Positions 1 through 64,000 of a stretch of DNA of 64,000 bases are shown one piece after another. This DNA is from Sulfuricurvum sp. (lineage in GTDB: Bacteria; Campylobacterota; Campylobacteria; Campylobacterales; Sulfurimonadaceae). A model generated the notes under the pieces. The model saw only the letters and a program-made list of their open reading frames with translations. It searched no databases and was not told the DNA's origin. Made by a program: the position numbers and the translations under genes. Each line of letters starts with the position of its first letter. Position 1 is the first letter of the stretch. The stretch spans positions 62,001 through 126,000 of the forward strand of contig JAUYUB010000018.1 in NCBI GenBank assembly GCA_030692765.1. Reading direction: 5' to 3'.

Positions 1-636
1 GATTACATCATCAGTATTGCCGCAGATGCAGCGGCTGCAGGATTTGATGAAGTACAATTTGATTATGTCCGTTTTCCTGATCGTAAAGGAATCAAATTTG
101 CCGTTGAGAATACTCAAGCTAACCGTGTTAAAGCAATTTCGGGATTCTTGGAAACAGCACGTGAACGTTTAAAACCCTACAATGTCTTTATTTCTGCAGA
201 TATTTTCGGTTACGTAGGATGGCACGATGCTGATATTGAAATCGGCCAGCGCGTTGATGCTCTCGCACCGTTTGTGGATTATCTTTGCCCTATGCTTTAT
301 CCAAGCGGGTTCAATGCCGGAATTCCTGGATACCCAAATCCGGTTAAAGCGAACTATGAAATTGTCAAACATTCATTGGAGAAATCACTCACAAAATCCG
401 GTAACTCTCCTTTGTGCTATCGTCCATGGCTACAAGCATTTAAAGATTACGCCTTTGACCGTCGTGTATACGGTGAACAAGAGATCCGTGATCAAATTCG
501 CGGAAGTGAAGACTTTGGTAGCTGCGGATGGATTCTCTGGAACCCTAGAAATGTCTATACCGGAGCAGGTTTACTTCGTCTAAAAAAAGAAGCTTGCGAT
601 ACTGCTATTAAGCCTGCTACAAAGCCAGCCGTTTAA
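1..636 (+). CDS. DUF4015-like putative glycoside hydrolase, C-terminal part (5' end outside window)
   Basis: The reading frame is open from base 1, so the gene begins upstream; about 211 codons are visible up to TAA at 634-636. The visible part reads as the C-terminal half of a TIM-barrel glycosidase-like domain: an acidic strand FDEVQFDYVRFPD near the start, then ADIFGYVGW, then YLCPMLYPSGF and a late GWILWNPRN strand. These are typical of the DUF4015 putative glycosyl hydrolase family. Substrate and localisation cannot be told because the N-terminus is missing. Family assignment is from motif memory; enzymatic activity is inference. Confidence 0.7.
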   Translation, partial: DYIISIAADAAAAGFDEVQFDYVRFPDRKGIKFAVENTQANRVKAISGFLETARERLKPYNVFISADIFGYVGWHDADIEIGQRVDALAPFVDYLCPMLYPSGFNAGIPGYPNPVKANYEIVKHSLEKSLTKSGNSPLCYRPWLQAFKDYAFDRRVYGEQEIRDQIRGSEDFGSCGWILWNPRNVYTGAGLLRLKKEACDTAIKPATKPAV

Positions 637-707
637 TTAGCAAGCTTTTCTTTAATAATTTGGAATGATGAAGTACAATATATTAATTTTTCAACAGAGG
701 TTAATTC

Positions 708-1085
708 ATGAATTCTGAAAAAGTTATTTCCGGTTTTTTTATTATTTTGGCTCTCACACTTAACTTCGGGTTTTTTATCGGTGATATAGATGTCATAGCT
801 TTTCACAGTGTCTACGAACTCTTTGCGGCCATTGTCGTCAATCTCATTGCCACCATTATGAAACTAGGGGATAAGACACAAACAGGATCCGTTCTCCTTG
901 CTACCAGTTTTGTTGCCGATTTACAGCTCATTGCCGCTGCTGTCGTTTGGGGTGTCATCAATATGACCAGCGTTATGACCCCTGAACTTTTTACTGCAGT
1001 CGTTTCTTTATCAGGAGGTGCATTGATCGCTAATATTATCTCTGTTACTTTATTTGTTGGCGAAACCCTTTTGCTAAAACGATAA
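708..1085 (+). CDS. Small integral membrane protein (DUF6394-like)
   Basis: 125 residues, almost all hydrophobic, with about four membrane segments (roughly residues 5-25, 32-52, 65-90 and 98-122) and few charges. A Shine-Dalgarno AGAGG sits about 8 bases before the ATG. It lies 13 bp upstream of the potassium-channel gene in the same direction, so the two are probably co-transcribed and may act together. It resembles small proteins annotated DUF6394 in Campylobacterota, but that name is from memory. No catalytic motif is visible and the function is unknown. Confidence 0.75.
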   Translation: MNSEKVISGFFIILALTLNFGFFIGDIDVIAFHSVYELFAAIVVNLIATIMKLGDKTQTGSVLLATSFVADLQLIAAAVVWGVINMTSVMTPELFTAVVSLSGGALIANIISVTLFVGETLLLKR

Positions 1086-1098
1086 TCGCCTCGCTTTT

Positions 1099-2760
1099 AT
1101 GAATCACGAATCATCAATCTGGCTTTTTTTGCGCAAGATGAGAGCTCCTCTCATCGTTCTAAACCTTGCTCATGCAATTCCGGTACTTCTTCTTACGCTT
1201 GCTCCTGGTATAGATGCGCAAGGCAATTCAACACATCTTACCATCTTTGATGCCATGTATATCGTTGGTTATACGGCAACCACCATTGGATTTGGGGAAA
1301 TTCCTTATGCATTCAGCTATCCACAACGCATCATTGTCTTAATCACCATCTATACTACGGTTCCTGCATGGTTTTATGCACTGGGTTCACTCATCGCACT
1401 CTTTCAAGAAAAGACCTTTATCAATGCGGTAAAAATGAATACCTTTAGACGTAAGGTTCGCCAAATTAAGCAAGATTTTATCATCATCTGTGGTTATACT
1501 GATTCTGCAAAACTTCTTATTGATAAACTCAATGAAGATAATCTCTATCGTTTGATTGTTATTGATAAAAACAGTGATAAAATCGAAGCTTTGCAAAGTG
1601 AGCTTTATATGCCATCTATTCCGGCTATTGCTGCAGATGCGTCTATGACCGATGTCCTAAAAGCATCAGGTATCCAGTCACCTAACTGCAAGTTTCTCGT
1701 TACCTTATTTGACGATGATCAGCTCAATCTCAAAATTTCTGTACGTGCTCGAATATTAAATGAAGACATCAAAATTATTGCCCGATCCGGCGTAAAACAT
1801 GGAGGAGAAAACCTTACCAATATTGGTGTAGACCATGTCATAGATATCTTTTCCATTATTGCGAGACGTATTGATTTTGCCCTTAAATCGCCTTATCTGT
1901 TTAACCTTCTCAATTGGGTACAAGGGGGTAATCTACATGTCAGTAAAACGGATATTTTACCTACAGGTAAATACATCGTTTGCAGCCGTGGCCGTTTTGG
2001 CAATACCATACAAAATACTTTGGATAAAAATAATATCGAATACACCTATCTAGATATCAATAAAGAAATTCACGAGAAAGTCTCTTCGGATCAAGACTTC
2101 TTTTTACAAGCAGGGATACTAGAATCCTCATGCATTATTGCCGGGACTAATGATGATGCTATCAACCTATCCATAGTCGCTACTGCAAGGGCAATTAATC
2201 CTAATATCTTCGCAATTGTACGAGAGAATGAACTTGAAGAACGTAGCCTCTTTTCTCACTTACGTGTTGATAAAATTTTTGTTCTCGATCAAATTGCAGC
2301 CTTGGACGGATACAACTATATTGATCGTCCTATGACGTTAAAATTTATTGACGGTATCTCAACTTTTGATAAACAAAAGTTAGCTGATACACTTTTACTG
2401 ATTACCAAAAAAATCAATAAACGCCCAAAATTACTTGAAATGACAATTGATCACAAACACATGTATGCACTCGCCCATTGCCTCGCAAGCTGTCCTGTCA
2501 CAATTGGACAGATTTTGAATAATCCATACCGCGATGGAATCGATTTAAAAGTAGTCATATTGGGGCTTCAACGGGAAAATGGGGAGTTTATCCTCCTGCC
2601 AGATGACAATACACATTTTGAACACAATGATCATATTTTATTTGCGACAACCATTCCTAGTCTAAAAAAGTTTGAGACGATCATCAATCATTACTATGAA
2701 CTTTATTATGTCCTTCATGGTGTAGAAGCACGACGATTTAAACTACCATGGATCAACTAA
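1099..2760 (+). CDS. Potassium channel with two RCK (TrkA-N/TrkA-C) domains
   Basis: 553 residues. A two-helix pore module occupies about residues 15-105, with selectivity-filter-like TTIGFGE at 61-67, a variant of the usual TVGYGD. Two Rossmann-type RCK modules follow: the first begins near 125 (FIIICGYTDSAK), the second near 290 (YIVCSRGRFGN). A TrkA-C-like segment closes the chain (about 470-550, with DLKVVILGLQRENGEF). One chain thus carries tandem RCK domains, as in ligand-gated potassium channels or Kch-like proteins. It likely conducts K+ across the inner membrane under nucleotide or ion control. Its 3' end overlaps recR, which is on the opposite strand, by 4 bp. Confidence 0.88.
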   Translation: MNHESSIWLFLRKMRAPLIVLNLAHAIPVLLLTLAPGIDAQGNSTHLTIFDAMYIVGYTATTIGFGEIPYAFSYPQRIIVLITIYTTVPAWFYALGSLIALFQEKTFINAVKMNTFRRKVRQIKQDFIIICGYTDSAKLLIDKLNEDNLYRLIVIDKNSDKIEALQSELYMPSIPAIAADASMTDVLKASGIQSPNCKFLVTLFDDDQLNLKISVRARILNEDIKIIARSGVKHGGENLTNIGVDHVIDIFSIIARRIDFALKSPYLFNLLNWVQGGNLHVSKTDILPTGKYIVCSRGRFGNTIQNTLDKNNIEYTYLDINKEIHEKVSSDQDFFLQAGILESSCIIAGTNDDAINLSIVATARAINPNIFAIVRENELEERSLFSHLRVDKIFVLDQIAALDGYNYIDRPMTLKFIDGISTFDKQKLADTLLLITKKINKRPKLLEMTIDHKHMYALAHCLASCPVTIGQILNNPYRDGIDLKVVILGLQRENGEFILLPDDNTHFEHNDHILFATTIPSLKKFETIINHYYELYYVLHGVEARRFKLPWIN

Positions 2761-3332
2761 GTATCAACGCGATCTTCCATTGCTTTTGTCAAAGATAGAA
2801 TATCCACATTTTCCAGACTTACACCCGTAGGAACTCCTTGAGCTATTCGTGTAAATCGTACATCACAACCGCTTAGTTTATCTTCGATGTATAACATCAC
2901 ACCATGATTAGCGATTGAGGGGGTCAAGGCAAAGATGACCTCTTTTATGCCGCTGTTGACAACATCACGTAAATGTGATGTATTGAGCTGTTCCAAAGAC
3001 TCTAATACAAAATAACGTCCGTCAAACAGTCCGTTTTCTTCAAACGTTAAAATATCTTTGGCATTTTCCACAATACACAAAAGTTCATGATTGCGCCGTT
3101 CATCACTGCAAATCTCACAAAGTTCGTCTTCACTTATTCCACCGCAGGAACGGCACTTTTTGAGGCTTGTAATGGCATTTTCAATCGCATGTGCCAGCTT
3201 TAATCCGCCAAAACTGTCATTCATGACCATGTGGTAGGCCAAACGAGTTGCTGACTTTTGTCCGATTGTAGGCAACTGTTGCAATGCATCGACAAGTCTA
3301 TTAAATTTTTCCAGGGAACGTTTCATACCCAT
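2757..3332 (-). CDS. recR: Recombination mediator protein RecR
   Basis: 191 residues. The order is an N-terminal helix-hairpin-helix (LPTIGQKSATRLAYHM), a four-cysteine zinc finger (C60, C63, C72, C75) and a Toprim domain (LLCIVENAKDILTFE onwards), with the conserved late segment RIAQGVPTG. This is the normal RecR length. It acts with RecO to load RecA on single-stranded gaps; a recO gene lies at 29623. Two starts are possible, ATG at 3332 or ATG at 3326 (MKRSLEKF); neither has a clear ribosome site. It is divergent from dnaJ with 73 bp between. Confidence 0.95.
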   Translation of the reverse strand: MGMKRSLEKFNRLVDALQQLPTIGQKSATRLAYHMVMNDSFGGLKLAHAIENAITSLKKCRSCGGISEDELCEICSDERRNHELLCIVENAKDILTFEENGLFDGRYFVLESLEQLNTSHLRDVVNSGIKEVIFALTPSIANHGVMLYIEDKLSGCDVRFTRIAQGVPTGVSLENVDILSLTKAMEDRVDT

Positions 3333-3373
3333 AGTCTAGCAAAGCTTATTCCATAAAGAGTTGATGCTTATGG

Positions 3374-3379
3374 TATAAT
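3374..3379 (+). promoter_or_regulatory. Probable -10 element of dnaJ
   Basis: TATAAT lies 27 bases before the dnaJ GTG start, in the short divergent gap with recR. No convincing -35 is visible, which is common for the housekeeping promoters of this phylum. No CIRCE-type inverted repeat is seen. Confidence 0.5.
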
Positions 3380-3405
3380 TCGCAAAAAATATTTAGGAAT
3401 TATGT

Positions 3406-4530
3406 GTGGAAAATCTAAGCTATTATGAAATACTAGAAGTCAGTAAAAATGCCAATGGTGACGAGATCAAAAAAGCGTATCGAAAGATGGCAAAACTCTA
3501 CCATCCGGACCGTAATCCAGGTGATGCTACAGCAGAAACAAATTTCAAATTTTGTAATGAAGCCTACCAAGTGCTCAGTGATGAACAACAACGTAGCATC
3601 TACGACAGATACGGGAAAGAAGGTCTCCAAGGTGGAGGCGGTGGACGTCGCTCATCCGGCGGATTTGATGATTTAGGAAGTATCTTTGAAGAGATGTTTA
3701 ATGGATTTGGCGGAGGCGGTGGTGGACGTAGACAATCACGTGAACCTACCGACAAGTTTGCATTGGATCTGGGCGTAGAGATGAAAATCAGCTTCAAAGA
3801 AGCGGTTTTTGGATGCGAAAAAGAAGTCACCTTCAACAGTAAAAAATCGTGTAAAACCTGTAAAGGGACAGGCGCAAAAGATGGAAAAGTCACCTCTTGT
3901 AGTCAATGTGGCGGAAAAGGTCAAGTCTATGTACGCCAAGGGTTCATGACGTTCTCTCAAACGTGTCCTGCGTGTCACGGTGAGGGTACGATGGCCACAG
4001 CCAAATGTTCTGACTGTAAGGGTAAAAGCTATACAGAGAGCAAAGAGAGCGTTACAGTTAAAGTTCCTGCAGGTATTGATACCGGCAACCGTCTGCGTGT
4101 ATCTGGGCGTGGTAATACAGGTAAAAGCGGTGTAGCAGGTGATTTGTATGTTACCTTTGAAGTCGAAGAGGACAGCCACTTTATCCGTAATGGCAATGAC
4201 ATCTATTTACAAGTCCCTGTGTTCTTTACGCAAGCCGTATTAGGTGAAAACATCACGATACCATCACTAACTGGGGATGTGCTCCTAGAACTGGAACGTG
4301 GGACAAAAGACAAACAGCAGTACCGTTTCCGTAACGAAGGGGTAGCCGATGTTCATGGTCACGGAAAAGGTGATCTGATCGCACAAGTCACCCTCACCTA
4401 CCCTACAAAACTCACAAGTGAGCAAGAAGATCTCTTGCAAAAACTGCAAGCGAGTTTCGGTATCGAGTCAAAACCTCATGAGAGTATGTTTGAATCAACA
4501 TTTGACAAAGTCAAAGGGTGGTTCAAGTAA
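3406..4530 (+). CDS. dnaJ: Chaperone protein DnaJ
   Basis: 374 residues, a full-length type I J-protein. The J domain (1-70) has HPD at 33-35. A Gly-rich linker follows (about 75-110), then a zinc region with four CxxCxGxG-type repeats (CKTCKGTG, CSQCGGKG, CPACHGEG, CSDCKGKS; the last ends in Ser), and C-terminal substrate-binding domains. It stimulates the DnaK ATPase in the cytoplasm. The start is GTG at 3406, supported by AGGA at 3395-3398. No dnaK or grpE is adjacent. Confidence 0.96.
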   Translation: MENLSYYEILEVSKNANGDEIKKAYRKMAKLYHPDRNPGDATAETNFKFCNEAYQVLSDEQQRSIYDRYGKEGLQGGGGGRRSSGGFDDLGSIFEEMFNGFGGGGGGRRQSREPTDKFALDLGVEMKISFKEAVFGCEKEVTFNSKKSCKTCKGTGAKDGKVTSCSQCGGKGQVYVRQGFMTFSQTCPACHGEGTMATAKCSDCKGKSYTESKESVTVKVPAGIDTGNRLRVSGRGNTGKSGVAGDLYVTFEVEEDSHFIRNGNDIYLQVPVFFTQAVLGENITIPSLTGDVLLELERGTKDKQQYRFRNEGVADVHGHGKGDLIAQVTLTYPTKLTSEQEDLLQKLQASFGIESKPHESMFESTFDKVKGWFK

Positions 4531-4535
4531 CCACT

Positions 4536-4958
4536 CTAGCCTTGCATTTTTTTCGCAAGGAAATCTGCTGTCGGTGCATCTACCGAATTAACATGCAAAA
4601 CAATCCATTCAGGTGTTTTGTGTATAAAGTTAATGATTTTTTTGATATCCCCGAACTTCTTCCACTGTCTGACTGTAGAGTCAAGATCCGATAAAAACAT
4701 ATCATGAGCTGTTTTATGCATATCATACGATGGAAAATCGTATTCTTCCATCAAACGTTCTTCGTTGGCAAAATGCTTATGAACATGGTCTATGTATTCA
4801 TCCAGCTTTTTTTCCAGCTCACTCAACTCTACCGTTTTTCTATCAACGCCAAAGGCTAGCTTCTCGATCTCATTTAAAATCTTGATCTCATTCTCATGCG
4901 TCTGCTGCATCTGCTCGACGCTCATATCCTCAACTTGTTCAATGTAAATCAATGCCAT
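4536..4958 (-). CDS. Bacteriohemerythrin, non-heme di-iron oxygen-binding protein
   Basis: 140 residues, a single hemerythrin domain. The di-iron ligand pattern is complete: H21, H62xxxE66, H81xxxH85 and H122xxxxD127, with H58 nearby. Members of this family bind O2 reversibly in microaerobes and may deliver or sense it. It is convergent with dnaJ (5 bp gap). The fused CcsBA gene lies 133 bp downstream on the same strand. The start ATG at 4958 follows an AGGAG-like site (4968-4972 on the minus strand). Confidence 0.92.
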   Translation of the reverse strand: MALIYIEQVEDMSVEQMQQTHENEIKILNEIEKLAFGVDRKTVELSELEKKLDEYIDHVHKHFANEERLMEEYDFPSYDMHKTAHDMFLSDLDSTVRQWKKFGDIKKIINFIHKTPEWIVLHVNSVDAPTADFLAKKMQG

Positions 4959-5051
4959 AAAAACTCCTAATGATTGTTATTTATCTCTTTAATGGGGAAA
5001 GTATAATTTGTTTTTTGTTTTAAAAAATTGATCCAAATCAATTATTGAATC

Positions 5052-5080
5052 CATTCCCACTTCAAAAGTGGGAATGAGCG
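5052..5080 (+). repeat. Divergent orphan copy of the RAYT-linked REP hairpin
   Basis: A perfect 11-bp stem, CATTCCCACTT (5052-5062) and AAGTGGGAATG (5066-5076), closes on a 3-nt loop CAA. The 3' flank GAGCG matches the GAGNG following the three copies near 36 kb, but the 5' flank lacks their GTATG. It lies 12 bases past the stop of the minus-strand ccsBA gene. It has no T-run on either strand, so it is a repeat first and at most a weak terminator or mRNA 3' stabiliser. Confidence 0.85.
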
Positions 5081-5091
5081 AAAAATAAGAA

Positions 5092-8000
5092 TTATTTAGT
5101 AGAGCGTTTTGGATAGGCCATAGCGATGACTATTGCTATAACGGCATACGTCCATGGTACGAAATCAGGCACAGGTACAGGATCGCCTTTTGCATATGAG
5201 TGCATTCCCGCGAGATAATAGTTTACCCCGAAATAGGTCATCAAGACCGATGTAAATGCCAAGAGAGAGATTACGCTGAAGCTGTAATCGTTATAGGCGC
5301 CTTTAATCATACGGAGGTGAATCACCACTGCGTAGACAAGAATCGTTACCAGTGCCCATGTCTCTTTTGGATCCCATCCCCAATAACGTCCCCAGCTCTC
5401 ATTGGCCCATACACCGCCCAAGAAGTTACCGACCGTCAATAGAACCAAACCGATCATTAAACTCATCTCATTGATGCCGTTAAGCTCTTTGATCGCTAGA
5501 TTGAGACGTAATTCATTCGTAGGTCTTTTGAGTATAAAGAGGATCAAAGTGATCATCCCTAACAATGCACCAAGGCCCAAGAAACCGTAACTCGCCGTAA
5601 TCATAGAAACGTGAATACTCAACCAGTACGACTGTAATACAGGTACCAAGTTTGTCACCTGTGGGTCAAGCCAGTTCAGATGCGCTACGAACAATATGAT
5701 ACCAGCCATGATTCCCGTTGCAGCAAGCGTAATCGCGGATTTACGTGAGAAAATAAATCCGGCCAAAACCGTTGCCCATCCGATATAGACCATAGATTCA
5801 TACCCGTTAGACCATGGAGCATGTCCTGCGATGTACCAACGCATCGCCAAACCAGCAGTATGTGCCACAAAAAAGACTACCAATAAAGCGAAGGTTGCTT
5901 TGCTAAATACGTTAAGATTGAAGCTTGGCTTGAGTATTTTCAAGAATGAAAGTAAAAGTAATGCAAAACCGATAATAAAGTACAATGGCCACAACTGCTC
6001 AAAAATATTCCATTTGTTGTACGCAAGCTCTACTTTTACCTTTGTATCGCTTGGATAAACGCTCGCACCTGCAAAATGCTGAAATTTTTCTATCAAAGAC
6101 AATGCTTTGTCAGCCTGCGACCAATCGCCGCTTTTAAGTGCGCCATCAACAGCACTGAAATAACCCACTGCCATCAAACGTACCATTTGGCTGTCTTTTG
6201 GATCCAATGTCTGCAATGCCTCAATAGTTGCATACCATTTGTTATTTTGATCGTTTGGTTTAGGCCACATTTGAATCAATGAACCTGTATAAACCATGAA
6301 TGCGACGTTTACACGTTCATCAATTTGCAATAGGGATTTATCAAATTTATCACGTTTACCCGGAGCTTTTCGTGTTGCTTCCTCGACTAGTTTTCCTAAT
6401 TTATACCCTGTAATCTCACTGGGGACTTCAAAAAACTGTGAAAAAGCGGCAACTTTTGCATCTTCCGGTAGACCTATGAGTTTATTGATCTCTTTGTCTC
6501 CTGTTTTGATCATAGCGATTTCGCGCCATGCATCAGGACGAAGCATCATCCCCATGATAACTTGGTTGGCATTGAGACCTAGCAATGATGTACTGCGGTT
6601 TAGTTTTGACAAAATCTCATGGGATAATGTATCCATAGGCTTCATACGTCCGGCAGAATCTTGAACTATGAGGTGCCCGAATTTATCCGCATGTACTGCA
6701 TCAAAACTCTTGGCGATTGAGATAACCGGATTTTCAGCATCAGCAGCACGAAGATTTGTACTGCTCAACACTAAAATCATAAGAGCAAAAGAGGCAGCAA
6801 GTTTTTTTGCATTTAAGGATTTAAGTTTCTCACTAAGAGCGTTAAATCGACCATTTTTAACGATCAAGACACCAAACAATCCAATAGCTAGCAATAAATA
6901 ACCTACATACGTCACTAAGGTACCTGGATCACGATTTACAGATAATACCGTACCCATTTCATCTTGATCAAATGACGACTGAAAGAAGCGATGCGCTTGA
7001 TAATCAAGGATATGGTTCATATAAATACGATACGGCATTTTTACCCCTGCCGCTTGATCGATCAGAGTGACTTCGCTTGCATACGATGCTGGAGACATAG
7101 AGCCCGGATATCGCTCTAACTGAAAATCATTAAGCTGTATAGCAAAAGGCAATGAACGTTCAATGGATCCATAAGCTACGTCAACCGTGATATCCCCTAA
7201 GTTCACTTTTTTAGCTTCCCCAATTTCTCCAGGTGTCCCTAAGACGATAACCGATTCTTTTTTACCCACAGTGCTAAGTTCAAGCGTTAACGCATCAGCA
7301 CCTTTCACCATTGGCCCTTTTGCCGGCTTAGACACAAGCTTCATACTTCCCTTAGGGATAAAAGAGCGCAATACAAAACCACTTTGCGGTGTCTGGAACA
7401 AGGTACGGCTTAAAAGCTCACTTTTACCTGCTTCTGTAGAGCCTGCTTGTTGCGTATCCATGCTTAGGGTATTGAGTTTCATGTCATGACTCATCATGAC
7501 TTTGTCACCCACAACGCTCAAAGAAACAACCGGTTTTTCAAATTTTTGTCCTGAGCCAAAGTCAATGACGATATCGTTAGCATCAAAAGAATCGCCTTTT
7601 TTCAAGCTCACTTGCTCTCCGCTGCCGCCAGCAGTCACCATCATATTCAAAATTGGCTCACCTTTAGGATCAGCAGCGGCTTCCAGTCTTGCATCTCCCA
7701 TATAGGCGTTTAATTTAACATTAACCTCTTTGCCGTCAAACGCCAATGTACGTTCGAAGCTATTAGACAAACGCTTCGAAAGAAACAATGGTTCCTGAAA
7801 CGTATACGATTTGCCTTCATGGTGGACATTAAACGTCACATAGGGCTCATTACTGACTATGACGTTATTGCTTTCACCCTCACGAATGTGCATCACACCC
7901 TCATACCCAAAGTAACGGGTTACAGCTGCACCCACTAAGATAATTAAAAACGCAACGTGAAATGTAAATACCAATAGTTTTTCTTTTCGCGCCATGTTAA

Positions 8001-8232
8001 ACTTAATAATATTAAGCAATAAGTTCAAAGCAAGCAGACCTAACAATATCTCAAACCATCGTGCATTGTATATATCGGCTTTTGCCGTCATAGTACCGTA
8101 GTCATTCTCAACAAATGTAGCGTAGCCGATAGTGACGGCAAAGATCAACATGAGAACCGCCATGGTCTTCATGGAGCTTAAAATAGAATGGATTTTATTC
8201 ATAAGGAACCTATCGTAAAAATATAGTCGCAA
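5092..8232 (-). CDS. ccsBA: Fused cytochrome c synthase CcsBA (ResB-CcsA)
   Basis: 1046 residues. The N-terminal part is CcsB/ResB-like: early membrane segments at about 15-35, 60-80 and 88-110, then a large periplasmic region (about 110-440). More membrane helices follow, then a second periplasmic stretch (about 500-740) and a CcsA-like multi-helix domain (about 745-1046). The haem-handling WWD-type segment WGRYWGWDPKETWALV is near residue 970. It exports haem and attaches it to CXXCH motifs of periplasmic c-type cytochromes (System II). A single fused chain is typical of Campylobacterota. It is preceded by gdhA on the same strand with a 47-bp gap. Confidence 0.95.
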   Translation of the reverse strand: MRLYFYDRFLMNKIHSILSSMKTMAVLMLIFAVTIGYATFVENDYGTMTAKADIYNARWFEILLGLLALNLLLNIIKFNMARKEKLLVFTFHVAFLIILVGAAVTRYFGYEGVMHIREGESNNVIVSNEPYVTFNVHHEGKSYTFQEPLFLSKRLSNSFERTLAFDGKEVNVKLNAYMGDARLEAAADPKGEPILNMMVTAGGSGEQVSLKKGDSFDANDIVIDFGSGQKFEKPVVSLSVVGDKVMMSHDMKLNTLSMDTQQAGSTEAGKSELLSRTLFQTPQSGFVLRSFIPKGSMKLVSKPAKGPMVKGADALTLELSTVGKKESVIVLGTPGEIGEAKKVNLGDITVDVAYGSIERSLPFAIQLNDFQLERYPGSMSPASYASEVTLIDQAAGVKMPYRIYMNHILDYQAHRFFQSSFDQDEMGTVLSVNRDPGTLVTYVGYLLLAIGLFGVLIVKNGRFNALSEKLKSLNAKKLAASFALMILVLSSTNLRAADAENPVISIAKSFDAVHADKFGHLIVQDSAGRMKPMDTLSHEILSKLNRSTSLLGLNANQVIMGMMLRPDAWREIAMIKTGDKEINKLIGLPEDAKVAAFSQFFEVPSEITGYKLGKLVEEATRKAPGKRDKFDKSLLQIDERVNVAFMVYTGSLIQMWPKPNDQNNKWYATIEALQTLDPKDSQMVRLMAVGYFSAVDGALKSGDWSQADKALSLIEKFQHFAGASVYPSDTKVKVELAYNKWNIFEQLWPLYFIIGFALLLLSFLKILKPSFNLNVFSKATFALLVVFFVAHTAGLAMRWYIAGHAPWSNGYESMVYIGWATVLAGFIFSRKSAITLAATGIMAGIILFVAHLNWLDPQVTNLVPVLQSYWLSIHVSMITASYGFLGLGALLGMITLILFILKRPTNELRLNLAIKELNGINEMSLMIGLVLLTVGNFLGGVWANESWGRYWGWDPKETWALVTILVYAVVIHLRMIKGAYNDYSFSVISLLAFTSVLMTYFGVNYYLAGMHSYAKGDPVPVPDFVPWTYAVIAIVIAMAYPKRSTK

Positions 8233-8279
8233 TTGTAGTGCGTGTAAGGTAAATATATGTTAATTCACTGTTAATAGTA

Positions 8280-9632
8280 TTATACACCCTCGAGAATCAT
8301 TGCCTCTGCAATGCGTTTAAATGCAGAAATATTAGCGCCGATAACAAAATTACGTTCATTGCCATACTCTTTAGCCGTTAATGAAATACGTTTATAGATT
8401 TGACACATGATTTCGTTGAGTTTAGCGTTTACTTTTTCATAACTCCACTTTTCCATCGAAGCATTTTGACTCATCTCAAACTCACTGACAGCAACACCAC
8501 CCGCATTGGCTGCCTTGCCAGGAGCAAAAAGTACACCCTCACTTAAAAACAACTCAATGGCACTTGGCTGTGTAGGCATATTGGCACCTTCGATAACTGC
8601 AACACATCCATTATTGATTAGATTTTGTGCATCTATCTCAGTTAATTCATTTTGCGTAGCACATGGGAATGCCGCAAAACATGGATAATTCCAAACGGCA
8701 TGTCCCCCTATGGGATAATCGGCTTTATGAATATAGACTGCCGTTGAAATTTTAGTTGCATAAAATCCAAGGGAAAGGCGTTTACCATTGTCTTTTAGAC
8801 TTCTAAGAACATCCAAATCAATACCGTTTGGATCGTATATGGTCCCCTCACTGTCACTGCAGGTCACAACTTTTGCACCAATAGACTGCAGCTTTTCTAT
8901 CGTGTGAATCGCCACATTTCCTGCACCGCTGACGGTACATATTTGATCTTCAAGAACTTCTTCCAGCTCTTGCTTGAGCATTTCCTGTGCAAAATAGACT
9001 ACACCGTATCCTGTTGCTTCAGGACGAAGCAATGAACCGCCAAAAGTAAAGGGTTTTCCACTAAGCACACCGTCATAATCGCGTGTTATTCGTTTGTATT
9101 CGCCATATAAAAACCCGATCTCTTTCGTCCCTACTCCGATATCACCGGCAGGAATATCTTTACGTGCTCCTATATACTGATGCAATTCACGCATAAAGGC
9201 ATGACAAAATTTCATGATTTCAAAATCACTTTTGCCTTTGGGGTCAAAATCACTCCCCCCTTTTGCCCCACCGATCGGCAGTCCTGTCAATGCATTTTTA
9301 AATATTTGTTCAAATGCCAAAAATTTCAATACACCGATATTGACACTGGGATGGAATCGTAACCCCCCTTTGTATGGTCCAAGTGCATTATTAAACTGTA
9401 TACGATAACCATTGTTGACATGAACACGATTATGATCATCAACCCATTGCACTTTAAACTGAATCATCCGATCTGCCGTTACGATACGTTCTAAAATAGC
9501 ATAAGTATCATAACGATCATCATTTTCTATCACTGGCTGTAAAGAGTTCAACACTTCACTAACTGCCTGCATGAAAGGATCATCAATTGAACAGTTTGAC
9601 TTTTCAAGATTTTCTAGAATTTTTTTGATCAT
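8280..9632 (-). CDS. gdhA: NADP-type glutamate dehydrogenase
   Basis: 450 residues, the size of hexameric bacterial GdhA. The substrate segment with the catalytic lysine is visible (LPIGGAKGGSDFDPKGK, about 120-136), followed by the ARKDIPAGDIGVG loop and the Rossmann domain (VSGAGNVAIHTIEKL, about 240). It makes glutamate from 2-oxoglutarate and ammonium. The window also encodes GltBD, so both ammonium-assimilation routes to glutamate are present. Preference for NADP is inferred from length and class. It starts 25 bp after the polA stop. Confidence 0.95.
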   Translation of the reverse strand: MIKKILENLEKSNCSIDDPFMQAVSEVLNSLQPVIENDDRYDTYAILERIVTADRMIQFKVQWVDDHNRVHVNNGYRIQFNNALGPYKGGLRFHPSVNIGVLKFLAFEQIFKNALTGLPIGGAKGGSDFDPKGKSDFEIMKFCHAFMRELHQYIGARKDIPAGDIGVGTKEIGFLYGEYKRITRDYDGVLSGKPFTFGGSLLRPEATGYGVVYFAQEMLKQELEEVLEDQICTVSGAGNVAIHTIEKLQSIGAKVVTCSDSEGTIYDPNGIDLDVLRSLKDNGKRLSLGFYATKISTAVYIHKADYPIGGHAVWNYPCFAAFPCATQNELTEIDAQNLINNGCVAVIEGANMPTQPSAIELFLSEGVLFAPGKAANAGGVAVSEFEMSQNASMEKWSYEKVNAKLNEIMCQIYKRISLTAKEYGNERNFVIGANISAFKRIAEAMILEGV

Positions 9633-9657
9633 AATAATCCTTGAAATACTAAAGTGG

Positions 9658-12375
9658 CTATTTTAACTCGCCCCAATGATTCCCGATATGCATCGAGGTT
9701 TTCAGTGGGATGCGAAGTTTTATAATCGACTCCATAACCCCTACAAATCGATTTGCCAAATCGTCTGCAACTTCTTCATCCACTTCAAAAATAAGTTCAT
9801 CATGGATTTGCAACAACATTCGTGCGCTCAAACCTTCTTCTCGTATCATACTATCAATGGCATTCATAGATAATTTAATAAGATCACTTGCCGAGCCTTG
9901 GAACACCGTATTTACAGATTCACGTTCATAGGCAGCTTTTAGCATTGGTGTAGCATTTTGAAAATCAAAATAACGTCTGCGATGCAACAATGTTTCTACA
10001 TATCCGACACTTTTGGCCTGCTCAACAACGCTTGAAAAATAGCTCTTGACGCTCGGAAAGGTTTCAAAATAGCGCTCAATAATCTCTTTTGCTTCTTTGG
10101 TGCTGATTCCCAGCGTATCAGAGAGCTTTTTAGCTCCCATTCCATAAAGTAATCCGAAGTTAACCGTCTTGGCAATATGGCGTTTTTCCCGTGCTTGTTC
10201 TTCTCCAAAGAGTGAAATTGCCGTTTGCATATGAATATCATGACCTTCATTAAAAGCATTGACCAAAACACTGTCTTCACTAAAATGAGCCAACAAACGC
10301 AATTCTATTTGAGAATAGTCGATTCCGATGAGTTTTTTGCCCTTAGGTGCCACAAACGCTTCTCGTATACGCATACCCAATGCTGTTTTAACCGGAATAT
10401 TTTGCAAATTCGGATTTTTGGAGCTAAGCCGTCCCGTTGCTGTACCTGTCTGTACAAAAGAGGTGTAAATACGAGAATTTTTATCGTTTTTTGCCAATGC
10501 CATAAGCGGTTCAATGTAAGTCGAGAAGAGTTTATGATATTCACGATATTGCAACAGCATTCCAATAACGGGATGTTCATCTTTTAAACTTTCCAGAACG
10601 GACTCATCGGTACTGTAACCTGTTTTTGTCTTCTTCCCATGCGGTAATGCAAGCGTTTCGAATAAAATAGTCCCTAGTTGTTTTGGCGAATTGAGGTTAA
10701 ACACTGTACCGCAAGCCGCATGTATGTTTTCAGTAAGCATAGCCAGTTCTTTGGCTACTTCCAACTTAAAAAGCTCCAGCGCATTCACATCAACAGCTAT
10801 CCCTTCTCTCTCCATACCCAGCAACGTCAAGGTAAATGGAAATTCGACATTGTGTGCTTCGTTAACAGCCTCAGCACCACCTTTAAGCTCCAGTTGTTTA
10901 CTAAGGGTTTCATACAGTCGCATGGTTATGTACGCATCTTCACCAGCATATCGGCAAGCGTCTTCGATCGCTACAGAGGCAAAACTGTCACCTTTTTTGA
11001 CTGTATCTTTGAAATGGATCATCTCATGACCAAACAACGATTGGCTCAAGCTGTCCATAGAGAGTGATCGTCCGGAATCTCCCAGCCATGCCAGCACCAT
11101 CGTATCGGCATGAATCGGTAATCTCTCAACTCCCAAATATCGGGTAACGAAGTGCAGATCAAATTTAATATTATGTCCTATGACCTTTCGTTTATAAATC
11201 TCCGTGATTGCTTTTTTCGCGGCACCTGCGCTGACTTGATCCCCAACACCCAAATAGGAGTGGGCAATAGGAACGTAATACCCCGTATGAGAATTTATAC
11301 TAAAACTAAATCCGACCAGAGAGTCATTGTGATAATCCAAACCTGTAGTTTCGGTATCAAAAGCAATAATCGCATCCATAGCAATGGTGGCAATACAACG
11401 ATCAAGCTCCTGATCATTATCGATTAGAACACTGCACCCCTCTTTCGCATCACAAACTTCAGATATGGAAGATATCTGAATCTTAGGCTCTTCTTGTGCA
11501 TCATCGAACAACGCTTTAGCTTTCAGGGAACGCAATACCGCATTCATCTCATAGTGAACAAGATCATTGTACAATGGAAGAAAAGGGTTATCAAAATGCA
11601 TTGCGTATTCACTAAAATCTAATGCATCAAATACATCCGGCTTAAGCGTAACAAGCTCTCTTGAACGAAATGCATCCTCACGATAGGTTTCTAATAATCC
11701 ACGAATACGTACGGGCATCACTTCATCCAGACGCTCATACATCGCATCCAAACTTCCAAACTGAACCAAAAGTTTTTCTGCCGTTACCTTGCCAATCCCT
11801 TTAACACCAGGGACATTGTCCGCGGTATCCCCAATAAGGGATTGATAATCAATAAACTGACTGGGATGAACGCCATATTTTTCCGTACAATGCTTTTCAT
11901 TGAGGACTTTTTTACTGATGGCATCGACCAAAACGACCAAATCATCCTCAATAAGCTGATACAAGTCTTTGTCATGCGATACGATACGTACTAAATGTCC
12001 CTGCTTTCTTGCATGGTGAACCACTGATGCGATCATGTCATCAGCTTCATATCCGCTGAGCATCAGCGACTTATAGCCCATTTTTTCAATCCACTCAATA
12101 GCTATGGGTAATTGTTTGACTAAATCTTCGGGTGCAGGTGAACGGTTTGCTTTGTAATTTGGATCAATTTGCGATCTAAAACTAGGTCCCTTTGCATCGA
12201 GTGCAAAAATCAAGTAATCACTGCTGTGATCTTTATGAAGTGATGCTATGAAGTTCATGAACCCGGTCAAAAGACCGGTCGGAAAACCTTGTTTATTTGT
12301 TAAGGGAGGAAGAGCATAAAAAGAACGGAAAAAAAATCCAAATGTATCAATGATTGTTATCGTTTTTGAGGCCAT
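9658..12375 (-). CDS. polA: DNA polymerase I
   Basis: 905 residues with all three modules. The 5' nuclease domain (about 1-290) carries FALDAKGPSFR and the helix-hairpin-helix GVKGIGKVTAEKLL. The 3'-5' exonuclease domain starts near 335 with an intact DTETTGLD motif, so proofreading is probably active. The polymerase domain has motif A (IDYSQIELRLLAHF), motif B (RHIAKTVNFGLLYGMG) and motif C (QIHDELIFEV). It fills repair gaps and removes RNA primers. It follows the HDOD gene by 11 bp and uvrA is one gene further upstream, so a repair-related transcription unit is likely. Confidence 0.97.
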   Translation of the reverse strand: MASKTITIIDTFGFFFRSFYALPPLTNKQGFPTGLLTGFMNFIASLHKDHSSDYLIFALDAKGPSFRSQIDPNYKANRSPAPEDLVKQLPIAIEWIEKMGYKSLMLSGYEADDMIASVVHHARKQGHLVRIVSHDKDLYQLIEDDLVVLVDAISKKVLNEKHCTEKYGVHPSQFIDYQSLIGDTADNVPGVKGIGKVTAEKLLVQFGSLDAMYERLDEVMPVRIRGLLETYREDAFRSRELVTLKPDVFDALDFSEYAMHFDNPFLPLYNDLVHYEMNAVLRSLKAKALFDDAQEEPKIQISSISEVCDAKEGCSVLIDNDQELDRCIATIAMDAIIAFDTETTGLDYHNDSLVGFSFSINSHTGYYVPIAHSYLGVGDQVSAGAAKKAITEIYKRKVIGHNIKFDLHFVTRYLGVERLPIHADTMVLAWLGDSGRSLSMDSLSQSLFGHEMIHFKDTVKKGDSFASVAIEDACRYAGEDAYITMRLYETLSKQLELKGGAEAVNEAHNVEFPFTLTLLGMEREGIAVDVNALELFKLEVAKELAMLTENIHAACGTVFNLNSPKQLGTILFETLALPHGKKTKTGYSTDESVLESLKDEHPVIGMLLQYREYHKLFSTYIEPLMALAKNDKNSRIYTSFVQTGTATGRLSSKNPNLQNIPVKTALGMRIREAFVAPKGKKLIGIDYSQIELRLLAHFSEDSVLVNAFNEGHDIHMQTAISLFGEEQAREKRHIAKTVNFGLLYGMGAKKLSDTLGISTKEAKEIIERYFETFPSVKSYFSSVVEQAKSVGYVETLLHRRRYFDFQNATPMLKAAYERESVNTVFQGSASDLIKLSMNAIDSMIREEGLSARMLLQIHDELIFEVDEEVADDLANRFVGVMESIIKLRIPLKTSMHIGNHWGELK

Positions 12376-12386
12376 ATTTGTTGAGA

Positions 12387-13202
12387 CTATGCCGCTTTTA
12401 TTTCAAGAAGAGCATCAATCGCTTTTTGTAATTTAACAACATCAAGACCTGATTCTTCTGCTTTTTTAAGTCCTTGTACAATCGAACGCTCTGACAATGG
12501 ATCATTAATAGGTATGATCGTTTTAATTATATTAAGTATCGTCGCCAACTCTTTAATCTCATCTGGAGCTTTATTAGGTGTATCTGAAAAGGATATCATT
12601 TGTACAAATTCATGATCAAAATTCCAGTGCGAAAAGATAGCTGCAGTTACTTCTGCAGTTGATGCTTGGACATAACTTTGCTCAACACTTGATATATCAA
12701 CTGCCACTTCAATATCAGATTTAAAATTGGTTACCAACTCTTCTTGGATAATGTCACTCGCAATAACGATTTTCCCTGTTTCTTGTAAAAAAGAAGCCAG
12801 AAAAAGTTTATCTGCTTTGCTTCTGTCGATTTGACTAAACCATTTGTGAGACAAAACAGCTTGTAAGGAAGATATTTCAGCAAAACGCTCAGACGTGATC
12901 CCATAAGGCTCCATATCAACATTCAAAAGCTTACGCACCGAATTACCCAAACCAATGGATCGTGTCATACTCATACCAAATAATGAAACTGCCTGTGACA
13001 CATTATTGATCTCACGACGCAAACTGTATAACGGTGAATTAGCCGCTTTTAGTAAATTTGCAACAATCATAGGGTCGCCTTCGATAGTCTTCACCAAATC
13101 ACCAATAGAAGACTCAGGGTCATTACAAACACGTTGCATATCAATTACAGTCTTTGGTAATGGAGGTAACGATTTAATGCTGTCTATCATTGAACTTTTC
13201 AT
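12387..13202 (-). CDS. HDOD-domain signalling protein
   Basis: 271 residues, nearly all one HDOD domain: SLPPLPKTVIDMQRVCNDPE at the N-terminus, then DPMIVANLLKAANSPLYSLRREI and AVSLFGMSMTRSIGLGNSVR. HDOD proteins are degenerate relatives of HD phosphohydrolases, often linked to signalling or DNA-damage control. No separate output domain is present. It lies between uvrA (33 bp upstream) and polA (11 bp downstream) on the same strand. That position suggests co-expression with repair genes; a role in repair is inference. Confidence 0.9.
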   Translation of the reverse strand: MKSSMIDSIKSLPPLPKTVIDMQRVCNDPESSIGDLVKTIEGDPMIVANLLKAANSPLYSLRREINNVSQAVSLFGMSMTRSIGLGNSVRKLLNVDMEPYGITSERFAEISSLQAVLSHKWFSQIDRSKADKLFLASFLQETGKIVIASDIIQEELVTNFKSDIEVAVDISSVEQSYVQASTAEVTAAIFSHWNFDHEFVQMISFSDTPNKAPDEIKELATILNIIKTIIPINDPLSERSIVQGLKKAEESGLDVVKLQKAIDALLEIKAA

Positions 13203-13235
13203 TCATGGTCCTTATAGTATAAGCTACTGCGTTTA

Positions 13236-16052
13236 TTATATCTTATTTAATTCAAGAGCTAAATATTTTCCGGTAAAACTTCCCGTTTTCTCCCAATTAT
13301 TTGCTATTGTTTCCGGATTTCCCTCGGCAACAAGAAGTCCTCCTCCTGATCCACCCTCAGGCCCTAAATCGATAATATAGTCGGCGTTCTTAATCATATC
13401 CAGATTATGTTCAATAACCAAAACAGAATTTCCAAGTTCTACGAAATTATGCAGTACTTTTGTTAAGCGATTAACGTCATCAAAATGCAGACCCGTTGTT
13501 GGCTCATCAAGAATATACAATGTTTTACCGGTATCTTTTTTACTTAACTCTTTGGCAAGTTTGATACGCTGTGCTTCCCCGCCAGAAAGCGTGACCGCAT
13601 TTTGCCCCAACGTTATGTAGTCCAACCCTACATCGCTTAGCGTTTGAAGTATTGCTTTCATTTTTGGAATTGGAGCAAAAAACTCTAAAGCTTCACCCAC
13701 GCTCATGTTGAGAACATCCGAAATCGTTTTACCTTTATACTCTACTTGCAAGGTTTGCAAATTGTAACGGCTTCCATGACATGCGTCACATTTGACCATA
13801 ATGTCAGGCAAAAAGTGCATCTCGATTTTAATTTCACCCTCACCCTGACATTTTTCACAACGACCGCCTTTGACATTAAAACTAAAGCGTGATGCTGTAT
13901 AGCCTCTTATCTGTGCTTCTTTTGTTTTGGTAAACAAATTACGAATTTCATCCATAACCCCCGTATAGGTCGCTGGATTAGAACGCGGTGTTCGGCCGAT
14001 TGGACTTTGATCCAGATAAATCACTTTATCAAGCTTTTCAAGTCCCGTAATTTCAACACCTTCCACTCTATTTACTTTACGCGCACGATTTAAAATTTCA
14101 CGTGCTACGGGAAGAAGGGTCTGTAATATGAGTGAACTTTTACCGCTTCCGCTGACACCCGTAACACACACAAAATTATGCAGTGGAATCGAAACACTCA
14201 AATTTTGAATGTTATTGAGAGATACATTTTTGATTTCCATCCACTCTTTTTGCTCTCGTCTGTAAAAATATTTTATTTGCTTGCGACCTGAGAGGTAATC
14301 GGCAGTGAGTGTATCGCTTTTTTTCATCTCTTCGAGTGTTCCTGCAAAAACAACGTTTCCACCAAATTTTCCTGCACCTGGTCCGATATCCACAATGTAA
14401 TCCGCATGCTCTATTGTCTCTTTATCATGCTCTACGACAATGACCGTATTGCCTTTTTCCTGTAAAGAACGTAGTGTTCGGATAAGCTTTAGTGTATCTC
14501 GTTCATGCAGACCGATACTTGGTTCATCCAGCACATACATAACCCCTGTAAGTCCGCTCCCAATTTGAGATGCGATACGAATACGCTGTGCTTCCCCGCC
14601 GCTGATACTGCGTGCATCACGACTCAGTGATAAGTACCCAAGACCAACATCAAAAAGGAAAAAGAGACGTTCACGTATCTCATTAAGTATGGACGATGCG
14701 ATCATCGTATTTTGCTCACTCAAATGATCAAATGTCTTAGGATCTGTAAACCAGGCATAGGTGTCTTTAAGCGGCATAGTAATTACATCGCCTATTCCTT
14801 TGTCCGCCACTTTTACCGCCAAGGATTCACGTTTTAAGCGATTTGAATTACAAACATTACACGGTTTTTCAGACATATAATCCGCAAGATCTTTTTCGTC
14901 TTTGAAAATATCATACGCTATACGGATTATTCCAGGCCAGGTACGTTTAATTGGATGATCTTGCCATTTAAATTCTACGTCATCGATTGTGCCATGTAAA
15001 ATCGCTTTTTTCTGATGCTCTTCCAATGAGTAAAACGGTACACTGATATCAATACCGATTGTTGTACAAAAAGCCTTCAAAAAGGTGAAATAATACCCCT
15101 TATTAAATCCATAAACGATCTTTATTGCCCCTTTTTCCACCGAAAGTTCCGAGTCAATAATCTTCTCATAATCCAAAGAATAACGAATTCCCAATCCATC
15201 ACATTCTGAACATGCACCCTTTGGAGAATTAAATGAAAATGAAAGTGGCTCCAACGGATCAAAACTGACCTTACAATCAAAACACGCGCTGTGTTCACTG
15301 TAATGAATGAGCTTATCATGAAGACCTACTTCTTCATGGTTTTGGATCTCTATTTCTACTTCTCCAAAACTCTCCTTTAGCGCTTTCTCGACATCTTGTC
15401 CCAAACGATCATGATTTTCGTCTTTGACTACTAGACGGTCGATCACTACTTTTATGGTATGTTTTTTGGTTTTTGAAAGCTCGATTTCTTCATCCAAACG
15501 AACCATTACACCGTCAATTTGAGCCCGCACATATCCTTTATGCCTCAAGGATTCAAATATGTCTGCGAATGTCCCTTTTTTTTCTCTTACTAGAGGTGAC
15601 ATAATTACTATTTTTGAGTCAACAGGCAATTTTAATACCTGGTCAATAATATCTTGTGCCGACATCTTGGTAATCTGTTTTCCGCATAAATGGCAATGCT
15701 GAACACCGATGCGAGCATACAAAAGTCGTAAATAGTCGTATATTTCCGTAATCGTCCCTACGGTCGAACGAGGATTTTTGGACGTCGTTTTTTGATCGAT
15801 CGCGATCGCAGGGGTAAGCCCTTCGATCTTGTCAACATCAGGTTTTCCGACACGATCTAAAAATTGACGTGCATATGACGAGAGCGATTCGATGTAACGA
15901 CGCTGCCCTTCCGCATAAAGGGTATCAAATGCCAAGGTGGACTTTCCACTTCCACTGATTCCTGTAAAGATAACAAGTGAATTTTTAGGAATCTCCAAAG
16001 ATATATTTTTGAGATTGTTCTCACGCGCACCTATAATTTTAATCATGTCCAT
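13236..16052 (-). CDS. uvrA: UvrABC excinuclease subunit A
   Basis: 938 residues, the standard UvrA length. It has two ABC ATPase halves with Walker A sites (FTGISGSGKSTLAFDTL near 30; VTGVSGSGKSSLILQTL near 630) and two LSGGEAQRI-type signatures. Both zinc modules are visible (CFDCKVSF...CSECDGLG and CEKCQGEG...CDACHGSR). It recognises helix-distorting DNA damage and loads UvrB. It sits 5 bp downstream of the TSUP permease gene. MDMIKI and MIKI starts are both possible. Confidence 0.97.
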   Translation of the reverse strand: MDMIKIIGARENNLKNISLEIPKNSLVIFTGISGSGKSTLAFDTLYAEGQRRYIESLSSYARQFLDRVGKPDVDKIEGLTPAIAIDQKTTSKNPRSTVGTITEIYDYLRLLYARIGVQHCHLCGKQITKMSAQDIIDQVLKLPVDSKIVIMSPLVREKKGTFADIFESLRHKGYVRAQIDGVMVRLDEEIELSKTKKHTIKVVIDRLVVKDENHDRLGQDVEKALKESFGEVEIEIQNHEEVGLHDKLIHYSEHSACFDCKVSFDPLEPLSFSFNSPKGACSECDGLGIRYSLDYEKIIDSELSVEKGAIKIVYGFNKGYYFTFLKAFCTTIGIDISVPFYSLEEHQKKAILHGTIDDVEFKWQDHPIKRTWPGIIRIAYDIFKDEKDLADYMSEKPCNVCNSNRLKRESLAVKVADKGIGDVITMPLKDTYAWFTDPKTFDHLSEQNTMIASSILNEIRERLFFLFDVGLGYLSLSRDARSISGGEAQRIRIASQIGSGLTGVMYVLDEPSIGLHERDTLKLIRTLRSLQEKGNTVIVVEHDKETIEHADYIVDIGPGAGKFGGNVVFAGTLEEMKKSDTLTADYLSGRKQIKYFYRREQKEWMEIKNVSLNNIQNLSVSIPLHNFVCVTGVSGSGKSSLILQTLLPVAREILNRARKVNRVEGVEITGLEKLDKVIYLDQSPIGRTPRSNPATYTGVMDEIRNLFTKTKEAQIRGYTASRFSFNVKGGRCEKCQGEGEIKIEMHFLPDIMVKCDACHGSRYNLQTLQVEYKGKTISDVLNMSVGEALEFFAPIPKMKAILQTLSDVGLDYITLGQNAVTLSGGEAQRIKLAKELSKKDTGKTLYILDEPTTGLHFDDVNRLTKVLHNFVELGNSVLVIEHNLDMIKNADYIIDLGPEGGSGGGLLVAEGNPETIANNWEKTGSFTGKYLALELNKI

Positions 16053-16057
16053 ACTGT

Positions 16058-16798
16058 TTATCCCACAATGATTTTGTACGCCGTAAGGGCGAATATAATA
16101 CTATAAAAGGCAATAAGAACCTGCTTATAATGCGTAATATGTATTCTTTCTAGCAAATAAATGCCTATCCCGATACCAAATAAGGATGAAAAGGCCAGAA
16201 TAAGACCCTCTTGCCAATGTAACATTCCCAAAATACCCAGCGTAACAAAAGCCGAAGCAGAGGTAAATATTACAAAGAAAAGTCCAATGGCTGACGCTTT
16301 TTTGAGTTCAAATCCCATAAAGGTGACCAAAACAGGTGTCATCAAAATTGACCCTCCAACCCCTAACATTCCAGAAAACAATCCGATCATACTTCCTATT
16401 GCTGTATAAAGCGGCCGATTGATTATCTCAGATCGTGTTGGCTTAGGAGACGACATTACAAACCTTCCTAAGGTAAAAGCGACAATCGCCAAAAAAAACC
16501 ATTCAAGCATCGCTTCATCTAAAACTTTGACCAGCACGGCACCCAACATGGCTCCAAACAATCCGCCAAAGCCAAAATATTTAATATCACGAATGACATA
16601 GGTTTTTTTCTTTTGATGCATCCAAGCTGCCATCAAAGAACCAAAAAGCATCTGCATTACCGATAAAGCGATCGCCTCTTTGATCCCAAACCCAAGGAAC
16701 ATCAGCAAAGGAACACTAACTGTCCCTCCTCCAATTCCAAAAAAACCGGACAAAGTGCCTACAACTACACCTAAAACTATTAGTTCGATTATCATCAT
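16058..16798 (-). CDS. TSUP-family (TauE/SafE) membrane permease
   Basis: 246 residues with about seven to eight hydrophobic helices. Both halves carry the Gly-rich family repeat: GTLSGFFGIGGGTVSVPLL (about 14-32) and GLFSGMLGVGGSILMTPVL (about 139-157). Members move sulfonates, sulfite or other sulfur compounds, so a sulfur anion is a plausible substrate in a sulfur-oxidising relative. The substrate cannot be read from the sequence. It opens the minus-strand run into uvrA and is divergent from cheX. Confidence 0.88.
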   Translation of the reverse strand: MMIIELIVLGVVVGTLSGFFGIGGGTVSVPLLMFLGFGIKEAIALSVMQMLFGSLMAAWMHQKKKTYVIRDIKYFGFGGLFGAMLGAVLVKVLDEAMLEWFFLAIVAFTLGRFVMSSPKPTRSEIINRPLYTAIGSMIGLFSGMLGVGGSILMTPVLVTFMGFELKKASAIGLFFVIFTSASAFVTLGILGMLHWQEGLILAFSSLFGIGIGIYLLERIHITHYKQVLIAFYSIIFALTAYKIIVG

Positions 16799-16872
16799 AT
16801 TGCGCTTTATATTCGATTATACTGCGCGATTATACTTAAGTTTACCCCTATTCTTTCCTTGTATTTTTACGC

Positions 16873-16878
16873 TATAAT
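16873..16878 (+). promoter_or_regulatory. Probable -10 element of the cheX-fliN-fliO cluster
   Basis: TATAAT in the 112-bp divergent gap, 33 bases before the chosen cheX ATG (16911). A good -35 is not seen. The spacing suggests a short leader of about 25 bases. Confidence 0.5.
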
Positions 16879-16910
16879 CTATTACCTAGTGAAATATAAT
16901 GGAGCTTACA

Positions 16911-17333
16911 ATGTTGCCAACAATTCTTCAGGCTGCTGAAAACTTTTGTATACACCAAATTCGTTTACCACATACAACTGCAGAAATGAATGATAAAAAG
17001 AGAACACTTATTGCTTATCTTGATATAGAAACAAAAAGCGGTATTAAGCATCGTACCTATTTAGGGTGCGATAATGTACTTATACAACACATAGCCGAGA
17101 TTTTTTTAGGTGAAGACAGCTCAGATGAGGAGACCCTTATGGACATGTTACTTGAAACAACCAATATGATTATCGGCAGTGCAAAAGTCCTTGCCGAAGG
17201 ATCTGATGTCAATTCATTTACTATCTCTACACCACATTTTCTAAAAGAAGATTATTTCACCATGCCCTACGACGGAATACAAACTTTTCAGATCGCTAAT
17301 GGTGAAATGCTAATTGCAATAAAGGCTCTATAA
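16911..17333 (+). CDS. cheX: CheX/CheC-like chemotaxis phosphatase-type protein
   Basis: 140 residues from the ATG at 16911, chosen because GGAG (16901-16904) sits 6 bases before it; an ATG at 16899 would add four residues and has no such site. The domain is of the CheC/CheX/FliY type: one ExxN phosphatase motif (LLETTNMIIG, about residue 85) in the helix that attacks CheY phosphate. It likely dephosphorylates CheY-P or a related receiver. It is 2 bp upstream of fliN, consistent with a location at the flagellar switch. Confidence 0.75.
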   Translation: MLPTILQAAENFCIHQIRLPHTTAEMNDKKRTLIAYLDIETKSGIKHRTYLGCDNVLIQHIAEIFLGEDSSDEETLMDMLLETTNMIIGSAKVLAEGSDVNSFTISTPHFLKEDYFTMPYDGIQTFQIANGEMLIAIKAL

Positions 17334-17335
17334 GT

Positions 17336-17689
17336 ATGGATGAAGAACTACCCCTTGCTGTTGAGCTGCCGATTCCTGAAAAAGAAGCTTCTTTTGATCC
17401 ATTCAAAGAACTCGCATGGATGGATTATGAGGGATTGCTTGATATGGAAGTTGAGTTTGTCTCAGATTTGGGCCAAACGACCCTTTCACTGGGAGAAATA
17501 CTCAAGCTGGAAAAAGGATCTATCATTGATTTGGGAAAACCAGCTGGTGAGAGTGTCGAATCCTACGTCAATCAGCGTATCATTGGAAAAGGTGAAGTAA
17601 TGGTTTATGAAAAAAATCTTGCAATTCGTATTAATGAGGTACTCGATTCGAGTGCAGTATTGTATTATTTATCCAAAGAGAGACTATGA
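17336..17689 (+). CDS. fliN: Flagellar motor switch protein FliN
   Basis: 117 residues. The C-terminal 75 residues are a SpoA domain: MEVEFVSDLGQTTLSLGEIL, then LEKGSIIDLGKPAGESVESYVNQRIIGKGEVMVYEKNLAIRINEVL. The N-terminus is a short acidic tail. FliN forms the lower C-ring and receives CheY-P signals and export cargo. It overlaps the next gene by 4 bp (ATGA), so translation is coupled. Confidence 0.93.
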   Translation: MDEELPLAVELPIPEKEASFDPFKELAWMDYEGLLDMEVEFVSDLGQTTLSLGEILKLEKGSIIDLGKPAGESVESYVNQRIIGKGEVMVYEKNLAIRINEVLDSSAVLYYLSKERL

Positions 17690-18579
17690 AAAAATTAGCC
17701 CTTATTCTACTCATCCCTTCCATACTTTTCGGGTCAAAGATCCTAAGCTACAATATTTATGATCGCAATGACCATGTTGATGTCATGCTTACCTTTGATA
17801 CGCCATACGAGGGTGTGTTACGTCAGAACAGACAAGGCAATATTATTGTTATTAAATTGGAAGAGGCTTCCATCGATTCCCCATTGGTAAAAATGATTAA
17901 TTCTGAATTTCTTCAAAAGCTATCCATTTCTCCTGATGGTGATCAAATACAAATTGTAGCGAACATACCTGACAATGTTATCCTTAAAGCCTCTAAAACA
18001 TCTGATTCTTATGGCTTAAGACTGCGATTCAATCCGCTTATATCCCCTACAGAAAACGGTGCTTCAGGACAAAATACAGCTACCGTTTCAGATCTTCCAA
18101 CAAAAGCGGGAAATGAGTTTGAACAAAGTTATTATGTCGTTATTGGGATTTTAGTCGTTGGGATAGGAATACTTTTTTGGCTAAAACAGGGAATAGCAAA
18201 AAAAACAATGAGAATGCGTGAAGAGCCAAAAGCTCCATGGTCCTTTAACACCGATAAAAAAACCAGCCCTGTTTTATCTGCAACTGCATCTTTGGCAAGT
18301 ACATTAGCAAGCGGTGGCGTCCAAATTCGGTTTCAAAAAACACTCGATTCCTCCCACTCCGTAGCCATGCTCGATTTTGGTACACAAAGCTATCTTGTTC
18401 TTTTGGGGAATAATACGATTTTATTAGATAAGTTTCAGGACAACATCCCCATTTCACAAAATGAATTTGAGAGTATGCTAAAATCTAAACATCAAGAACT
18501 CGATGGTTTTTTTCAATTAGGGACAACGCAAGATGAGTCATTTGACTCTTATAAAGAAAAGGCTTCAGGAGGGTACTAA
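17686..18579 (+). CDS. fliO: FliO-like flagellar export protein with large periplasmic domain
   Basis: 297 residues. A signal-like N-terminus (MKKLALILLIPSILFGS) leads to a beta-rich periplasmic domain (about 20-120, AMIN-like in feel). One membrane helix follows (about 147-165), then a cytoplasmic part with a FliO-type segment (HSVAMLDFGTQSYLVLLGNNTILL, about 223-246). FliO helps assemble the FliP core of the export gate; fliP lies at 33990. Common FliO proteins are much shorter, so the periplasmic domain is an addition. The fliN overlap supports the assignment, which is still partly inference. Confidence 0.65.
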   Translation: MKKLALILLIPSILFGSKILSYNIYDRNDHVDVMLTFDTPYEGVLRQNRQGNIIVIKLEEASIDSPLVKMINSEFLQKLSISPDGDQIQIVANIPDNVILKASKTSDSYGLRLRFNPLISPTENGASGQNTATVSDLPTKAGNEFEQSYYVVIGILVVGIGILFWLKQGIAKKTMRMREEPKAPWSFNTDKKTSPVLSATASLASTLASGGVQIRFQKTLDSSHSVAMLDFGTQSYLVLLGNNTILLDKFQDNIPISQNEFESMLKSKHQELDGFFQLGTTQDESFDSYKEKASGGY

Positions 18580-18587
18580 TACCCTAT

Positions 18588-19577
18588 TTAGCAATCACAA
18601 CTCATAGAAGAAGCTTTAAAACCTTCATATATCTGACGGTTTTCACGAAAAAACTGATCAACAACTTCCGTAAAATGTAGTGGATCATCAATGCGATTCA
18701 CCGCATCACGTAAAGCAGAAGCACCTTCATAGCCTTTTGAGTAGGTATGGACATGCTTACGAAACATCACCACCCCTCTGTCACCGTAAAATGAAATCAT
18801 CCCCTTGACATGTTCCATAATGATTGCGTGCTTCAACATCGGATCCACATCACTGTTACCTGTTTTAAGTTGATGAAAAATCCATGGAGCACCAACTGCT
18901 CCTCTTCCGATCATAATACCGTCAGCATTGGTATGCTTTAAAACCCATTGTGCTTTTTCATAGGAATCTATATCGCCATTGGCTATTACGGGGATCGAAA
19001 CAGCGGATTTAATCTCAGCAATCGCGTCATAATCCACCGCTGCTTTGAATTTACCTGAGCGTGTCCGTCCATGGACAGCAATAAAATCAGCTCCACATTC
19101 CTCTACAAGCTTGGCAATTTCAATATGGTTTTTTTCTTCAAATCCTAAACGGATTTTTACGCTGAGCGTTGATTTATTGGAGGTTTTTTTAATCGTTTCA
19201 ATAATTTTAGCCATACGCGGTAAATCGTTAAGCAACGAACTTCCTGATCCATGACAAACAATTTTTGGAACGGGACATCCACAGTTAAGGTCTATAATAT
19301 CTATATCCTCTTGCTCATTGAGTAGTTCGACCGCACGACGTACAATATCTTCTTCTGAGCCTGCGATTTGAACTGAATAGGGATCTTCATTGGGACTGCG
19401 TTCCAACATTTTAAATGTTTTAGTTGAACCATGTACCAATGCATTTGAGCTAAGCATTTCACTTACGGTCAAATCTGCACCAAATTTTTTAACCACATTA
19501 CGAAATGGCAGGTCTGTGTAGCCAGCCAAAGGGGCAAGTACATATATTGGAGTATTAAATGAAAGTTTATCAGTCAT
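18588..19577 (-). CDS. dusB: tRNA-dihydrouridine synthase, DusB type
   Basis: 329 residues, an FMN TIM barrel. LAPLAGYTDLPFR opens the barrel. The catalytic-cysteine segment is DLNCGCPVPKIVCHGSGSSLL (about 95-115), with the phosphate-binding loops IAVHGRTRSGKF and IPVIANGDI. The final MIGRGAVGAPWIF is typical of DusB. It reduces uridine in the tRNA D-loop. It is last in the minus-strand gltB run, 59 bp after the preceding gene, and is convergent with the fliO-like gene. Confidence 0.95.
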   Translation of the reverse strand: MTDKLSFNTPIYVLAPLAGYTDLPFRNVVKKFGADLTVSEMLSSNALVHGSTKTFKMLERSPNEDPYSVQIAGSEEDIVRRAVELLNEQEDIDIIDLNCGCPVPKIVCHGSGSSLLNDLPRMAKIIETIKKTSNKSTLSVKIRLGFEEKNHIEIAKLVEECGADFIAVHGRTRSGKFKAAVDYDAIAEIKSAVSIPVIANGDIDSYEKAQWVLKHTNADGIMIGRGAVGAPWIFHQLKTGNSDVDPMLKHAIIMEHVKGMISFYGDRGVVMFRKHVHTYSKGYEGASALRDAVNRIDDPLHFTEVVDQFFRENRQIYEGFKASSMSCDC

Positions 19578-19636
19578 GAATTTTACCTATAAAAGAAGCA
19601 GTCAGATATAGAAAATCAATTCTACAACATGCAACT

Positions 19637-20662
19637 TTAATTGCAGTGTCGTCGGAAAAAGATAGCAATATCGTAGTGCTTGTTGGAGCGTTTAAGATCT
19701 CTGTACGCTTTGAAGATTTGATATTCGTCGTGGGCCGTATTGTTAAGTAACTCATTGGCAACATCGATCATTTGCAAATCATACAACGTGTAAAAATACG
19801 CTTCCATAACATCTTCGCATTGTTCACTCATTGATTCGAATAAACGTATTCGCTGCTCTGGAATCATATTTTTAGCCAAAATATTCGATAAATCGATAAA
19901 ATCATCGCTTGTTAATTTGAGATTTTTGATCAAGCTTACCGCTTCATCATTACTCATCTCAATCCCATTTTCATAACCGTTTATACGTCCAAGGAAAGTA
20001 AAAAGAGATGATTTTGACAAAAGATTTTTATATTTAAGAACTGAACCCATTGATGCAGTCTTTACATACGTTTCATATGCCTTTTGACAAACAACATCAC
20101 CATACGTATCCTGACGTGACAAAACTTCATCAGCCGTCAATTCACCACGTTCCAAACGATTCAAATTGTTTTGAATCATTAACGATGTTGTATGGGATAA
20201 ATGAAACCTTTTTATTTCAACTTTTTTATGTGTTTTAATATCTGAGAGCAAAGTCAGTGCTTCATCAATTTTTTCGTTACCTATTGTTTTCAATGTTTCG
20301 TAAGGTAAAATCAATGAGCTTTCAATTAATTTACCCATGACCTTGTAAGCATCACTTTTAAACACATAATTACGTTCAGCTACACCTAATAAAGAATCAC
20401 GAAGGGCATCAATCATTTTTTCATGATCACGATTTAAACGTCTAAGTTTATAATTTCCAACCAAAACATAAACGGCCATATGCAATACACTTGCAAGATA
20501 CAAAAGAGCCAAAGGTACAACAACCCAAAAAGCAATTGGAAGATTAGGAAAATGGATACCTACCAAATCAAAGGACATGGATTCAGAATTAATACTGTAG
20601 ACGGCTAAACCGACCAATATCATTAAAATAAATGACCCGACAGTATAACGTTTTAGTTGCAT
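19637..20662 (-). CDS. Membrane-anchored protein of unknown function
   Basis: 341 residues from the ATG at 20662, chosen because an AGGGG site lies about 6 bases before it; a longer frame would run back into the dksA-like gene. Two N-terminal membrane helices (about 8-28 and 42-66) precede a long, mostly helical cytoplasmic part. It has no catalytic motif I recognise. Its 10-bp gap to the dksA-like gene indicates shared transcription. Conserved-protein status is plausible, but the function is unknown. Confidence 0.8.
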   Translation of the reverse strand: MQLKRYTVGSFILMILVGLAVYSINSESMSFDLVGIHFPNLPIAFWVVVPLALLYLASVLHMAVYVLVGNYKLRRLNRDHEKMIDALRDSLLGVAERNYVFKSDAYKVMGKLIESSLILPYETLKTIGNEKIDEALTLLSDIKTHKKVEIKRFHLSHTTSLMIQNNLNRLERGELTADEVLSRQDTYGDVVCQKAYETYVKTASMGSVLKYKNLLSKSSLFTFLGRINGYENGIEMSNDEAVSLIKNLKLTSDDFIDLSNILAKNMIPEQRIRLFESMSEQCEDVMEAYFYTLYDLQMIDVANELLNNTAHDEYQIFKAYRDLKRSNKHYDIAIFFRRHCN

Positions 20663-20672
20663 TAATTCCCCT

Positions 20673-21026
20673 TTAGGCTTTATTTTTCTCAGCAATAGGA
20701 CGACATATAATACAATATTTAGCATGCGCTTTTACTTTTAAGCGCTGAAATCCTATCTCATCTTCACACATATCGCATATGCCGTATTGTTTTGTTTTTA
20801 TTTTCCCTAGGGCAGCTTCGATCTCATTTAACTCTTGAAGTTGCTGCGCACCGATAGCACTTTCTACCAGATTTTCATTACTTGCAGATGCGTAATCACC
20901 CTCATCGTTGAGTTCACACTCACGAAGCTGTATCATTTCTTGCTCAACAGCATTCAAGTTTTTAATAATTTGAACTTTACGGGCCAATAAAATCTCTTCA
21001 AAATAATGCAGTTCACTCTCTCGCAT
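20673..21026 (-). CDS. dksA: DksA/TraR-family zinc-finger protein
   Basis: 117 residues: an N-terminal coiled coil (about 1-75) and a C4 zinc finger (CDMCEDEIGF...YCIIC, about 84-108). The coiled-coil tip reads LNDEGDYAS in place of the paired acidic tip of enterobacterial DksA. Members bind the RNA polymerase secondary channel and modulate stringent control. The tip change means the mode of action may differ. It is 8 bp after rlmH. Confidence 0.85.
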   Translation of the reverse strand: MRESELHYFEEILLARKVQIIKNLNAVEQEMIQLRECELNDEGDYASASNENLVESAIGAQQLQELNEIEAALGKIKTKQYGICDMCEDEIGFQRLKVKAHAKYCIICRPIAEKNKA

Positions 21027-21034
21027 ACGGTTCC

Positions 21035-21493
21035 TTATTTATGATACGGATGATTATTCAACAGTGTGAAAGATCGATATATCTGCTCTAACAAAACTGC
21101 CTTGGCAATTTTATGACTCATCGTCAATTCAGAAAGACTTATAACGCTGTCACACTGGGCAATAAATGACTCTTCAAAGCCAAATGCTCCACCTATGAAA
21201 AATTGTATCGCGATTTTATCACACAGGAGCTTACTAAATGCCAAACTGTTACACTTTTTTCCATCAGGATGTAACGCAATTGAATATGCTTTTCCCAACA
21301 TTGGCTCGAGCAACTTACTATAGGCTATTTTAGACGCTTCAGGACTGGTTTGATGCGCTTTTACAATCTCTTTTGGAAACAGTTCAACATCATCTAATTT
21401 CGCAAAACGGGATATCATTTTAATCTGTTCTTGATAAAGAGGGTCATACAAAGAACGCTCTTTTTTTGCTATCGAAATAACGGAAATATTCAC
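21035..21493 (-). CDS. rlmH: 23S rRNA (pseudouridine1915-N3)-methyltransferase RlmH
   Basis: 152 residues, a SPOUT knot enzyme of normal length. The SAM-binding knot is visible in [20 protein letters not shown] and [21 protein letters not shown], ending in the family tail HPYHK. It methylates the pseudouridine in 23S rRNA helix 69. It overlaps the thiE-like gene by 4 bp. Confidence 0.96.
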
Positions 21494-22047
21494 AAGAGTC
21501 CGCTTCCAATGACGTGATAGGTAACGTGTTCAAAAACATCATCCGTTTTCACACCACCAATCACGGCTACTGGGTGCGTCGAGATTTTAGCCAACGAATC
21601 CAAGGCTTCGCCCAAAACACCTGCCTCTTTTTTTGTAGCGGTAGATCGGTACGCACCTAATCCAATATAATTAAGTTCCAAAGTATTCGCAATTGCAATT
21701 TCGTCGCTATTATGGGTAGAAAGTCCGATTACCTTATCACTGCCAATGGCCAACTTAAGAATTTTAATAGCACGCGTAGGATCGCTGTCTATTGCATAGA
21801 GATCATCTTGACCTATATGAATACCGTCACAATACGTTGCCAATTCATAATGGTCATTAATGATTAAAAAACCATCCCACAATTGACGTAATTCAATCAA
21901 GTCGTTTTTAATCGTGGCGATATCATCATGTTTATTACGATATTGGACTATCTCACCATTAAAAGCTTTTACTTTTTGGATAAACGTCTCGAAGTCAATA
22001 TCTCGTGAGCGCAAAACGTCACGATCGCATAAAGCATACAAACGCAT
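21490..22047 (-). CDS. thiE: Thiamine phosphate synthase-like protein
   Basis: 185 residues, a little shorter than typical ThiE (about 210). ThiE motifs are present: [10 protein letters not shown]-like [25 protein letters not shown] and [18 protein letters not shown], then IGGVK and a terminal IGSGLL. These are the phosphate- and pyrimidine-binding loops of the TIM barrel. The enzyme would join the thiazole and pyrimidine halves of thiamine. The short length leaves room for a divergent role. It is 1 bp from accD and overlaps rlmH. Confidence 0.75.
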
Positions 22048-22048
22048 A

Positions 22049-22891
22049 TTAAGGAAGGAGAAGAGTTAACAGATCGCTTAACGTATCTTTGAGCTCATTA
22101 CGCTCTACGATCATGTCAATAGACCCTTTTTCAAGTAAAAATTCTGCTCTTTGAAAACCATCCGGTAAATCAGAACCAATCGTTTGCTTTATAACACGTT
22201 GTCCCGCGAATCCGACTAATGCACCTGGCTCCGCAATAATAATGTCACCCAACGTTGCAAACGATGCACTGACACCGCCCATCGTAGGATCAGTCAGTAA
22301 AGAAATATAAGGTAGCTTAGCCTGTGCCAAACGTGCAAGCGCCGCAGAAGTCTTCGACATTTGCATGAGAGAAAAAGTACTCTCTTGCATACGTGCGCCT
22401 CCGCTGGCGCTGACGATGATGACCCCTTGACGTTTATCTATTGCACGATTGATTGCACGAACAATTTTTTCACCTTCAACAGAACCCAATGATCCGCCCA
22501 TAAAGTTGAAATCAAAGACAACCAACTGTACAGGAACAGAGTTGATGGTACATTCTCCACTGACGACAGAGGAATAGCGTCCATTTTTTTCATATCCTTC
22601 TTGAATACGAGCTGCATAACTCTTTTTATCAACAAACGCCAAAGGATCAATCGGTTTTAAAGTAGCATCATATTCTAGAAAACTGCCTTCATCTGTGATT
22701 ATGGCAAGACGCTCTTGTACCCCAATACGTAGATGGAAACCGCATTTAGGACAAACATGATTTTGCTTTTCCATCTCTTTGTAGTACATGAGTGACTGAC
22801 AAGAAGTACATTTTACCCAGTGAGAAGGGGCTTCGCTTTTGGTAGGCTGCTTCTTTTTTTCGGAGTCACCGAACAGGTTAAATAGACTCAA
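22049..22891 (-). CDS. accD: Acetyl-CoA carboxylase carboxyltransferase subunit beta
   Basis: 280 residues. An N-terminal zinc finger (CTSCQSLMYYKEM...HVCPKCG, about 28-52) precedes the crotonase-fold carboxyltransferase, with FDFNFMGGSLGSVEGEKI, VSASGGARMQEST and LLTDPTMGGVSASFA. With AccA it transfers carboxylate from biotin to acetyl-CoA, the first step of fatty-acid synthesis. accA is not in the window. It overlaps the upstream phosphatase gene by 4 bp. Confidence 0.96.
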   Translation of the reverse strand: MSLFNLFGDSEKKKQPTKSEAPSHWVKCTSCQSLMYYKEMEKQNHVCPKCGFHLRIGVQERLAIITDEGSFLEYDATLKPIDPLAFVDKKSYAARIQEGYEKNGRYSSVVSGECTINSVPVQLVVFDFNFMGGSLGSVEGEKIVRAINRAIDKRQGVIIVSASGGARMQESTFSLMQMSKTSAALARLAQAKLPYISLLTDPTMGGVSASFATLGDIIIAEPGALVGFAGQRVIKQTIGSDLPDGFQRAEFLLEKGSIDMIVERNELKDTLSDLLTLLLP

Positions 22892-23619
22892 AAATACTCC
22901 TTTTCAACTATTAAACGTATCCGTTCAAACACTTCTTTGTCCGAGCTCAAGAGGATATATCTCTCATCTTGAAACTTGTGAAGGTGTTGGCTCAAATATA
23001 AGCCTGCTTGGATATCAAACGTTCGCATTGTACCTAAAAATAACACATATTTAACATAAGGGGCATACGCCAACGAGAGCGCCAATGCTCCTGGTGAACG
23101 ATATTTTAACTTGTTAAGCATCAATTTCTCACCAAGAATAGGATGTTCAGGTCCTTTTTCAAAAAGACCTATTTTTGCCTTCGTATTGTTTAAAATAGTC
23201 GTTTTCTCATGGGGTGCATCCAAATTTGTACGATAATATTCTTCTCTCGTACGAATAAAAACCTCGCCATTTGCCAGATTACACACAACGGCTTTTGACG
23301 TTATTTCATCCTCTACTAATGCAATAGAGACACCGTAATAAGGGAAGAATGAAGAAAAATTGTCACTACCGTCAATCGGATCTAAAATAATATTACGAGA
23401 AGATTTTGGTGACATCCATCCACTCTCTTCGGAGTAAATAGAACCATAAGAAGATAAATTTTTAAAGAATATGGCTTCTGCTAATAAATCAAAACCACTG
23501 CTGATGTCCCCGCCATGTCCTCTATCAAAAGATTCAAACAAAGAAAGATCACTAGGGTTGGCTATTAAGTCCCGCACTTCACTACAAGACTCAATAACCG
23601 CTTGTATAAACAGATTCAT
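22888..23619 (-). CDS. Inositol monophosphatase-family (SuhB/CysQ-like) phosphatase
   Basis: 243 residues. Metal-site motifs are present: YSEESGW (about 58-64) and the central ILDPIDGSDNFSSF (about 77-90). A third acidic element FDIQAGLYL lies near the C-terminus. The family hydrolyses inositol phosphates, PAP or fructose bisphosphate; which of these applies cannot be told. It overlaps gltD by one base and accD by four, so it is embedded in the operon. Confidence 0.85.
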   Translation of the reverse strand: MNLFIQAVIESCSEVRDLIANPSDLSLFESFDRGHGGDISSGFDLLAEAIFFKNLSSYGSIYSEESGWMSPKSSRNIILDPIDGSDNFSSFFPYYGVSIALVEDEITSKAVVCNLANGEVFIRTREEYYRTNLDAPHEKTTILNNTKAKIGLFEKGPEHPILGEKLMLNKLKYRSPGALALSLAYAPYVKYVLFLGTMRTFDIQAGLYLSQHLHKFQDERYILLSSDKEVFERIRLIVEKEYF

Positions 23620-25001
23620 TAGCCTAAGAGAGATTTAACCATTGCACGCGCAGCTTCACGTCCATCATATGCCGCTGTTACAACTAAGTCAGCACCGCGA
23701 TAGCAATCCCCACCAGCATAGACACCAGGAGTCGTTGTTTGAAACTTTTCATCAATGACTATACCGCCCCACGCATTAACAGCAATGCCATTTTCTGCTA
23801 AAAACGCAGGTACCTCGGGATCAAATCCAAGAGCCATGATAACAACATCAGCATTGACATTGAAATCACCACCTTTAATTTCTTCCATCTTTTGACGTCC
23901 GCTTGCATCTTTGGAACCCAATACTGTCTTTGCCATATGTACAGCAACGGCTTTGCCGTTTTCATTCACGAGTACTTCTTTTGGAGAAGCATAAAAAGAG
24001 AAATCAACTCCCTCCTCAACTGCATTTTTATATTCTCTTTGTGAGCCTGGCATATTGTGTGCATCACGACGATACAAACAGGTTACGTTCTTTGCCCCTT
24101 CACGTTTAGCCGTACGTACACAGTCCATTGCCGTATCACCACCACCGATAACAACGACTTCTAAATCTTTGAAATCGAATTTTTTATCATAACTCAATCC
24201 AAAATTTTTACGCTGGATTGCTGTCAAATAGTCCATAGACAAAAATACGTTAGAAGCATGCTCACCTGCGATATTTGCAGTTTTTGCTTTGGTTGCACCC
24301 AGCCCCAGAAAAAGTGCATCATGAGAATCCGCAATTTCATCAAATTCGATATCTTTACCCACTTCACTATTTAATACGAGCTTCAAACCCGCCTCTAACA
24401 ATAATCCAACACGACGATCAACAATTTTTTTGTCAAGCTTAAAATTAGGAATACCATAGGTCAATAAGCCGCCAGCATGGTCACTTCGCTCATACATCGT
24501 CACTGCAATACCAGAACGTAACAAATACGTTGCAGCTGAAAGTCCCGCAGGTCCTGATCCGATTATCGCTACTTTTTTATCCGTAGTGATTCCAGGAAAA
24601 TATGGCTTCATACCCTGTTTGAATCCCTCTTCATTGATAAAAGTTTCAATGGAACCAATAGTAATAGCCCCATGACCGTCATTAAGAGTACAATCGCCCT
24701 CACAAAGACGATCATGTGGACACACACGTCCCATAACTTCAGGAAACGGTGATGGCTCATTGGAAAGTTTAAATGCGAAGCTCAAATCTTTCTCTGCAAC
24801 TGCTTTTAGCCATTGCGGGATGTAATTATGCAATGGACATTTATTGAGACAAAATGGGTCACCGCATTGGATACAACGGTCACTTTGTGATGATGCTTCA
24901 TGTGTCTCTACAGGCTCATAGATTTCACTAAAATCTTTAAGTCGTTGGACAACACCACGCTTGGTGGGATCAATACGTTCAATGGTTAAAAATTCTCTCA
25001 T
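23619..25001 (-). CDS. gltD: Glutamate synthase small subunit GltD
   Basis: 460 residues. N-terminal cysteines suited to two iron-sulfur clusters (CIQCGDPFCLNKCP and VCPHDRLCEGDC, about 41-115) lead to an FAD domain (IGSGPAGLSAATYLL, about 148) and an NAD(P)H domain (VVIGGGDTAMDC, about 285). It passes electrons from NADPH to GltB. It begins 2 bp after the gltB stop. Confidence 0.96.
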   Translation of the reverse strand: MREFLTIERIDPTKRGVVQRLKDFSEIYEPVETHEASSQSDRCIQCGDPFCLNKCPLHNYIPQWLKAVAEKDLSFAFKLSNEPSPFPEVMGRVCPHDRLCEGDCTLNDGHGAITIGSIETFINEEGFKQGMKPYFPGITTDKKVAIIGSGPAGLSAATYLLRSGIAVTMYERSDHAGGLLTYGIPNFKLDKKIVDRRVGLLLEAGLKLVLNSEVGKDIEFDEIADSHDALFLGLGATKAKTANIAGEHASNVFLSMDYLTAIQRKNFGLSYDKKFDFKDLEVVVIGGGDTAMDCVRTAKREGAKNVTCLYRRDAHNMPGSQREYKNAVEEGVDFSFYASPKEVLVNENGKAVAVHMAKTVLGSKDASGRQKMEEIKGGDFNVNADVVIMALGFDPEVPAFLAENGIAVNAWGGIVIDEKFQTTTPGVYAGGDCYRGADLVVTAAYDGREAARAMVKSLLG

Positions 25002-25003
25002 AA

Positions 25004-28000
25004 TTAGTCCCCTTTATCCGGATTCAATGGTAATTTGGTTAAATTTTTCGGACGAACCAACCAGAAATTTCGGATTTCGTCACGGAAATTGTTTAGTAGT
25101 TTCTGTGCTTTATTGCTTTGCGTTTCTGCAACATAGTCTTTTAACAAACCTTTTAGATAGTGACGCGCTTCATCTCCATCATCCGTATCAATACGTATTG
25201 CATCGACCAGCTCACGATTGACATTTTCTACAAAACTGTGATTTTCATCATAAACAAATGCAACACCGCCCGTCATACCTGCACCAAAATTGATACCTGT
25301 TTTACCCAATATAACTACAATACCGCCTGTCATGTATTCACATGCATTATCCCCAGTCCCCTCTACTACCGCAAAGGCACCTGAGTTACGTACGGCAAAA
25401 CGCTCACCTACGCATCCTGAAATAAACAGCTTACCGCCAGTAGCACCATACAAACAGGTATTTCCACCTGCAGCAAATTCTTCACCCTGATTTTGAGACT
25501 TTACAACGATTTTACCGCCGTGCATCCCTTTACCAATGTAATCATTGGCGACTCCATCAACATGAATTGTGATACCGTTAATCAAAAATGCACCCAGTGC
25601 TTGACCTGCAATACCTTTTAAATCAATACGGATCGTATCACTCTTAAGACCTTTATCCCCATAATATTGAGCGATTTCGCCACTGATACGTGCTCCAAAA
25701 CTACGATTCGTATTACAAATAGTACGTGTTATTCGTACCGGACGCTCTGGATTTTTAATCGCATCCATCGCTTCGTTTAATACGTCTTTTTCAAACTCAT
25801 TATCATCAAAAGGCTTATTGGTTGCGCTTTGGCAGGTATTAACACCCTCTTCTTTGTGTAAGATGTTGCTGAAGTCAAATTTACGTGCGAAGTCATTATC
25901 GATAACCTGCAATATATCACTGCGACCGACCAGTTCTTCCATCGTCTCATAACCAAGCTTCGCCATGATTTGACGTACATCTTCCGCCATATAGGTGAAG
26001 TAATTAATAAGCTGTTCAACTGTGCCCGTAAAATACTCACTGCGCAACTTCTCATTTTGCGTAGCAATACCAACTGAACATTTGTTAACGTGACAAATAC
26101 GAAGCAGTTTACATCCAATAATAGTCAATGCACCAGTACCAAAAGCAAAACTCTCTGCACCCAGCATCGCCGCTTTTACGACATCCTGACCTGTTTTGAG
26201 ACCACCATCCGTTTGTACATGAACAAGCCCACGTAAATTGTTCGCTTTAAGCGCATTGTGTGCTTCTGAGAGACCTAATTCCCATGGATTTCCTGCAAAT
26301 TTGATGGAAGTTAACGGAGCAGCACCCGTACCGCCATCCCCACCTGAAATGATGATTTTATCAGCATACGCTTTTGCAACGCCCGAGGCAATCGTCCCAA
26401 CCCCTGCAGCAGAAACGAGTTTAACCGCAACTTTTGCATTTGGATTGACTTGTTTCATATCGAAAATAAGCTGCGCCAAATCCTCAATCGAATAAATATC
26501 GTGATGTGGAGGAGGAGAAATGAGCGTCACCCCCGGGGTAGTATGACGTAAACGCGCGATCAAAGGTGATACCTTGTGACCTGGCAACTGACCGCCCTCA
26601 CCCGGTTTTGCACCTTGAGCTACTTTAATCTGGATTTCTTCAGCACTGCGCAAGTAGGCAGGTGTAACACCGAAACGTCCTGATGCAACTTGCTTGATCT
26701 TGGAGTTTTTCAAGGTATCAAAACGTGCTGAATCTTCCCCGCCCTCACCTGAGTTACTTTGAGCACCGATTGTGTTCATTGCAACTGCCATACACTCATG
26801 GGCCTCTGGAGAAATAGAACCCAAACTCATTGCTGCGGATGCAAATCGTTTAAATATTTTTTCTTTTGACTCTACTTTAGAAATATCAATACTTGGACGG
26901 TCCGATTTGAATTCAAAGAAATCACGGATATATTTTTGCCCGCGCTTGTTTACCAGAGAGGTCAAGAAATCAAAATCTTCACGTTTACCGCTTTTGGATA
27001 CACGATGAATCGCATGAATAACATCCGGATTAAAATCATGATGTTCTTGCCCATTGTAAAACTTATAAAATCCACCAATTTTGAGTGGGAAAATACGATT
27101 AAAGCTGGTTTGTTCAAATGCCTCTTTGTGATCTCTCGTCAAACGCTCATCAATATCTTCATACGTCAATCCAGGAATCATCGCATGTGAATCGCCAAAA
27201 CAATCGTTAACAATTTCACGACTTAGACCCATAATATCAAACAATCCAGAGTTACGATACGACGCTACGGTTGCAATTCCCATTTTAGACATGATTTTTA
27301 ACAAACCTGCATTTAGAGCTTGAAGTGCAGATTTAAAGGCTTCTGAACAGCTTGCATCGTCTCCATTACTTTGTTGAACACGTGCAGAAATGGTTGCGAA
27401 AAGAAGGCTAGGATAAACAGCATTTGCACCATACGCAACCAATGTAGCCACACCATGAGAATCAACCACTTCACAGGTTGATGCGATTATTGATCCTAAA
27501 TGACGCACTTTTGCATCCAATAATGCATGACTGATACGTCCAACTGCCATAAGCATTGGAATCGTTTTATCTTCAGCGCTAAAACCGCTGTCATCGAGGA
27601 TGATGATACGAACACTCTCTTCTTTAACTGCTTTTACAATTTCAACAGACAAAGCAGTTAATGCATCGCGCAAAGAGCCTTTGTAAGCCGTAGAAAATGT
27701 TTTATAGGCAAAAGCAGGATTATAACGTGGTGATTTTTTATCGCCAAACGATTTTAAAACCTCTAATTTTTCTTTGAGCATAATCGGTGAAATTGCTTTT
27801 AGACGGTTTGCATGTGATGGGATTTCATTGAGGATATTGTGTGTTTCACCAAACCCTGAGTTCAAACTCATAACCACTTTTTCACGGATCGGATCGATTG
27901 GAGGATTGGTTACTTGTGCAAAACGCTGTTTAAAAAAGTCACTGAAGTTACGTTGTACGCTACTGAAAGCGGCAAGTGGCGTATCATCACCCATAGAGCC

Positions 28001-29440
28001 AACAGCCTCTTTACCATCACGTATCATAGGCTCAATCACCTGTTCTACAATCTCTTGTGTAATATTGTAATAACGCTGACGCTGGATGAGCTCTTTGACC
28101 GTACAATCGCACTTTGTGACATACTGATTTTCTACATGTTCTTGCAAATAAGTCAAATGATCATTGAGCCATGTCATATATGGATTGGATGTTTTTAAAT
28201 AGTCATTAATATCTTCATCTTTGAGCACTTTACCGAACTTTAAGTCCAAACCGATCATTTGACCTGACTGGAGGCGTCCACGCTCTTTGATATTCTCTTC
28301 TGCAATGTCAATAACACCGTATTCACTGGCAATCAGTAATGTATCATCGTGCGTAATAATGTATTTTGATGGTCGAAGACCATTGCGATCCAATACACAT
28401 CCGATGTAACGACCATCGGTTAGTGAGAACGCTGCCGGACCGTCCCATGCTTCAAAAACGGTTGAATGGTATTCGTAAAATGCACGAAGCTGTGGATCCA
28501 TAAGGGGCGCATTCTGCCAAGGTGCCGGAATAATCGCACGAGCCGCTTTGAAAAAATCCATACCATTAGCAATCAAAAATTCAAAGAAGTTATCGGCACT
28601 TGCACTGTCCGAACCATGTGGCTGTAAAATAGGCAACAATCGTGCGATTTCTGCATCCGTGAACACTTCACTTTTGATTGATTCTGATTTAACCGCTACA
28701 TTGAAACGGTTTGCTTCAACCGAGTTAATCTCACCGTTATGGGCAACCGCACGAAACGGTTGTGCCAAACGCCATTTCGGCAAGGTGTTTGTTGAAAAGC
28801 GCTGGTGAAAGAGTGAAAATGAAATTTTAAAATTTTCATTTTGAAAGTCAGTATAAAATTCCTTAATATGCGTAGGCATAATAAGTCCCTTGTATGAAAT
28901 AACTCTCGTTGACATCGATGGGATGTAAAAATCTTCATCCAAAACAAATTTATGTTCTATCTCTTTACGAGTCAGATACAAAAGAGCATCAAAACGCTGA
29001 GTTGCCATTAATGAATTAGGGGTAATAAAAAGATGATGTATTTCAGGAAGACTTTGTAGCGCCTGTTCCCCAAGTGCATTAGTATCTACAGGTACGACAC
29101 GATCCAGTACCACTTTCAAATCATTAAGAGTACACAAACGTTGCAACTCAACGAGCTGCTCAGCATTTTTGGTAAATACAACCGCAATAGCATACATTTC
29201 AGGAAGTTCAATCCCCTTTTCTACAGCACATGCACGCATAAAATCTTGAGGAATTGAAAGGAGCAATCCACTTCCGTCACCTGTTTTGCCATCTGCCGCT
29301 ACTGCACCTCGGTGCATCATACGCTCTAATGCTGTAATCGCATTTTCAAGTGTTTCATGAGATGGACGATTTTTAATGTTGGCGATCAAACCAAAACCGC
29401 AGTTATCTTTAAATGATCGTAATAAATCTTGGTATTCCAC
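25004..29440 (-). CDS. gltB: Glutamate synthase large subunit GltB
   Basis: 1478 residues, full length. A short propeptide of 13 residues precedes the predicted N-terminal nucleophile (C14 in DNCGFGLIA). The class II amidotransferase domain follows, then the central and FMN domains (SPPPHHDIYSIEDLAQLI; ISGGDGGTGAAPLTSIKFAG) and the 3Fe-4S region (CKLLRICHVNKCSVGIATQN). A glycine-rich beta-helix closes the chain. It converts glutamine and 2-oxoglutarate to two glutamates. The start is GTG, with AAGGTG upstream. Confidence 0.97.
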   Translation of the reverse strand: MEYQDLLRSFKDNCGFGLIANIKNRPSHETLENAITALERMMHRGAVAADGKTGDGSGLLLSIPQDFMRACAVEKGIELPEMYAIAVVFTKNAEQLVELQRLCTLNDLKVVLDRVVPVDTNALGEQALQSLPEIHHLFITPNSLMATQRFDALLYLTRKEIEHKFVLDEDFYIPSMSTRVISYKGLIMPTHIKEFYTDFQNENFKISFSLFHQRFSTNTLPKWRLAQPFRAVAHNGEINSVEANRFNVAVKSESIKSEVFTDAEIARLLPILQPHGSDSASADNFFEFLIANGMDFFKAARAIIPAPWQNAPLMDPQLRAFYEYHSTVFEAWDGPAAFSLTDGRYIGCVLDRNGLRPSKYIITHDDTLLIASEYGVIDIAEENIKERGRLQSGQMIGLDLKFGKVLKDEDINDYLKTSNPYMTWLNDHLTYLQEHVENQYVTKCDCTVKELIQRQRYYNITQEIVEQVIEPMIRDGKEAVGSMGDDTPLAAFSSVQRNFSDFFKQRFAQVTNPPIDPIREKVVMSLNSGFGETHNILNEIPSHANRLKAISPIMLKEKLEVLKSFGDKKSPRYNPAFAYKTFSTAYKGSLRDALTALSVEIVKAVKEESVRIIILDDSGFSAEDKTIPMLMAVGRISHALLDAKVRHLGSIIASTCEVVDSHGVATLVAYGANAVYPSLLFATISARVQQSNGDDASCSEAFKSALQALNAGLLKIMSKMGIATVASYRNSGLFDIMGLSREIVNDCFGDSHAMIPGLTYEDIDERLTRDHKEAFEQTSFNRIFPLKIGGFYKFYNGQEHHDFNPDVIHAIHRVSKSGKREDFDFLTSLVNKRGQKYIRDFFEFKSDRPSIDISKVESKEKIFKRFASAAMSLGSISPEAHECMAVAMNTIGAQSNSGEGGEDSARFDTLKNSKIKQVASGRFGVTPAYLRSAEEIQIKVAQGAKPGEGGQLPGHKVSPLIARLRHTTPGVTLISPPPHHDIYSIEDLAQLIFDMKQVNPNAKVAVKLVSAAGVGTIASGVAKAYADKIIISGGDGGTGAAPLTSIKFAGNPWELGLSEAHNALKANNLRGLVHVQTDGGLKTGQDVVKAAMLGAESFAFGTGALTIIGCKLLRICHVNKCSVGIATQNEKLRSEYFTGTVEQLINYFTYMAEDVRQIMAKLGYETMEELVGRSDILQVIDNDFARKFDFSNILHKEEGVNTCQSATNKPFDDNEFEKDVLNEAMDAIKNPERPVRITRTICNTNRSFGARISGEIAQYYGDKGLKSDTIRIDLKGIAGQALGAFLINGITIHVDGVANDYIGKGMHGGKIVVKSQNQGEEFAAGGNTCLYGATGGKLFISGCVGERFAVRNSGAFAVVEGTGDNACEYMTGGIVVILGKTGINFGAGMTGGVAFVYDENHSFVENVNRELVDAIRIDTDDGDEARHYLKGLLKDYVAETQSNKAQKLLNNFRDEIRNFWLVRPKNLTKLPLNPDKGD

Positions 29441-29622
29441 TGAGATATCACCTTATGAATCGGAAAATTCCGGAAATTATTTGTATTTAATCTCTTTTTA
29501 AACATAACTAGTTTAAAGGGGATTCAAATTTTCTTATTTTACCAATAATTTAGTTAAAAAGCTTTAAAATACGGACATAAATTAAAAAAATATGATCATA
29601 AAGTGTAGTTTAGAAGCAAAAT
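29441..29622. promoter_or_regulatory. Divergent intergenic region, gltB (-) and recO (+)
   Basis: 182 AT-rich bases must hold promoters for both genes. A TAAAAT at 29565-29570 is a candidate -10 for recO. No riboswitch, operator palindrome or terminator is recognised. Confidence 0.35.
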
Positions 29623-30240
29623 ATGCAGGGATTTATCATCAAACTCAGCCGTGCACGTGACGAAGATATGATAGTCACAATAATATCTGAGCTAAACTTA
29701 ACAACCCTTTATCGTTTTTACGGTGCACGTCACAGCCCAATCAATTTGGGATTTAAAATTGATTATGAATCTGAGAGCTCACTAAAAAGTTCAATACCAC
29801 GTATGCGTGACGTAATACATCTAGGATTCAGCTGGATGGGAAAATACGATCGGATCCTGATATGGCAACAATTCATAGCACTTTTTTATCCTCATATAGG
29901 CAGTTCAGAAGAAATTGGTCCCTTCTATTACCGATTGTTAGATGACTGCGCTAATAGATGGGGTGAGCAAAATCCTAAACGTCTTGCGATTGAAGCTTAT
30001 GTTGAATTATTGGAATATGAAGGGCGACTGCATTCTCATATGAATTGTTTTTTCTGTAATCATCCCATTGAAAGTGATATTTCATTAATACGCGCATTCT
30101 TACCAGCCCACACCGAATGTTCACACACTTTATCGATTAATGAAAAAGGGCTTTTATGGCTGTATAAGCACTATTCAACACTCTTTTTAAACGATAATGA
30201 GGTTGATCGGCTTTGGTATGTGATGTGCGAGGGTTTATGA
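29623..30240 (+). CDS. recO: Recombination protein RecO (campylobacterotal type)
   Basis: 205 residues. The N-terminal MQGFIIKLSRARDEDMIVTIIS followed by TLYRFYGARHSPINLG matches the short RecO of this phylum. A helical C-terminal part contains a possible metal pair (CFFCNHPI, about 141-148). RecO anneals DNA and, with RecR (here at 2757), loads RecA. The assignment is from the distinctive N-terminal block; the similarity to E. coli RecO is low. Confidence 0.8.
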   Translation: MQGFIIKLSRARDEDMIVTIISELNLTTLYRFYGARHSPINLGFKIDYESESSLKSSIPRMRDVIHLGFSWMGKYDRILIWQQFIALFYPHIGSSEEIGPFYYRLLDDCANRWGEQNPKRLAIEAYVELLEYEGRLHSHMNCFFCNHPIESDISLIRAFLPAHTECSHTLSINEKGLLWLYKHYSTLFLNDNEVDRLWYVMCEGL

Positions 30241-30292
30241 TTATCGGAACACTTTTTGCTTCTACAATTTTATATCCTAGAAAGAGTATCAC

Positions 30293-30547
30293 ATGAGTAA
30301 AAATGAAGTCAGTCAAAGTCTATTAAATCATTATCTTCAACCACAAAAAGTAAAGAGCACTTCACTCAAATCCCTTAAAAGTACTAAAAAAACAGGAAAT
30401 ACACTCGATGAGTTTTATTCAGAAGTCAGAACTAAAAAAAACAACTCGATGATTGAGAATATCTTTAATGGTAAAAATGCGACACAAATCGAAATGATTA
30501 TGATTCAAAACCGTAAACTTATCGAAAATAACTATACCAAACGTTAA
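30293..30547 (+). CDS. Small hydrophilic protein, function unknown
   Basis: 84 residues, Lys/Asn/Ser-rich, with no membrane segment or cysteine. The second half is probably helical. It follows recO by 52 bp on the same strand and is convergent with the Rrf2 gene. I recognise no family. It could be a real small protein or a spurious frame; the ATG with AAAGAG upstream and the position behind recO favour real. Confidence 0.5.
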   Translation: MSKNEVSQSLLNHYLQPQKVKSTSLKSLKSTKKTGNTLDEFYSEVRTKKNNSMIENIFNGKNATQIEMIMIQNRKLIENNYTKR

Positions 30548-30558
30548 GCTGTAACACT

Positions 30559-30963
30559 CTATATTTCGTAAAAATGCGGCTGATAGGCCTGATCCAATTC
30601 GGATAATTTTAAACCGAATAAGGCTTGCATCTTTACTTCGATTTCTTTCCAAAAATATTCCAATATTAAACTCGATCCAACATTTCCTTCGATCTTGTAA
30701 AATGGCCCTTCTAAGGCTTCAATGATCTCAATAACCTCAATTTCATGTGCAGGTCGTGCCAGTTTATAACCACCCGATGCCCCCCGTATACTCAAAACTA
30801 AATTCTGACGGCGCATAATGGAGAGCAGCTGCTCCAAATAGCCATGTGATATCTGGGTCATTGCCGCAATTTCTTTGACTTGCATGGTACGCCCATTTAT
30901 TGCATGTGATAAAACATGCATTGCTGCCAGCCCGTAAATAGCTTTTGAAGATAACGCTGCCAT
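30559..30963 (-). CDS. Rrf2-family transcriptional regulator without cysteines
   Basis: 134 residues. The winged-helix N-terminus is clear: SSKAIYGLAAMHVLSHA, then ISHGYLEQLLSIMRRQNLVLSIRGASGGYKLARP. The protein has no cysteine, so it cannot hold the three-Cys iron-sulfur cluster of IscR or NsrR and must sense something else or act structurally. It overlaps the DUF4395 gene by one base, suggesting it regulates that operon. Confidence 0.88.
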   Translation of the reverse strand: MAALSSKAIYGLAAMHVLSHAINGRTMQVKEIAAMTQISHGYLEQLLSIMRRQNLVLSIRGASGGYKLARPAHEIEVIEIIEALEGPFYKIEGNVGSSLILEYFWKEIEVKMQALFGLKLSELDQAYQPHFYEI

Positions 30964-31406
30964 TATTCAAAGCCCTTTGGATACAGTTTTCTGGCTATGC
31001 CATAGACTTTACATGCGATGCAATAATCAAATAAAAGATCTAAAACAACACAAGTGATAAAAATTCCGGCAACAATCCATATCCCTAAAACCAATCCAAA
31101 GAAATCAAATCCTAACATTGCGATTGTAAAAACCAAACCAAATATCGCCGCTAACCGCTTTGCACCGGCATCTTCAAGACGTGTTGGAAGATTTAAAAGT
31201 CTTTTAATAAAACACGAAGTTCTAAAAATCGGGCTAAACCCTTTATGCATACTCAAGCGAAGTATAAAATCTATAATTATCAAGATTAAAATAATTTTTT
31301 GCATAGTTAACAAATAAGCAATCACTCCGATTGAAACGGCAACTGCACTTATTTTGCTAATATTAGCATCGACCTGTCTAAAAAGTAATGGACATGCTTG
31401 CGACAT
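30963..31406 (-). CDS. DUF4395-like membrane protein
   Basis: 147 residues. It begins CPLLFRQVDANISKISA, the cysteine-bearing opening typical of DUF4395, then has four hydrophobic helices (about 20-52 as a pair, 85-125 as a pair) and a CIAC pair near the end (about 130-133). The cysteines facing the membrane suggest redox or sulfur chemistry, but no reaction is known. It is co-transcribed with the Rrf2 regulator. Confidence 0.75.
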   Translation of the reverse strand: MSQACPLLFRQVDANISKISAVAVSIGVIAYLLTMQKIILILIIIDFILRLSMHKGFSPIFRTSCFIKRLLNLPTRLEDAGAKRLAAIFGLVFTIAMLGFDFFGLVLGIWIVAGIFITCVVLDLLFDYCIACKVYGIARKLYPKGFE

Positions 31407-31498
31407 AATGATTCCTTATCAATTTGCACCATTATATAGAGCACAAAGTCTAAAGTCAAGTATCCATACTAGTTTACTAGTGTATATGATCATGAAGT

Positions 31499-32869
31499 TT
31501 ATCTTTGTATCGCGTCACTCTCTTTTACCCATAAGTTTTCTCCCTCACCAACCCCTTGAAAGACGCGATTAACAAAATATCCTGTGATATGGACCCATCC
31601 GTTGCCGGCACTGCTCCCAGTAAAAGAACGGCGTGCTTCCCAGGTATCAATTACTCGCCCGTTTGGAGCGTTGAAAATAGATCCATTATTGGCCATACGA
31701 TATACGCCAGATGATTTTTTAGAACTGCTGGATGTAGTTTCTACCGCCACAGGGGCTTTTTTAACTGCCGGTGCCACAATCGCTTTAGCAACACTACGTT
31801 TTGATGTAAATGCAACTGGAGCCAAAGGTGGAAGTGGCTCCATAGCCCCTTTTCGTTTTACTGTTGTTTTAGCTAAATCATGTGTAAGTTTAAGATTCAA
31901 CGTTTTTGCCCGCTCTAACTCCAATGCCAGCTTATCCATTTTACGTCGGGTGTTTTCATCAACGATCGGTTTTTCCACTATGACTGTTTTAGTCACCACT
32001 TTTTCTATTGGGCGATCTTTATAAACAACTTTTTCGACCACTTTTTCTTTGGGTATCGGACGGTCTTTGTAAACTACTTTTTCCTGTGTCACAATACGGT
32101 CTTTATAGACCACTTTTTCGACTACTTTTTCTTTTTGTGTCGGACGATCTTTGTAAACAACTTTTTCGATCACTTTTTCAACAGGACGGTCTTTATAGAC
32201 GATTATTTGCTTCGTTACTATACGGTCTTTGTATATCACAGAAGGCTGCTGTATCGGTGTTTTAGGAGGTGGACTTCGTAACTGAGTAATGACTGAATTG
32301 GCAGCATTCAATTGCAATTGCAGCGCCTTTATTTTTTCTGTCGGCTCAACAACCCTGGTTACTATTTTTTCAGTAGTTGAGACTTTTGCAGGCTGTCCTT
32401 GTAGTTTGCTAAGGTCCGCTTTGGCTACCATTAGCTCTTGACGCATCTTCACTATCGATGAACTTCCGCCTCTGAGTTCCTTTTGTGCAAGCGCAAGCTC
32501 ACTCTTGACCGTTACCAATGCTTTTTTTAGCATTTCACGTTCTTGCCCAGTAACATTTTGTGTATGCAATTGAGCTATAAGGCTTTTATTACGGGCATTG
32601 GTCTCACGAAAGGAACGATCACGTAAAAGCATTGTCTGTTCAAGACTCTTGATCACTCCATTTTTTCGATTGATTTCGATTAAAAGTTTTTTATTTTTAT
32701 CACCATATTGTGCCAATATTTTCGAATCAGACCCTTTTATATCTTGACTCGCACGACATTCTTCATATCTTTGACGCAAGTTACTCACTTCTTGCAATAT
32801 AGACTGAGGATCTCCGCCAGCCCCCATAAGGATACTTATTGTGCATAAAGAGAGTAAAATAATTTTCAA
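31499..32869 (-). CDS. Exported coiled-coil protein with YKDR repeats and C-terminal SH3-like domain
   Basis: 456 residues. A signal peptide (1-17, MKIILLSLCTISILMGA) is followed by a coiled coil (about 22-200). A charged repeat tract at 211-300 carries six VYKDR units with EKVVEK spacers. A further helix, an Ala/Pro/Ser-rich linker (about 345-388) and a beta-rich SH3-like domain (about 390-456, ending ENLWVKESDAIQR) follow. SH3-like domains often bind peptidoglycan, so a periplasmic spacer protein anchored to the wall is a plausible guess. It overlaps trmA by 4 bp. Function unknown. Confidence 0.78.
   Translation of the reverse strand: MKIILLSLCTISILMGAGGDPQSILQEVSNLRQRYEECRASQDIKGSDSKILAQYGDKNKKLLIEINRKNGVIKSLEQTMLLRDRSFRETNARNKSLIAQLHTQNVTGQEREMLKKALVTVKSELALAQKELRGGSSSIVKMRQELMVAKADLSKLQGQPAKVSTTEKIVTRVVEPTEKIKALQLQLNAANSVITQLRSPPPKTPIQQPSVIYKDRIVTKQIIVYKDRPVEKVIEKVVYKDRPTQKEKVVEKVVYKDRIVTQEKVVYKDRPIPKEKVVEKVVYKDRPIEKVVTKTVIVEKPIVDENTRRKMDKLALELERAKTLNLKLTHDLAKTTVKRKGAMEPLPPLAPVAFTSKRSVAKAIVAPAVKKAPVAVETTSSSSKKSSGVYRMANNGSIFNAPNGRVIDTWEARRSFTGSSAGNGWVHITGYFVNRVFQGVGEGENLWVKESDAIQR
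31970..32239 (-). repeat. Coding repeat: six VYKDR-type units
   Basis: In the exported coiled-coil protein, residues 211-300 contain six copies of V(V/I)YKDR(P/I) spaced by 10-16 residues and linked by KEKVVEK or VTQEK. The DNA repeats less exactly than the protein, so the pattern is kept by selection or is an old expansion. Confidence 0.85.
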
Positions 32870-33981
32870 GACAAGACCTTTCGGGTAAGTTTTACCCCTA
32901 CTTCTAAATGATGTGTATAGGGAAACTGATCAAATAATGCCATAGATTCTATTGTATGTGTAGCACTAAGAAGTTCAAGGTCTCGCAGAAGTGTCTCAGG
33001 ATTACATGAAATGTACAGAAGATTATCAAAACGGCTTGCGAAAGTACACGGCTCTTCACCTAAACCGCTGCGAGGAGGATCCACAAATAGTGTCTTCAAC
33101 TCATAATCACTGAAATTTTCACCATTAATACGTTTATAGACTCTTGTCTGATCCAGTGCCTGGGTAAAATCTTCCGCACTTAAGCGGACAAAATGGATAT
33201 TCTCAACTTGGTTTAGTTCCATATTGCGTTTTGCAGCAACGATAGAAGGTTTTGAGATCTCTGTTGCTAACACACGGTTAAATTTTGCGGCAAAAGGGAT
33301 CGTAAAATTCCCCGCACCACAATACAGTTCAAGTAGATCTCCACCAATGTTGTCGAATTGAAAGAGTGACCACTCAATCATCTTTTCATTAACCTGTGTA
33401 TTAGGCTGCGTAAAACTGTTTTCTATATGGACATAACGATAATCTCTATCCCCTATTCTCAGTGTCTCAGTCACATAATCCTGAGAAAGGATGAGTTTTT
33501 GTTTGCGGCTGCGTCCGATGATATGAATGCCCAGTTTTGCAGCAATTGCCTTGGCCGTTTCCTGCCACTGCTCATCCAATGCTCGGTGATACAATAAACT
33601 GGCCACCACTTCCCCTGCTTGGGTAGAGAGAAAATCGATACCAAAGAGCTTATGCTCGATCTTCGCATCACATATGGCATCCAGCAAAGGGGTCATGACG
33701 TTGGCAATGGGTTGTGAGACGATCGAGCAACTGTTAATCTTTACCGAACCTTGCTTGTCCATACGACTCATTGCATACGATACGGTCCCCTCATCATGAT
33801 AGATCTTGAACTCACTTCGATAGCGGTAACGTTCTTGTTGCGAAGCAAACAGATCGATCTTTCCCTGATAATAGGGAGCAAAACTTTCCATGATCGAAGT
33901 GCTTTTAACATTCAGCTGTTCATCGTATCCACTCTCATAAATACGGCAGCTGCCGCATACTCCAAAATATTCACACTGCAT
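32866..33981 (-). CDS. trmA: tRNA (uracil-5-)-methyltransferase TrmA
   Basis: 371 residues from the ATG at 33981, chosen because AAGGG lies 5 bases upstream and it avoids running into fliP; a frame starting at 34032 adds 17 unlikely residues. A cysteine cluster CEYFGVCGSC opens the protein. The SAM site LELYCGAGNFTIPFA is near 215 and the catalytic segment YISCNPETL near 330. It makes m5U54 in tRNA. It begins 8 bp after the fliP stop. Confidence 0.93.
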   Translation of the reverse strand: MQCEYFGVCGSCRIYESGYDEQLNVKSTSIMESFAPYYQGKIDLFASQQERYRYRSEFKIYHDEGTVSYAMSRMDKQGSVKINSCSIVSQPIANVMTPLLDAICDAKIEHKLFGIDFLSTQAGEVVASLLYHRALDEQWQETAKAIAAKLGIHIIGRSRKQKLILSQDYVTETLRIGDRDYRYVHIENSFTQPNTQVNEKMIEWSLFQFDNIGGDLLELYCGAGNFTIPFAAKFNRVLATEISKPSIVAAKRNMELNQVENIHFVRLSAEDFTQALDQTRVYKRINGENFSDYELKTLFVDPPRSGLGEEPCTFASRFDNLLYISCNPETLLRDLELLSATHTIESMALFDQFPYTHHLEVGVKLTRKVLS

Positions 33982-33989
33982 ACGTACCC

Positions 33990-34724
33990 TTACTTGACGC
34001 TGGCGATCAGGTTGCCGATGAGAAGATTCCACCCATCGACCATAATAAAGACCAAAATTTTAAACGGCATCGAGATCATAACGGGCGGTAACATCATCAT
34101 ACCCATAGACATCAAGATGGAAGCAACAACCATATCAATGACCAAAAATGGCAAGAAGAGCAAAAACCCAATCTCAAAAGCCGTTTTTAGCTCACTGATG
34201 ACGAAGGCTGGAATAACGATTGTAAGTGGCACTTCTTTGATCGATTGAGGGTTTTGCATATGCCGGATACGCAAGAACAAGGCTAGATCTTTTTCTCTCG
34301 TATTGCGCACCATGAAGTTTTTAAACGGATCAGTTGTCTTTTCAAAAGCTTCGTCGTAGGAGATAAGATTCTCACTGTACGGTTTTATCCCCTCATCATA
34401 CGCTTTGGTAGCAACGGGTTCCATCACAAATATCGTGAGAATAAGCGCCAACATGACCAAAAGCTGCGTAGGTGGGACTTGCTGTGTTCCCAATGCCTGA
34501 CGCAAAAATCCAAATACGATAACAAATCGGGTAAACGTGGTCATTACAAGGACCAAACTCGGTGCTAAGAACAACACGGTGAGCATCATCAAAACATTGA
34601 GTGAACTGACCATCTGAGCGGGAGTATCAGGAGAGGCTAAGTTGAAGCTCATGCTTGGAACAGGGTTACTGGCCGCAAAAACTGTAGCGCCCATCCAAAG
34701 CATAACAATTAATAAACGAGCCAA
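33990..34724 (-). CDS. fliP: Flagellar export-gate protein FliP
   Basis: 244 residues. The chain has an N-terminal signal-like helix, a periplasmic loop, and the FliP membrane core (LTVLFLAPSLVLVMTTFTRFVIVFGFLRQALGTQQVPPTQLL and the C-terminal VASILMSMGMMMLPPVMISMPFKILVF). It forms the entry pore of the flagellar type III system with FliQ and FliR. The start is TTG at 34724 behind an AGGGG site. A TATTAT at 34757-34762 (minus strand) may be its -10. Confidence 0.96.
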   Translation of the reverse strand: MARLLIVMLWMGATVFAASNPVPSMSFNLASPDTPAQMVSSLNVLMMLTVLFLAPSLVLVMTTFTRFVIVFGFLRQALGTQQVPPTQLLVMLALILTIFVMEPVATKAYDEGIKPYSENLISYDEAFEKTTDPFKNFMVRNTREKDLALFLRIRHMQNPQSIKEVPLTIVIPAFVISELKTAFEIGFLLFLPFLVIDMVVASILMSMGMMMLPPVMISMPFKILVFIMVDGWNLLIGNLIASVK

Positions 34725-34869
34725 ATAACCACCCCTGAAAGTCTTTTAAGTAGGCGATAATACCACAAAGTATGTGTAGTTCTCGATTAAATGAGAGAGA
34801 TTTTTTTTAATTTTTTATCATCTGTTTTAAAATTGGCTTAAAATCCCTTTTTGAGTACTTTTGTGAATA

Positions 34870-35136
34870 TCATGCTTCCAGTCGAATTTTTCCTGTAGCG
34901 TATTGATGCACTAACGAGGAAATAATCGTTTGATAAGGGATACCAGTTTCCTGAGCTTTATTTTTGATAATAGTCACATCTCCGAGACTGAGACGGATTG
35001 TAATATTTTTTGATTTAGACAAATACTCTTTTGAAGCTTTACGAGCCAATGCAATCTCTTCATCAGCATCTACGCTTCGTACAAGCTCATCATTTTCTAT
35101 AGCGTTTAAAATCGCCATTTCTTCTGTATCAAACAT
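34870..35136 (-). CDS. Antitoxin of a BrnT-like toxin-antitoxin pair (CopG/BrnA-like)
   Basis: 88 residues. An acidic N-terminus (FDTEEMAILNAIENDE) is followed by a ribbon-helix-helix-like C-terminus (KNITIRLSLGDVTIIKNKAQETGIPYQTIISSLVHQYATGK). This is the layout of COG5304-type antitoxins that pair with COG2929/BrnT toxins. It overlaps the toxin by 8 bp and follows it, so the order is toxin first. It probably binds the toxin and represses the operon at the palindrome near 35428. Confidence 0.85.
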   Translation of the reverse strand: MFDTEEMAILNAIENDELVRSVDADEEIALARKASKEYLSKSKNITIRLSLGDVTIIKNKAQETGIPYQTIISSLVHQYATGKIRLEA

Positions 35137-35404
35137 TATTATCTCCTTTGTACATTTTTTTAGCTTTTCGGCTTGGGATGATTGTCTTCAAAAATATCCC
35201 TTCATCATTGCGAATAAATGGAACGAGATAGACATAACCCAATGCTTCAACAACATAGATTTTTTGTTCAGGATAGTTAGCTTGATCTGGATGATCATAG
35301 ACATCCAAAACTTTCCCAGAATCCATGGCTGAAATGATTTCTTCAAATCCAATTCCTCTGTTTTGTTTGAGGAGGTCATTTTTCTCTTTTCCATAGGTAA
35401 TCAA
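35129..35404 (-). CDS. BrnT-family (DUF497) ribonuclease-type toxin
   Basis: 91 residues. The family pattern is visible: KEKNDLLKQNRGIGFEEIISAM, then VLDVYDHPDQANYPEQKIYVVEALGYVYLVPF and the closing IIPSRKAKKMY. BrnT toxins adopt a RelE-like RNase fold. The start is TTG at 35404 with AAAGG about 6 bases upstream. It is the first gene of the pair and sits at the edge of the REP/RAYT island. Activity is inferred from family. Confidence 0.85.
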   Translation of the reverse strand: MITYGKEKNDLLKQNRGIGFEEIISAMDSGKVLDVYDHPDQANYPEQKIYVVEALGYVYLVPFIRNDEGIFLKTIIPSRKAKKMYKGDNNV

Positions 35405-35414
35405 AACAAACCTT

Positions 35415-35441
35415 TATAATATACATACAATGTATTATATA
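35415..35441 (-). promoter_or_regulatory. Candidate operator and promoter of the toxin-antitoxin pair
   Basis: An inverted repeat ATACAT-ACA-ATGTAT (35421-35435) lies 17 bases before the toxin TTG, flanked by further near-symmetric AT bases. A TATAAT on the minus strand (35434-35439) overlaps it, so antitoxin binding would block transcription. Confidence 0.55.
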
Positions 35442-35499
35442 CCAATTCAAATAAAGTAAAGATGATTTTTTATGAATAAAAAATATAGCTAAATAAAAC

Positions 35500-35526
35500 T
35501 TGTTTAAAAATATGTTTAGGTATGAT
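35500..35526 (+). promoter_or_regulatory. Promoter of the disrupted small exported-protein gene
   Basis: TTGTTT (35500-35505) and TATGAT (35521-35526) with a 15-base spacer form a plausible vegetative promoter. An AAAGGC site (35543-35548) and a GTG start at 35556 follow in order. Confidence 0.5.
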
Positions 35527-35555
35527 CTCTGGATTTTTCTACTAAAGGCATTAGT

Positions 35556-35721
35556 GTGATCAAAAAAATACTCTTAGTTTTATTGTATGCATTCCCACTC
35601 AGAGAGTGGGAACGAGAGAATGGGAGTAGCGTATTCAGCCGACATTACCAAAGTCGCAACTCAGTTTGATTCGTTTATGGCCGAGTGGTCGGGAAATAAT
35701 TTTAAAAGAATGGGTGTGTAG
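35556..35721 (+). pseudogene. Small exported-protein gene interrupted by a REP hairpin
   Basis: A GTG start with promoter and Shine-Dalgarno opens a signal-peptide core (MIKKILLVLL). The frame then enters the hairpin repeat and stops at 35667-35669. The hairpin is followed, in a frame shifted by one base, by GVAYSADITK and a short tail ending FKRMGV before TAG at 35719-35721. Removing 34 or 37 bases restores one signal peptide with an AYSA-like cleavage site. So the repeat appears inserted in the signal-peptide coding region. The short remaining mature part (about 26 residues) suggests the 3' end is also lost. I do not recognise the family. Confidence 0.5.
35581..35618 (+). repeat. REP hairpin copy 1 (forward)
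   Basis: CATTCCCACTC (35590-35600), loop AGA, and GAGTGGGAACG (35604-35614) pair with one A-C mismatch. The 5' flank TATTGTATG and the 3' flank AGAG are shared with the other copies. It is in opposite orientation to copy 2. Confidence 0.88.
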
Positions 35722-35724
35722 TTT

Positions 35725-36357
35725 ATGGAAAATAAAAACAAAGTATTTAAATTACCAAAAGATAGAGAAGGTTATATACAAAGTCTGATTTTTCTCGTTG
35801 CAGCAAGTTTGATAATGCTTTATGCAATTATCAATGGATGGAATGGAACTATATTGGATAAATTGGCGGTTTTTTTATTTGGTGTAGTTCCTATAATTGT
35901 TATGCATGACAAAATACATCAATTGATTTCAATTAATTCAATTGAAATCAATGAAGATGAGTTATTAACAAAAAAATATACTTCAGTAGTAGCTTCATCT
36001 AAAATAGCTGATCTTGCAACAAAGATAAGCATAGGAATAGATGGCGCGATTGAAAGGTCATTTTATAATTTATTAAATAATCAGAAACTGTTTACATACA
36101 AAGAAAAAGACATGGGAAGAGAAGAATCAAGTTTATTTTTAGAGCAATTAAGTTTACTTGCACATTGTGATTTGGACTTATTATCTGAATCAACACATGG
36201 GCAGGTTATTCCAGTAAGTAATAATAATAATTCGCAAAAAGCAGTAGAGATGAATGCAGAGTATGTGTATAAAAAAGTGGCTTTTAATCAATGGAGTTGG
36301 ATTTTAATTCCAGCAGTTGTTTTATTAATAATTTTTACTTTAATTGTAATTAAATAG
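35725..36357 (+). CDS. Membrane protein of unknown function between inverted REP hairpins
   Basis: 210 residues. Two N-terminal helices (about 18-38 and 43-60), a hydrophilic middle of about 125 residues, and one C-terminal helix (about 190-209). The codons are strongly A/T-ended, more than in the neighbouring housekeeping genes, which suggests transfer. No known domain is recognised. The ribosome site is weak. It lies between REP copies 1 and 2, which face each other, and upstream of the RAYT gene. Confidence 0.7.
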   Translation: MENKNKVFKLPKDREGYIQSLIFLVAASLIMLYAIINGWNGTILDKLAVFLFGVVPIIVMHDKIHQLISINSIEINEDELLTKKYTSVVASSKIADLATKISIGIDGAIERSFYNLLNNQKLFTYKEKDMGREESSLFLEQLSLLAHCDLDLLSESTHGQVIPVSNNNNSQKAVEMNAEYVYKKVAFNQWSWILIPAVVLLIIFTLIVIK

Positions 36358-36377
36358 GAGACTCTAATATGTCATCA

Positions 36378-36414
36378 CTCGTTCCCACTCTCCTGAGTGG
36401 GAATGCATACAATA
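36378..36414 (-). repeat. REP hairpin copy 2 (reverse)
   Basis: On the minus strand this reads TATTGTATGCATTCCCACTC, loop AGGA, then GAGTGGGAACGAG. The first 20 bases are identical to copy 1 (35581-35600). It lies 21 bases past the stop of the unknown membrane gene and 36 bases before the RAYT start. Confidence 0.9.
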
Positions 36415-36449
36415 TAAGTACTCACATTTAGAAGAGCAAGGAAAACCAG

Positions 36450-36983
36450 ATGGGTAGAAGCAGATATAAAATACACGAACCAACTTTTCCTCATTTTGTT
36501 ACATGTACAGTATTGCATTGGATACCGATTTTTACCCGTATTGAAACGACAGAGATTATCTTCAACTCTCTAAAATATCTTCAAGAACATCATAACTTCA
36601 AACTCTATGCGTATGTTATTCTCGAAAATCATCTGCACATGGTTGCACAAAGTGATGATTTGTCTAAAAGTATGGAGAGTTTTAAAAAATACACTGCTAG
36701 ACAGATCATCGATTTACTCAAATCACGAAACGTCACCACTATCCTCGATCAACTTGCTTTTTATAAAAAAGCACACAAAGAAGACCGAGAGTATCAGTTA
36801 TGGCAAGAGGGGATAGCACCCAAACTTATCCAAAGTGATACCATGATGATAGAAAGAATCAACTATATCCACCTAAATCCGGTTAAACGAGGATATGTTG
36901 ATGAAGCAAAACATTGGCGGTATAGCAGTGCAAGGGATTATGAAGAGAATGTTGGATTGATTGACGTGGAACGCTTTTGGTGA
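36450..36983 (+). CDS. REP-associated tyrosine transposase (RAYT, IS200-like Y1 family)
   Basis: 177 residues, one Y1/HUH transposase domain. The metal-binding HLH is at 61-63 (ENHLHMVAQ) and the candidate nucleophile is Y81 (KKYTARQI). The RAYT-type tail INYIHLNPVKRGYV with HWRYSSARDY is at about 136-163. RAYTs cut and rejoin single-stranded DNA at REP hairpins and are usually single-copy genes not flanked by IS ends. REP copies 2 and 3 lie 36 bp upstream and 13 bp downstream. All motifs look intact. Confidence 0.93.
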   Translation: MGRSRYKIHEPTFPHFVTCTVLHWIPIFTRIETTEIIFNSLKYLQEHHNFKLYAYVILENHLHMVAQSDDLSKSMESFKKYTARQIIDLLKSRNVTTILDQLAFYKKAHKEDREYQLWQEGIAPKLIQSDTMMIERINYIHLNPVKRGYVDEAKHWRYSSARDYEENVGLIDVERFW

Positions 36984-36990
36984 TTTGTAT

Positions 36991-37025
36991 GTATGCATTC
37001 CCACTCATGAGAGTGGGAATGAGAG
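36991..37025 (+). repeat. REP hairpin copy 3 (forward)
   Basis: A perfect 11-bp stem, CATTCCCACTC (36996-37006) and GAGTGGGAATG (37011-37021), with loop ATGA. The 5' flank is GTATG and the 3' flank AGAG. It begins 8 bases past the RAYT stop, before glmU. Confidence 0.92.
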
Positions 37026-37030
37026 GAGGA

Positions 37031-37045
37031 GAGTGGAAACGAGAG
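37031..37045 (+). repeat. Right-arm fragment of a fourth REP
   Basis: GAGTGGAAACGAGAG differs by one base from the right arm and flank of copy 1 (35604-35618). It has no left arm, so it is a partial or decayed copy next to copy 3. Confidence 0.65.
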
Positions 37046-37118
37046 GGAACTACATACCTTATTCTATGAATTATCAAAAATCTGCTAAAATTACAATAAT
37101 TTACTCATAGGAGCCCTT

Positions 37119-38423
37119 ATGTCCCACTCTCTTTCCATTGTCATCCTTGCTGCAGGAAAAGGGAGTCGGATGAAATCGCCCAAAGCGAAAGTCCTTCATG
37201 AGATTTGCGGGCGTGAAATGCTGTATTACAGTATCAAAGCAGCGCGCGCTTTGAGTGATGACATCATTGTTGTGGTTGCACATCAAAAAGATGCTGTTAT
37301 CGCTGCTATGAATAAACATTTTGACAACCTCACGTTTGTCACCCAAGACACCGACAACTTCCCAGGTACGGGCGGTGCAATGATGGAGGTCAAACCAAAG
37401 CATGAAAATGTTCTTGTCCTCAATGGAGATATGCCACTCATCACCCAACACTCTGTGAGTGAATTTATGAAAAGTGACAGCGACATTGTGATGTCGGTAA
37501 TCGAACTTGAAAACTCTAGTGGATACGGGCGTGTGGTGATCGAAAACGGTCATGTAGTGCGTATCGTCGAGGAAAAAGACGCCACTGATGCCGAAAAGGC
37601 TATTCTCACGGTTAACGCGGGTGTTTATGCATTTAAACGTCATGTTTTAGAAACCTATTTACCAAAACTCTCCAATGCTAATGCGCAAAGCGAATACTAC
37701 CTCACAGACGTCATTGCTATGGCACGTAACGATGGTTTGGAAATCTCGCCGCTGATTGTTGAAGAAGTGGAGTTTAAAGGGGTTAATTCCAAATTCGATC
37801 TTTCAACTGCCGAGATCATAATGATGGATAGAATCCGACGTACATGGATGGATGCAGGGGTTATCATGCAGCTTCCTGAAACGATCTATATCGAAGAAGG
37901 GGTTCGTTTCGAGGGAGAATCCATCATTGAAAACGGTGTACGTCTCTGCGGTAACAGCCTCATCATAAACTCTCATATCAAAGCACATAGTGTTATCGAA
38001 GATTCTACGGTTCAGGACTCTGATGTCGGTCCACTGGCGCATCTGCGCCCATTAAGTGTTTTGAAAAATACCCATGTCGGAAATTTTGTCGAAGTTAAAA
38101 AATCAACACTTACCGGTGTTAAAGCAGGACACTTAAGCTATATAGGCGATGCTACTATCGATGAGGGAACCAACATCGGTGCGGGAACCATCACCTGCAA
38201 CTACGATGGTGTCAAAAAATATCAAACAATCATCGGTAAAAATGTCTTTATAGGAAGCGACTCACAGCTCGTTGCACCCATAGAGATTTCTGACAATGTC
38301 ATGATCGCAGCAGGAACAACAGTCACCTCAGGCAAATACGAAAGTGATGTGTTGATCCTCAGCCGTACACCCGTTCGCAAAGTAGCCGGCTTCTTTACAA
38401 AATTCTTTGGAAAAGGGAAGTAA
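37119..38423 (+). CDS. glmU: Bifunctional GlmU (UDP-GlcNAc pyrophosphorylase / GlcN-1-P acetyltransferase)
   Basis: 434 residues. The N-terminal nucleotidyltransferase shows LAAGKGSRMKSPKAKVLHE and LVLNGDMPLIT. The C-terminal left-handed beta helix (about 250-434) carries the acetyltransferase segments KAGHLSYIGDATIDEGTNIG and YDGVKKYQTIIGKNVFIGSD. It makes UDP-GlcNAc for peptidoglycan and LPS. The start has AGGAG 6 bases upstream. It is the first gene of a closely overlapping run ending with truA. Confidence 0.96.
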   Translation: MSHSLSIVILAAGKGSRMKSPKAKVLHEICGREMLYYSIKAARALSDDIIVVVAHQKDAVIAAMNKHFDNLTFVTQDTDNFPGTGGAMMEVKPKHENVLVLNGDMPLITQHSVSEFMKSDSDIVMSVIELENSSGYGRVVIENGHVVRIVEEKDATDAEKAILTVNAGVYAFKRHVLETYLPKLSNANAQSEYYLTDVIAMARNDGLEISPLIVEEVEFKGVNSKFDLSTAEIIMMDRIRRTWMDAGVIMQLPETIYIEEGVRFEGESIIENGVRLCGNSLIINSHIKAHSVIEDSTVQDSDVGPLAHLRPLSVLKNTHVGNFVEVKKSTLTGVKAGHLSYIGDATIDEGTNIGAGTITCNYDGVKKYQTIIGKNVFIGSDSQLVAPIEISDNVMIAAGTTVTSGKYESDVLILSRTPVRKVAGFFTKFFGKGK

Positions 38424-39664
38424 TGCTAATCCCTGCCAATTTACTTGAAGGCAAAAAGATACTCTTGGGTGTCACGGGTTCTATTGCCGCCTATAAATCG
38501 CTTGAGCTCTTACGTCTTTACACAAAAGCAGGTGCAGAAGTACGTGTCGTTATGAGTCCATCGGCTAAAAAGTTTATTGGACCTTTGAGTTTTGAAGCAC
38601 TGAGCCATAACCGCGTCCTGGATGACTCAAACGAATCATGGGCAGATGATTTTAATCATATCAAGACCTCCCAATGGGCTGACATCATGGTCATCGCTCC
38701 GGCATCGGCTAATACCATTGCCAAACTCGCAAACGGTCTTGCCGATACAATTTTGACCCAATGCGCCCTCGCCTTCCCTAAAACAAAACTCATCGCCCCG
38801 TCTGCCAATACCCACATGATCCAAAACCCAATGATACAAGATGCACTAAAAAGACTCTCTATGGCGAATTATGAAATGGTTTCTACACAGACCAAAGAGC
38901 TTGCTTGTGAAACAGTCGGTGATGGCGCTATGGCAGAACCGATTGACATCTTTTATGAAACGGCAAAAATCTTACTCAAAGATTCTTATTGGCTAAACAG
39001 ACCTGTTATTGTCACCGGTGGAGGAACACGAGAAAAAATAGATGAAGTACGTTATGTCTCTAATTTTTCTTCAGGAAAAATGGCAAAATCCATTGCGCTT
39101 TCTCTCTATTTCAAAGGGGCAAATGTGTCCTATATCACTACAAAAGGTAATGTCGGCCTCCCTAAAAGCATCCGCACGACAGACGTAGAGGATGCCAAAG
39201 AGATGCTCATCGCCACCAAAGATGCCCTTTATAGTGCTAAAAACAATAGCCAAACCACTAAGCGTCCTTTTTTATTTATGGTTGCAGCAGTAGCAGATTT
39301 CACCCCTAAAGATCCTCAACAAGGCAAACTCAAAAAATCCATGCTGGGTGATAATTGGCAGATTGAACTGGAACAAACATCCGATATATTAAGCACACTA
39401 ACCAAAGATCGCGAAGGGGTTACAACCATCGCGTTTAAAGCTGAAATGGACAGCGCAGAGGGGCTCAATAATGCCAAAAATCTTTTAACGCAAAAAAAGG
39501 TGGATGCGGTTTGCTACAATCTTCTCCAAGATGCAAAAAGTTTTGGCGGAGAAGAGAACAGCATTACCTTCATTACCAAAAACGACCAAATAGATTTGGG
39601 GCGACACAGTAAATTTGATCTTGCAGAAAAAGTTATACAATCTGCTCAAGCATGCATATCATGA
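38423..39664 (+). CDS. coaBC: Bifunctional CoaBC (phosphopantothenoylcysteine decarboxylase/synthetase)
   Basis: 413 residues. The N-terminal flavoprotein CoaC has LGVTGSIAAYKSLEL and APASANTIAKLANGLADTIL. The C-terminal CoaB begins near 190 with PVIVTGGGTREKIDEVRYVSNFSSG and has FKAEMD late. It converts 4'-phosphopantothenate to 4'-phosphopantetheine in coenzyme A synthesis. It overlaps glmU by one base and uppS by at least four. Confidence 0.96.
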   Translation: MLIPANLLEGKKILLGVTGSIAAYKSLELLRLYTKAGAEVRVVMSPSAKKFIGPLSFEALSHNRVLDDSNESWADDFNHIKTSQWADIMVIAPASANTIAKLANGLADTILTQCALAFPKTKLIAPSANTHMIQNPMIQDALKRLSMANYEMVSTQTKELACETVGDGAMAEPIDIFYETAKILLKDSYWLNRPVIVTGGGTREKIDEVRYVSNFSSGKMAKSIALSLYFKGANVSYITTKGNVGLPKSIRTTDVEDAKEMLIATKDALYSAKNNSQTTKRPFLFMVAAVADFTPKDPQQGKLKKSMLGDNWQIELEQTSDILSTLTKDREGVTTIAFKAEMDSAEGLNNAKNLLTQKKVDAVCYNLLQDAKSFGGEENSITFITKNDQIDLGRHSKFDLAEKVIQSAQACIS

Positions 39665-40341
39665 GTAATAACCCAAGTCACATCGCTATCATCATGGACG
39701 GAAACGGACGATGGGCTCAAGCTCAGGGGAAGAACCGTACCTATGGCCATGAAAAAGGGTCTGAAGTCGTACGCACCATCACGACCTATTGTGCTAAAAA
39801 TCCAGAGATCGACCGACTTACCCTCTATGCTTTCAGCACCGAGAACTGGAAACGCCCAAAGCTTGAAGTCGAGTTTTTGATGAAACTGCTTCAAAAATAC
39901 CTCAAACAGGAATTACAGACCTATTTGGATGGAAATATCCGTTTTCGGCCTATTGGCGATCTCTCTGTATTCTCAACCTCATTGCAAAAGACCATACAAG
40001 AGGTCGAAGACGCAACGCGCCATTGCACAGGACTCATACAAAGTCTGGCACTCAATTACGGCGGACGTGATGAGATCATACGTGCCGCGGCTGCTTTACA
40101 AGCCTCCAATACTCCTATCAGCCTTGATTTAATATCACAAACACTGGACTGCGATACCGATGTTGATCTATTGATACGCACCGGAGGGGATCACCGCCTA
40201 TCCAATTTTATGCTGTGGCAAAGTGCCTATGCAGAGCTTTTTTTCACCGATACACTGTGGCCAGAGTTTACAACCGATGAGTTGGAAAAAATCATACAAA
40301 AATTTAAAAAAGTTGAACGACGTTTTGGAGGACTTAACTGA
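39661..40341 (+). CDS. uppS: Undecaprenyl diphosphate synthase UppS
   Basis: 226 residues from the ATG at 39661 (ATGA overlap with the coaBC stop); an ATG at 39652 would add three residues. The opening HIAIIMDGNGRWAQAQG holds the catalytic Asp, with LTLYAFSTENWKRP and LALNYGGRDEI, and the RTGGDHRLSNFMLWQ active-site block. It makes the C55 carrier used for peptidoglycan, O-antigen and, probably, the GT39 donors at 43-49 kb. Confidence 0.95.
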   Translation: MSNNPSHIAIIMDGNGRWAQAQGKNRTYGHEKGSEVVRTITTYCAKNPEIDRLTLYAFSTENWKRPKLEVEFLMKLLQKYLKQELQTYLDGNIRFRPIGDLSVFSTSLQKTIQEVEDATRHCTGLIQSLALNYGGRDEIIRAAAALQASNTPISLDLISQTLDCDTDVDLLIRTGGDHRLSNFMLWQSAYAELFFTDTLWPEFTTDELEKIIQKFKKVERRFGGLN

Positions 40342-41090
40342 TGGAATGGATAATCGTATTTATATTAGGGGCTATGATTGGCTCTTTTCTCAATGTGCTA
40401 ATCCTTCGTACACCCATAGATCAAAGTGTATCTTTTCCTGCCTCTCATTGTATGAGCTGTGAAACCCCATTGCGTGCTTGGCATAATGTCCCTATTCTTT
40501 CATGGCTTTTTTTACGCGGAAAATGTGCTTTTTGTGGTGTTAAGATTTCGATCCAATACCCGATCGTAGAAGCATTAAGCGGTCTTATTTTTATCTGTGC
40601 CGCATGGAAATTTGGGATCACCTATCAAGCATTCGCCATTGCGATGGTTTTCGCTCTTCTTATGGCTCTCTCGCTCATCGATTTTCGTTATAAAATGGTT
40701 CCGGACAGCATCAATCTAAGTGCCCTTACCTTTGCAATATTCAGCGTCTCAACTTTTCCTGACTTTTTAACCCATTTTACCAATGCACTGCTGTTCGCCG
40801 GTGGATTTACGCTATTGCGCTTTTACCTCTCCTATGCCATTAAAAAAGAGGCGATGGGGGAAGCCGACATTATGATCGCCGCAACTATGGGAGCTGTATT
40901 AGGGATCAAGTTGGCGCTCGTTGCTGTTTTCCTCTCAGCCGTTCTTGCACTACCGGCAATACTTTTAACACGAACAGAAGATGAAGAATCGCAGCAGCTT
41001 CCCTTTATCCCTTTTCTAGCCATCGCTACATGGATAGTACTGATGTTTGATACCCAAGTAGGTTTATATTTGGAAGCGCTATATGGGTAA
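40341..41090 (+). CDS. Prepilin peptidase (A24 family), PilD-like
   Basis: 249 residues with about seven membrane helices. The N-terminal domain has a four-cysteine set (CMSCETPL ... CAFCGVKI, about 34-64), and the peptidase has acidic sites in SLIDFRYKMVPD and GEADIMIAA. It cleaves type IV pilin-like signal peptides and often methylates the new N-terminus. No pilin gene is nearby. It overlaps uppS and the following permease gene. Confidence 0.92.
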   Translation: MEWIIVFILGAMIGSFLNVLILRTPIDQSVSFPASHCMSCETPLRAWHNVPILSWLFLRGKCAFCGVKISIQYPIVEALSGLIFICAAWKFGITYQAFAIAMVFALLMALSLIDFRYKMVPDSINLSALTFAIFSVSTFPDFLTHFTNALLFAGGFTLLRFYLSYAIKKEAMGEADIMIAATMGAVLGIKLALVAVFLSAVLALPAILLTRTEDEESQQLPFIPFLAIATWIVLMFDTQVGLYLEALYG

Positions 41091-42105
41091 ATTAAAACAC
41101 TATATTTTTTCCCATTTAAACGTTTTGTTTTTCTCTATTTTTATACCGTTATTTACGATTGCATCGGTCATTGTTATGATTAAAATCGCGACATTGACCT
41201 CTATTGTTACCCTTAATCTATCCGAAATGGGGAAACTTTACCTCTTTGTTTTACCAGAGTTACTGTTCTATACCCTTCCCATTGCCTTTGTTGTAGCAGG
41301 CGCACTCACTTTCTATCGACTTTCTATTGATAATGAAATGGTAGTATTTTTTTCACTTGGAATTCCTCCACACTATCTCGGAAGAGTATTACTGCTTCCG
41401 GCATTCTTACTTAGTTTACTACTTATTATCGATTTTCTTTTGATTACACCTTACATGAACATCGTCAACGAATCTTTTTATGTTGCAAAAAAAAATGAAG
41501 CACGATTTAATCTTACCGCTTCCGAATTTGGGCACAATTTTGGAAACTGGATGATATTTATTAAAACAAGCGGTAAAGACAATGGAAAATATGGCGGAAT
41601 TGCGTTGTTTAATAAAGAGAATAAAGAAGAAATATTTATCACTGCAAATGAAGCCGAACTTATAAATAAAAACGGCACTCTACAACTTAATTTAAGTGAT
41701 GGAAATGGCTATTCCTACACTGATCATGCATTTAATTATATGGGATTTAAAACATTAAAAATCAATGATTCTCTTGATCACAAAATTATCGCATACGATG
41801 GTTTGATTGACTATTGGACGAATGATACCCGACGCGAAAGAAAGCAACAGACGCTCATCACTAACACTCTATTAGGACTTTTTCCATTACTTTCTATTTT
41901 TCTTATCGTTGCCCTTGGTGTCGTACATGCGCGTCACCAAAAACGATGGATCTATCTTTGGCTTTTTTTAAGCATTATTATCTATTATTCATCAATCATG
42001 TTATTGCAAATATGGCTTCTTTACTGGACCATACCCACAGTAGCGATTCTTTGGCTTATCGCAACCTATGTTTTTTACCGAAAATTAGTGGCTAACAGGT
42101 TTTGA
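41083..42105 (+). CDS. LptF/LptG-family LPS transport permease
   Basis: 340 residues of YjgP/YjgQ type. Three N-terminal helices (about 12-38, 52-80, 95-125) are followed by a periplasmic beta-jellyroll-like domain (about 135-250) and three C-terminal helices (about 260-335). With LptB it extracts LPS from the inner membrane. Which of LptF or LptG it is cannot be told. It overlaps its neighbours by 8 and 4 bp. Confidence 0.88.
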   Translation: MGKLKHYIFSHLNVLFFSIFIPLFTIASVIVMIKIATLTSIVTLNLSEMGKLYLFVLPELLFYTLPIAFVVAGALTFYRLSIDNEMVVFFSLGIPPHYLGRVLLLPAFLLSLLLIIDFLLITPYMNIVNESFYVAKKNEARFNLTASEFGHNFGNWMIFIKTSGKDNGKYGGIALFNKENKEEIFITANEAELINKNGTLQLNLSDGNGYSYTDHAFNYMGFKTLKINDSLDHKIIAYDGLIDYWTNDTRRERKQQTLITNTLLGLFPLLSIFLIVALGVVHARHQKRWIYLWLFLSIIIYYSSIMLLQIWLLYWTIPTVAILWLIATYVFYRKLVANRF

Positions 42106-42839
42106 ATCGCGCTAAAATCACCCTGAGCTACAACGGTTCAGCCTTCATGGGTTCGCAACAGCAGCCAACAACGACCAATACGGTCATTGGAACCCTTACA
42201 ATAGCCCTTAAGCGTCTCAAAATCGCCTCTGTACCAAAAGGATCAGGCAGAACAGACCGAGGGGTTCACGCGACGCATCAGGTGATGCACATCGATCTCC
42301 CACATTTTTGGACCGATCTGCGACGTCTCAAAGACATGCTCAATCTTCAACTTCCTGCATCTGTACGCATACGACGTATCGAATTTGTTGCCCCAGAATT
42401 TCATGCCCGATACGGCGCACGTAAGCGCGTCTACCGCTATATCTTTAAAGAAGGAATCAGCAACCCGTTTGAAGACGATTTCGTCACCTTTGTCCCCTCG
42501 CTTAACCGTGAGATTATCAGTGATGCCATAGGAGCTTTTGTCGGCGATCACAATTTCGAACTATTCAAAAAAAGCGGCGATGATATGGAACACTACGTCC
42601 GCCGCATCTACCGTGCCTATGCCTATTCTCACAAGGGTTATTTTATCCTTGTCTTTGAGGGGAATGGTTTCTTACGCTCACAAATACGCCTCATGGTCGG
42701 TTTTTTACTGCGTATATCCAATGCAAAAGCAACCAAAGAACAGCTAATCGAACAGCTAAATTGTATAAAGCGCCATAGTACCAGTATTGCACCGCACAAT
42801 GGCCTTTATCTAACCAGAATACTCTATAGTAAACCTTAG
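42102..42839 (+). CDS. truA: tRNA pseudouridine(38-40) synthase TruA
   Basis: 245 residues. The catalytic aspartate is in GSGRTDRGVHATHQ (about 46-59). Other family segments are FHARYGARKRVYRYIF, GDHNFELF and EGNGFLRSQIRLMVGFLL. It modifies the tRNA anticodon stem. It starts with TTG at 42102, coupled to the previous TGA (TTGA overlap). Confidence 0.95.
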   Translation: MNRAKITLSYNGSAFMGSQQQPTTTNTVIGTLTIALKRLKIASVPKGSGRTDRGVHATHQVMHIDLPHFWTDLRRLKDMLNLQLPASVRIRRIEFVAPEFHARYGARKRVYRYIFKEGISNPFEDDFVTFVPSLNREIISDAIGAFVGDHNFELFKKSGDDMEHYVRRIYRAYAYSHKGYFILVFEGNGFLRSQIRLMVGFLLRISNAKATKEQLIEQLNCIKRHSTSIAPHNGLYLTRILYSKP

Positions 42840-42848
42840 CTTTTAGGT

Positions 42849-42854
42849 TATAAT
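42849..42854 (+). promoter_or_regulatory. Probable -10 element of the envelope-glycan block
   Basis: TATAAT in the 55-base gap after truA, preceded by GGT, and 41 bases before the PAP2 ATG. No clear -35. It would begin transcription of the PAP2/GT39 genes. Confidence 0.45.
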
Positions 42855-42894
42855 ACGCGCTTCAAAGTGGCTAAAATTAAATTAAGTGGTGTTC

Positions 42895-43584
42895 ATGTTT
42901 CTAGGTGTTTCTAAAAAATTTTATTTTTTTGCTCTTGTCACATCATTGTTTTTTGTGTTCTTTCCAGATATTGACATTTTTATTTCTTCCCTCTTTTATT
43001 CAACGGAAAAGGGATTCTTTTGGTCAAATAATATCTTTATTCTGTTCTTATATTCTATTCCACGACCGATTGTTATCCTAGGTATTTTTGCCTTGATCAT
43101 TTTGATAATTGATTTAATATTTAAAAAAAGACTTTTTAATCTTCAGCCTCTATATTTATTCTTTTTTGTCAGTGTTATGCTTATTGGGCCTGGTTTTGTC
43201 GTGCATACTGTCTTTAAAGATACATGGGGGCGTGCTCGTCCAGTAGAAATTGTAACTTTCAATGGCACAAAAACATTTACGCCAGCATGGATAATATCCG
43301 ATCAATGCAGTACAAATTGTTCTTTTGTTTCTGGTCATTCAGCAGGAGCTTACAGCTTGATTGCCCTTGCTTTACTCGCGAAACGACGCAAAAGACTAGC
43401 TTTGCTGCTAACAATTACTATCGGTTCTCTAGTTGGTTTAGGACGTATTATCCAAGGGGGACACTTTTTTAGTGATGTCTTTTTTTCATTTATTTTTGTC
43501 TATCTGACAGCTAAAGTTATGTATTATTTTATCTTTGATAAAAAACTGTTTGATTTTATAGAAGAACGATGCAAACTAAATTAA
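42895..43584 (+). CDS. PAP2-family membrane phosphatase (first copy)
   Basis: 229 residues from ATG at 42895; a GTG at 42886 adds three. Six helices are likely. The three acid-phosphatase motifs are present: KDTWGRARP, FVSGHSAGAY (Val replaces the usual Pro) and GRIIQGGHFFSD. Such enzymes remove phosphates from lipids such as lipid A or undecaprenyl diphosphate. The substrate is unknown; the following GT39 gene suggests a lipid-linked sugar or lipid A role. Confidence 0.88.
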   Translation: MFLGVSKKFYFFALVTSLFFVFFPDIDIFISSLFYSTEKGFFWSNNIFILFLYSIPRPIVILGIFALIILIIDLIFKKRLFNLQPLYLFFFVSVMLIGPGFVVHTVFKDTWGRARPVEIVTFNGTKTFTPAWIISDQCSTNCSFVSGHSAGAYSLIALALLAKRRKRLALLLTITIGSLVGLGRIIQGGHFFSDVFFSFIFVYLTAKVMYYFIFDKKLFDFIEERCKLN

Positions 43585-43623
43585 ATTTTTAATCCTATAA
43601 ACGATCACAAAGGAAAAAGACAA

Positions 43624-45009
43624 ATGCAAACGTTGCTGTCACGACAAAATGTTTTAATAATTGCAATTTTGTTTGCTCTATTTTCAGCAACTTACAATGC
43701 ATTTTTACCTTTTTTTGAAGATGAGGCTTATTATTGGCTCTGGAGTCACCATCTTGAATTAAGTTACTACGATCATCCTCCAATGGTTGCCTATTTCATC
43801 AAAATATTCACTCTATTTGGCGATTCAGTTTGGCAAATAAGACTTGTCAATATTTTTTGTTTCTTGGGGGGCGGATTTTTTATTTTCAAAACGGCACTTT
43901 ATCTTTTTGACGAAAAAACGGCGCTATATGCATTTTTAATTTTTATTTTTTCTCCTGCTGTCACCATGGGTTTCACAATTACCACACCTGACAGCCCCTT
44001 GATAGTTTTTTGGGGTGCTTCTCTTTATTTTGCTGCAAAAGCTTTTTTTGAAGAAAAAACTAAATATTTCATCATTGCAGGTGCGCTTGGCGGAGCTGCA
44101 TTACTGTCTAAATACACCGGTGTTTTATTGTTTGCAGGTTATTTTATTTTTATTCTGACCTACAAACCAAAACTATTTTTATCAGTAAAGCCTTATCTTG
44201 CAATCTTATTTGGATTAATTGTTTTTTCTCCTGTAATTATTTGGAATGTACAAAACGATTTTTCAAGTTTTTTATTTCAATACTATCATGGCACATCAAC
44301 TGGGAATGAATCAATTGGATTTATGCATGATTTAGAACTATTCGGCGGGGCTTTTGGGATATTTGGCCCTGTTTTTTTTACTCTTTTACTCTATATTTTT
44401 ACCCAAAAAGAAGCCTATAAAAATGACCGATTGTTCTTTGTTTTATCTATTACACTTTTTACCATTGTATTTTTTCTATACAAAGGGCTGTATAAAAAAA
44501 TGGAGCTCAATTGGGTGGCACCAGCATTTGCATCTGCGTCAATCGTCGTCGGATATTTTATTGCAAAATATGACATGAAAAAAACATTCATTTGGGGAAT
44601 CGCCCTCTCCATTCTTATTGGAAGCGTTGTTCGGTTTCCTCTTTTGTTTGGACTTGAAGGAGCTCGTAATCCTCATAATAGACTATTTGGGCAAGAAGAA
44701 CTTGCAAAACATATTCAAGATATTCCTAATGAGAATGTTTACACAGATTATCTTACTATGGCCTCAGCTTTAACCTATTATCTTAAAAAAGATGTTTATA
44801 TTCCTATTGAAACTCGAAAAAGTCAATTTGACGAATGGCAAAAAGACTATAATTTTACTTCAAAGTCTGGTATTTATGTTGGTAGAGATGGACATCATCT
44901 AAATGAATTAAAAACTATATGGAAAAATACCGCCCTTATTGAAGAATACACAATCAAAAAGCAGGGTTTCAAAGATAAAACATACTACATCTATAGGGTC
45001 TCAAATTGA
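43624..45009 (+). CDS. GT39/ArnT-like membrane glycosyltransferase (first copy)
   Basis: 461 residues with about 11 helices. The first periplasmic loop has the acidic FEDEAYYWLWSHHLELSYYDHPP (about 28-50), the ArnT/PMT-like catalytic region, and LSKYTGVLLFAGY later. These enzymes transfer a sugar from a polyprenyl-phosphate carrier onto lipid A or another acceptor in the periplasm. It is a paralogue of the gene at 47767. A strong AAGGAAA site precedes the ATG. Confidence 0.88.
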   Translation: MQTLLSRQNVLIIAILFALFSATYNAFLPFFEDEAYYWLWSHHLELSYYDHPPMVAYFIKIFTLFGDSVWQIRLVNIFCFLGGGFFIFKTALYLFDEKTALYAFLIFIFSPAVTMGFTITTPDSPLIVFWGASLYFAAKAFFEEKTKYFIIAGALGGAALLSKYTGVLLFAGYFIFILTYKPKLFLSVKPYLAILFGLIVFSPVIIWNVQNDFSSFLFQYYHGTSTGNESIGFMHDLELFGGAFGIFGPVFFTLLLYIFTQKEAYKNDRLFFVLSITLFTIVFFLYKGLYKKMELNWVAPAFASASIVVGYFIAKYDMKKTFIWGIALSILIGSVVRFPLLFGLEGARNPHNRLFGQEELAKHIQDIPNENVYTDYLTMASALTYYLKKDVYIPIETRKSQFDEWQKDYNFTSKSGIYVGRDGHHLNELKTIWKNTALIEEYTIKKQGFKDKTYYIYRVSN

Positions 45010-45938
45010 CAAGAATTTTAAAAAGTAAGCTTTTTACGATTGGAATTAAAATCACTTTTGCAAGTTTTGCATTTTGGTTTTTATCCAAAAAACTTGATTA
45101 TTCTCAGCTTCCGGAACTGTTCTACACCATGAACTATAATTTACTCTTTGCTGCCCTTTTGCTCCAATTTATAAGTATAGCAATAGCTGCCTACAGATGG
45201 AAATTAGTCATGCACTCATTAGGATTTGGAGAAGATAATGCATTCTATCAAAAGCTTTACTTCAAAGGCTTTTTTTTCTCCCAAGCTCTTCCTGGAAGCA
45301 TAGGCGGTGATGCAATACGACTCATTGCATTAAAGGATCAAGGGTATAAAATAAGTGACTCTTTGTATGGAATCTTTATAGATAGGGTAGTTGGTCTTAT
45401 CGGACTGCTTCTTATTAGCTTATTCGCACTGCTATTTGCACCAGTTTTTTTAACATCTACAATCATCAATACCGTTTTATTTATTGGCGTAGGCGGCTTA
45501 GCAGGTTTTCTTATTCTGTTGATTTTACATAAAGTCATTAACTTCAGTCACCTTCCAAAATTACATATTTTTGGTGAACTGTCAAAACGTTTTTTCAAAG
45601 TTTATTCTAACAGTCAAAAAGGAATTCTACAAATCTCTCTCTCAATCATCATACACTTTTTTTCAATCTTATGTATTTATTCAATCTCTGTTGCCGCTAA
45701 CTTAGGAGTTGAATTTGAAGCCTTTCTTTGTCTTATGCCGCTGGTTATACTTTTAACCATCCTTCCTATCTCCTTTGCGGGATGGGGTGTTCGAGAAGGT
45801 GCCATGGTGGGTCTCTTTTCTATGAGTGGAGCAAATAAAGAAGCTATCATGGCAGTTTCAATCGCATATGGGGTCATCCTGATCCTCTCTTCCCTTCCAG
45901 GTTTTGTTACTTGGTTAAATTCAAAAAATATTGCCTAA
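45006..45938 (+). CDS. Lysylphosphatidylglycerol synthase TM-like / UPF0104 flippase-like protein
   Basis: 310 residues with about eight helices. The family block FFFSQALPGSIGGDAIRL (about 88-105), RVVGLIGLLLISL and the late SFAGWGVREGAMVGLF are visible. Members are linked to lipid or lipid-sugar flipping and to the membrane half of MprF; there is no aminoacyl-transfer domain here. It starts with TTG at 45006 in a TTGA overlap with the GT39 stop. Confidence 0.8.
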   Translation: MTRILKSKLFTIGIKITFASFAFWFLSKKLDYSQLPELFYTMNYNLLFAALLLQFISIAIAAYRWKLVMHSLGFGEDNAFYQKLYFKGFFFSQALPGSIGGDAIRLIALKDQGYKISDSLYGIFIDRVVGLIGLLLISLFALLFAPVFLTSTIINTVLFIGVGGLAGFLILLILHKVINFSHLPKLHIFGELSKRFFKVYSNSQKGILQISLSIIIHFFSILCIYSISVAANLGVEFEAFLCLMPLVILLTILPISFAGWGVREGAMVGLFSMSGANKEAIMAVSIAYGVILILSSLPGFVTWLNSKNIA

Positions 45939-45949
45939 GGAAAATTTAC

Positions 45950-47146
45950 ATGAATATTGACTTGATGAGAAAAATAGACTATTGGGCGGGTATTCCAATT
46001 TCTTTTATTTCCACTTATCTATTAAAACCTTCCTACATTTTAAACCCTCCCAAAGCGCCAAAAAATATCCTTATGATAGAACTCAGCGAAATGGGAAGTA
46101 CTATTCTTTGCGATCCAATGATGCAAAAACTAAAAGGGGAAGGGACAAATCTTCATTTTGTTATTTTTAAGAAAAATGCCCCAAGCTTGTCACTTCTAAA
46201 TACAGTAGAAAAAAACAACATTTTTACAATACGTGAAGATTCGCTCTTTACACTTCTTTACGATACCTTCTCTTTCCTTCTTTGGTGCCGAAAAAAGAAA
46301 ATAGACTCAGTTATTGATTTAGAACTTTTTTCACGTTTCACCGCTTTGCTTACGGGTTTCTCTGGCGCTGTCAATCGTGTCGGATTTCATTCGTTCTTTA
46401 ATGAGGGGCTCTATCGAGGAGACATGCTAACGCATAAAGTTGCCTACAATCCTCATATGCATATTGCGAAAAACTTTATCTCACTTTCCAATGCACTGCT
46501 CTCAAATACCAAAGAGACACCCTATTCCAAAAAAATGATTACCGAAGATGAAGTCATACTTAAAAAAGCATCTATTTCCCAACAAGAAAAAGAGAATGTT
46601 TTAACAAAGATAAAACATGTACTTCCCCTCTTTGATAAAGAAAAAATTATTATTTTTAACGCAAATGCATCAGACTTAATGCCCCTGCGCAGATGGCCTC
46701 GTGAATATTTTATTGAACTCGGTATAAAATTGCTTGAAAACTATCCGGACATTATTATATTATTAACTGGTGCACCAAGTGAACGAGAGGGACTTGATCA
46801 TATTCGTATTGCATTGGGAGAACGCTGTATTAACTTTGCAGGAAGCACCACCTTTGCCGAACTTGCACCGCTTTATGCTATAAGCCGCTTAATGCTGACA
46901 AACGACAGCGGACCTGCTCATTTCGCTGCCGTAACTGACCTTCCTACTTTTGTATTTTTTGGTCCAGAAACTCCTGCGCTGTATGGCAGTCTTGGCAACT
47001 TTACTCCTTTATACGCCAATCTTGCATGTTCTCCGTGTGTTTCGGCTGCAAATCATCGAAAGACGGCATGTGATGACAATCAATGTGTCAAAGTAATCAT
47101 GCCAGACTATGTCTACAGTGTTTTGAGCAATGAGCTGAATTCTTGA
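45950..47146 (+). CDS. GT9-family (heptosyltransferase-like) LPS glycosyltransferase
   Basis: 398 residues from the ATG at 45950, chosen because AAGGAAAA (45938-45945) lies just upstream; a longer frame would begin inside the previous gene. Two GT-B halves are visible, with a C-terminal donor site (INFAGSTTFAELAPLYAISRLMLTNDSGPAHFAAVTDLPTFVFFGPETP in parts, about 300-350). GT9 enzymes add heptose or related sugars to the LPS core in the cytoplasm. Donor and acceptor are unknown. Confidence 0.85.
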   Translation: MNIDLMRKIDYWAGIPISFISTYLLKPSYILNPPKAPKNILMIELSEMGSTILCDPMMQKLKGEGTNLHFVIFKKNAPSLSLLNTVEKNNIFTIREDSLFTLLYDTFSFLLWCRKKKIDSVIDLELFSRFTALLTGFSGAVNRVGFHSFFNEGLYRGDMLTHKVAYNPHMHIAKNFISLSNALLSNTKETPYSKKMITEDEVILKKASISQQEKENVLTKIKHVLPLFDKEKIIIFNANASDLMPLRRWPREYFIELGIKLLENYPDIIILLTGAPSEREGLDHIRIALGERCINFAGSTTFAELAPLYAISRLMLTNDSGPAHFAAVTDLPTFVFFGPETPALYGSLGNFTPLYANLACSPCVSAANHRKTACDDNQCVKVIMPDYVYSVLSNELNS

Positions 47147-47766
47147 TTACGTCTTACATTATGACTAAAAAAAATTTGATAGCCACTATTGCTCTATTCC
47201 TCTTCATGGGCATATGCTACCTTTATGTCGATCGTCCCGTTGCAGTGTATTTCCACTCACAAAAAACATCACTTACCACTTTTTCTTCCATACTGACTAA
47301 GCTTGGTGAAGGAACTTATTATATAGTTCCTTCTCTGATTCTCTTTTTATTTTTTCGAAAAAAAAACCATTATTATGCACAAATATCTCTATTTATCCTT
47401 GCTTCTGTCTCAATTTCAGGAATTTTGGTAAATATTCTAAAAATCATTTTAGGGCGCTTTCGTCCAGAAATATTTTTTGAGAAAAATCTTTACGGATTTG
47501 ACTGGTTTCATGTGACACCCAGTATGGTCTCTTTTCCCTCAGGGCACTCTGCAACTGCCTTAAGCGCTTGGCTTGCATTGGCCATTGTTTTTCCAAAATA
47601 CCGTATTGCTTTACTTTTTATCGGAATTGCGATTGCCTCCACGCGCATTATTATCACAATGCACTATTGCAGTGATGTTATCGCAGGTAGTGCCTTAGGA
47701 ATAGCCGTTACTATGATTTATTACCATCGCTTCTATTTGAAAAACAGTGTTCTCTCAAGAGCTTAG
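47143..47766 (+). CDS. PAP2-family membrane phosphatase (second copy)
   Basis: 207 residues from a TTG (47143) in a TTGA overlap, or 201 from the ATG at 47161 (MTKKNLIA); neither has a strong ribosome site. Motifs are KIILGRFRP, FPSGHSATALSAW and TRIIITMHYCSD. It differs from the first PAP2 in length and loop sizes, so it is a distant paralogue. It lies directly before the second GT39 gene. Confidence 0.88.
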   Translation: MITSYIMTKKNLIATIALFLFMGICYLYVDRPVAVYFHSQKTSLTTFSSILTKLGEGTYYIVPSLILFLFFRKKNHYYAQISLFILASVSISGILVNILKIILGRFRPEIFFEKNLYGFDWFHVTPSMVSFPSGHSATALSAWLALAIVFPKYRIALLFIGIAIASTRIIITMHYCSDVIAGSALGIAVTMIYYHRFYLKNSVLSRA

Positions 47767-49203
47767 ATGTTGCATTCTCTTTATACACTCCCTAAAAATA
47801 TAACAGCCGTTATTGTCTTATTAACACTGTTACGATTGGCTACTGCGCCATTTTTTGGATATGGTGTGGATGAAGCACATTATGTTCTTTATGCTCAACA
47901 TCTTGCATTGAGTTATTTTGACCATCCACCGTTGGTTGGTTGGGTTCACTATTTATTTTCCTTTATTGGGCATAACGAATTTTTAGCCCGAGTCCCTGCT
48001 ATTGCATTAGGAGCACTTAATAGTTATCTGTTCTATGGACTACTAAAAGATAAAAATAAATCTGCCGCTTTTTGGGCAGTGATAGCGCTTAATGCTTCCT
48101 TTGTTTTAGATGTACTTTTTCTAACACTTATGCCTGATTCATTACTTATATCAGGAATGCTATTACTTATTTACATTGTAAAACTTTTAGAATCTAATAA
48201 TTCCATATTGAATTATCTTTTACTTGGGATTGTTTTAGGAATAATGGGACTTAGTAAATACACTGCTATTCTTTTCGTTCCAGGCATTGCAGGGTATTCT
48301 ATTTGGGTACGACGATGGGATCTTTTACTGACTCCAAAAATTTTATACACATTCTTTTTTGCACTTATCGCTATCTCCCCCGTTTTGATTTGGAATATTG
48401 ATAACGATTTTTCCAGTTTTACTTATCAGGCCTCTCATGTTGTTGGAAATGAATTTGGAAATTTTAAAAACTTTTTCCTTTCTCTTACACGTCAATTTGG
48501 TGCATACAATCCTTTTTTATTTTTAATCGCTTTTTATGGTCTATACAAAGCGTATCGATCAAATGATTTTAAACTGGAGATATCATTGGGTATAACTATC
48601 CTTTTGTTTATGTTTTTTTCGCAATATCGCTTCGTTGCACTTCCACATTGGATAAGTCCATTTTTTACTCTGTTCATCCCGATCGGTACGTATTATTTTT
48701 ATCTAAACCAACCAAAAGGGACAAAAATTATTGTTTCGATAAGTTTAATATTAACCATTATCATACATCTTGAACTGATTGCCAAACTAGGGACATTTCC
48801 CAATTTTAATTCCCCTTTTCGAGATATTGCTGGCTGGGAAAACGCTACGAAACAAGCCTCAAATGAGTTGGTTCATTTAAACAATAAAAATGCGGCATTG
48901 GCAGTCACGCATTGGAATCTGGCGAGTAGAGCAATTATATATTCATCACATGATGTATTCCTAATCGATGATCGAAAAGATCAATTTGACCTGTGGGAAA
49001 AAACTCAACCGATAGGAAAAGATCTCCTTTTTATCAATCCGCATACTTATCATAAAGATATTAATAGCAGTTATAAATGTGATAGCACTGTAAAAATAGG
49101 CGAATACAATGCTACACTTAACGGTGGTATCGTTGATGTTTTTTCTTATGAACTATGTAAAAATTTTACAGGAATTCGTAAACCATCCCCTTCAATAAAG
49201 TAA
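47767..49203 (+). CDS. GT39/ArnT-like membrane glycosyltransferase (second copy)
   Basis: 478 residues with about 10-12 helices. The first loop has VDEAHYVLYAQHLALSYFDHPP, parallel to that of the first copy. Further shared blocks are LSKYTAILFVPG, SPVLIWNIDNDFSSF and a late DRKDQFDLWEK. It begins directly after the PAP2 stop (TAGATG). The likely role is periplasmic sugar transfer from a polyprenyl carrier. It ends at the hairpin near 49219. Confidence 0.87.
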   Translation: MLHSLYTLPKNITAVIVLLTLLRLATAPFFGYGVDEAHYVLYAQHLALSYFDHPPLVGWVHYLFSFIGHNEFLARVPAIALGALNSYLFYGLLKDKNKSAAFWAVIALNASFVLDVLFLTLMPDSLLISGMLLLIYIVKLLESNNSILNYLLLGIVLGIMGLSKYTAILFVPGIAGYSIWVRRWDLLLTPKILYTFFFALIAISPVLIWNIDNDFSSFTYQASHVVGNEFGNFKNFFLSLTRQFGAYNPFLFLIAFYGLYKAYRSNDFKLEISLGITILLFMFFSQYRFVALPHWISPFFTLFIPIGTYYFYLNQPKGTKIIVSISLILTIIIHLELIAKLGTFPNFNSPFRDIAGWENATKQASNELVHLNNKNAALAVTHWNLASRAIIYSSHDVFLIDDRKDQFDLWEKTQPIGKDLLFINPHTYHKDINSSYKCDSTVKIGEYNATLNGGIVDVFSYELCKNFTGIRKPSPSIK

Positions 49204-49235
49204 ACTAAGTTTAGTCGCTTTGACTAAACTTAGTT
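49203..49235 (+). terminator. Hairpin at the end of the envelope-glycan block
   Basis: A perfect 14-bp stem, AACTAAGTTTAGTC (49203-49216) and GACTAAACTTAGTT (49222-49235), with loop GCTTT. It starts at the last base of the GT39 stop codon. The stem is AT-rich and only a short T-poor tail follows, so it may be a weak or mRNA-stabilising terminator. Confidence 0.65.
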
Positions 49236-49266
49236 GATACTTCTTGCATTATTAATACTATTTCGT

Positions 49267-49272
49267 TAAAAT
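49267..49272 (+). promoter_or_regulatory. Probable -10 element of htpG
   Basis: TAAAAT 39 bases before the htpG ATG; AAGGAAA (49298-49304) is the ribosome site. Confidence 0.4.
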
Positions 49273-49311
49273 CACAACTTCAAAATTTAATACATTCAAG
49301 GAAACAGTCAC

Positions 49312-51192
49312 ATGGCAAAACATCAGTTTCAAACCGAAGTTTCACAAATCTTACAGTTAATGATCCACTCGCTCTACTCGAACAAAGAGATCTTTGTACG
49401 CGAACTCGTATCGAATGGTTCAGACGCACTTGATAAGCTCAACATGCTTGTCCTCACCGATGACCAATACAAAGGGGTTACTTTCAACCCTCGTATCGAC
49501 ATCATCCTGGATAAAGAGGCAAAAACTCTCACGATTTCTGACAGCGGTATCGGTATGAACGAAACCGATTTGGTCGAAAACCTTGGAACGATTGCAAAAT
49601 CAGGAACCAAAGCATTTTTATCACAGCTTTCAGGTGATCAGAAAAAAGACTCTAACCTAATCGGACAGTTCGGTGTCGGTTTTTATGCAGCATTCATGGT
49701 TGCAGACAAAGTCGAAGTCATCAGCCGTAAAGCGGGTGAAGAGAATGCGTATAAGTGGAGCTCAATGGCAGGAAGCGAGTACGATCTTGAACCTTCATCT
49801 CGTGACACGCACGGTACAAGCATCATCATGCACCTAAAAGACGATGAGGAGGAGTTCCTTGAGACTCACCGTATCGAGACTATCATCAAAAAATACTCTA
49901 ACCATATCCCTTTCCCGATCTTCATGGACAAAGAGGAATACGTAGCACCCGCTGAGGGTGAAGAAAAAGGTCACAACGAAACCAAAAACGTTCAGATCAA
50001 CAAAGCAAACGCACTATGGACGATCAGCAAAGGCGAGATCAGTGACGATGAGTACAAAGATTTCTACTCCAGCATCGCCCACGATTCTGCTGAGCCGTTG
50101 ATGTGGATGCACAACAAGGCAGAGGGGTCACTCGAGTACACCACCCTCTTTTACATCCCATCCAAAGCGCCGATGGACTTGTACCGTGTTGACTACCAAA
50201 GCGGTGTCAAACTCTACATCAACCGTGTCTTCATCTCTGATGATGAAAAAGAGCTTATGCCGACCTATCTTCGTTTCTTGCGTGGGGTGATCGATTCTGC
50301 TGACCTTCCACTAAACGTCAGTCGTGAGATCTTGCAAAGCAACAAAGTGATGAGCAAGATCAAAAACGCTTCTGTCAAAAAAGTACTCGGTGAGCTTTCA
50401 AAAGTTTCTGAAAACGATACAGAAAAATACGATGCATTCTATAAAGAGTTCGGCAATGTTCTCAAAGAGGGTCTATACAGCGACATGGGCAACCGTGAGA
50501 GAATCATGGAGCTTCTTAAGCTCAATACACTAAACTCTGCAGAGCCTGTAATGTTCAGCAAGTTCATAGAAGGTGCTGATGCTGAAAAGAAAGAAATCTA
50601 TTACATCACTGCCAAGATGAGCCTGCAAATGCTCAAAAATTCTCCGAGCTTAGAGCGTTTCAAAGCAAAAGGGATTGATGTACTTGTATTGAACGAAGAG
50701 ATCGACACTATCGTATTCCCAATGGTAAACGAGTACAAAGAGTTCAAACTCATCAACGTCACCGATGCAAAACTTGAAGAGACCGAAGAAGAGAAAAAAG
50801 AGCACGAAGAAAAAGCAAAAACTCTTGAAGGCTTCATCGGACAGCTTCAAAGCGCATTGGGCGAGAGCGTTTCCAAAGTCGAAACTACCTTTGACCTCAC
50901 AGACTCAGCAGTTTGTATCAAAGTGGACAAAGAAGATTCTGGCTACATGATGGCACAAATGATGAAACAGTTCGGAAATATGGGTGGCGACATCCCAGCA
51001 CCAAAACAAATTCTACAGATCAATCCGAACCATGAGTTGATCAAAAAGCTTAGTGATTCAGCAGATGCAGCTCTCATCGATGATGCAGCGCACGTATTGC
51101 TCGATCAAGCGAAACTCTATGAGGGTGAAACCCTTGCAGACACTGCAGGGTTTATCGCACGTCTTAACCGTATTATGACTAAGGCACTTTAA
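49312..51192 (+). CDS. htpG: Chaperone HtpG (bacterial Hsp90)
   Basis: 626 residues, full length. The N-terminal GHKL ATPase shows LVSNGSDALDKL, ISDSGIGMN and GQFGVGFYAAFMVAD. The middle domain has LYINRVFISDD and RGVIDSADLPLNVSREILQ with the conserved arginine. An acidic Glu/Lys-rich linker (about 485-508) precedes the C-terminal dimer domain. It is a stand-alone gene with its own promoter. Confidence 0.97.
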   Translation: MAKHQFQTEVSQILQLMIHSLYSNKEIFVRELVSNGSDALDKLNMLVLTDDQYKGVTFNPRIDIILDKEAKTLTISDSGIGMNETDLVENLGTIAKSGTKAFLSQLSGDQKKDSNLIGQFGVGFYAAFMVADKVEVISRKAGEENAYKWSSMAGSEYDLEPSSRDTHGTSIIMHLKDDEEEFLETHRIETIIKKYSNHIPFPIFMDKEEYVAPAEGEEKGHNETKNVQINKANALWTISKGEISDDEYKDFYSSIAHDSAEPLMWMHNKAEGSLEYTTLFYIPSKAPMDLYRVDYQSGVKLYINRVFISDDEKELMPTYLRFLRGVIDSADLPLNVSREILQSNKVMSKIKNASVKKVLGELSKVSENDTEKYDAFYKEFGNVLKEGLYSDMGNRERIMELLKLNTLNSAEPVMFSKFIEGADAEKKEIYYITAKMSLQMLKNSPSLERFKAKGIDVLVLNEEIDTIVFPMVNEYKEFKLINVTDAKLEETEEEKKEHEEKAKTLEGFIGQLQSALGESVSKVETTFDLTDSAVCIKVDKEDSGYMMAQMMKQFGNMGGDIPAPKQILQINPNHELIKKLSDSADAALIDDAAHVLLDQAKLYEGETLADTAGFIARLNRIMTKAL

Positions 51193-51200
51193 TTTCTTCA

Positions 51201-51222
51201 CATTCCCGCGAAGGCGGGAAAC
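51201..51222 (+). repeat. Second-type REP-like hairpin (GCGGGAA type)
   Basis: TTCCCGC (51203-51209), loop GAAG and GCGGGAA (51214-51220), 8 bases past the htpG stop. It shares the CATTCCC head with the RAYT-linked REPs but has a different, GC-rich stem and loop. It resembles a palindrome seen widely between bacterial genes; it has no T-run. Confidence 0.6.
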
Positions 51223-51314
51223 CATTCTAGAACTGATTAAAAAAACGTCAATTTACCCTTCCTTTAGACTATTTCGCAGACTATAATAATATATCCTATA
51301 TCTAAGATAGTGTT

Positions 51315-51566
51315 ATGTTGCCAATTAAATATACTTTTTTAGTTCAATCTCTTCTAGTATCCGGATTTATGAGTTTTATGGTCTCTGGTGTTATTACTTA
51401 CCTAAATCTAGGGTTTATCCAAAATTTCTTTAGTGTATGGATTAATGCATGGTTAATTGCTTACACGATCGCCTATCCTGCGATATTAATCATCTTCCCT
51501 TTTGCCAGAAAATTATCACTTAAACTATGTTCGAGAAATTATATCTGTGAAATAACACCAGAATAG
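51315..51566 (+). CDS. DUF2798-like small membrane protein
   Basis: 83 residues with two helices (about 10-32 and 42-65). The pattern LVSGFMSFMVSGVITYLNLG then FFSVWINAWLIAYTIAYPAILIIFPFARKL matches DUF2798. Its function is unknown. It stands alone with gaps of over 80 bp on each side. Confidence 0.75.
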   Translation: MLPIKYTFLVQSLLVSGFMSFMVSGVITYLNLGFIQNFFSVWINAWLIAYTIAYPAILIIFPFARKLSLKLCSRNYICEITPE

Positions 51567-51652
51567 TAGAGATTTTTTTTCATTCCAAAAAACTGTCTAT
51601 ATGCCCTTTATTTTAGGACATATGATTAAAATACTCTGATTCCCAAATAAAT

Positions 51653-52234
51653 GTGAGCATCATGAGAACACATCGAGTACCGTTTGGACAAACAAACCCT
51701 GATAAGAAAAATGCGGTTTTTTTAGCCATATACGTCGAATCGATTTCACCATGGAAATATTTCAAAGATGACATGCAGCATATCAAATGTCCCGCACTTA
51801 TCATGATCGATCGATGGGATGGACGGATGGGGTTTCCAGGGGGAACAGTGAATGAGGGAGAGGAACTCATGGAAGCTCTCATGCGTGAGATCAAAGAGGA
51901 GATCGGGATTACGATCAAACCCTCACAGGTTCGTCAGATTGCCTCACATGAAAACCGTATTGTCACCCATTTCTATGGATTAAAAGTACTCGAAATAGAG
52001 TTTTTACATATCTACTATCACATCCTCAACAACTTTTCCCGTTCCATTCTCCTGCACGCTTATGAGGAGGGAGATGCATCCCACTTTATGTCCGAAATCA
52101 CCGGGATAAAAATCGTCCCCCTCCTCTCTCACGAAAACAAAGGGATTGATAGATTTTTGGAAAACTCTTTTGCAGGGGCGACAAAAGAAGATCTCGAAGT
52201 CCTGTTGTCTGAAGTATTAAAAATCCGTCTTTAA
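51653..52234 (+). CDS. NUDIX hydrolase
   Basis: 193 residues from GTG at 51653, or 190 from ATG at 51662; neither has a clear ribosome site. A complete NUDIX box is visible at about 62-84 (GGTVNEGEELMEALMREIKEEIGI, quoted in part: REIKEEIG). The enzyme would cleave a nucleoside diphosphate linked to another group; the substrate is unknown. It is convergent with the following membrane-protein gene. Confidence 0.88.
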   Translation: MSIMRTHRVPFGQTNPDKKNAVFLAIYVESISPWKYFKDDMQHIKCPALIMIDRWDGRMGFPGGTVNEGEELMEALMREIKEEIGITIKPSQVRQIASHENRIVTHFYGLKVLEIEFLHIYYHILNNFSRSILLHAYEEGDASHFMSEITGIKIVPLLSHENKGIDRFLENSFAGATKEDLEVLLSEVLKIRL

Positions 52235-52255
52235 AAATATGTATCAAACATACAA

Positions 52256-52864
52256 TCAAGCTTCTGGTTCATTACTAAAGCTAAACGTCACTTTTGAATC
52301 AGAGATTTTCTGATAGAGGCTGATTTTTCTTCTATACGGCATCCATTTGATTAAAAAGGTCGCCAAAGACTCCCAGAGTGAAACCCATGCAGCTACCGTC
52401 AAACCCTCTGCGATCACCCCTCCTATGATGCTGTTTTTCGCCAAGGTACTTTCATTCATAAGCACAGACATTCCAGCGATCGAAAGACCGGTGAAAAGGA
52501 GGATGATCGACGTTCGGATCATATCTTTCATATTTTTAAGATCTAACTCTTTCATATATAGGAAAAAATTCTTCACACTGTTGCGGACTCTTGATATGGC
52601 CTCATCATTAGATTTTTGTTCTAATGAGAATTCTATTAGAAAGGACTCACTGTCAATTTCAGATACGCTGTCTATGATATATTCAACCAAATCTTGATTT
52701 AAATCTTTTTTTAAAAAATGGGATTTTCTATCAAAATTATTATATAAGTCTTCTATTTTATATGCAGAAATATTAATAATAATCTCACCATTCTCACTTC
52801 TTTCATATCGTTCGACTATATTTTTTTTCATGCTTAACCGCTTATGTATATTTAAATCTTGCAC
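52256..52864 (-). CDS. Membrane protein of unknown function
   Basis: 202 residues. A hydrophilic N-terminal half (about 1-110) is followed by two helices (about 115-135 and 143-165) and a short basic C-terminus. The N-terminal half alternates charged helices and short strands. No family is recognised. It is divergent from the ferritin gene. The start ATG at 52864 or ATG at 52831 (MKKNIVERYER) are both possible. Confidence 0.65.
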   Translation of the reverse strand: MQDLNIHKRLSMKKNIVERYERSENGEIIINISAYKIEDLYNNFDRKSHFLKKDLNQDLVEYIIDSVSEIDSESFLIEFSLEQKSNDEAISRVRNSVKNFFLYMKELDLKNMKDMIRTSIILLFTGLSIAGMSVLMNESTLAKNSIIGGVIAEGLTVAAWVSLWESLATFLIKWMPYRRKISLYQKISDSKVTFSFSNEPEA

Positions 52865-52961
52865 TTATTATATATCAGTTCTTTATAATTAGTTACGATA
52901 CAATAATTAACGCTATGCTTTTCCCAATTTAATGACAACTAACCCAGCAGAAGGAAAAAAG

Positions 52962-53486
52962 ATGCTTAGTGAGAAAATGACATCCGCACTCAACGTGCAA
53001 CTTAACAAAGAGTTTTATTCTTCTTATCTCTATCTCGGCATGTCGACATGGTGTGCCCATACAGGTTATAACGGCGGTGCATCTTGGTTTATGATACAGT
53101 ATGAAGAAGAGCGAATACACGCACTCAAAGTCTATCAATACATGATAAGTCAAGGAAGTAAAATCAATCTTCTACCCATAGACCACCCGCAAATGAAATA
53201 TTCGTCCCTTTTAGCATGTTTTGAAGAGAGCTTGAAACATGAGCGGCTTATGACAAGTGCATTTAATGAACTGTGCGATTTGGCGATCCAAAAAAAAGAT
53301 CATACTTCCTACGCCTTCTTTCAATGGTTCCTACAAGAGCAAATCGAAGAAGAAGCCAGTGTCTCCGACATTATTGCAAAGCTAAAGCTTGTGGGGGATG
53401 GCAATGGTATCTTTATGATTGACACTCAACTGGGTCAGCGTCAGTTAAACATACAAGGTACTACCAATGCAGATAAAGCTATGTAA
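52962..53486 (+). CDS. ftn: Non-heme ferritin
   Basis: 174 residues from the ATG at 52962, chosen because AAGGA lies about 8 bases before it; an upstream ATG at 52932 adds ten. Ferroxidase ligands appear in LNKEFYSSYLYL, YEEERIHALK and QEQIEEEASV. It stores iron in a 24-mer shell and limits oxidative damage. The next small cysteine-protein gene overlaps its 3' end by 20 bp. Confidence 0.94.
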   Translation: MLSEKMTSALNVQLNKEFYSSYLYLGMSTWCAHTGYNGGASWFMIQYEEERIHALKVYQYMISQGSKINLLPIDHPQMKYSSLLACFEESLKHERLMTSAFNELCDLAIQKKDHTSYAFFQWFLQEQIEEEASVSDIIAKLKLVGDGNGIFMIDTQLGQRQLNIQGTTNADKAM

Positions 53487-53673
53487 AAACTATGTCAAAA
53501 AAAAGAAATTAATAAAGAAGCTGGCTTTGGTTGTTCCAGATGCCGATATAAAGGTCAAATCATGCATCGGAATGTGCCACTTTTGCAAAGCTCAGCCAAC
53601 CGCAATAGTTAATGGTAAAAAGATCAAAAAGAAGAGTATTAAAAAGTTTCTAAAAATACTAAAAGATAAATAA
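53467..53673 (+). CDS. Small basic cysteine protein, possible iron-sulfur or DUF1450-like
   Basis: 68 residues, very Lys-rich. Four cysteines are present: C6, and CIGMCHFC at about 33-40, followed by QPTAIVNGKKI. The pattern (C...CxxxCxxC then a PxAIVNG turn) recalls DUF1450-like small thioredoxin-fold proteins and could hold a metal or 2Fe-2S cluster. Its frame overlaps the ferritin 3' end by 20 bp, suggesting co-expression with iron storage. Function is inference. Confidence 0.6.
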   Translation: MQIKLCKNYVKKKKLIKKLALVVPDADIKVKSCIGMCHFCKAQPTAIVNGKKIKKKSIKKFLKILKDK

Positions 53674-53732
53674 TTTTAGAAAAAAATACAGACTGTATGG
53701 CGGTACTGTCTAATCTGAATGGGGAACGAAGC

Positions 53733-54344
53733 ATGCAAAATCCAACTGCCCAAAGATATAACCGTATCGCAAAACTCTATGATCTGCTCCAATGGCCCAT
53801 GGAAGTCTTGAGTCTCAACCGTCTGCGAAAAGAAGTTATCTCACATGCTCAAGGCAAGATGCTCGAAGTGGGAATCGGCACAGGTAAAAACCTCCCATTT
53901 TATCCTCCCAATTGTGATCTAACCGGCATAGACTTTAGTACTGGAATGCTCGATATTGCTCGAGAAAAAATGGTCAAAATCGGCCTTGTGCAATGTGAAC
54001 TAATTGAAATGGACATCGAAGAGATGAGTTTTTCCAATGATTGCTTCGATACCATCGTCAGCTCCTTCGTTTTTTGCACCGTTCCGCATCCAGACAAAGG
54101 ATTGAATGAACTTTACCGTGTCCTCAAGCCTGGTGGAAAAGCAATCTTTCTCGAACACATGAAAAGCAGTTCAAAATGGCTCAATGCATTTCTGTGGATG
54201 ATGGATAAAATAACTACTCCACTGCTGGGGACATCGATGCTTCGGGAAACACAAAAAGAGATTGAGAAAGCAGGTTTTACCATCCTCTCATCCGAAAATA
54301 ATGTGTTTGACATCCTGCGCCTGATAGTGGCTGCCAAGCTATAA
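53733..54344 (+). CDS. Class I SAM-dependent methyltransferase, UbiE/PmtA-like
   Basis: 203 residues from the ATG at 53733, chosen because GGGGAA lies upstream; an ATG at 53697 adds 12 residues without such a site. Motifs: SAM-binding LEVGIGTGKNLPFYP, TGIDFSTGMLDIA, and post-motifs FDTIVSSFVFC and LYRVLKPGGKAIFLEH. The pattern suggests quinone or phospholipid methylation; the substrate is unknown. Confidence 0.85.
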   Translation: MQNPTAQRYNRIAKLYDLLQWPMEVLSLNRLRKEVISHAQGKMLEVGIGTGKNLPFYPPNCDLTGIDFSTGMLDIAREKMVKIGLVQCELIEMDIEEMSFSNDCFDTIVSSFVFCTVPHPDKGLNELYRVLKPGGKAIFLEHMKSSSKWLNAFLWMMDKITTPLLGTSMLRETQKEIEKAGFTILSSENNVFDILRLIVAAKL

Positions 54345-54375
54345 TTGATTGAATAAATAAGATTAAAGGTACTAA

Positions 54376-55023
54376 ATGCAAATCGATTATAAACGGATTT
54401 TAGCACGTATGGGATTATACGGTATAGCTGGAGTCATCGCCTATTCGCTGTATCTAAGAGCAAATGTACCTCCCGAAACCGATGCCCAATATTGCGAAAG
54501 AAAGGGTATGGTGAAGATTCATGACTGGTTTTACAAATACGACGTCTATGAACACGATGAGATGAAACCAATTATGGATATGCTGACAAAAACGTGTGAC
54601 GGTGATCCGTATTGCGAGATAGACCATGCCTACCAATACGTTCTAAGTATTCCCTACAAATCCAGTACTACCAGTCGTAATCCGGCAGACGTTATCAATC
54701 AAAATGGCGGTGATTGCGACGAAAAATCCTTTTTATTGGCCACTTTGCTCTTACAAAACAACTATCCATGTCTATTAATCTTAACAAAGGAACATGGCTT
54801 TTTAGCCGTCAATGTACCCAATGAACAATTAATAAAACAACCAAATTCCTATGTGACATTTGATGGGAAAAAATACTATTTTGCAGATGCAACATTAAAA
54901 GGTGGATACATCGGGCAATATAATGATGTGAAAGAACAAGAGGTTACAGCTGTATTTGACATGGTAACCAAACAAGAGATATCTATGATGAAAGTACAGT
55001 TTTTTATTTCTAAAACGCAATAA
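54376..55023 (+). CDS. Transglutaminase-like cysteine protein, membrane-anchored
   Basis: 215 residues. An N-terminal hydrophobic segment (about 10-28) can anchor it, with the rest outside the membrane. A cysteine-histidine-aspartate set is arranged as in transglutaminase-like folds: GGDCDEKSFLLATLL (Cys about 115), TKEHGFLAVNV (His about 138) and YYFADATLKG (Asp about 172). Extra cysteines (CERKG; CDGDPYC) may form disulfides. It may be a protease-like or cross-linking enzyme; the substrate is unknown. Confidence 0.7.
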   Translation: MQIDYKRILARMGLYGIAGVIAYSLYLRANVPPETDAQYCERKGMVKIHDWFYKYDVYEHDEMKPIMDMLTKTCDGDPYCEIDHAYQYVLSIPYKSSTTSRNPADVINQNGGDCDEKSFLLATLLLQNNYPCLLILTKEHGFLAVNVPNEQLIKQPNSYVTFDGKKYYFADATLKGGYIGQYNDVKEQEVTAVFDMVTKQEISMMKVQFFISKTQ

Positions 55024-55099
55024 AATATTTTTATATTAAAATTTATGATATAAAATCAGATAGAATAGATATTATTTTTTAGAAAAAGAAGGTGCTTAG

Positions 55100-56524
55100 A
55101 TGCGTATTTTACTCACAGGTGCGAACGGGTACATCGGGCGCCGTCTCAAACATGCTCTTCTTGAAAAAAACGAAATAACCATACGGCTGATGGTGCGCAA
55201 TCTGCAAAGCCTCACTGATGCAGCCAAAGAAAAGTGTGAAACAGTAATAGCCGATGTCATGCATCCCCAAACACTTGATGAAGCATTACATGGTGTAGAC
55301 GTGGCCTATTATCTTATTCATGGTCTGGTTCATTCTAATTTTCGCGATCTCGATCGTCAGAGCGCCCAAAATTTTCTTGATGCGTGTATTCGCCAAAATG
55401 TCAAAAGAATTATCTATCTGGGCGGTTTGGGGAATAAAGAAACGGGAAGCGAACATTTGCTAAGTCGAATCGAAACAGGGGAAATCCTAAGTTCTCGCCC
55501 GGATAAGATCCAATGTATCTGGTTTCGAGCCGGTGTAATCATTGGGTCGGGAAGTGCTAGTTTTGAGATCATCCGTAATCTGGTTCAAAAATTGCCGGTG
55601 ATGATTACCCCAAAATGGGTCTCTACTCTCATCACTCCCATCGCAGTGGAAGATGTAATCCGTTATCTTGAATCAGCACTTGAACTGGATACAAATGAAA
55701 ACATGATGATCGACTTAGGCGAAGAAGCAATGAGTTATGGCGATCTGATGCTTCGAATCGCTACTGCTATGGGACTGAAACGCTATTTGATTCCCGTCAA
55801 TGTCCTCACACCGAAACTCTCATCCTACTGGCTTACTTTGTTTACTCCTGTACCCTATGGAGTGGCCAGTTCCTTGATAGAGGGGCTAAAGAGCGAAGTA
55901 GTTGTAACCAATAACCTGCGACATGAACTCTTTGATATCCATCCTCACACGCTGGAAGAAGCGGTACAACATGCGATAGAAGAGATCGAATCCAATCAAG
56001 TGATCAGCCGATGGAGCGACAGCGGGGTTGGCACTGCGCACAAAGAATCCACCGATAATATTTCTAATGCCATTTTTACAGATCGACGAATCGTCGATTT
56101 TGACGATACTCAACCTCATGATGTCTACCGAAGCTTTTGCATGATCGGAGGAAAACATGGCTGGTTTGGATATGACTGGCTTTGGAAAATACGTGGAGTA
56201 ATCGACAAACTGTTCGGAGGAGCCGGTATCAATCGTGGACGTAGAGATTTCCAAAAACTACGAATCGGAGACAGTGTCGATTTTTGGAAAGTCGTTGATC
56301 TGGTAGAAAATGAACGCCTTCTCCTTTTTGCTCAAATGAAGTTGCCCGGAAAAGCATGGCTGGAGTTTAAAATTCAAGACCACCAGTTGATCCAAAGTGC
56401 CTACTTTTATCCCGATGGTCTTTCTGGACGATTCTATTGGTATCTATTGATTCCACTTCATCATCTCATATTTGCCAATATGGCATCATCAATTATAAAA
56501 CGTGCTAAAGATTTGAAAGATTAG
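55100..56524 (+). CDS. NAD(P)-binding epimerase-like protein with DUF2867 domain
   Basis: 474 residues. The N-terminal Rossmann domain starts LLTGANGYIGRRL (about 4-16) and has YLIHGL and IIYLGGLGN (NmrA/SDR-like). The C-terminal part (about 320-474) resembles DUF2867, with GWFGYDWLWKIRG and LRIGDSVDFWKV. Such fusions are common but of unknown reaction. AAGG precedes the ATG. Confidence 0.85.
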   Translation: MRILLTGANGYIGRRLKHALLEKNEITIRLMVRNLQSLTDAAKEKCETVIADVMHPQTLDEALHGVDVAYYLIHGLVHSNFRDLDRQSAQNFLDACIRQNVKRIIYLGGLGNKETGSEHLLSRIETGEILSSRPDKIQCIWFRAGVIIGSGSASFEIIRNLVQKLPVMITPKWVSTLITPIAVEDVIRYLESALELDTNENMMIDLGEEAMSYGDLMLRIATAMGLKRYLIPVNVLTPKLSSYWLTLFTPVPYGVASSLIEGLKSEVVVTNNLRHELFDIHPHTLEEAVQHAIEEIESNQVISRWSDSGVGTAHKESTDNISNAIFTDRRIVDFDDTQPHDVYRSFCMIGGKHGWFGYDWLWKIRGVIDKLFGGAGINRGRRDFQKLRIGDSVDFWKVVDLVENERLLLFAQMKLPGKAWLEFKIQDHQLIQSAYFYPDGLSGRFYWYLLIPLHHLIFANMASSIIKRAKDLKD

Positions 56525-56560
56525 ACAATCATGTGTAACTATTCTCCCGCTAATTAAACG

Positions 56561-56566
56561 TATAAT
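56561..56566 (+). promoter_or_regulatory. Candidate -10 of the export operon
   Basis: TATAAT in the 125-bp AT-rich gap before the operon. A second candidate TAAAAT occurs at 56601-56606. GGGGAA (56635-56640) is the ribosome site. Confidence 0.35.
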
Positions 56567-56649
56567 ATTAAATAAATACAAATATAAGCTATATGTAGTG
56601 TAAAATCCCATTGTATTAAAAATTATCCTACTTTGGGGAACTAAATATA

Positions 56650-57609
56650 ATGGACATCAGAAGACAAATAATATCAAGTATCACAAAAATAATAAAAGAA
56701 GATAAAAAAAATAATTTGTTCCTTCTTTATTATTCTGCCATTGAGGCGATACTGATTATGTCTATTCCCTTGGCATCATCATTTATCATTAACAGCGTGC
56801 TTGCTCATGCTTCGATTTCTGTTTTAGCCCTTGGTACTATCATCATTGTTATCTTTATTGTAACGGCATTGCTGCAAGTTGTTAAAGAATACATCATTGA
56901 AAAATTTGAGCAGAAGATTTTTGTAAGCACGGGGATTGAAATTGCAAAAATGGCAACCCGTTTAAAAGGATCAAGTATTGATACAAAAGACACTATTGAC
57001 AAATACATGAACTACTTTTTTGATATCAGTGCAATACAGAAATTTTTTCCGATTCTCTTGCTTGACGGAACAGGTTTGATTGTAAAAATTCTGGTAAGTC
57101 TGCTCTTGCTTCTGGCTTTTAATCCCTTATTTTTTGGGCTTGGATTGTTCTTTTTTATCTTCTATATCGTACTTTTGTTTCTTTTTGGGACCAATGGTAT
57201 TACCAATGCAATCAAGCGTTCTGATGCAAAACACAATGCGATTTATTACTTGCAAAACATTCCTTATAAAGAAGAAGCAAAAGAAAAAGTTTTGGAAGAA
57301 TTTGATGGATATTTATCACGATTTGTTACCGCAAGGCAAAATATGTTTTCTGTCGCAATCAGACAACTGAGTTTAACCTTTTTGATGGAAGGTCTTGTCA
57401 TCAGCAGCTTTTTGATAGGGGGTGGTTATTTGGTCATCAATGGTACGCTTCCTATCGGAGAGTTTGTTGCTGCAGAAATCATTGTTGTTTCCATAGCCTA
57501 TGCCCTGAAGAGTTTTATAAAACAAATAGATTATATCTATGACATGATAGAAGGTTTCTATAAAGTCGATAAGCTTTCAATCTCTTTATCGGAGATCAAA
57601 GATGTCTGA
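56650..57609 (+). CDS. ABC exporter transmembrane domain without ATPase domain
   Basis: 319 residues. The six-helix pattern of a type I ABC exporter is visible: helices at about 24-50, 57-77, 128-155, 156-180, 248-272 and 273-295. The chain ends with YALKSFIKQIDYIYDMIEGF, where full exporters pass into the nucleotide-binding domain. No Walker A, signature or Walker B is present, and the next gene overlaps by 8 bp, so the gene is complete as written. The ATPase would have to come from elsewhere, or the protein works without one. It is the first gene of an HlyD/TolC operon. Confidence 0.82.
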   Translation: MDIRRQIISSITKIIKEDKKNNLFLLYYSAIEAILIMSIPLASSFIINSVLAHASISVLALGTIIIVIFIVTALLQVVKEYIIEKFEQKIFVSTGIEIAKMATRLKGSSIDTKDTIDKYMNYFFDISAIQKFFPILLLDGTGLIVKILVSLLLLLAFNPLFFGLGLFFFIFYIVLLFLFGTNGITNAIKRSDAKHNAIYYLQNIPYKEEAKEKVLEEFDGYLSRFVTARQNMFSVAIRQLSLTFLMEGLVISSFLIGGGYLVINGTLPIGEFVAAEIIVVSIAYALKSFIKQIDYIYDMIEGFYKVDKLSISLSEIKDV

Positions 57610-58879
57610 TCCTATCTTTCACTCATTGGAAAAAGTCCATCTTAACCCTATTGTAAAAAAAATATGGCTATTTAGTTCCATTATTATTTCACTGCTGGTA
57701 ATGGCTCTGTTTTTACCATGGCAACAGACAGTTCAGGGTGAAGGTGTGGTCGTCGCCTATGATCCGACCCAAAGAGATTACCCTGTTCTCGCAACGATGG
57801 ATGGATTTATCAATGAGTTTTATGTCACTGAAAATCAATTCGTAAAAAAAGGGACCAAGCTGTTTATGATGGTCGATCTGGATAAAGAATACTTGAATAA
57901 ACTAAAAATGATTGAAGGCAGTTCAAGAGATCAATACAAAAACTCTCAGATTCAAATCAATAATTTTAAAGATACAAAAAAGAATTTAGATGAATATCTC
58001 TCTGTAGGGCTCAATGTCTATGTGCAAAAATATGAACAGACAAAGAATAAAATAGACAGTCTTAAGCTGAAAAAAATCTCCTTGGAAAAAAACCATGAAA
58101 TAGAAAAATCAAACTTCGAAAGAACCAAGCTGTTACACGCAGACGGCATCGAATCAAAAAGAAACCTGGAAGTCAGAGAAAACAGCTACATTGAAGCGAA
58201 CGTAGAGCTGAAAAAAATCAACATCGATATTGAAGTTGAAAAAAACAATCTGGATATTCTAAAAAATGAAAGAGATAAATTTTTAAAAGAGACAGAAAAC
58301 AAAATCAAACTGCTGGATAATGACACACTGTCATCGAAGAATACTTTGCACTCATTAGGCCAAAGCGTACAAACAAACTCGGCAAATGTATCCCGATACA
58401 CAAGCGGTGAAGTCATCGCTGAAAAAGATGGATACGTTGTCAAAATATTTCAAAATGACAAACATAAATTGATCAAAATGTCTGAAAAAATCATGCACTT
58501 TTCACCCAAGGTAACGACTAAATCGGTATTGCTAAAAGTATCAGATTTCAATATGCCTTTGATCAAAGAAGGTCTGCCTGTAAGAATCATGTTCTATGGC
58601 TGGCCTGCATTACAGATATCCGGCTGGCCAGAAATACGATTTGGGACCTTTGGCGGTATTATAAAAAGAGTAGAACAAACTTCTCATGAAAAAGGGTTTT
58701 ATTACGCACAAATCGTAGAAGATCCAAAAGAACCTTGGCCAAAAGAGAATGATTTGAGAATGGGAACACAGGCTACCGTATGGGTTAGATTAGAAACCGT
58801 CCCGATTTGGTACCAGATATGGAGATTGATGAATGCCATGCCGCCCAAGATGGTGACTCCGCTCATTGAGACAAAATAA
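57602..58879 (+). CDS. HlyD-type membrane-fusion (adaptor) protein
   Basis: 425 residues. A single N-terminal helix (about 22-42) anchors it. A biotinyl-lipoyl half (VLATMDGFINEFYVTENQFVKKGTKLF in part, about 61-87) precedes a long coiled coil (about 90-245) and a C-terminal beta domain. It would bridge the inner-membrane component to a TolC channel. It overlaps the ABC gene by 8 bp and the outer-membrane gene by one base. Confidence 0.88.
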   Translation: MSDPIFHSLEKVHLNPIVKKIWLFSSIIISLLVMALFLPWQQTVQGEGVVVAYDPTQRDYPVLATMDGFINEFYVTENQFVKKGTKLFMMVDLDKEYLNKLKMIEGSSRDQYKNSQIQINNFKDTKKNLDEYLSVGLNVYVQKYEQTKNKIDSLKLKKISLEKNHEIEKSNFERTKLLHADGIESKRNLEVRENSYIEANVELKKINIDIEVEKNNLDILKNERDKFLKETENKIKLLDNDTLSSKNTLHSLGQSVQTNSANVSRYTSGEVIAEKDGYVVKIFQNDKHKLIKMSEKIMHFSPKVTTKSVLLKVSDFNMPLIKEGLPVRIMFYGWPALQISGWPEIRFGTFGGIIKRVEQTSHEKGFYYAQIVEDPKEPWPKENDLRMGTQATVWVRLETVPIWYQIWRLMNAMPPKMVTPLIETK

Positions 58880-60240
58880 TGAAAGTCTTTTTCTTATGCC
58901 TTGGAGTGATGAGTATTTCTGTCCTCACGGCCACAGAACTGTTCACAAAAGATAAAATTGCCACCTACTTAACAGAAGAAAATCCTTTTGTATACTCAGC
59001 CGTAGGTAAAAAGTATATTTATAAAGAAAAAGAAAAGTACTATCTCGGAGATTTTGACACAAAACTCTCCGCTGCCTATGATAAAAAAAATTACCCGAAA
59101 AGTGATGCAGAGTTTTTGGATATGACTCTTCAAAAGCCTCTCGAAAATGGTGTTGAATTCATAGCAGGTTACCGTGATGCCCAAGGAACACAAGAATACA
59201 ACAATATCAAAACAAGCGAAGATGGAGAGATCCGTGCAGGAATCAAAGTTCCTCTTTTTTCTGTGATACACGATATCAGCACCCGTAAACTCAATCTAAA
59301 TTCAGCTGCACTGGACAGTATAAAGTTCGATTTTGATGCTCAAGACAATCTAAGACTTTTGTATTTTAAAATTCTTTCTGATTACAATAAACTTCTCTAT
59401 TCAAAAGCTATTTTGGAGCTGGAGAAAGAGCTTCTTCTAACGGCGCAAAAGAGAGAAGAAATTATCAAACAAAAAGTCAAAGTGGGTGCATTGCCTGAGA
59501 TTGCCTTATTAGAGGCTTCTCAACAAACAATCAATAGAAAACAGAGATTGGTAACCGAAGAAAATGATTTCTCCAATATCTTGGAAAGTTTTTTACAATA
59601 TTTAAACCTTACAAAAGAACTATTTGAACAACAGTATACGCTTCCCCAATTGGACGTCATACCGAAAGGTAAAGAAACATCTTGGAATCTTGAACGCTCG
59701 ATTGAATCCGCAATGCAAAATAGACCTGACCTGAAAATGTTTGATTATGAAGTCAAAAAGATGAATGTGCATGACCAACACACCAAGCTGTTGAACTATC
59801 CCAATCTCAATGTATCCCTTTATGGAGTACACGATTTACAATACGACAATGGTTTTAAAATCGCCTTGGACATGGACTTTCCCATAGAGAGAAGAAAATA
59901 CGAGGGTAAACACGCAGAAATACGTAAAACCATCAAAAACATAGAAAATAATAAAGAAAAAGAAGTCATTAACATCAAGACAAACTTGACCAACATCATC
60001 AACTCTTTAGAAAAATTGGCGATAAATATCGCAAGTTCAAAAGATGAAGTAACACTGGTTAAAAAATTGGAAGAAGCCGAAAATAAAAAGTATGCATTAG
60101 GTCTTAGTGATCTGTTTATGGTGAACCAAAGAGAGCTTTATACACTCGAAGTAAAGAAAAAGCTCTTAAAATACAATTTGGAATATTTACTTCTGGAACA
60201 AGAAGCCCATAAAGAAATAGGCGGAGCTTTTAATCTTTAA
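58879..60240 (+). CDS. TolC-family outer-membrane efflux protein
   Basis: 453 residues with a signal peptide (about 1-19, MKVFFLCLGVMSISVLTA). The mature chain is mostly long helices with two TolC-like repeats; VKVGALPEIALLEASQQT and YALGLSDLFMVNQREL are the typical helix-turn elements. It would form the outer-membrane channel of the export operon. It is the third gene, ending 51 bp before the convergent 60842 gene. Confidence 0.88.
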   Translation: MKVFFLCLGVMSISVLTATELFTKDKIATYLTEENPFVYSAVGKKYIYKEKEKYYLGDFDTKLSAAYDKKNYPKSDAEFLDMTLQKPLENGVEFIAGYRDAQGTQEYNNIKTSEDGEIRAGIKVPLFSVIHDISTRKLNLNSAALDSIKFDFDAQDNLRLLYFKILSDYNKLLYSKAILELEKELLLTAQKREEIIKQKVKVGALPEIALLEASQQTINRKQRLVTEENDFSNILESFLQYLNLTKELFEQQYTLPQLDVIPKGKETSWNLERSIESAMQNRPDLKMFDYEVKKMNVHDQHTKLLNYPNLNVSLYGVHDLQYDNGFKIALDMDFPIERRKYEGKHAEIRKTIKNIENNKEKEVINIKTNLTNIINSLEKLAINIASSKDEVTLVKKLEEAENKKYALGLSDLFMVNQRELYTLEVKKKLLKYNLEYLLLEQEAHKEIGGAFNL

Positions 60241-60290
60241 GACAAACCGTGTGCATACTCAGTTAATGAGTTTGTAGATGGAAGAATTGG

Positions 60291-60842
60291 TCATGCTTTT
60301 ATCAAATCTTCACGAAGTTTAGCCAGTTCTTCACGGTAGCGCTTGCCATCTCCATAGGGTACAAATTTACTGTAATGTGCATGGTGATTGAGAAGTTTGC
60401 GCGCATGGCGTATCGGACACCAAAACTGCTCTGTCCGTCCCACTATTTCCATCGTATAGTTTAAAAGACCGGTAAAGTAGGAACAGTAAAAGCAGTTTAT
60501 CTTTTCAATGATGTTGAGAAAATCCAAACTCGCACGGTCAAAGACGAAATAGTCTTTACGGCTTACTGGAGCGATTTTATTGACCCGAAAATTTACGCTT
60601 TGATAAATTAATAAAAAAATCTCCAAAATAAATGCAGGGATAATACCCGCATAGATAATAGGAGCCGTAAGATAATGGAGAATCGGAGTGTGCCAAAGGT
60701 AGTGAAGCAGACCCTCTTTGAACTTTTTTTGTGCAGCAAGTAAATCGGCAGAAAGCTTTTCTTCTTCTTGTTCGAGTTCTTTTTTTAAGCTCTCTTCTAG
60801 AACACGGATGGCGTCAAATATCTCGTCTATTTTTGTAGTCAT
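60291..60842 (-). CDS. Membrane protein with cysteine motif, function unknown
   Basis: 183 residues. An N-terminal coiled coil (about 5-45), a hydrophobic segment (about 55-82), and a C-terminal domain with CFYCSYFTGLLNYTMEIVGRTEQFWCPIRHARK in part (about 117-149; Cys 117, 120, 142) ending in a HAHY...PYGD patch. The pattern looks like a widely conserved uncharacterised family. It lies 58 bp after amrS on the same strand and may share its transcript. Function unknown. Confidence 0.65.
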   Translation of the reverse strand: MTTKIDEIFDAIRVLEESLKKELEQEEEKLSADLLAAQKKFKEGLLHYLWHTPILHYLTAPIIYAGIIPAFILEIFLLIYQSVNFRVNKIAPVSRKDYFVFDRASLDFLNIIEKINCFYCSYFTGLLNYTMEIVGRTEQFWCPIRHARKLLNHHAHYSKFVPYGDGKRYREELAKLREDLIKA

Positions 60843-60900
60843 GTAGTTTCTCAGTGTGTAGGATGTACTATGGTATCGAGCTAACCTTTATATTGCTAAT

Positions 60901-61926
60901 TTACTGCCATACTCCTGCAAGCGTATAGCCACATGAACGGCAACTGTTTTTATTGACCAAATGGTTTGTCACGTATTGCCCGATATGGCCGTGCCGATCG
61001 ATTACCAGTGCCTGACATTTGGGACAATAGGTAGACTCTCTCGCTTCATCATCGATATTTCCGACATAGACATAGTGCAATCCAACCTCTTTGCCTATGT
61101 CGTAGGCACGACGTAGCGTCTCGGGAGGGGTTCTGTGAACATCCAGCATTTTGTACATAGGATGAAAAGCGCTGATATGCCAGGGAATAGTTGGATCAAG
61201 ATCGGCTTGAAACTGCGCGATCGCTCTGATCTCTTCATCCGAATCATTGTATCCGGGGATAAGCAGTGTGGTTGTCTCTATCCATATCCCTTTTTTATGG
61301 GCGTATTCGATCGTATCCAGCACTGGCTTGAGCGATCCGCCGCAGATATCTTTGTAAAAGGATTGACTGAATCCTTTGATATCGATGTTCATCCCGTCCA
61401 AATACGGAGCGATGGTATCAATGGCTTTGTGTGTCTCATAGCCGCTTGTGACATAGATATTTTTTAATCCCGCTTCGTGAGCGAGTTTGGCCGTATCATA
61501 AGTGTATTCGAAGAAAACAACGGGTTCATTGTAGGTGTACGCAATGCTTTGGCACCCGTATTCAAGTGCCTTTGATACTGCATGCTGCGGCGAAAGAGGG
61601 TGTCCTACTATTTTATGAGCATGCTCTTTGGGATATTGGGAAATATCGGCATTTTGGCAGAACTTGCAGCTAAAATTGCATCCCACTGTCCCAAACGAGA
61701 AAACTTTTGACCCCGGTAAAAAATGAAACATCGGCTTTTTCTCGACGGGGTCAACATTCACCGCCGCGGCAAGTCCGTAGGTCAGTAAAAGCAATTCCCC
61801 ATTATCAACTTTGCGTATACCGCAAATACCGTACTCACCCTCATGAAGCTTGCAATGCTGATTGCACGCTTCACATGCGATCCTGCCATCGTCGAGTTTT
61901 GTAGATAACCACGCAATTGAGGACAT
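60901..61926 (-). CDS. amrS: AmmeMemoRadiSam-system radical SAM enzyme
   Basis: 341 residues. The radical SAM cluster motif CNFSCKFCQN (CxxxCxxC) is at about 83-92. N-terminal cysteines (CEACNQHCKLHEGEYGICGIRK) and a C-terminal pair (YCPKCQALV; CRSCGY) give extra metal sites. It matches the AmrS part of the AmmeMemoRadiSam system. The natural reaction is not established. It begins 16 bp after amrB. Confidence 0.92.
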   Translation of the reverse strand: MSSIAWLSTKLDDGRIACEACNQHCKLHEGEYGICGIRKVDNGELLLLTYGLAAAVNVDPVEKKPMFHFLPGSKVFSFGTVGCNFSCKFCQNADISQYPKEHAHKIVGHPLSPQHAVSKALEYGCQSIAYTYNEPVVFFEYTYDTAKLAHEAGLKNIYVTSGYETHKAIDTIAPYLDGMNIDIKGFSQSFYKDICGGSLKPVLDTIEYAHKKGIWIETTTLLIPGYNDSDEEIRAIAQFQADLDPTIPWHISAFHPMYKMLDVHRTPPETLRRAYDIGKEVGLHYVYVGNIDDEARESTYCPKCQALVIDRHGHIGQYVTNHLVNKNSCRSCGYTLAGVWQ

Positions 61927-61942
61927 AATGACTCCTTGTAAC

Positions 61943-62743
61943 TTAGTAAAAAAGTGCGCTCATATACCCCACAACGCGTGACGTATCACCGCTGCTATCA
62001 GCGCTAGTGCGATAATCTAAAACGGTACTTTTGAGACCTTTATTTTTGGCTACGTTAAGCATCGCTTTGACCCCAATCATCCCGCATGCCTCACATCCCT
62101 GATTCAATGTATCGATGTTTTCATCGCGAACGGCTTCCAAGCAGATTGAATCGAGCTGCTTGGCTTCTTTAAGTGAATAATAGTGGCTTAAATCGGTACT
62201 GATAACGACGGCGGTATCTGGCAGAGTCAACGCGTATGCGATGATGGGTTCTAGCGCCGATGGTTGCGCATACGCATAGACCAGTTCGACGACTTGTGTA
62301 TGGGGGAGATAGTGTTTGATAAAGGGCATCTGCACTTCGGTACTGTGTTCGTGATGGGCTTGAGAAAAATAGGGCATTGAGAAACGGTGTTTTAGATCAT
62401 TAACTAATGATGTGTTGATTCCCAAATCACCCAATGGTGTCTGATAGTCTTGATTATCGGCGATGCTTACTCCCTCAAAACCGACACGGTGGGAGGGACC
62501 AATGACGATAACGGTTTTGGGAATCGATTTGGCAAGTATACGAAAAGCGATGTTTGCCGTAAATCCTGAATAAACCCATCCTGCATGAGGGACGATCACG
62601 GCATTGCCGGACATCGTATCAAGGCTTTTGAGCACATCGGGCTGGGATTCTAAAATAGTGTTGAAATGTTCGATCATGCTTTTGATATCATCTGAATGGT
62701 CTGGGTAAAAACTCCCGGCAACGCTCATGATTCGAGTATCCAT
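61943..62743 (-). CDS. amrB: AmmeMemoRadiSam-system protein B (MEMO-like)
   Basis: 266 residues of the MEMO/dioxygenase-like fold. Metal-site histidines are visible: VPHAGWVYSGFTA (about 51-63), GPSHRVGFEG and HHEHSTEVQMPFIKHYLP (about 124-141), with STDLSHYYSLKEA later. It is first in the amrB-amrS pair, with a strong GGAGGAG ribosome site. The AMMECR1-like third member is not in the window. Confidence 0.92.
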   Translation of the reverse strand: MDTRIMSVAGSFYPDHSDDIKSMIEHFNTILESQPDVLKSLDTMSGNAVIVPHAGWVYSGFTANIAFRILAKSIPKTVIVIGPSHRVGFEGVSIADNQDYQTPLGDLGINTSLVNDLKHRFSMPYFSQAHHEHSTEVQMPFIKHYLPHTQVVELVYAYAQPSALEPIIAYALTLPDTAVVISTDLSHYYSLKEAKQLDSICLEAVRDENIDTLNQGCEACGMIGVKAMLNVAKNKGLKSTVLDYRTSADSSGDTSRVVGYMSALFY

Positions 62744-62876
62744 TGTCTCCTCCTAATGTAACTATTATGATAATTTTTTTTGATGGTCATTTTTGATTGT
62801 ATGAAAATAGACTTTTTTTTAAGCTTAAATAATTGATAATAATCAACAATTAATAATTAATAGTGAGAATTTTTTA

Positions 62877-64000
62877 ATGAAAAGAATAATCTTACCGTCA
62901 GCTGGCCTTAAAACAGCTGTTTTATTGCCTCTTACTATAGTTTTAATAACGCTGATCTCACTGTTTGTATATGGATACAGTCATCAGGAAAAAATATACA
63001 CTCAAAAATATATTGACAAAGAGTTATTGGTAGCGAAGCGTGCCATGGATTCTGGCCTGATCGCAGATGCAGATAAACTTTCAGCCGCATTGACAATTAT
63101 CACCGCTGACCCTGGTTTAAAACGGGCGATGATTGCGGGTGACAGAGAGGCTTTACTGGAGCAATCCAACCGATATTTTAAAACCCTTCGTGAGAAAAAC
63201 GATATCACCCATTTCTATTTTCATCTGCCAAATCGGGTCAATTTTTTACGTGTACATAATTCCCAACGCCACAGTGATAAAATTGATCGCTATTCCCTAT
63301 TGCAAGCACAGAGCACACAAAAACCTTCATCTGCTACAGAAATAGGCCCGATGGGTCTTTTTACCCTACGAGTTGTTTTTCCATGGTACGAGAATGGAAC
63401 CCTCATCGGTTACGTAGAGATGGGGCAAGAGATTGAACATCTTTATACGCATATTAAAGAAATTGCTAATGTTGATCTGCATGTCATTATCAATAAGAAG
63501 GTCCTTTCAAAAGGAAACTTTGAATCCGGAATGAAGCTGATGGATCGTACAGCACAATGGAATGATCTGCCACATTCTGTCGTGATATTTACGACTTTGC
63601 CTGAGCAAAGACACACACTTATCAAGCAAATTTCAAAATGTAACCCTCTAGAACAAGGTACTATGAACGTTACGGTGGATGACAATATTTACCATGTCTC
63701 CTCATTGCTGCTGAGTGATTCTAATCCGGTCAATGATGGTACTATTGGCTGCATCTTCTTTGTCCATGATGTGACTGCTTTAGAGCAAAAAAATATTTAC
63801 CGTCTCTTTCTTGCAATCGGAGTAGGAGCTGTTTTTGGTGGATTACTCATTTTGTTTTTCTATTTTTTATTCTATCGTGTAGAAATAAAGCTTCGAAAAG
63901 CGACCGAACGGTTTTATCTCCATTTTGAACAAAATCCCCTCGCTGTTATTGAATGGGATACGAATTTTAAGGTACTAGAGTGGAATCCTGCCGCAGAAAA
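62877..64000 (+). CDS. dCache_3 sensor protein with PAS start, incomplete at window end
   Basis: At least 374 codons; the frame is open to base 64000. An N-terminal helix (about 14-36) and a second (about 310-335) bracket a periplasmic sensor with THFYFHLPNRVNFLRVH (about 107-123), the signature of dCache_3. After the second helix, FYLHFEQNPLAVIEWDTNFKVLEWNPAAE opens a PAS domain. Output (kinase, GGDEF or other) lies beyond the window. It is divergent from amrB (133-bp gap). Confidence 0.85.
   Translation, partial: MKRIILPSAGLKTAVLLPLTIVLITLISLFVYGYSHQEKIYTQKYIDKELLVAKRAMDSGLIADADKLSAALTIITADPGLKRAMIAGDREALLEQSNRYFKTLREKNDITHFYFHLPNRVNFLRVHNSQRHSDKIDRYSLLQAQSTQKPSSATEIGPMGLFTLRVVFPWYENGTLIGYVEMGQEIEHLYTHIKEIANVDLHVIINKKVLSKGNFESGMKLMDRTAQWNDLPHSVVIFTTLPEQRHTLIKQISKCNPLEQGTMNVTVDDNIYHVSSLLLSDSNPVNDGTIGCIFFVHDVTALEQKNIYRLFLAIGVGAVFGGLLILFFYFLFYRVEIKLRKATERFYLHFEQNPLAVIEWDTNFKVLEWNPAAE

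Follow-up and report, generated by a model that had tools for sequence, protein, structure and literature searches.

REP-associated tyrosine transposases (RAYTs, or TnpA-REP) and the short palindromes that accompany them are best described in E. coli, whose enzyme belongs to group 2 (subclass 2.2) and goes with REPs bearing a GTAG head; the residues of this enzyme that contact GTAG include E100, H101 and R104 (PMC6006769). Table 1 of the same paper (Quentin et al. 2018, PMC6006769) assigns to TnpA-Y1 subclass 2.6 (Bertels group 5) the motifs NH[LIV]H, WQ and YIH[QN]NP and a length of about 179 aa, and the paper describes this subclass as mostly from Bacteroidetes, with 'atypical secondary structures', and gives a mean identity of 99.4% for the copies of IS-type subclass 1.1 elements within a genome. 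The TIRYTs have GGGGWSAS repeats and a C-terminal HTH extension (PMC3733652), and a guide model with two pairing schemes has been shown for Marinomonas TnpA-REP (PMC8266576). Set against these systems, the locus described here is best explained, with a probability that we put at roughly 0.7, as a REPtron-like unit in which a RAYT HUH/Y1 enzyme with subclass 2.6 motifs has cognate palindromes of its own at each end.

The window, which is the whole stretch of 64,000 nucleotides of Sulfuricurvum sp. DNA that was analysed, encodes a RAYT of 177 aa at 36450-36983 on the forward strand, with H61-L62-H63, W118-Q119 and Y139 in YIHLNP. Three hairpins near the gene share GTATG followed by CATTCCCACTC, a loop of 3-4 nt (AGA, AGGA or ATGA) and GAGTGGGAAYG, exactly as had been predicted from the letters of the window; the full pattern was expected 0.00 times in dinucleotide-preserving shuffles of the window, and the folding of the hairpin DNA gave z scores of -5.0 to -7.5 against shuffles. 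The upstream terminal hairpin, H2 (36378-36410, reverse strand, read on that strand as GTATG-CATTCCCACTC-AGGA-GAGTGGGAACG-AG), is placed and oriented alike in intact relatives. The downstream terminal hairpin, H3 (36991-37023, forward strand, GTATG-CATTCCCACTC-ATGA-GAGTGGGAATG-AG), is without the consensus A.C mismatch and without the CGAG tail, the C of the tail having been lost. H2 and H3 bracket the RAYT ORF as an inverted pair with heads inward. The original prediction had described this inverted bracketing. When the best palindrome on each side of the RAYT was taken without any sequence motif, 33 distinct intact loci showed paired inverted hairpins at the ends. The compact RAYT unit would extend over 36378-37023 on the forward strand, with CTCG...(C/T)GAG ends, boundaries that we infer from the ends common to elements in different contexts.

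The third hairpin, H1 (35585-35616, forward strand, GTATG-CATTCCCACTC-AGA-GAGTGGGAACG-AG), had been grouped with the other two in one unit, a grouping that holds for H2 and H3 only. Since its head is directed away from the RAYT and a 210-aa ORF lies between, H1 is not an end of the RAYT unit, and may be either a solo copy or the end of a lost sister unit. Directly after H1, at 35620-35722, is a short frame, MGVAYSADITKVATQFDSFMAEWSGNNFKRMGV, that resembles the tail of a lost gene. Two degenerate sequences complete the picture: a 3' hairpin half adjoining H3 (37027-37043, forward strand, AGGAGAGTGGAAACGAG; inverted pair I6), and a solo hairpin of the same family at 5047-5078 (forward strand, GAATC-CATTCCCACTT-CAA-AAGTGGGAATG-AG), which has an ACTT stem and is intergenic, lying between ORFs at 4536-4958 and 5092-8232, both on the reverse strand.

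The RAYT is an intact protein of the Y1 type, as had been recognised. The ORF scored 102.6 bits against the NCBIfam model NF047646, 'REP-associated tyrosine transposase' (cut-off 80), which matched all 23 proteins that were aligned, and gave a weak match to Pfam Y1_Tnp. It has the HUH motif, a predicted single catalytic tyrosine and the RAYT-type core that define a RAYT / TnpA-REP. H61, H63, W118, Y139, N143 and P144 are invariant in the 23 aligned proteins, including those of Bacteroidota that are 31% identical. The HLH had been placed correctly at 61-63; Y81, which had been taken for the catalytic tyrosine, is not conserved, and the invariance of Y139 argues that this residue of YIHLNP has that role instead. 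An AlphaFold model, for which the alignment was run without plasmid rows, was moderately good (pLDDT 74; one good model in five), and its best fold match among solved structures was 4ER8, the E. coli TnpA-REP in complex with a REP hairpin; the ISDra2 and IS608 transposases came next. Both motifs and length (NHLH, WQ, 177 aa) appear to fit subclass 2.6 (Bertels group 5), the third motif being YIH[QN]NP in most relatives and YIHLNP in the window protein. In a weak sequence alignment to 4ER8, W118 and Q119 are kept among the GTAG-contacting positions, while P124, K125 and Q128 stand in place of E100, H101 and R104; among the proteins of Campylobacterota, P124 and K125 show almost no variation or none. 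It may be that the changed contact residues go with a changed hairpin head.

The hairpin head was defined from 31 elements among the 33 intact loci. In 56 of their hairpins a common foot could be recognised, with the consensus TATGCA-TTCC-variable stem-RGA loop-GGAA-CGAG. The letters of the foot were T in 51, A in 49, T in 51, G in 48 and C in 53 of the 56, followed by TTCC (49) or CTCC (7), with CGAG after the 3' arm; the letters of TATG and CGAG are each present in about 90%. The GT[AG]G tetranucleotide of classical REPs is absent at the foot of the 56 hairpins, and the family was rejected as a classical GTAG REP. The predicted departure from GTAG therefore stands, but the exact GTATG head does not, as its first G occurs in only 38 of the 56 and the head is better given as TATG(C) or TATA(C), found in about 90%. 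The second foot pair is an A.C mismatch in 42 hairpins, G-C in 11 and A-T in two, and the mismatch is kept in both versions of the foot, TATGCATTCC...GGAACGAG and TATACACTCC...GGAGCGAG. Loops are mostly AGGA, GGGA, TGGA, AGA or GGA. Variation lies in the upper stem, with 19 different upper 5' arms among the 56 hairpins, and the 5' arms at the two ends were identical in 19 of 25 elements against a permutation mean of 1.8 (p = 5e-5).

In order to examine pairing, copies were collected with TGCATTCC-N(6-30)-GGAACGAG, a pattern that demands no pairing between the fixed blocks. Among the fetched loci, viral contigs and plasmids having been left out, it returned 193 distinct copies, among which there were 94 different cores. 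No core fell outside 13-17 nt, where the pattern permits 6-30. Each of five pairs was Watson-Crick in 78-88 of the 92 distinct cores, against 40-66 at most in shuffles. This covariation at five pairs, together with the fixed core length, is strong evidence that the hairpin has been under selection. The palindrome is evidently built of a constant foot (TATGCA, TTCC/GGAA and CGAG), a constant purine loop (RGA) and an upper stem that varies with its pairing preserved. A search of Rfam gave nothing above chance, and a text search of the literature for the hairpin oligonucleotides returned primers and unrelated matches only.

The original prediction expected tens of copies, only in genomes with this RAYT, and named as contrary evidence a genome with only these few copies, or relatives without the RAYT that have just as many. 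Within the host genome the exact head occurs at H1-H3 only, so tens of copies are not found there; a looser pattern gave no further copies, and the total of three good copies and one degenerate copy, which is the first kind of contrary evidence, falls short of the many dispersed extragenic copies of a REP family. The relatives gave a different result. Across the order, the hairpin pattern was present in 47 of 299 genomes and a reversed-pattern control in none. A tally by hand, with RAYTs or remnants counted at 40% identity or more, found both gene and hairpin in 29 genomes, the gene only in six, the hairpin only in 18 and neither in 246 (Fisher p = 3e-22, phylogeny not corrected). Within the genus, the seven of 41 genomes with a RAYT had 2, 3, 6, 7, 9, 18 and 21 hairpin copies (mean 9.4), whereas the 34 congeners without a RAYT had 0-3 (mean 0.9; p = 4e-5), so that the expected abundance in carriers is borne out in the relatives and equal copy numbers were not observed. 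From one to four hairpins without a detectable RAYT were present in 18 genomes of the order and 17 congeners. Up to 20-21 hairpins, mostly extragenic, occur per genome in relatives, and abundance correlates with the cognate RAYT in both order and genus.

The type of stem also follows the resident enzyme. Copies with an ACTC stem number 2-10 where the matching RAYT is present and two or fewer elsewhere (p = 5e-6), and copies with an AAGC stem number 3-6 with the cognate RAYT and two or fewer elsewhere (p = 2e-5). On the protein tree, elements with ACTC stems form one supported clade and those with TTCCA stems another, and none of 200 shuffles had so few changes of stem type. In Mantel tests, stem distance correlated with protein distance (r = 0.25, p = 0.004 for the downstream hairpin; r = 0.44, p = 0.0001 for the upstream), a correlation to which the shared ancestry of neighbours contributes, as would be expected if ends and enzyme are coupled. 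At the level of sequence comparison, enzyme and palindromes have evidently been linked, inherited and changed together. The pairing of a RAYT with cognate hairpins in one unit is in this way supported by co-occurrence, by co-evolution with the protein and by dispersed copies, and more strongly from the relatives than from the host genome.

The family extends beyond the phylum. A plasmid of Salinivibrio kushneri (Gammaproteobacteria) carries a RAYT that is 62% identical, with the same inverted hairpins, and the hairpin is found at 17 places on that replicon as well as on other Salinivibrio and Thiodictyon replicons. No annotated feature lies under the best hairpin match in any plasmid or replicon record among the matches listed, and the hairpin is absent from the Bacteroidota plasmid relatives of the RAYT (31-33% identical). 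No relatives of the RAYT were found in viral contigs; matches to the hairpin pattern there were, by eye, true family members mixed with chance matches, and were left out of the statistics for this reason.

In genomes with the enzyme, the hairpins are evidently dispersed between genes, some of them solitary and others in inverted doublets. Only 27% of copies lie inside ORFs of at least 100 aa, compared to 81% of control positions 500-650 nt away, and 39 of 60 neighbouring pairs are inverted with heads inward, like those around the RAYT. One unit of about 80 nt, starting CTCG and ending CGAG, recurs in unrelated flanks in several genomes of Sulfuricurvum. Doublets that join a foot-A hairpin (CATTCC/GGAACG) to a foot-B hairpin (CACTCC/GGAGCG) were seen at L278, L280, L357, L365, L367, L370 and other loci. 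Short doublets (spacer of 55 nt or less) comprised 20 A/B and 12 A/A, a count in which B/B doublets are nearly invisible because doublets were found mostly through foot A, and in which some pairs are related by descent. The RAYT elements, with 20 A/A, three A/B and two B/B, differ from the short doublets (p = 0.0003), RAYT genes mostly having like ends, unlike the A/B doublets.

These data bear on the possibility that the unit is an ordinary IS200/IS605-like insertion sequence, whose enzyme moves its own gene between the end hairpins and whose dead copies have left the dispersed hairpins behind. RAYT fragments are indeed common beside hairpins, as N-terminal pieces of about 22-30 codons and as C-terminal pieces (G081, G094, G288, G312), some genomes have up to 10 RAYT matches, and G304 has three RAYT copies. 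However, those three copies are divergent (71-86% identical to the query) and not near-identical as for an insertion sequence, the RAYT is single-copy in the host and has YIHxNP in place of the Y---Q of subclass 1.1, and no tnpB accompanies it. Many hairpins and doublets lie without a RAYT remnant within 1.5 kb, as do most copies in G284, G264, G163 and G081, and the short doublets differ in composition from the RAYT elements, all of which makes this explanation unlikely. Several fragments, at G312:C8:124504 and G312:C17:26369 and in G081, G094 and G288, end at roughly the same point, after the first 22-30 codons and beside hairpins, as though derivatives with internal deletions had spread. 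Comparison of one locus in G192, G270 and G294, of two Sulfuricurvum loci and of all fetched loci against each other found no unit that is present at a site in one sequence and missing from that site in another, and no clean empty site. At the locus common to G270 (L030) and G294 (L108), the RAYT of G294 is internally deleted; G294 also has about 200 bp more than G270 directly after the GGAACGAGGGAA end, possibly from an adjacent deletion or insertion.

In the host, fliP and glmU are contiguous in five close congeners, at window position 34790|37078, so the RAYT unit sits in a 2.3-kb island of low GC content (about 31% versus 44%; 34791-37077) that these relatives lack; an exact site empty of just the RAYT unit was not found. 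On the reverse strand at 34870-35404 the island carries CopG-like and BrnT-like ORFs, both below Pfam cut-offs, which are likely a toxin-antitoxin pair. The 210-aa ORF between H1 and H2 (35725-36357, forward strand) resembles a membrane protein, with hydrophobic segments near both ends, and has a weak match to DUF6090, below cut-off. The system probably came into this host with the small foreign island and is at low copy or decaying there. Taken further, this would make the unit a dead relict brought by the fliP-glmU island, with the hairpins as passengers and no current activity, and the absence of the island from the five congeners, the presence of only three good copies, the departure of H3 from consensus and the half-hairpin beside it all agree with such a reading. 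We consider it rather improbable, however, since the window ORF is intact with all predicted catalytic residues, and the closest RAYT relative (94% identical, L345), in another context, is likewise intact with matched hairpins. A role of the hairpins in transcription termination or RNA stability, with a transposase gene beside them by chance, is very improbable. In its favour, they lie outside genes and often close to gene ends, and they are GC-rich while the genome is AT-rich. Against it, no T-run follows them, the unpaired TATG head and CGAG tail are conserved as strongly as the stem, and stem type goes with both the tree and the presence of the RAYT.

For the REPtron-like unit, cleavage and mobilisation by the window RAYT may be proposed, with a mechanism drawn by analogy from E. 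coli TnpA-REP, IS608 and the Stenotrophomonas and Marinomonas TnpA-REP enzymes; a literature search found no cleavage assay on any subclass 2.6 protein. The palindrome would fold when the DNA is single-stranded, and the enzyme would read the TATG head, which is unpaired, together with the A.C mismatch at the foot of the stem and the loop. Y139 would then cut one strand near the CTCG/CGAG ends, and rejoining of the cut strand elsewhere would spread doublets and sometimes the whole unit. A more specific proposal, which we advance only tentatively, is that a RAYT/REP lineage of Campylobacterota and Gammaproteobacteria may read a TATG/TATA head and the A.C mismatch rather than GTAG, that its mobile unit may be the A/B doublet, and that the gene may lie between like ends whose upper stem is swapped with the protein. 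It may be conjectured that, if the head acts as a guide, a TATG head would go with cut sites CA or CT under the two Marinomonas pairing schemes; of these, every CTCG end contains CT.

Tests of how RAYTs choose their palindromes have been limited to groups 2 and 3, in both of which the head is GTAG. The TATG family offers dozens of natural pairs of enzyme and hairpin in which foot and loop are constant and the upper stem is swapped, and in its low-copy genomes gains and losses of hairpins can be counted. What the protein reads, and whether doublets or whole units move, can thus be tested outside the E. coli and Pseudomonas models.

Compared with known systems, CGTC repeats were set aside, as they are not tied to transposases in PMC3733652. 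The TIRYT/TIRtrons (subclass 2.1) also have a RAYT-like gene between inverted repeats other than GTAG, in moderately abundant families (PMC3733652), but a TIRYT was rejected because the window protein, at 177 aa, is without the extension and GGGGWSAS was not seen in the flanking hairpins. IS200/IS605 elements (IS608, ISDra2) share the Y1 HUH enzyme, subterminal hairpins and, by analogy, a guide 5' of the hairpin; here, in contrast, there is no tnpB, the motif is YIHxNP, the two ends are alike and inverted, and copies are few and divergent. E. coli TnpA-REP is alike in its HUH/Y1 fold, in inverted REPs on both sides, in a stem mismatch and an unpaired conserved 5' head, and in dispersed intergenic copies. 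It differs in its GTAG head, in a mismatch that lies mid-stem, where here the head is TATG(C) and the A.C mismatch is at the foot, and in its hundreds of copies, against tens at most. Closest is subclass 2.6 (group 5), which according to PMC6006769 has the motifs, a length of about 179 aa, structures without GT[AG]G at its flanks and copies elsewhere, features also found here; it is mostly from Bacteroidetes with weaker structures, whereas this family is from Campylobacterota and Gammaproteobacteria with strong hairpins. The same paper already states that subclass 2.6 hairpins lack GT[AG]G, so the proposed new type of recognition is only partly supported, with a head other than GTAG retained. 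As RAYTs without GT[AG]G are already known for that subclass, we read the TATG-head family as a probable variant of the RAYT/REP kind, in low copy or relict state in this host, and the comparison as a whole gives good support to a real RAYT/REP-type system with a variant head.
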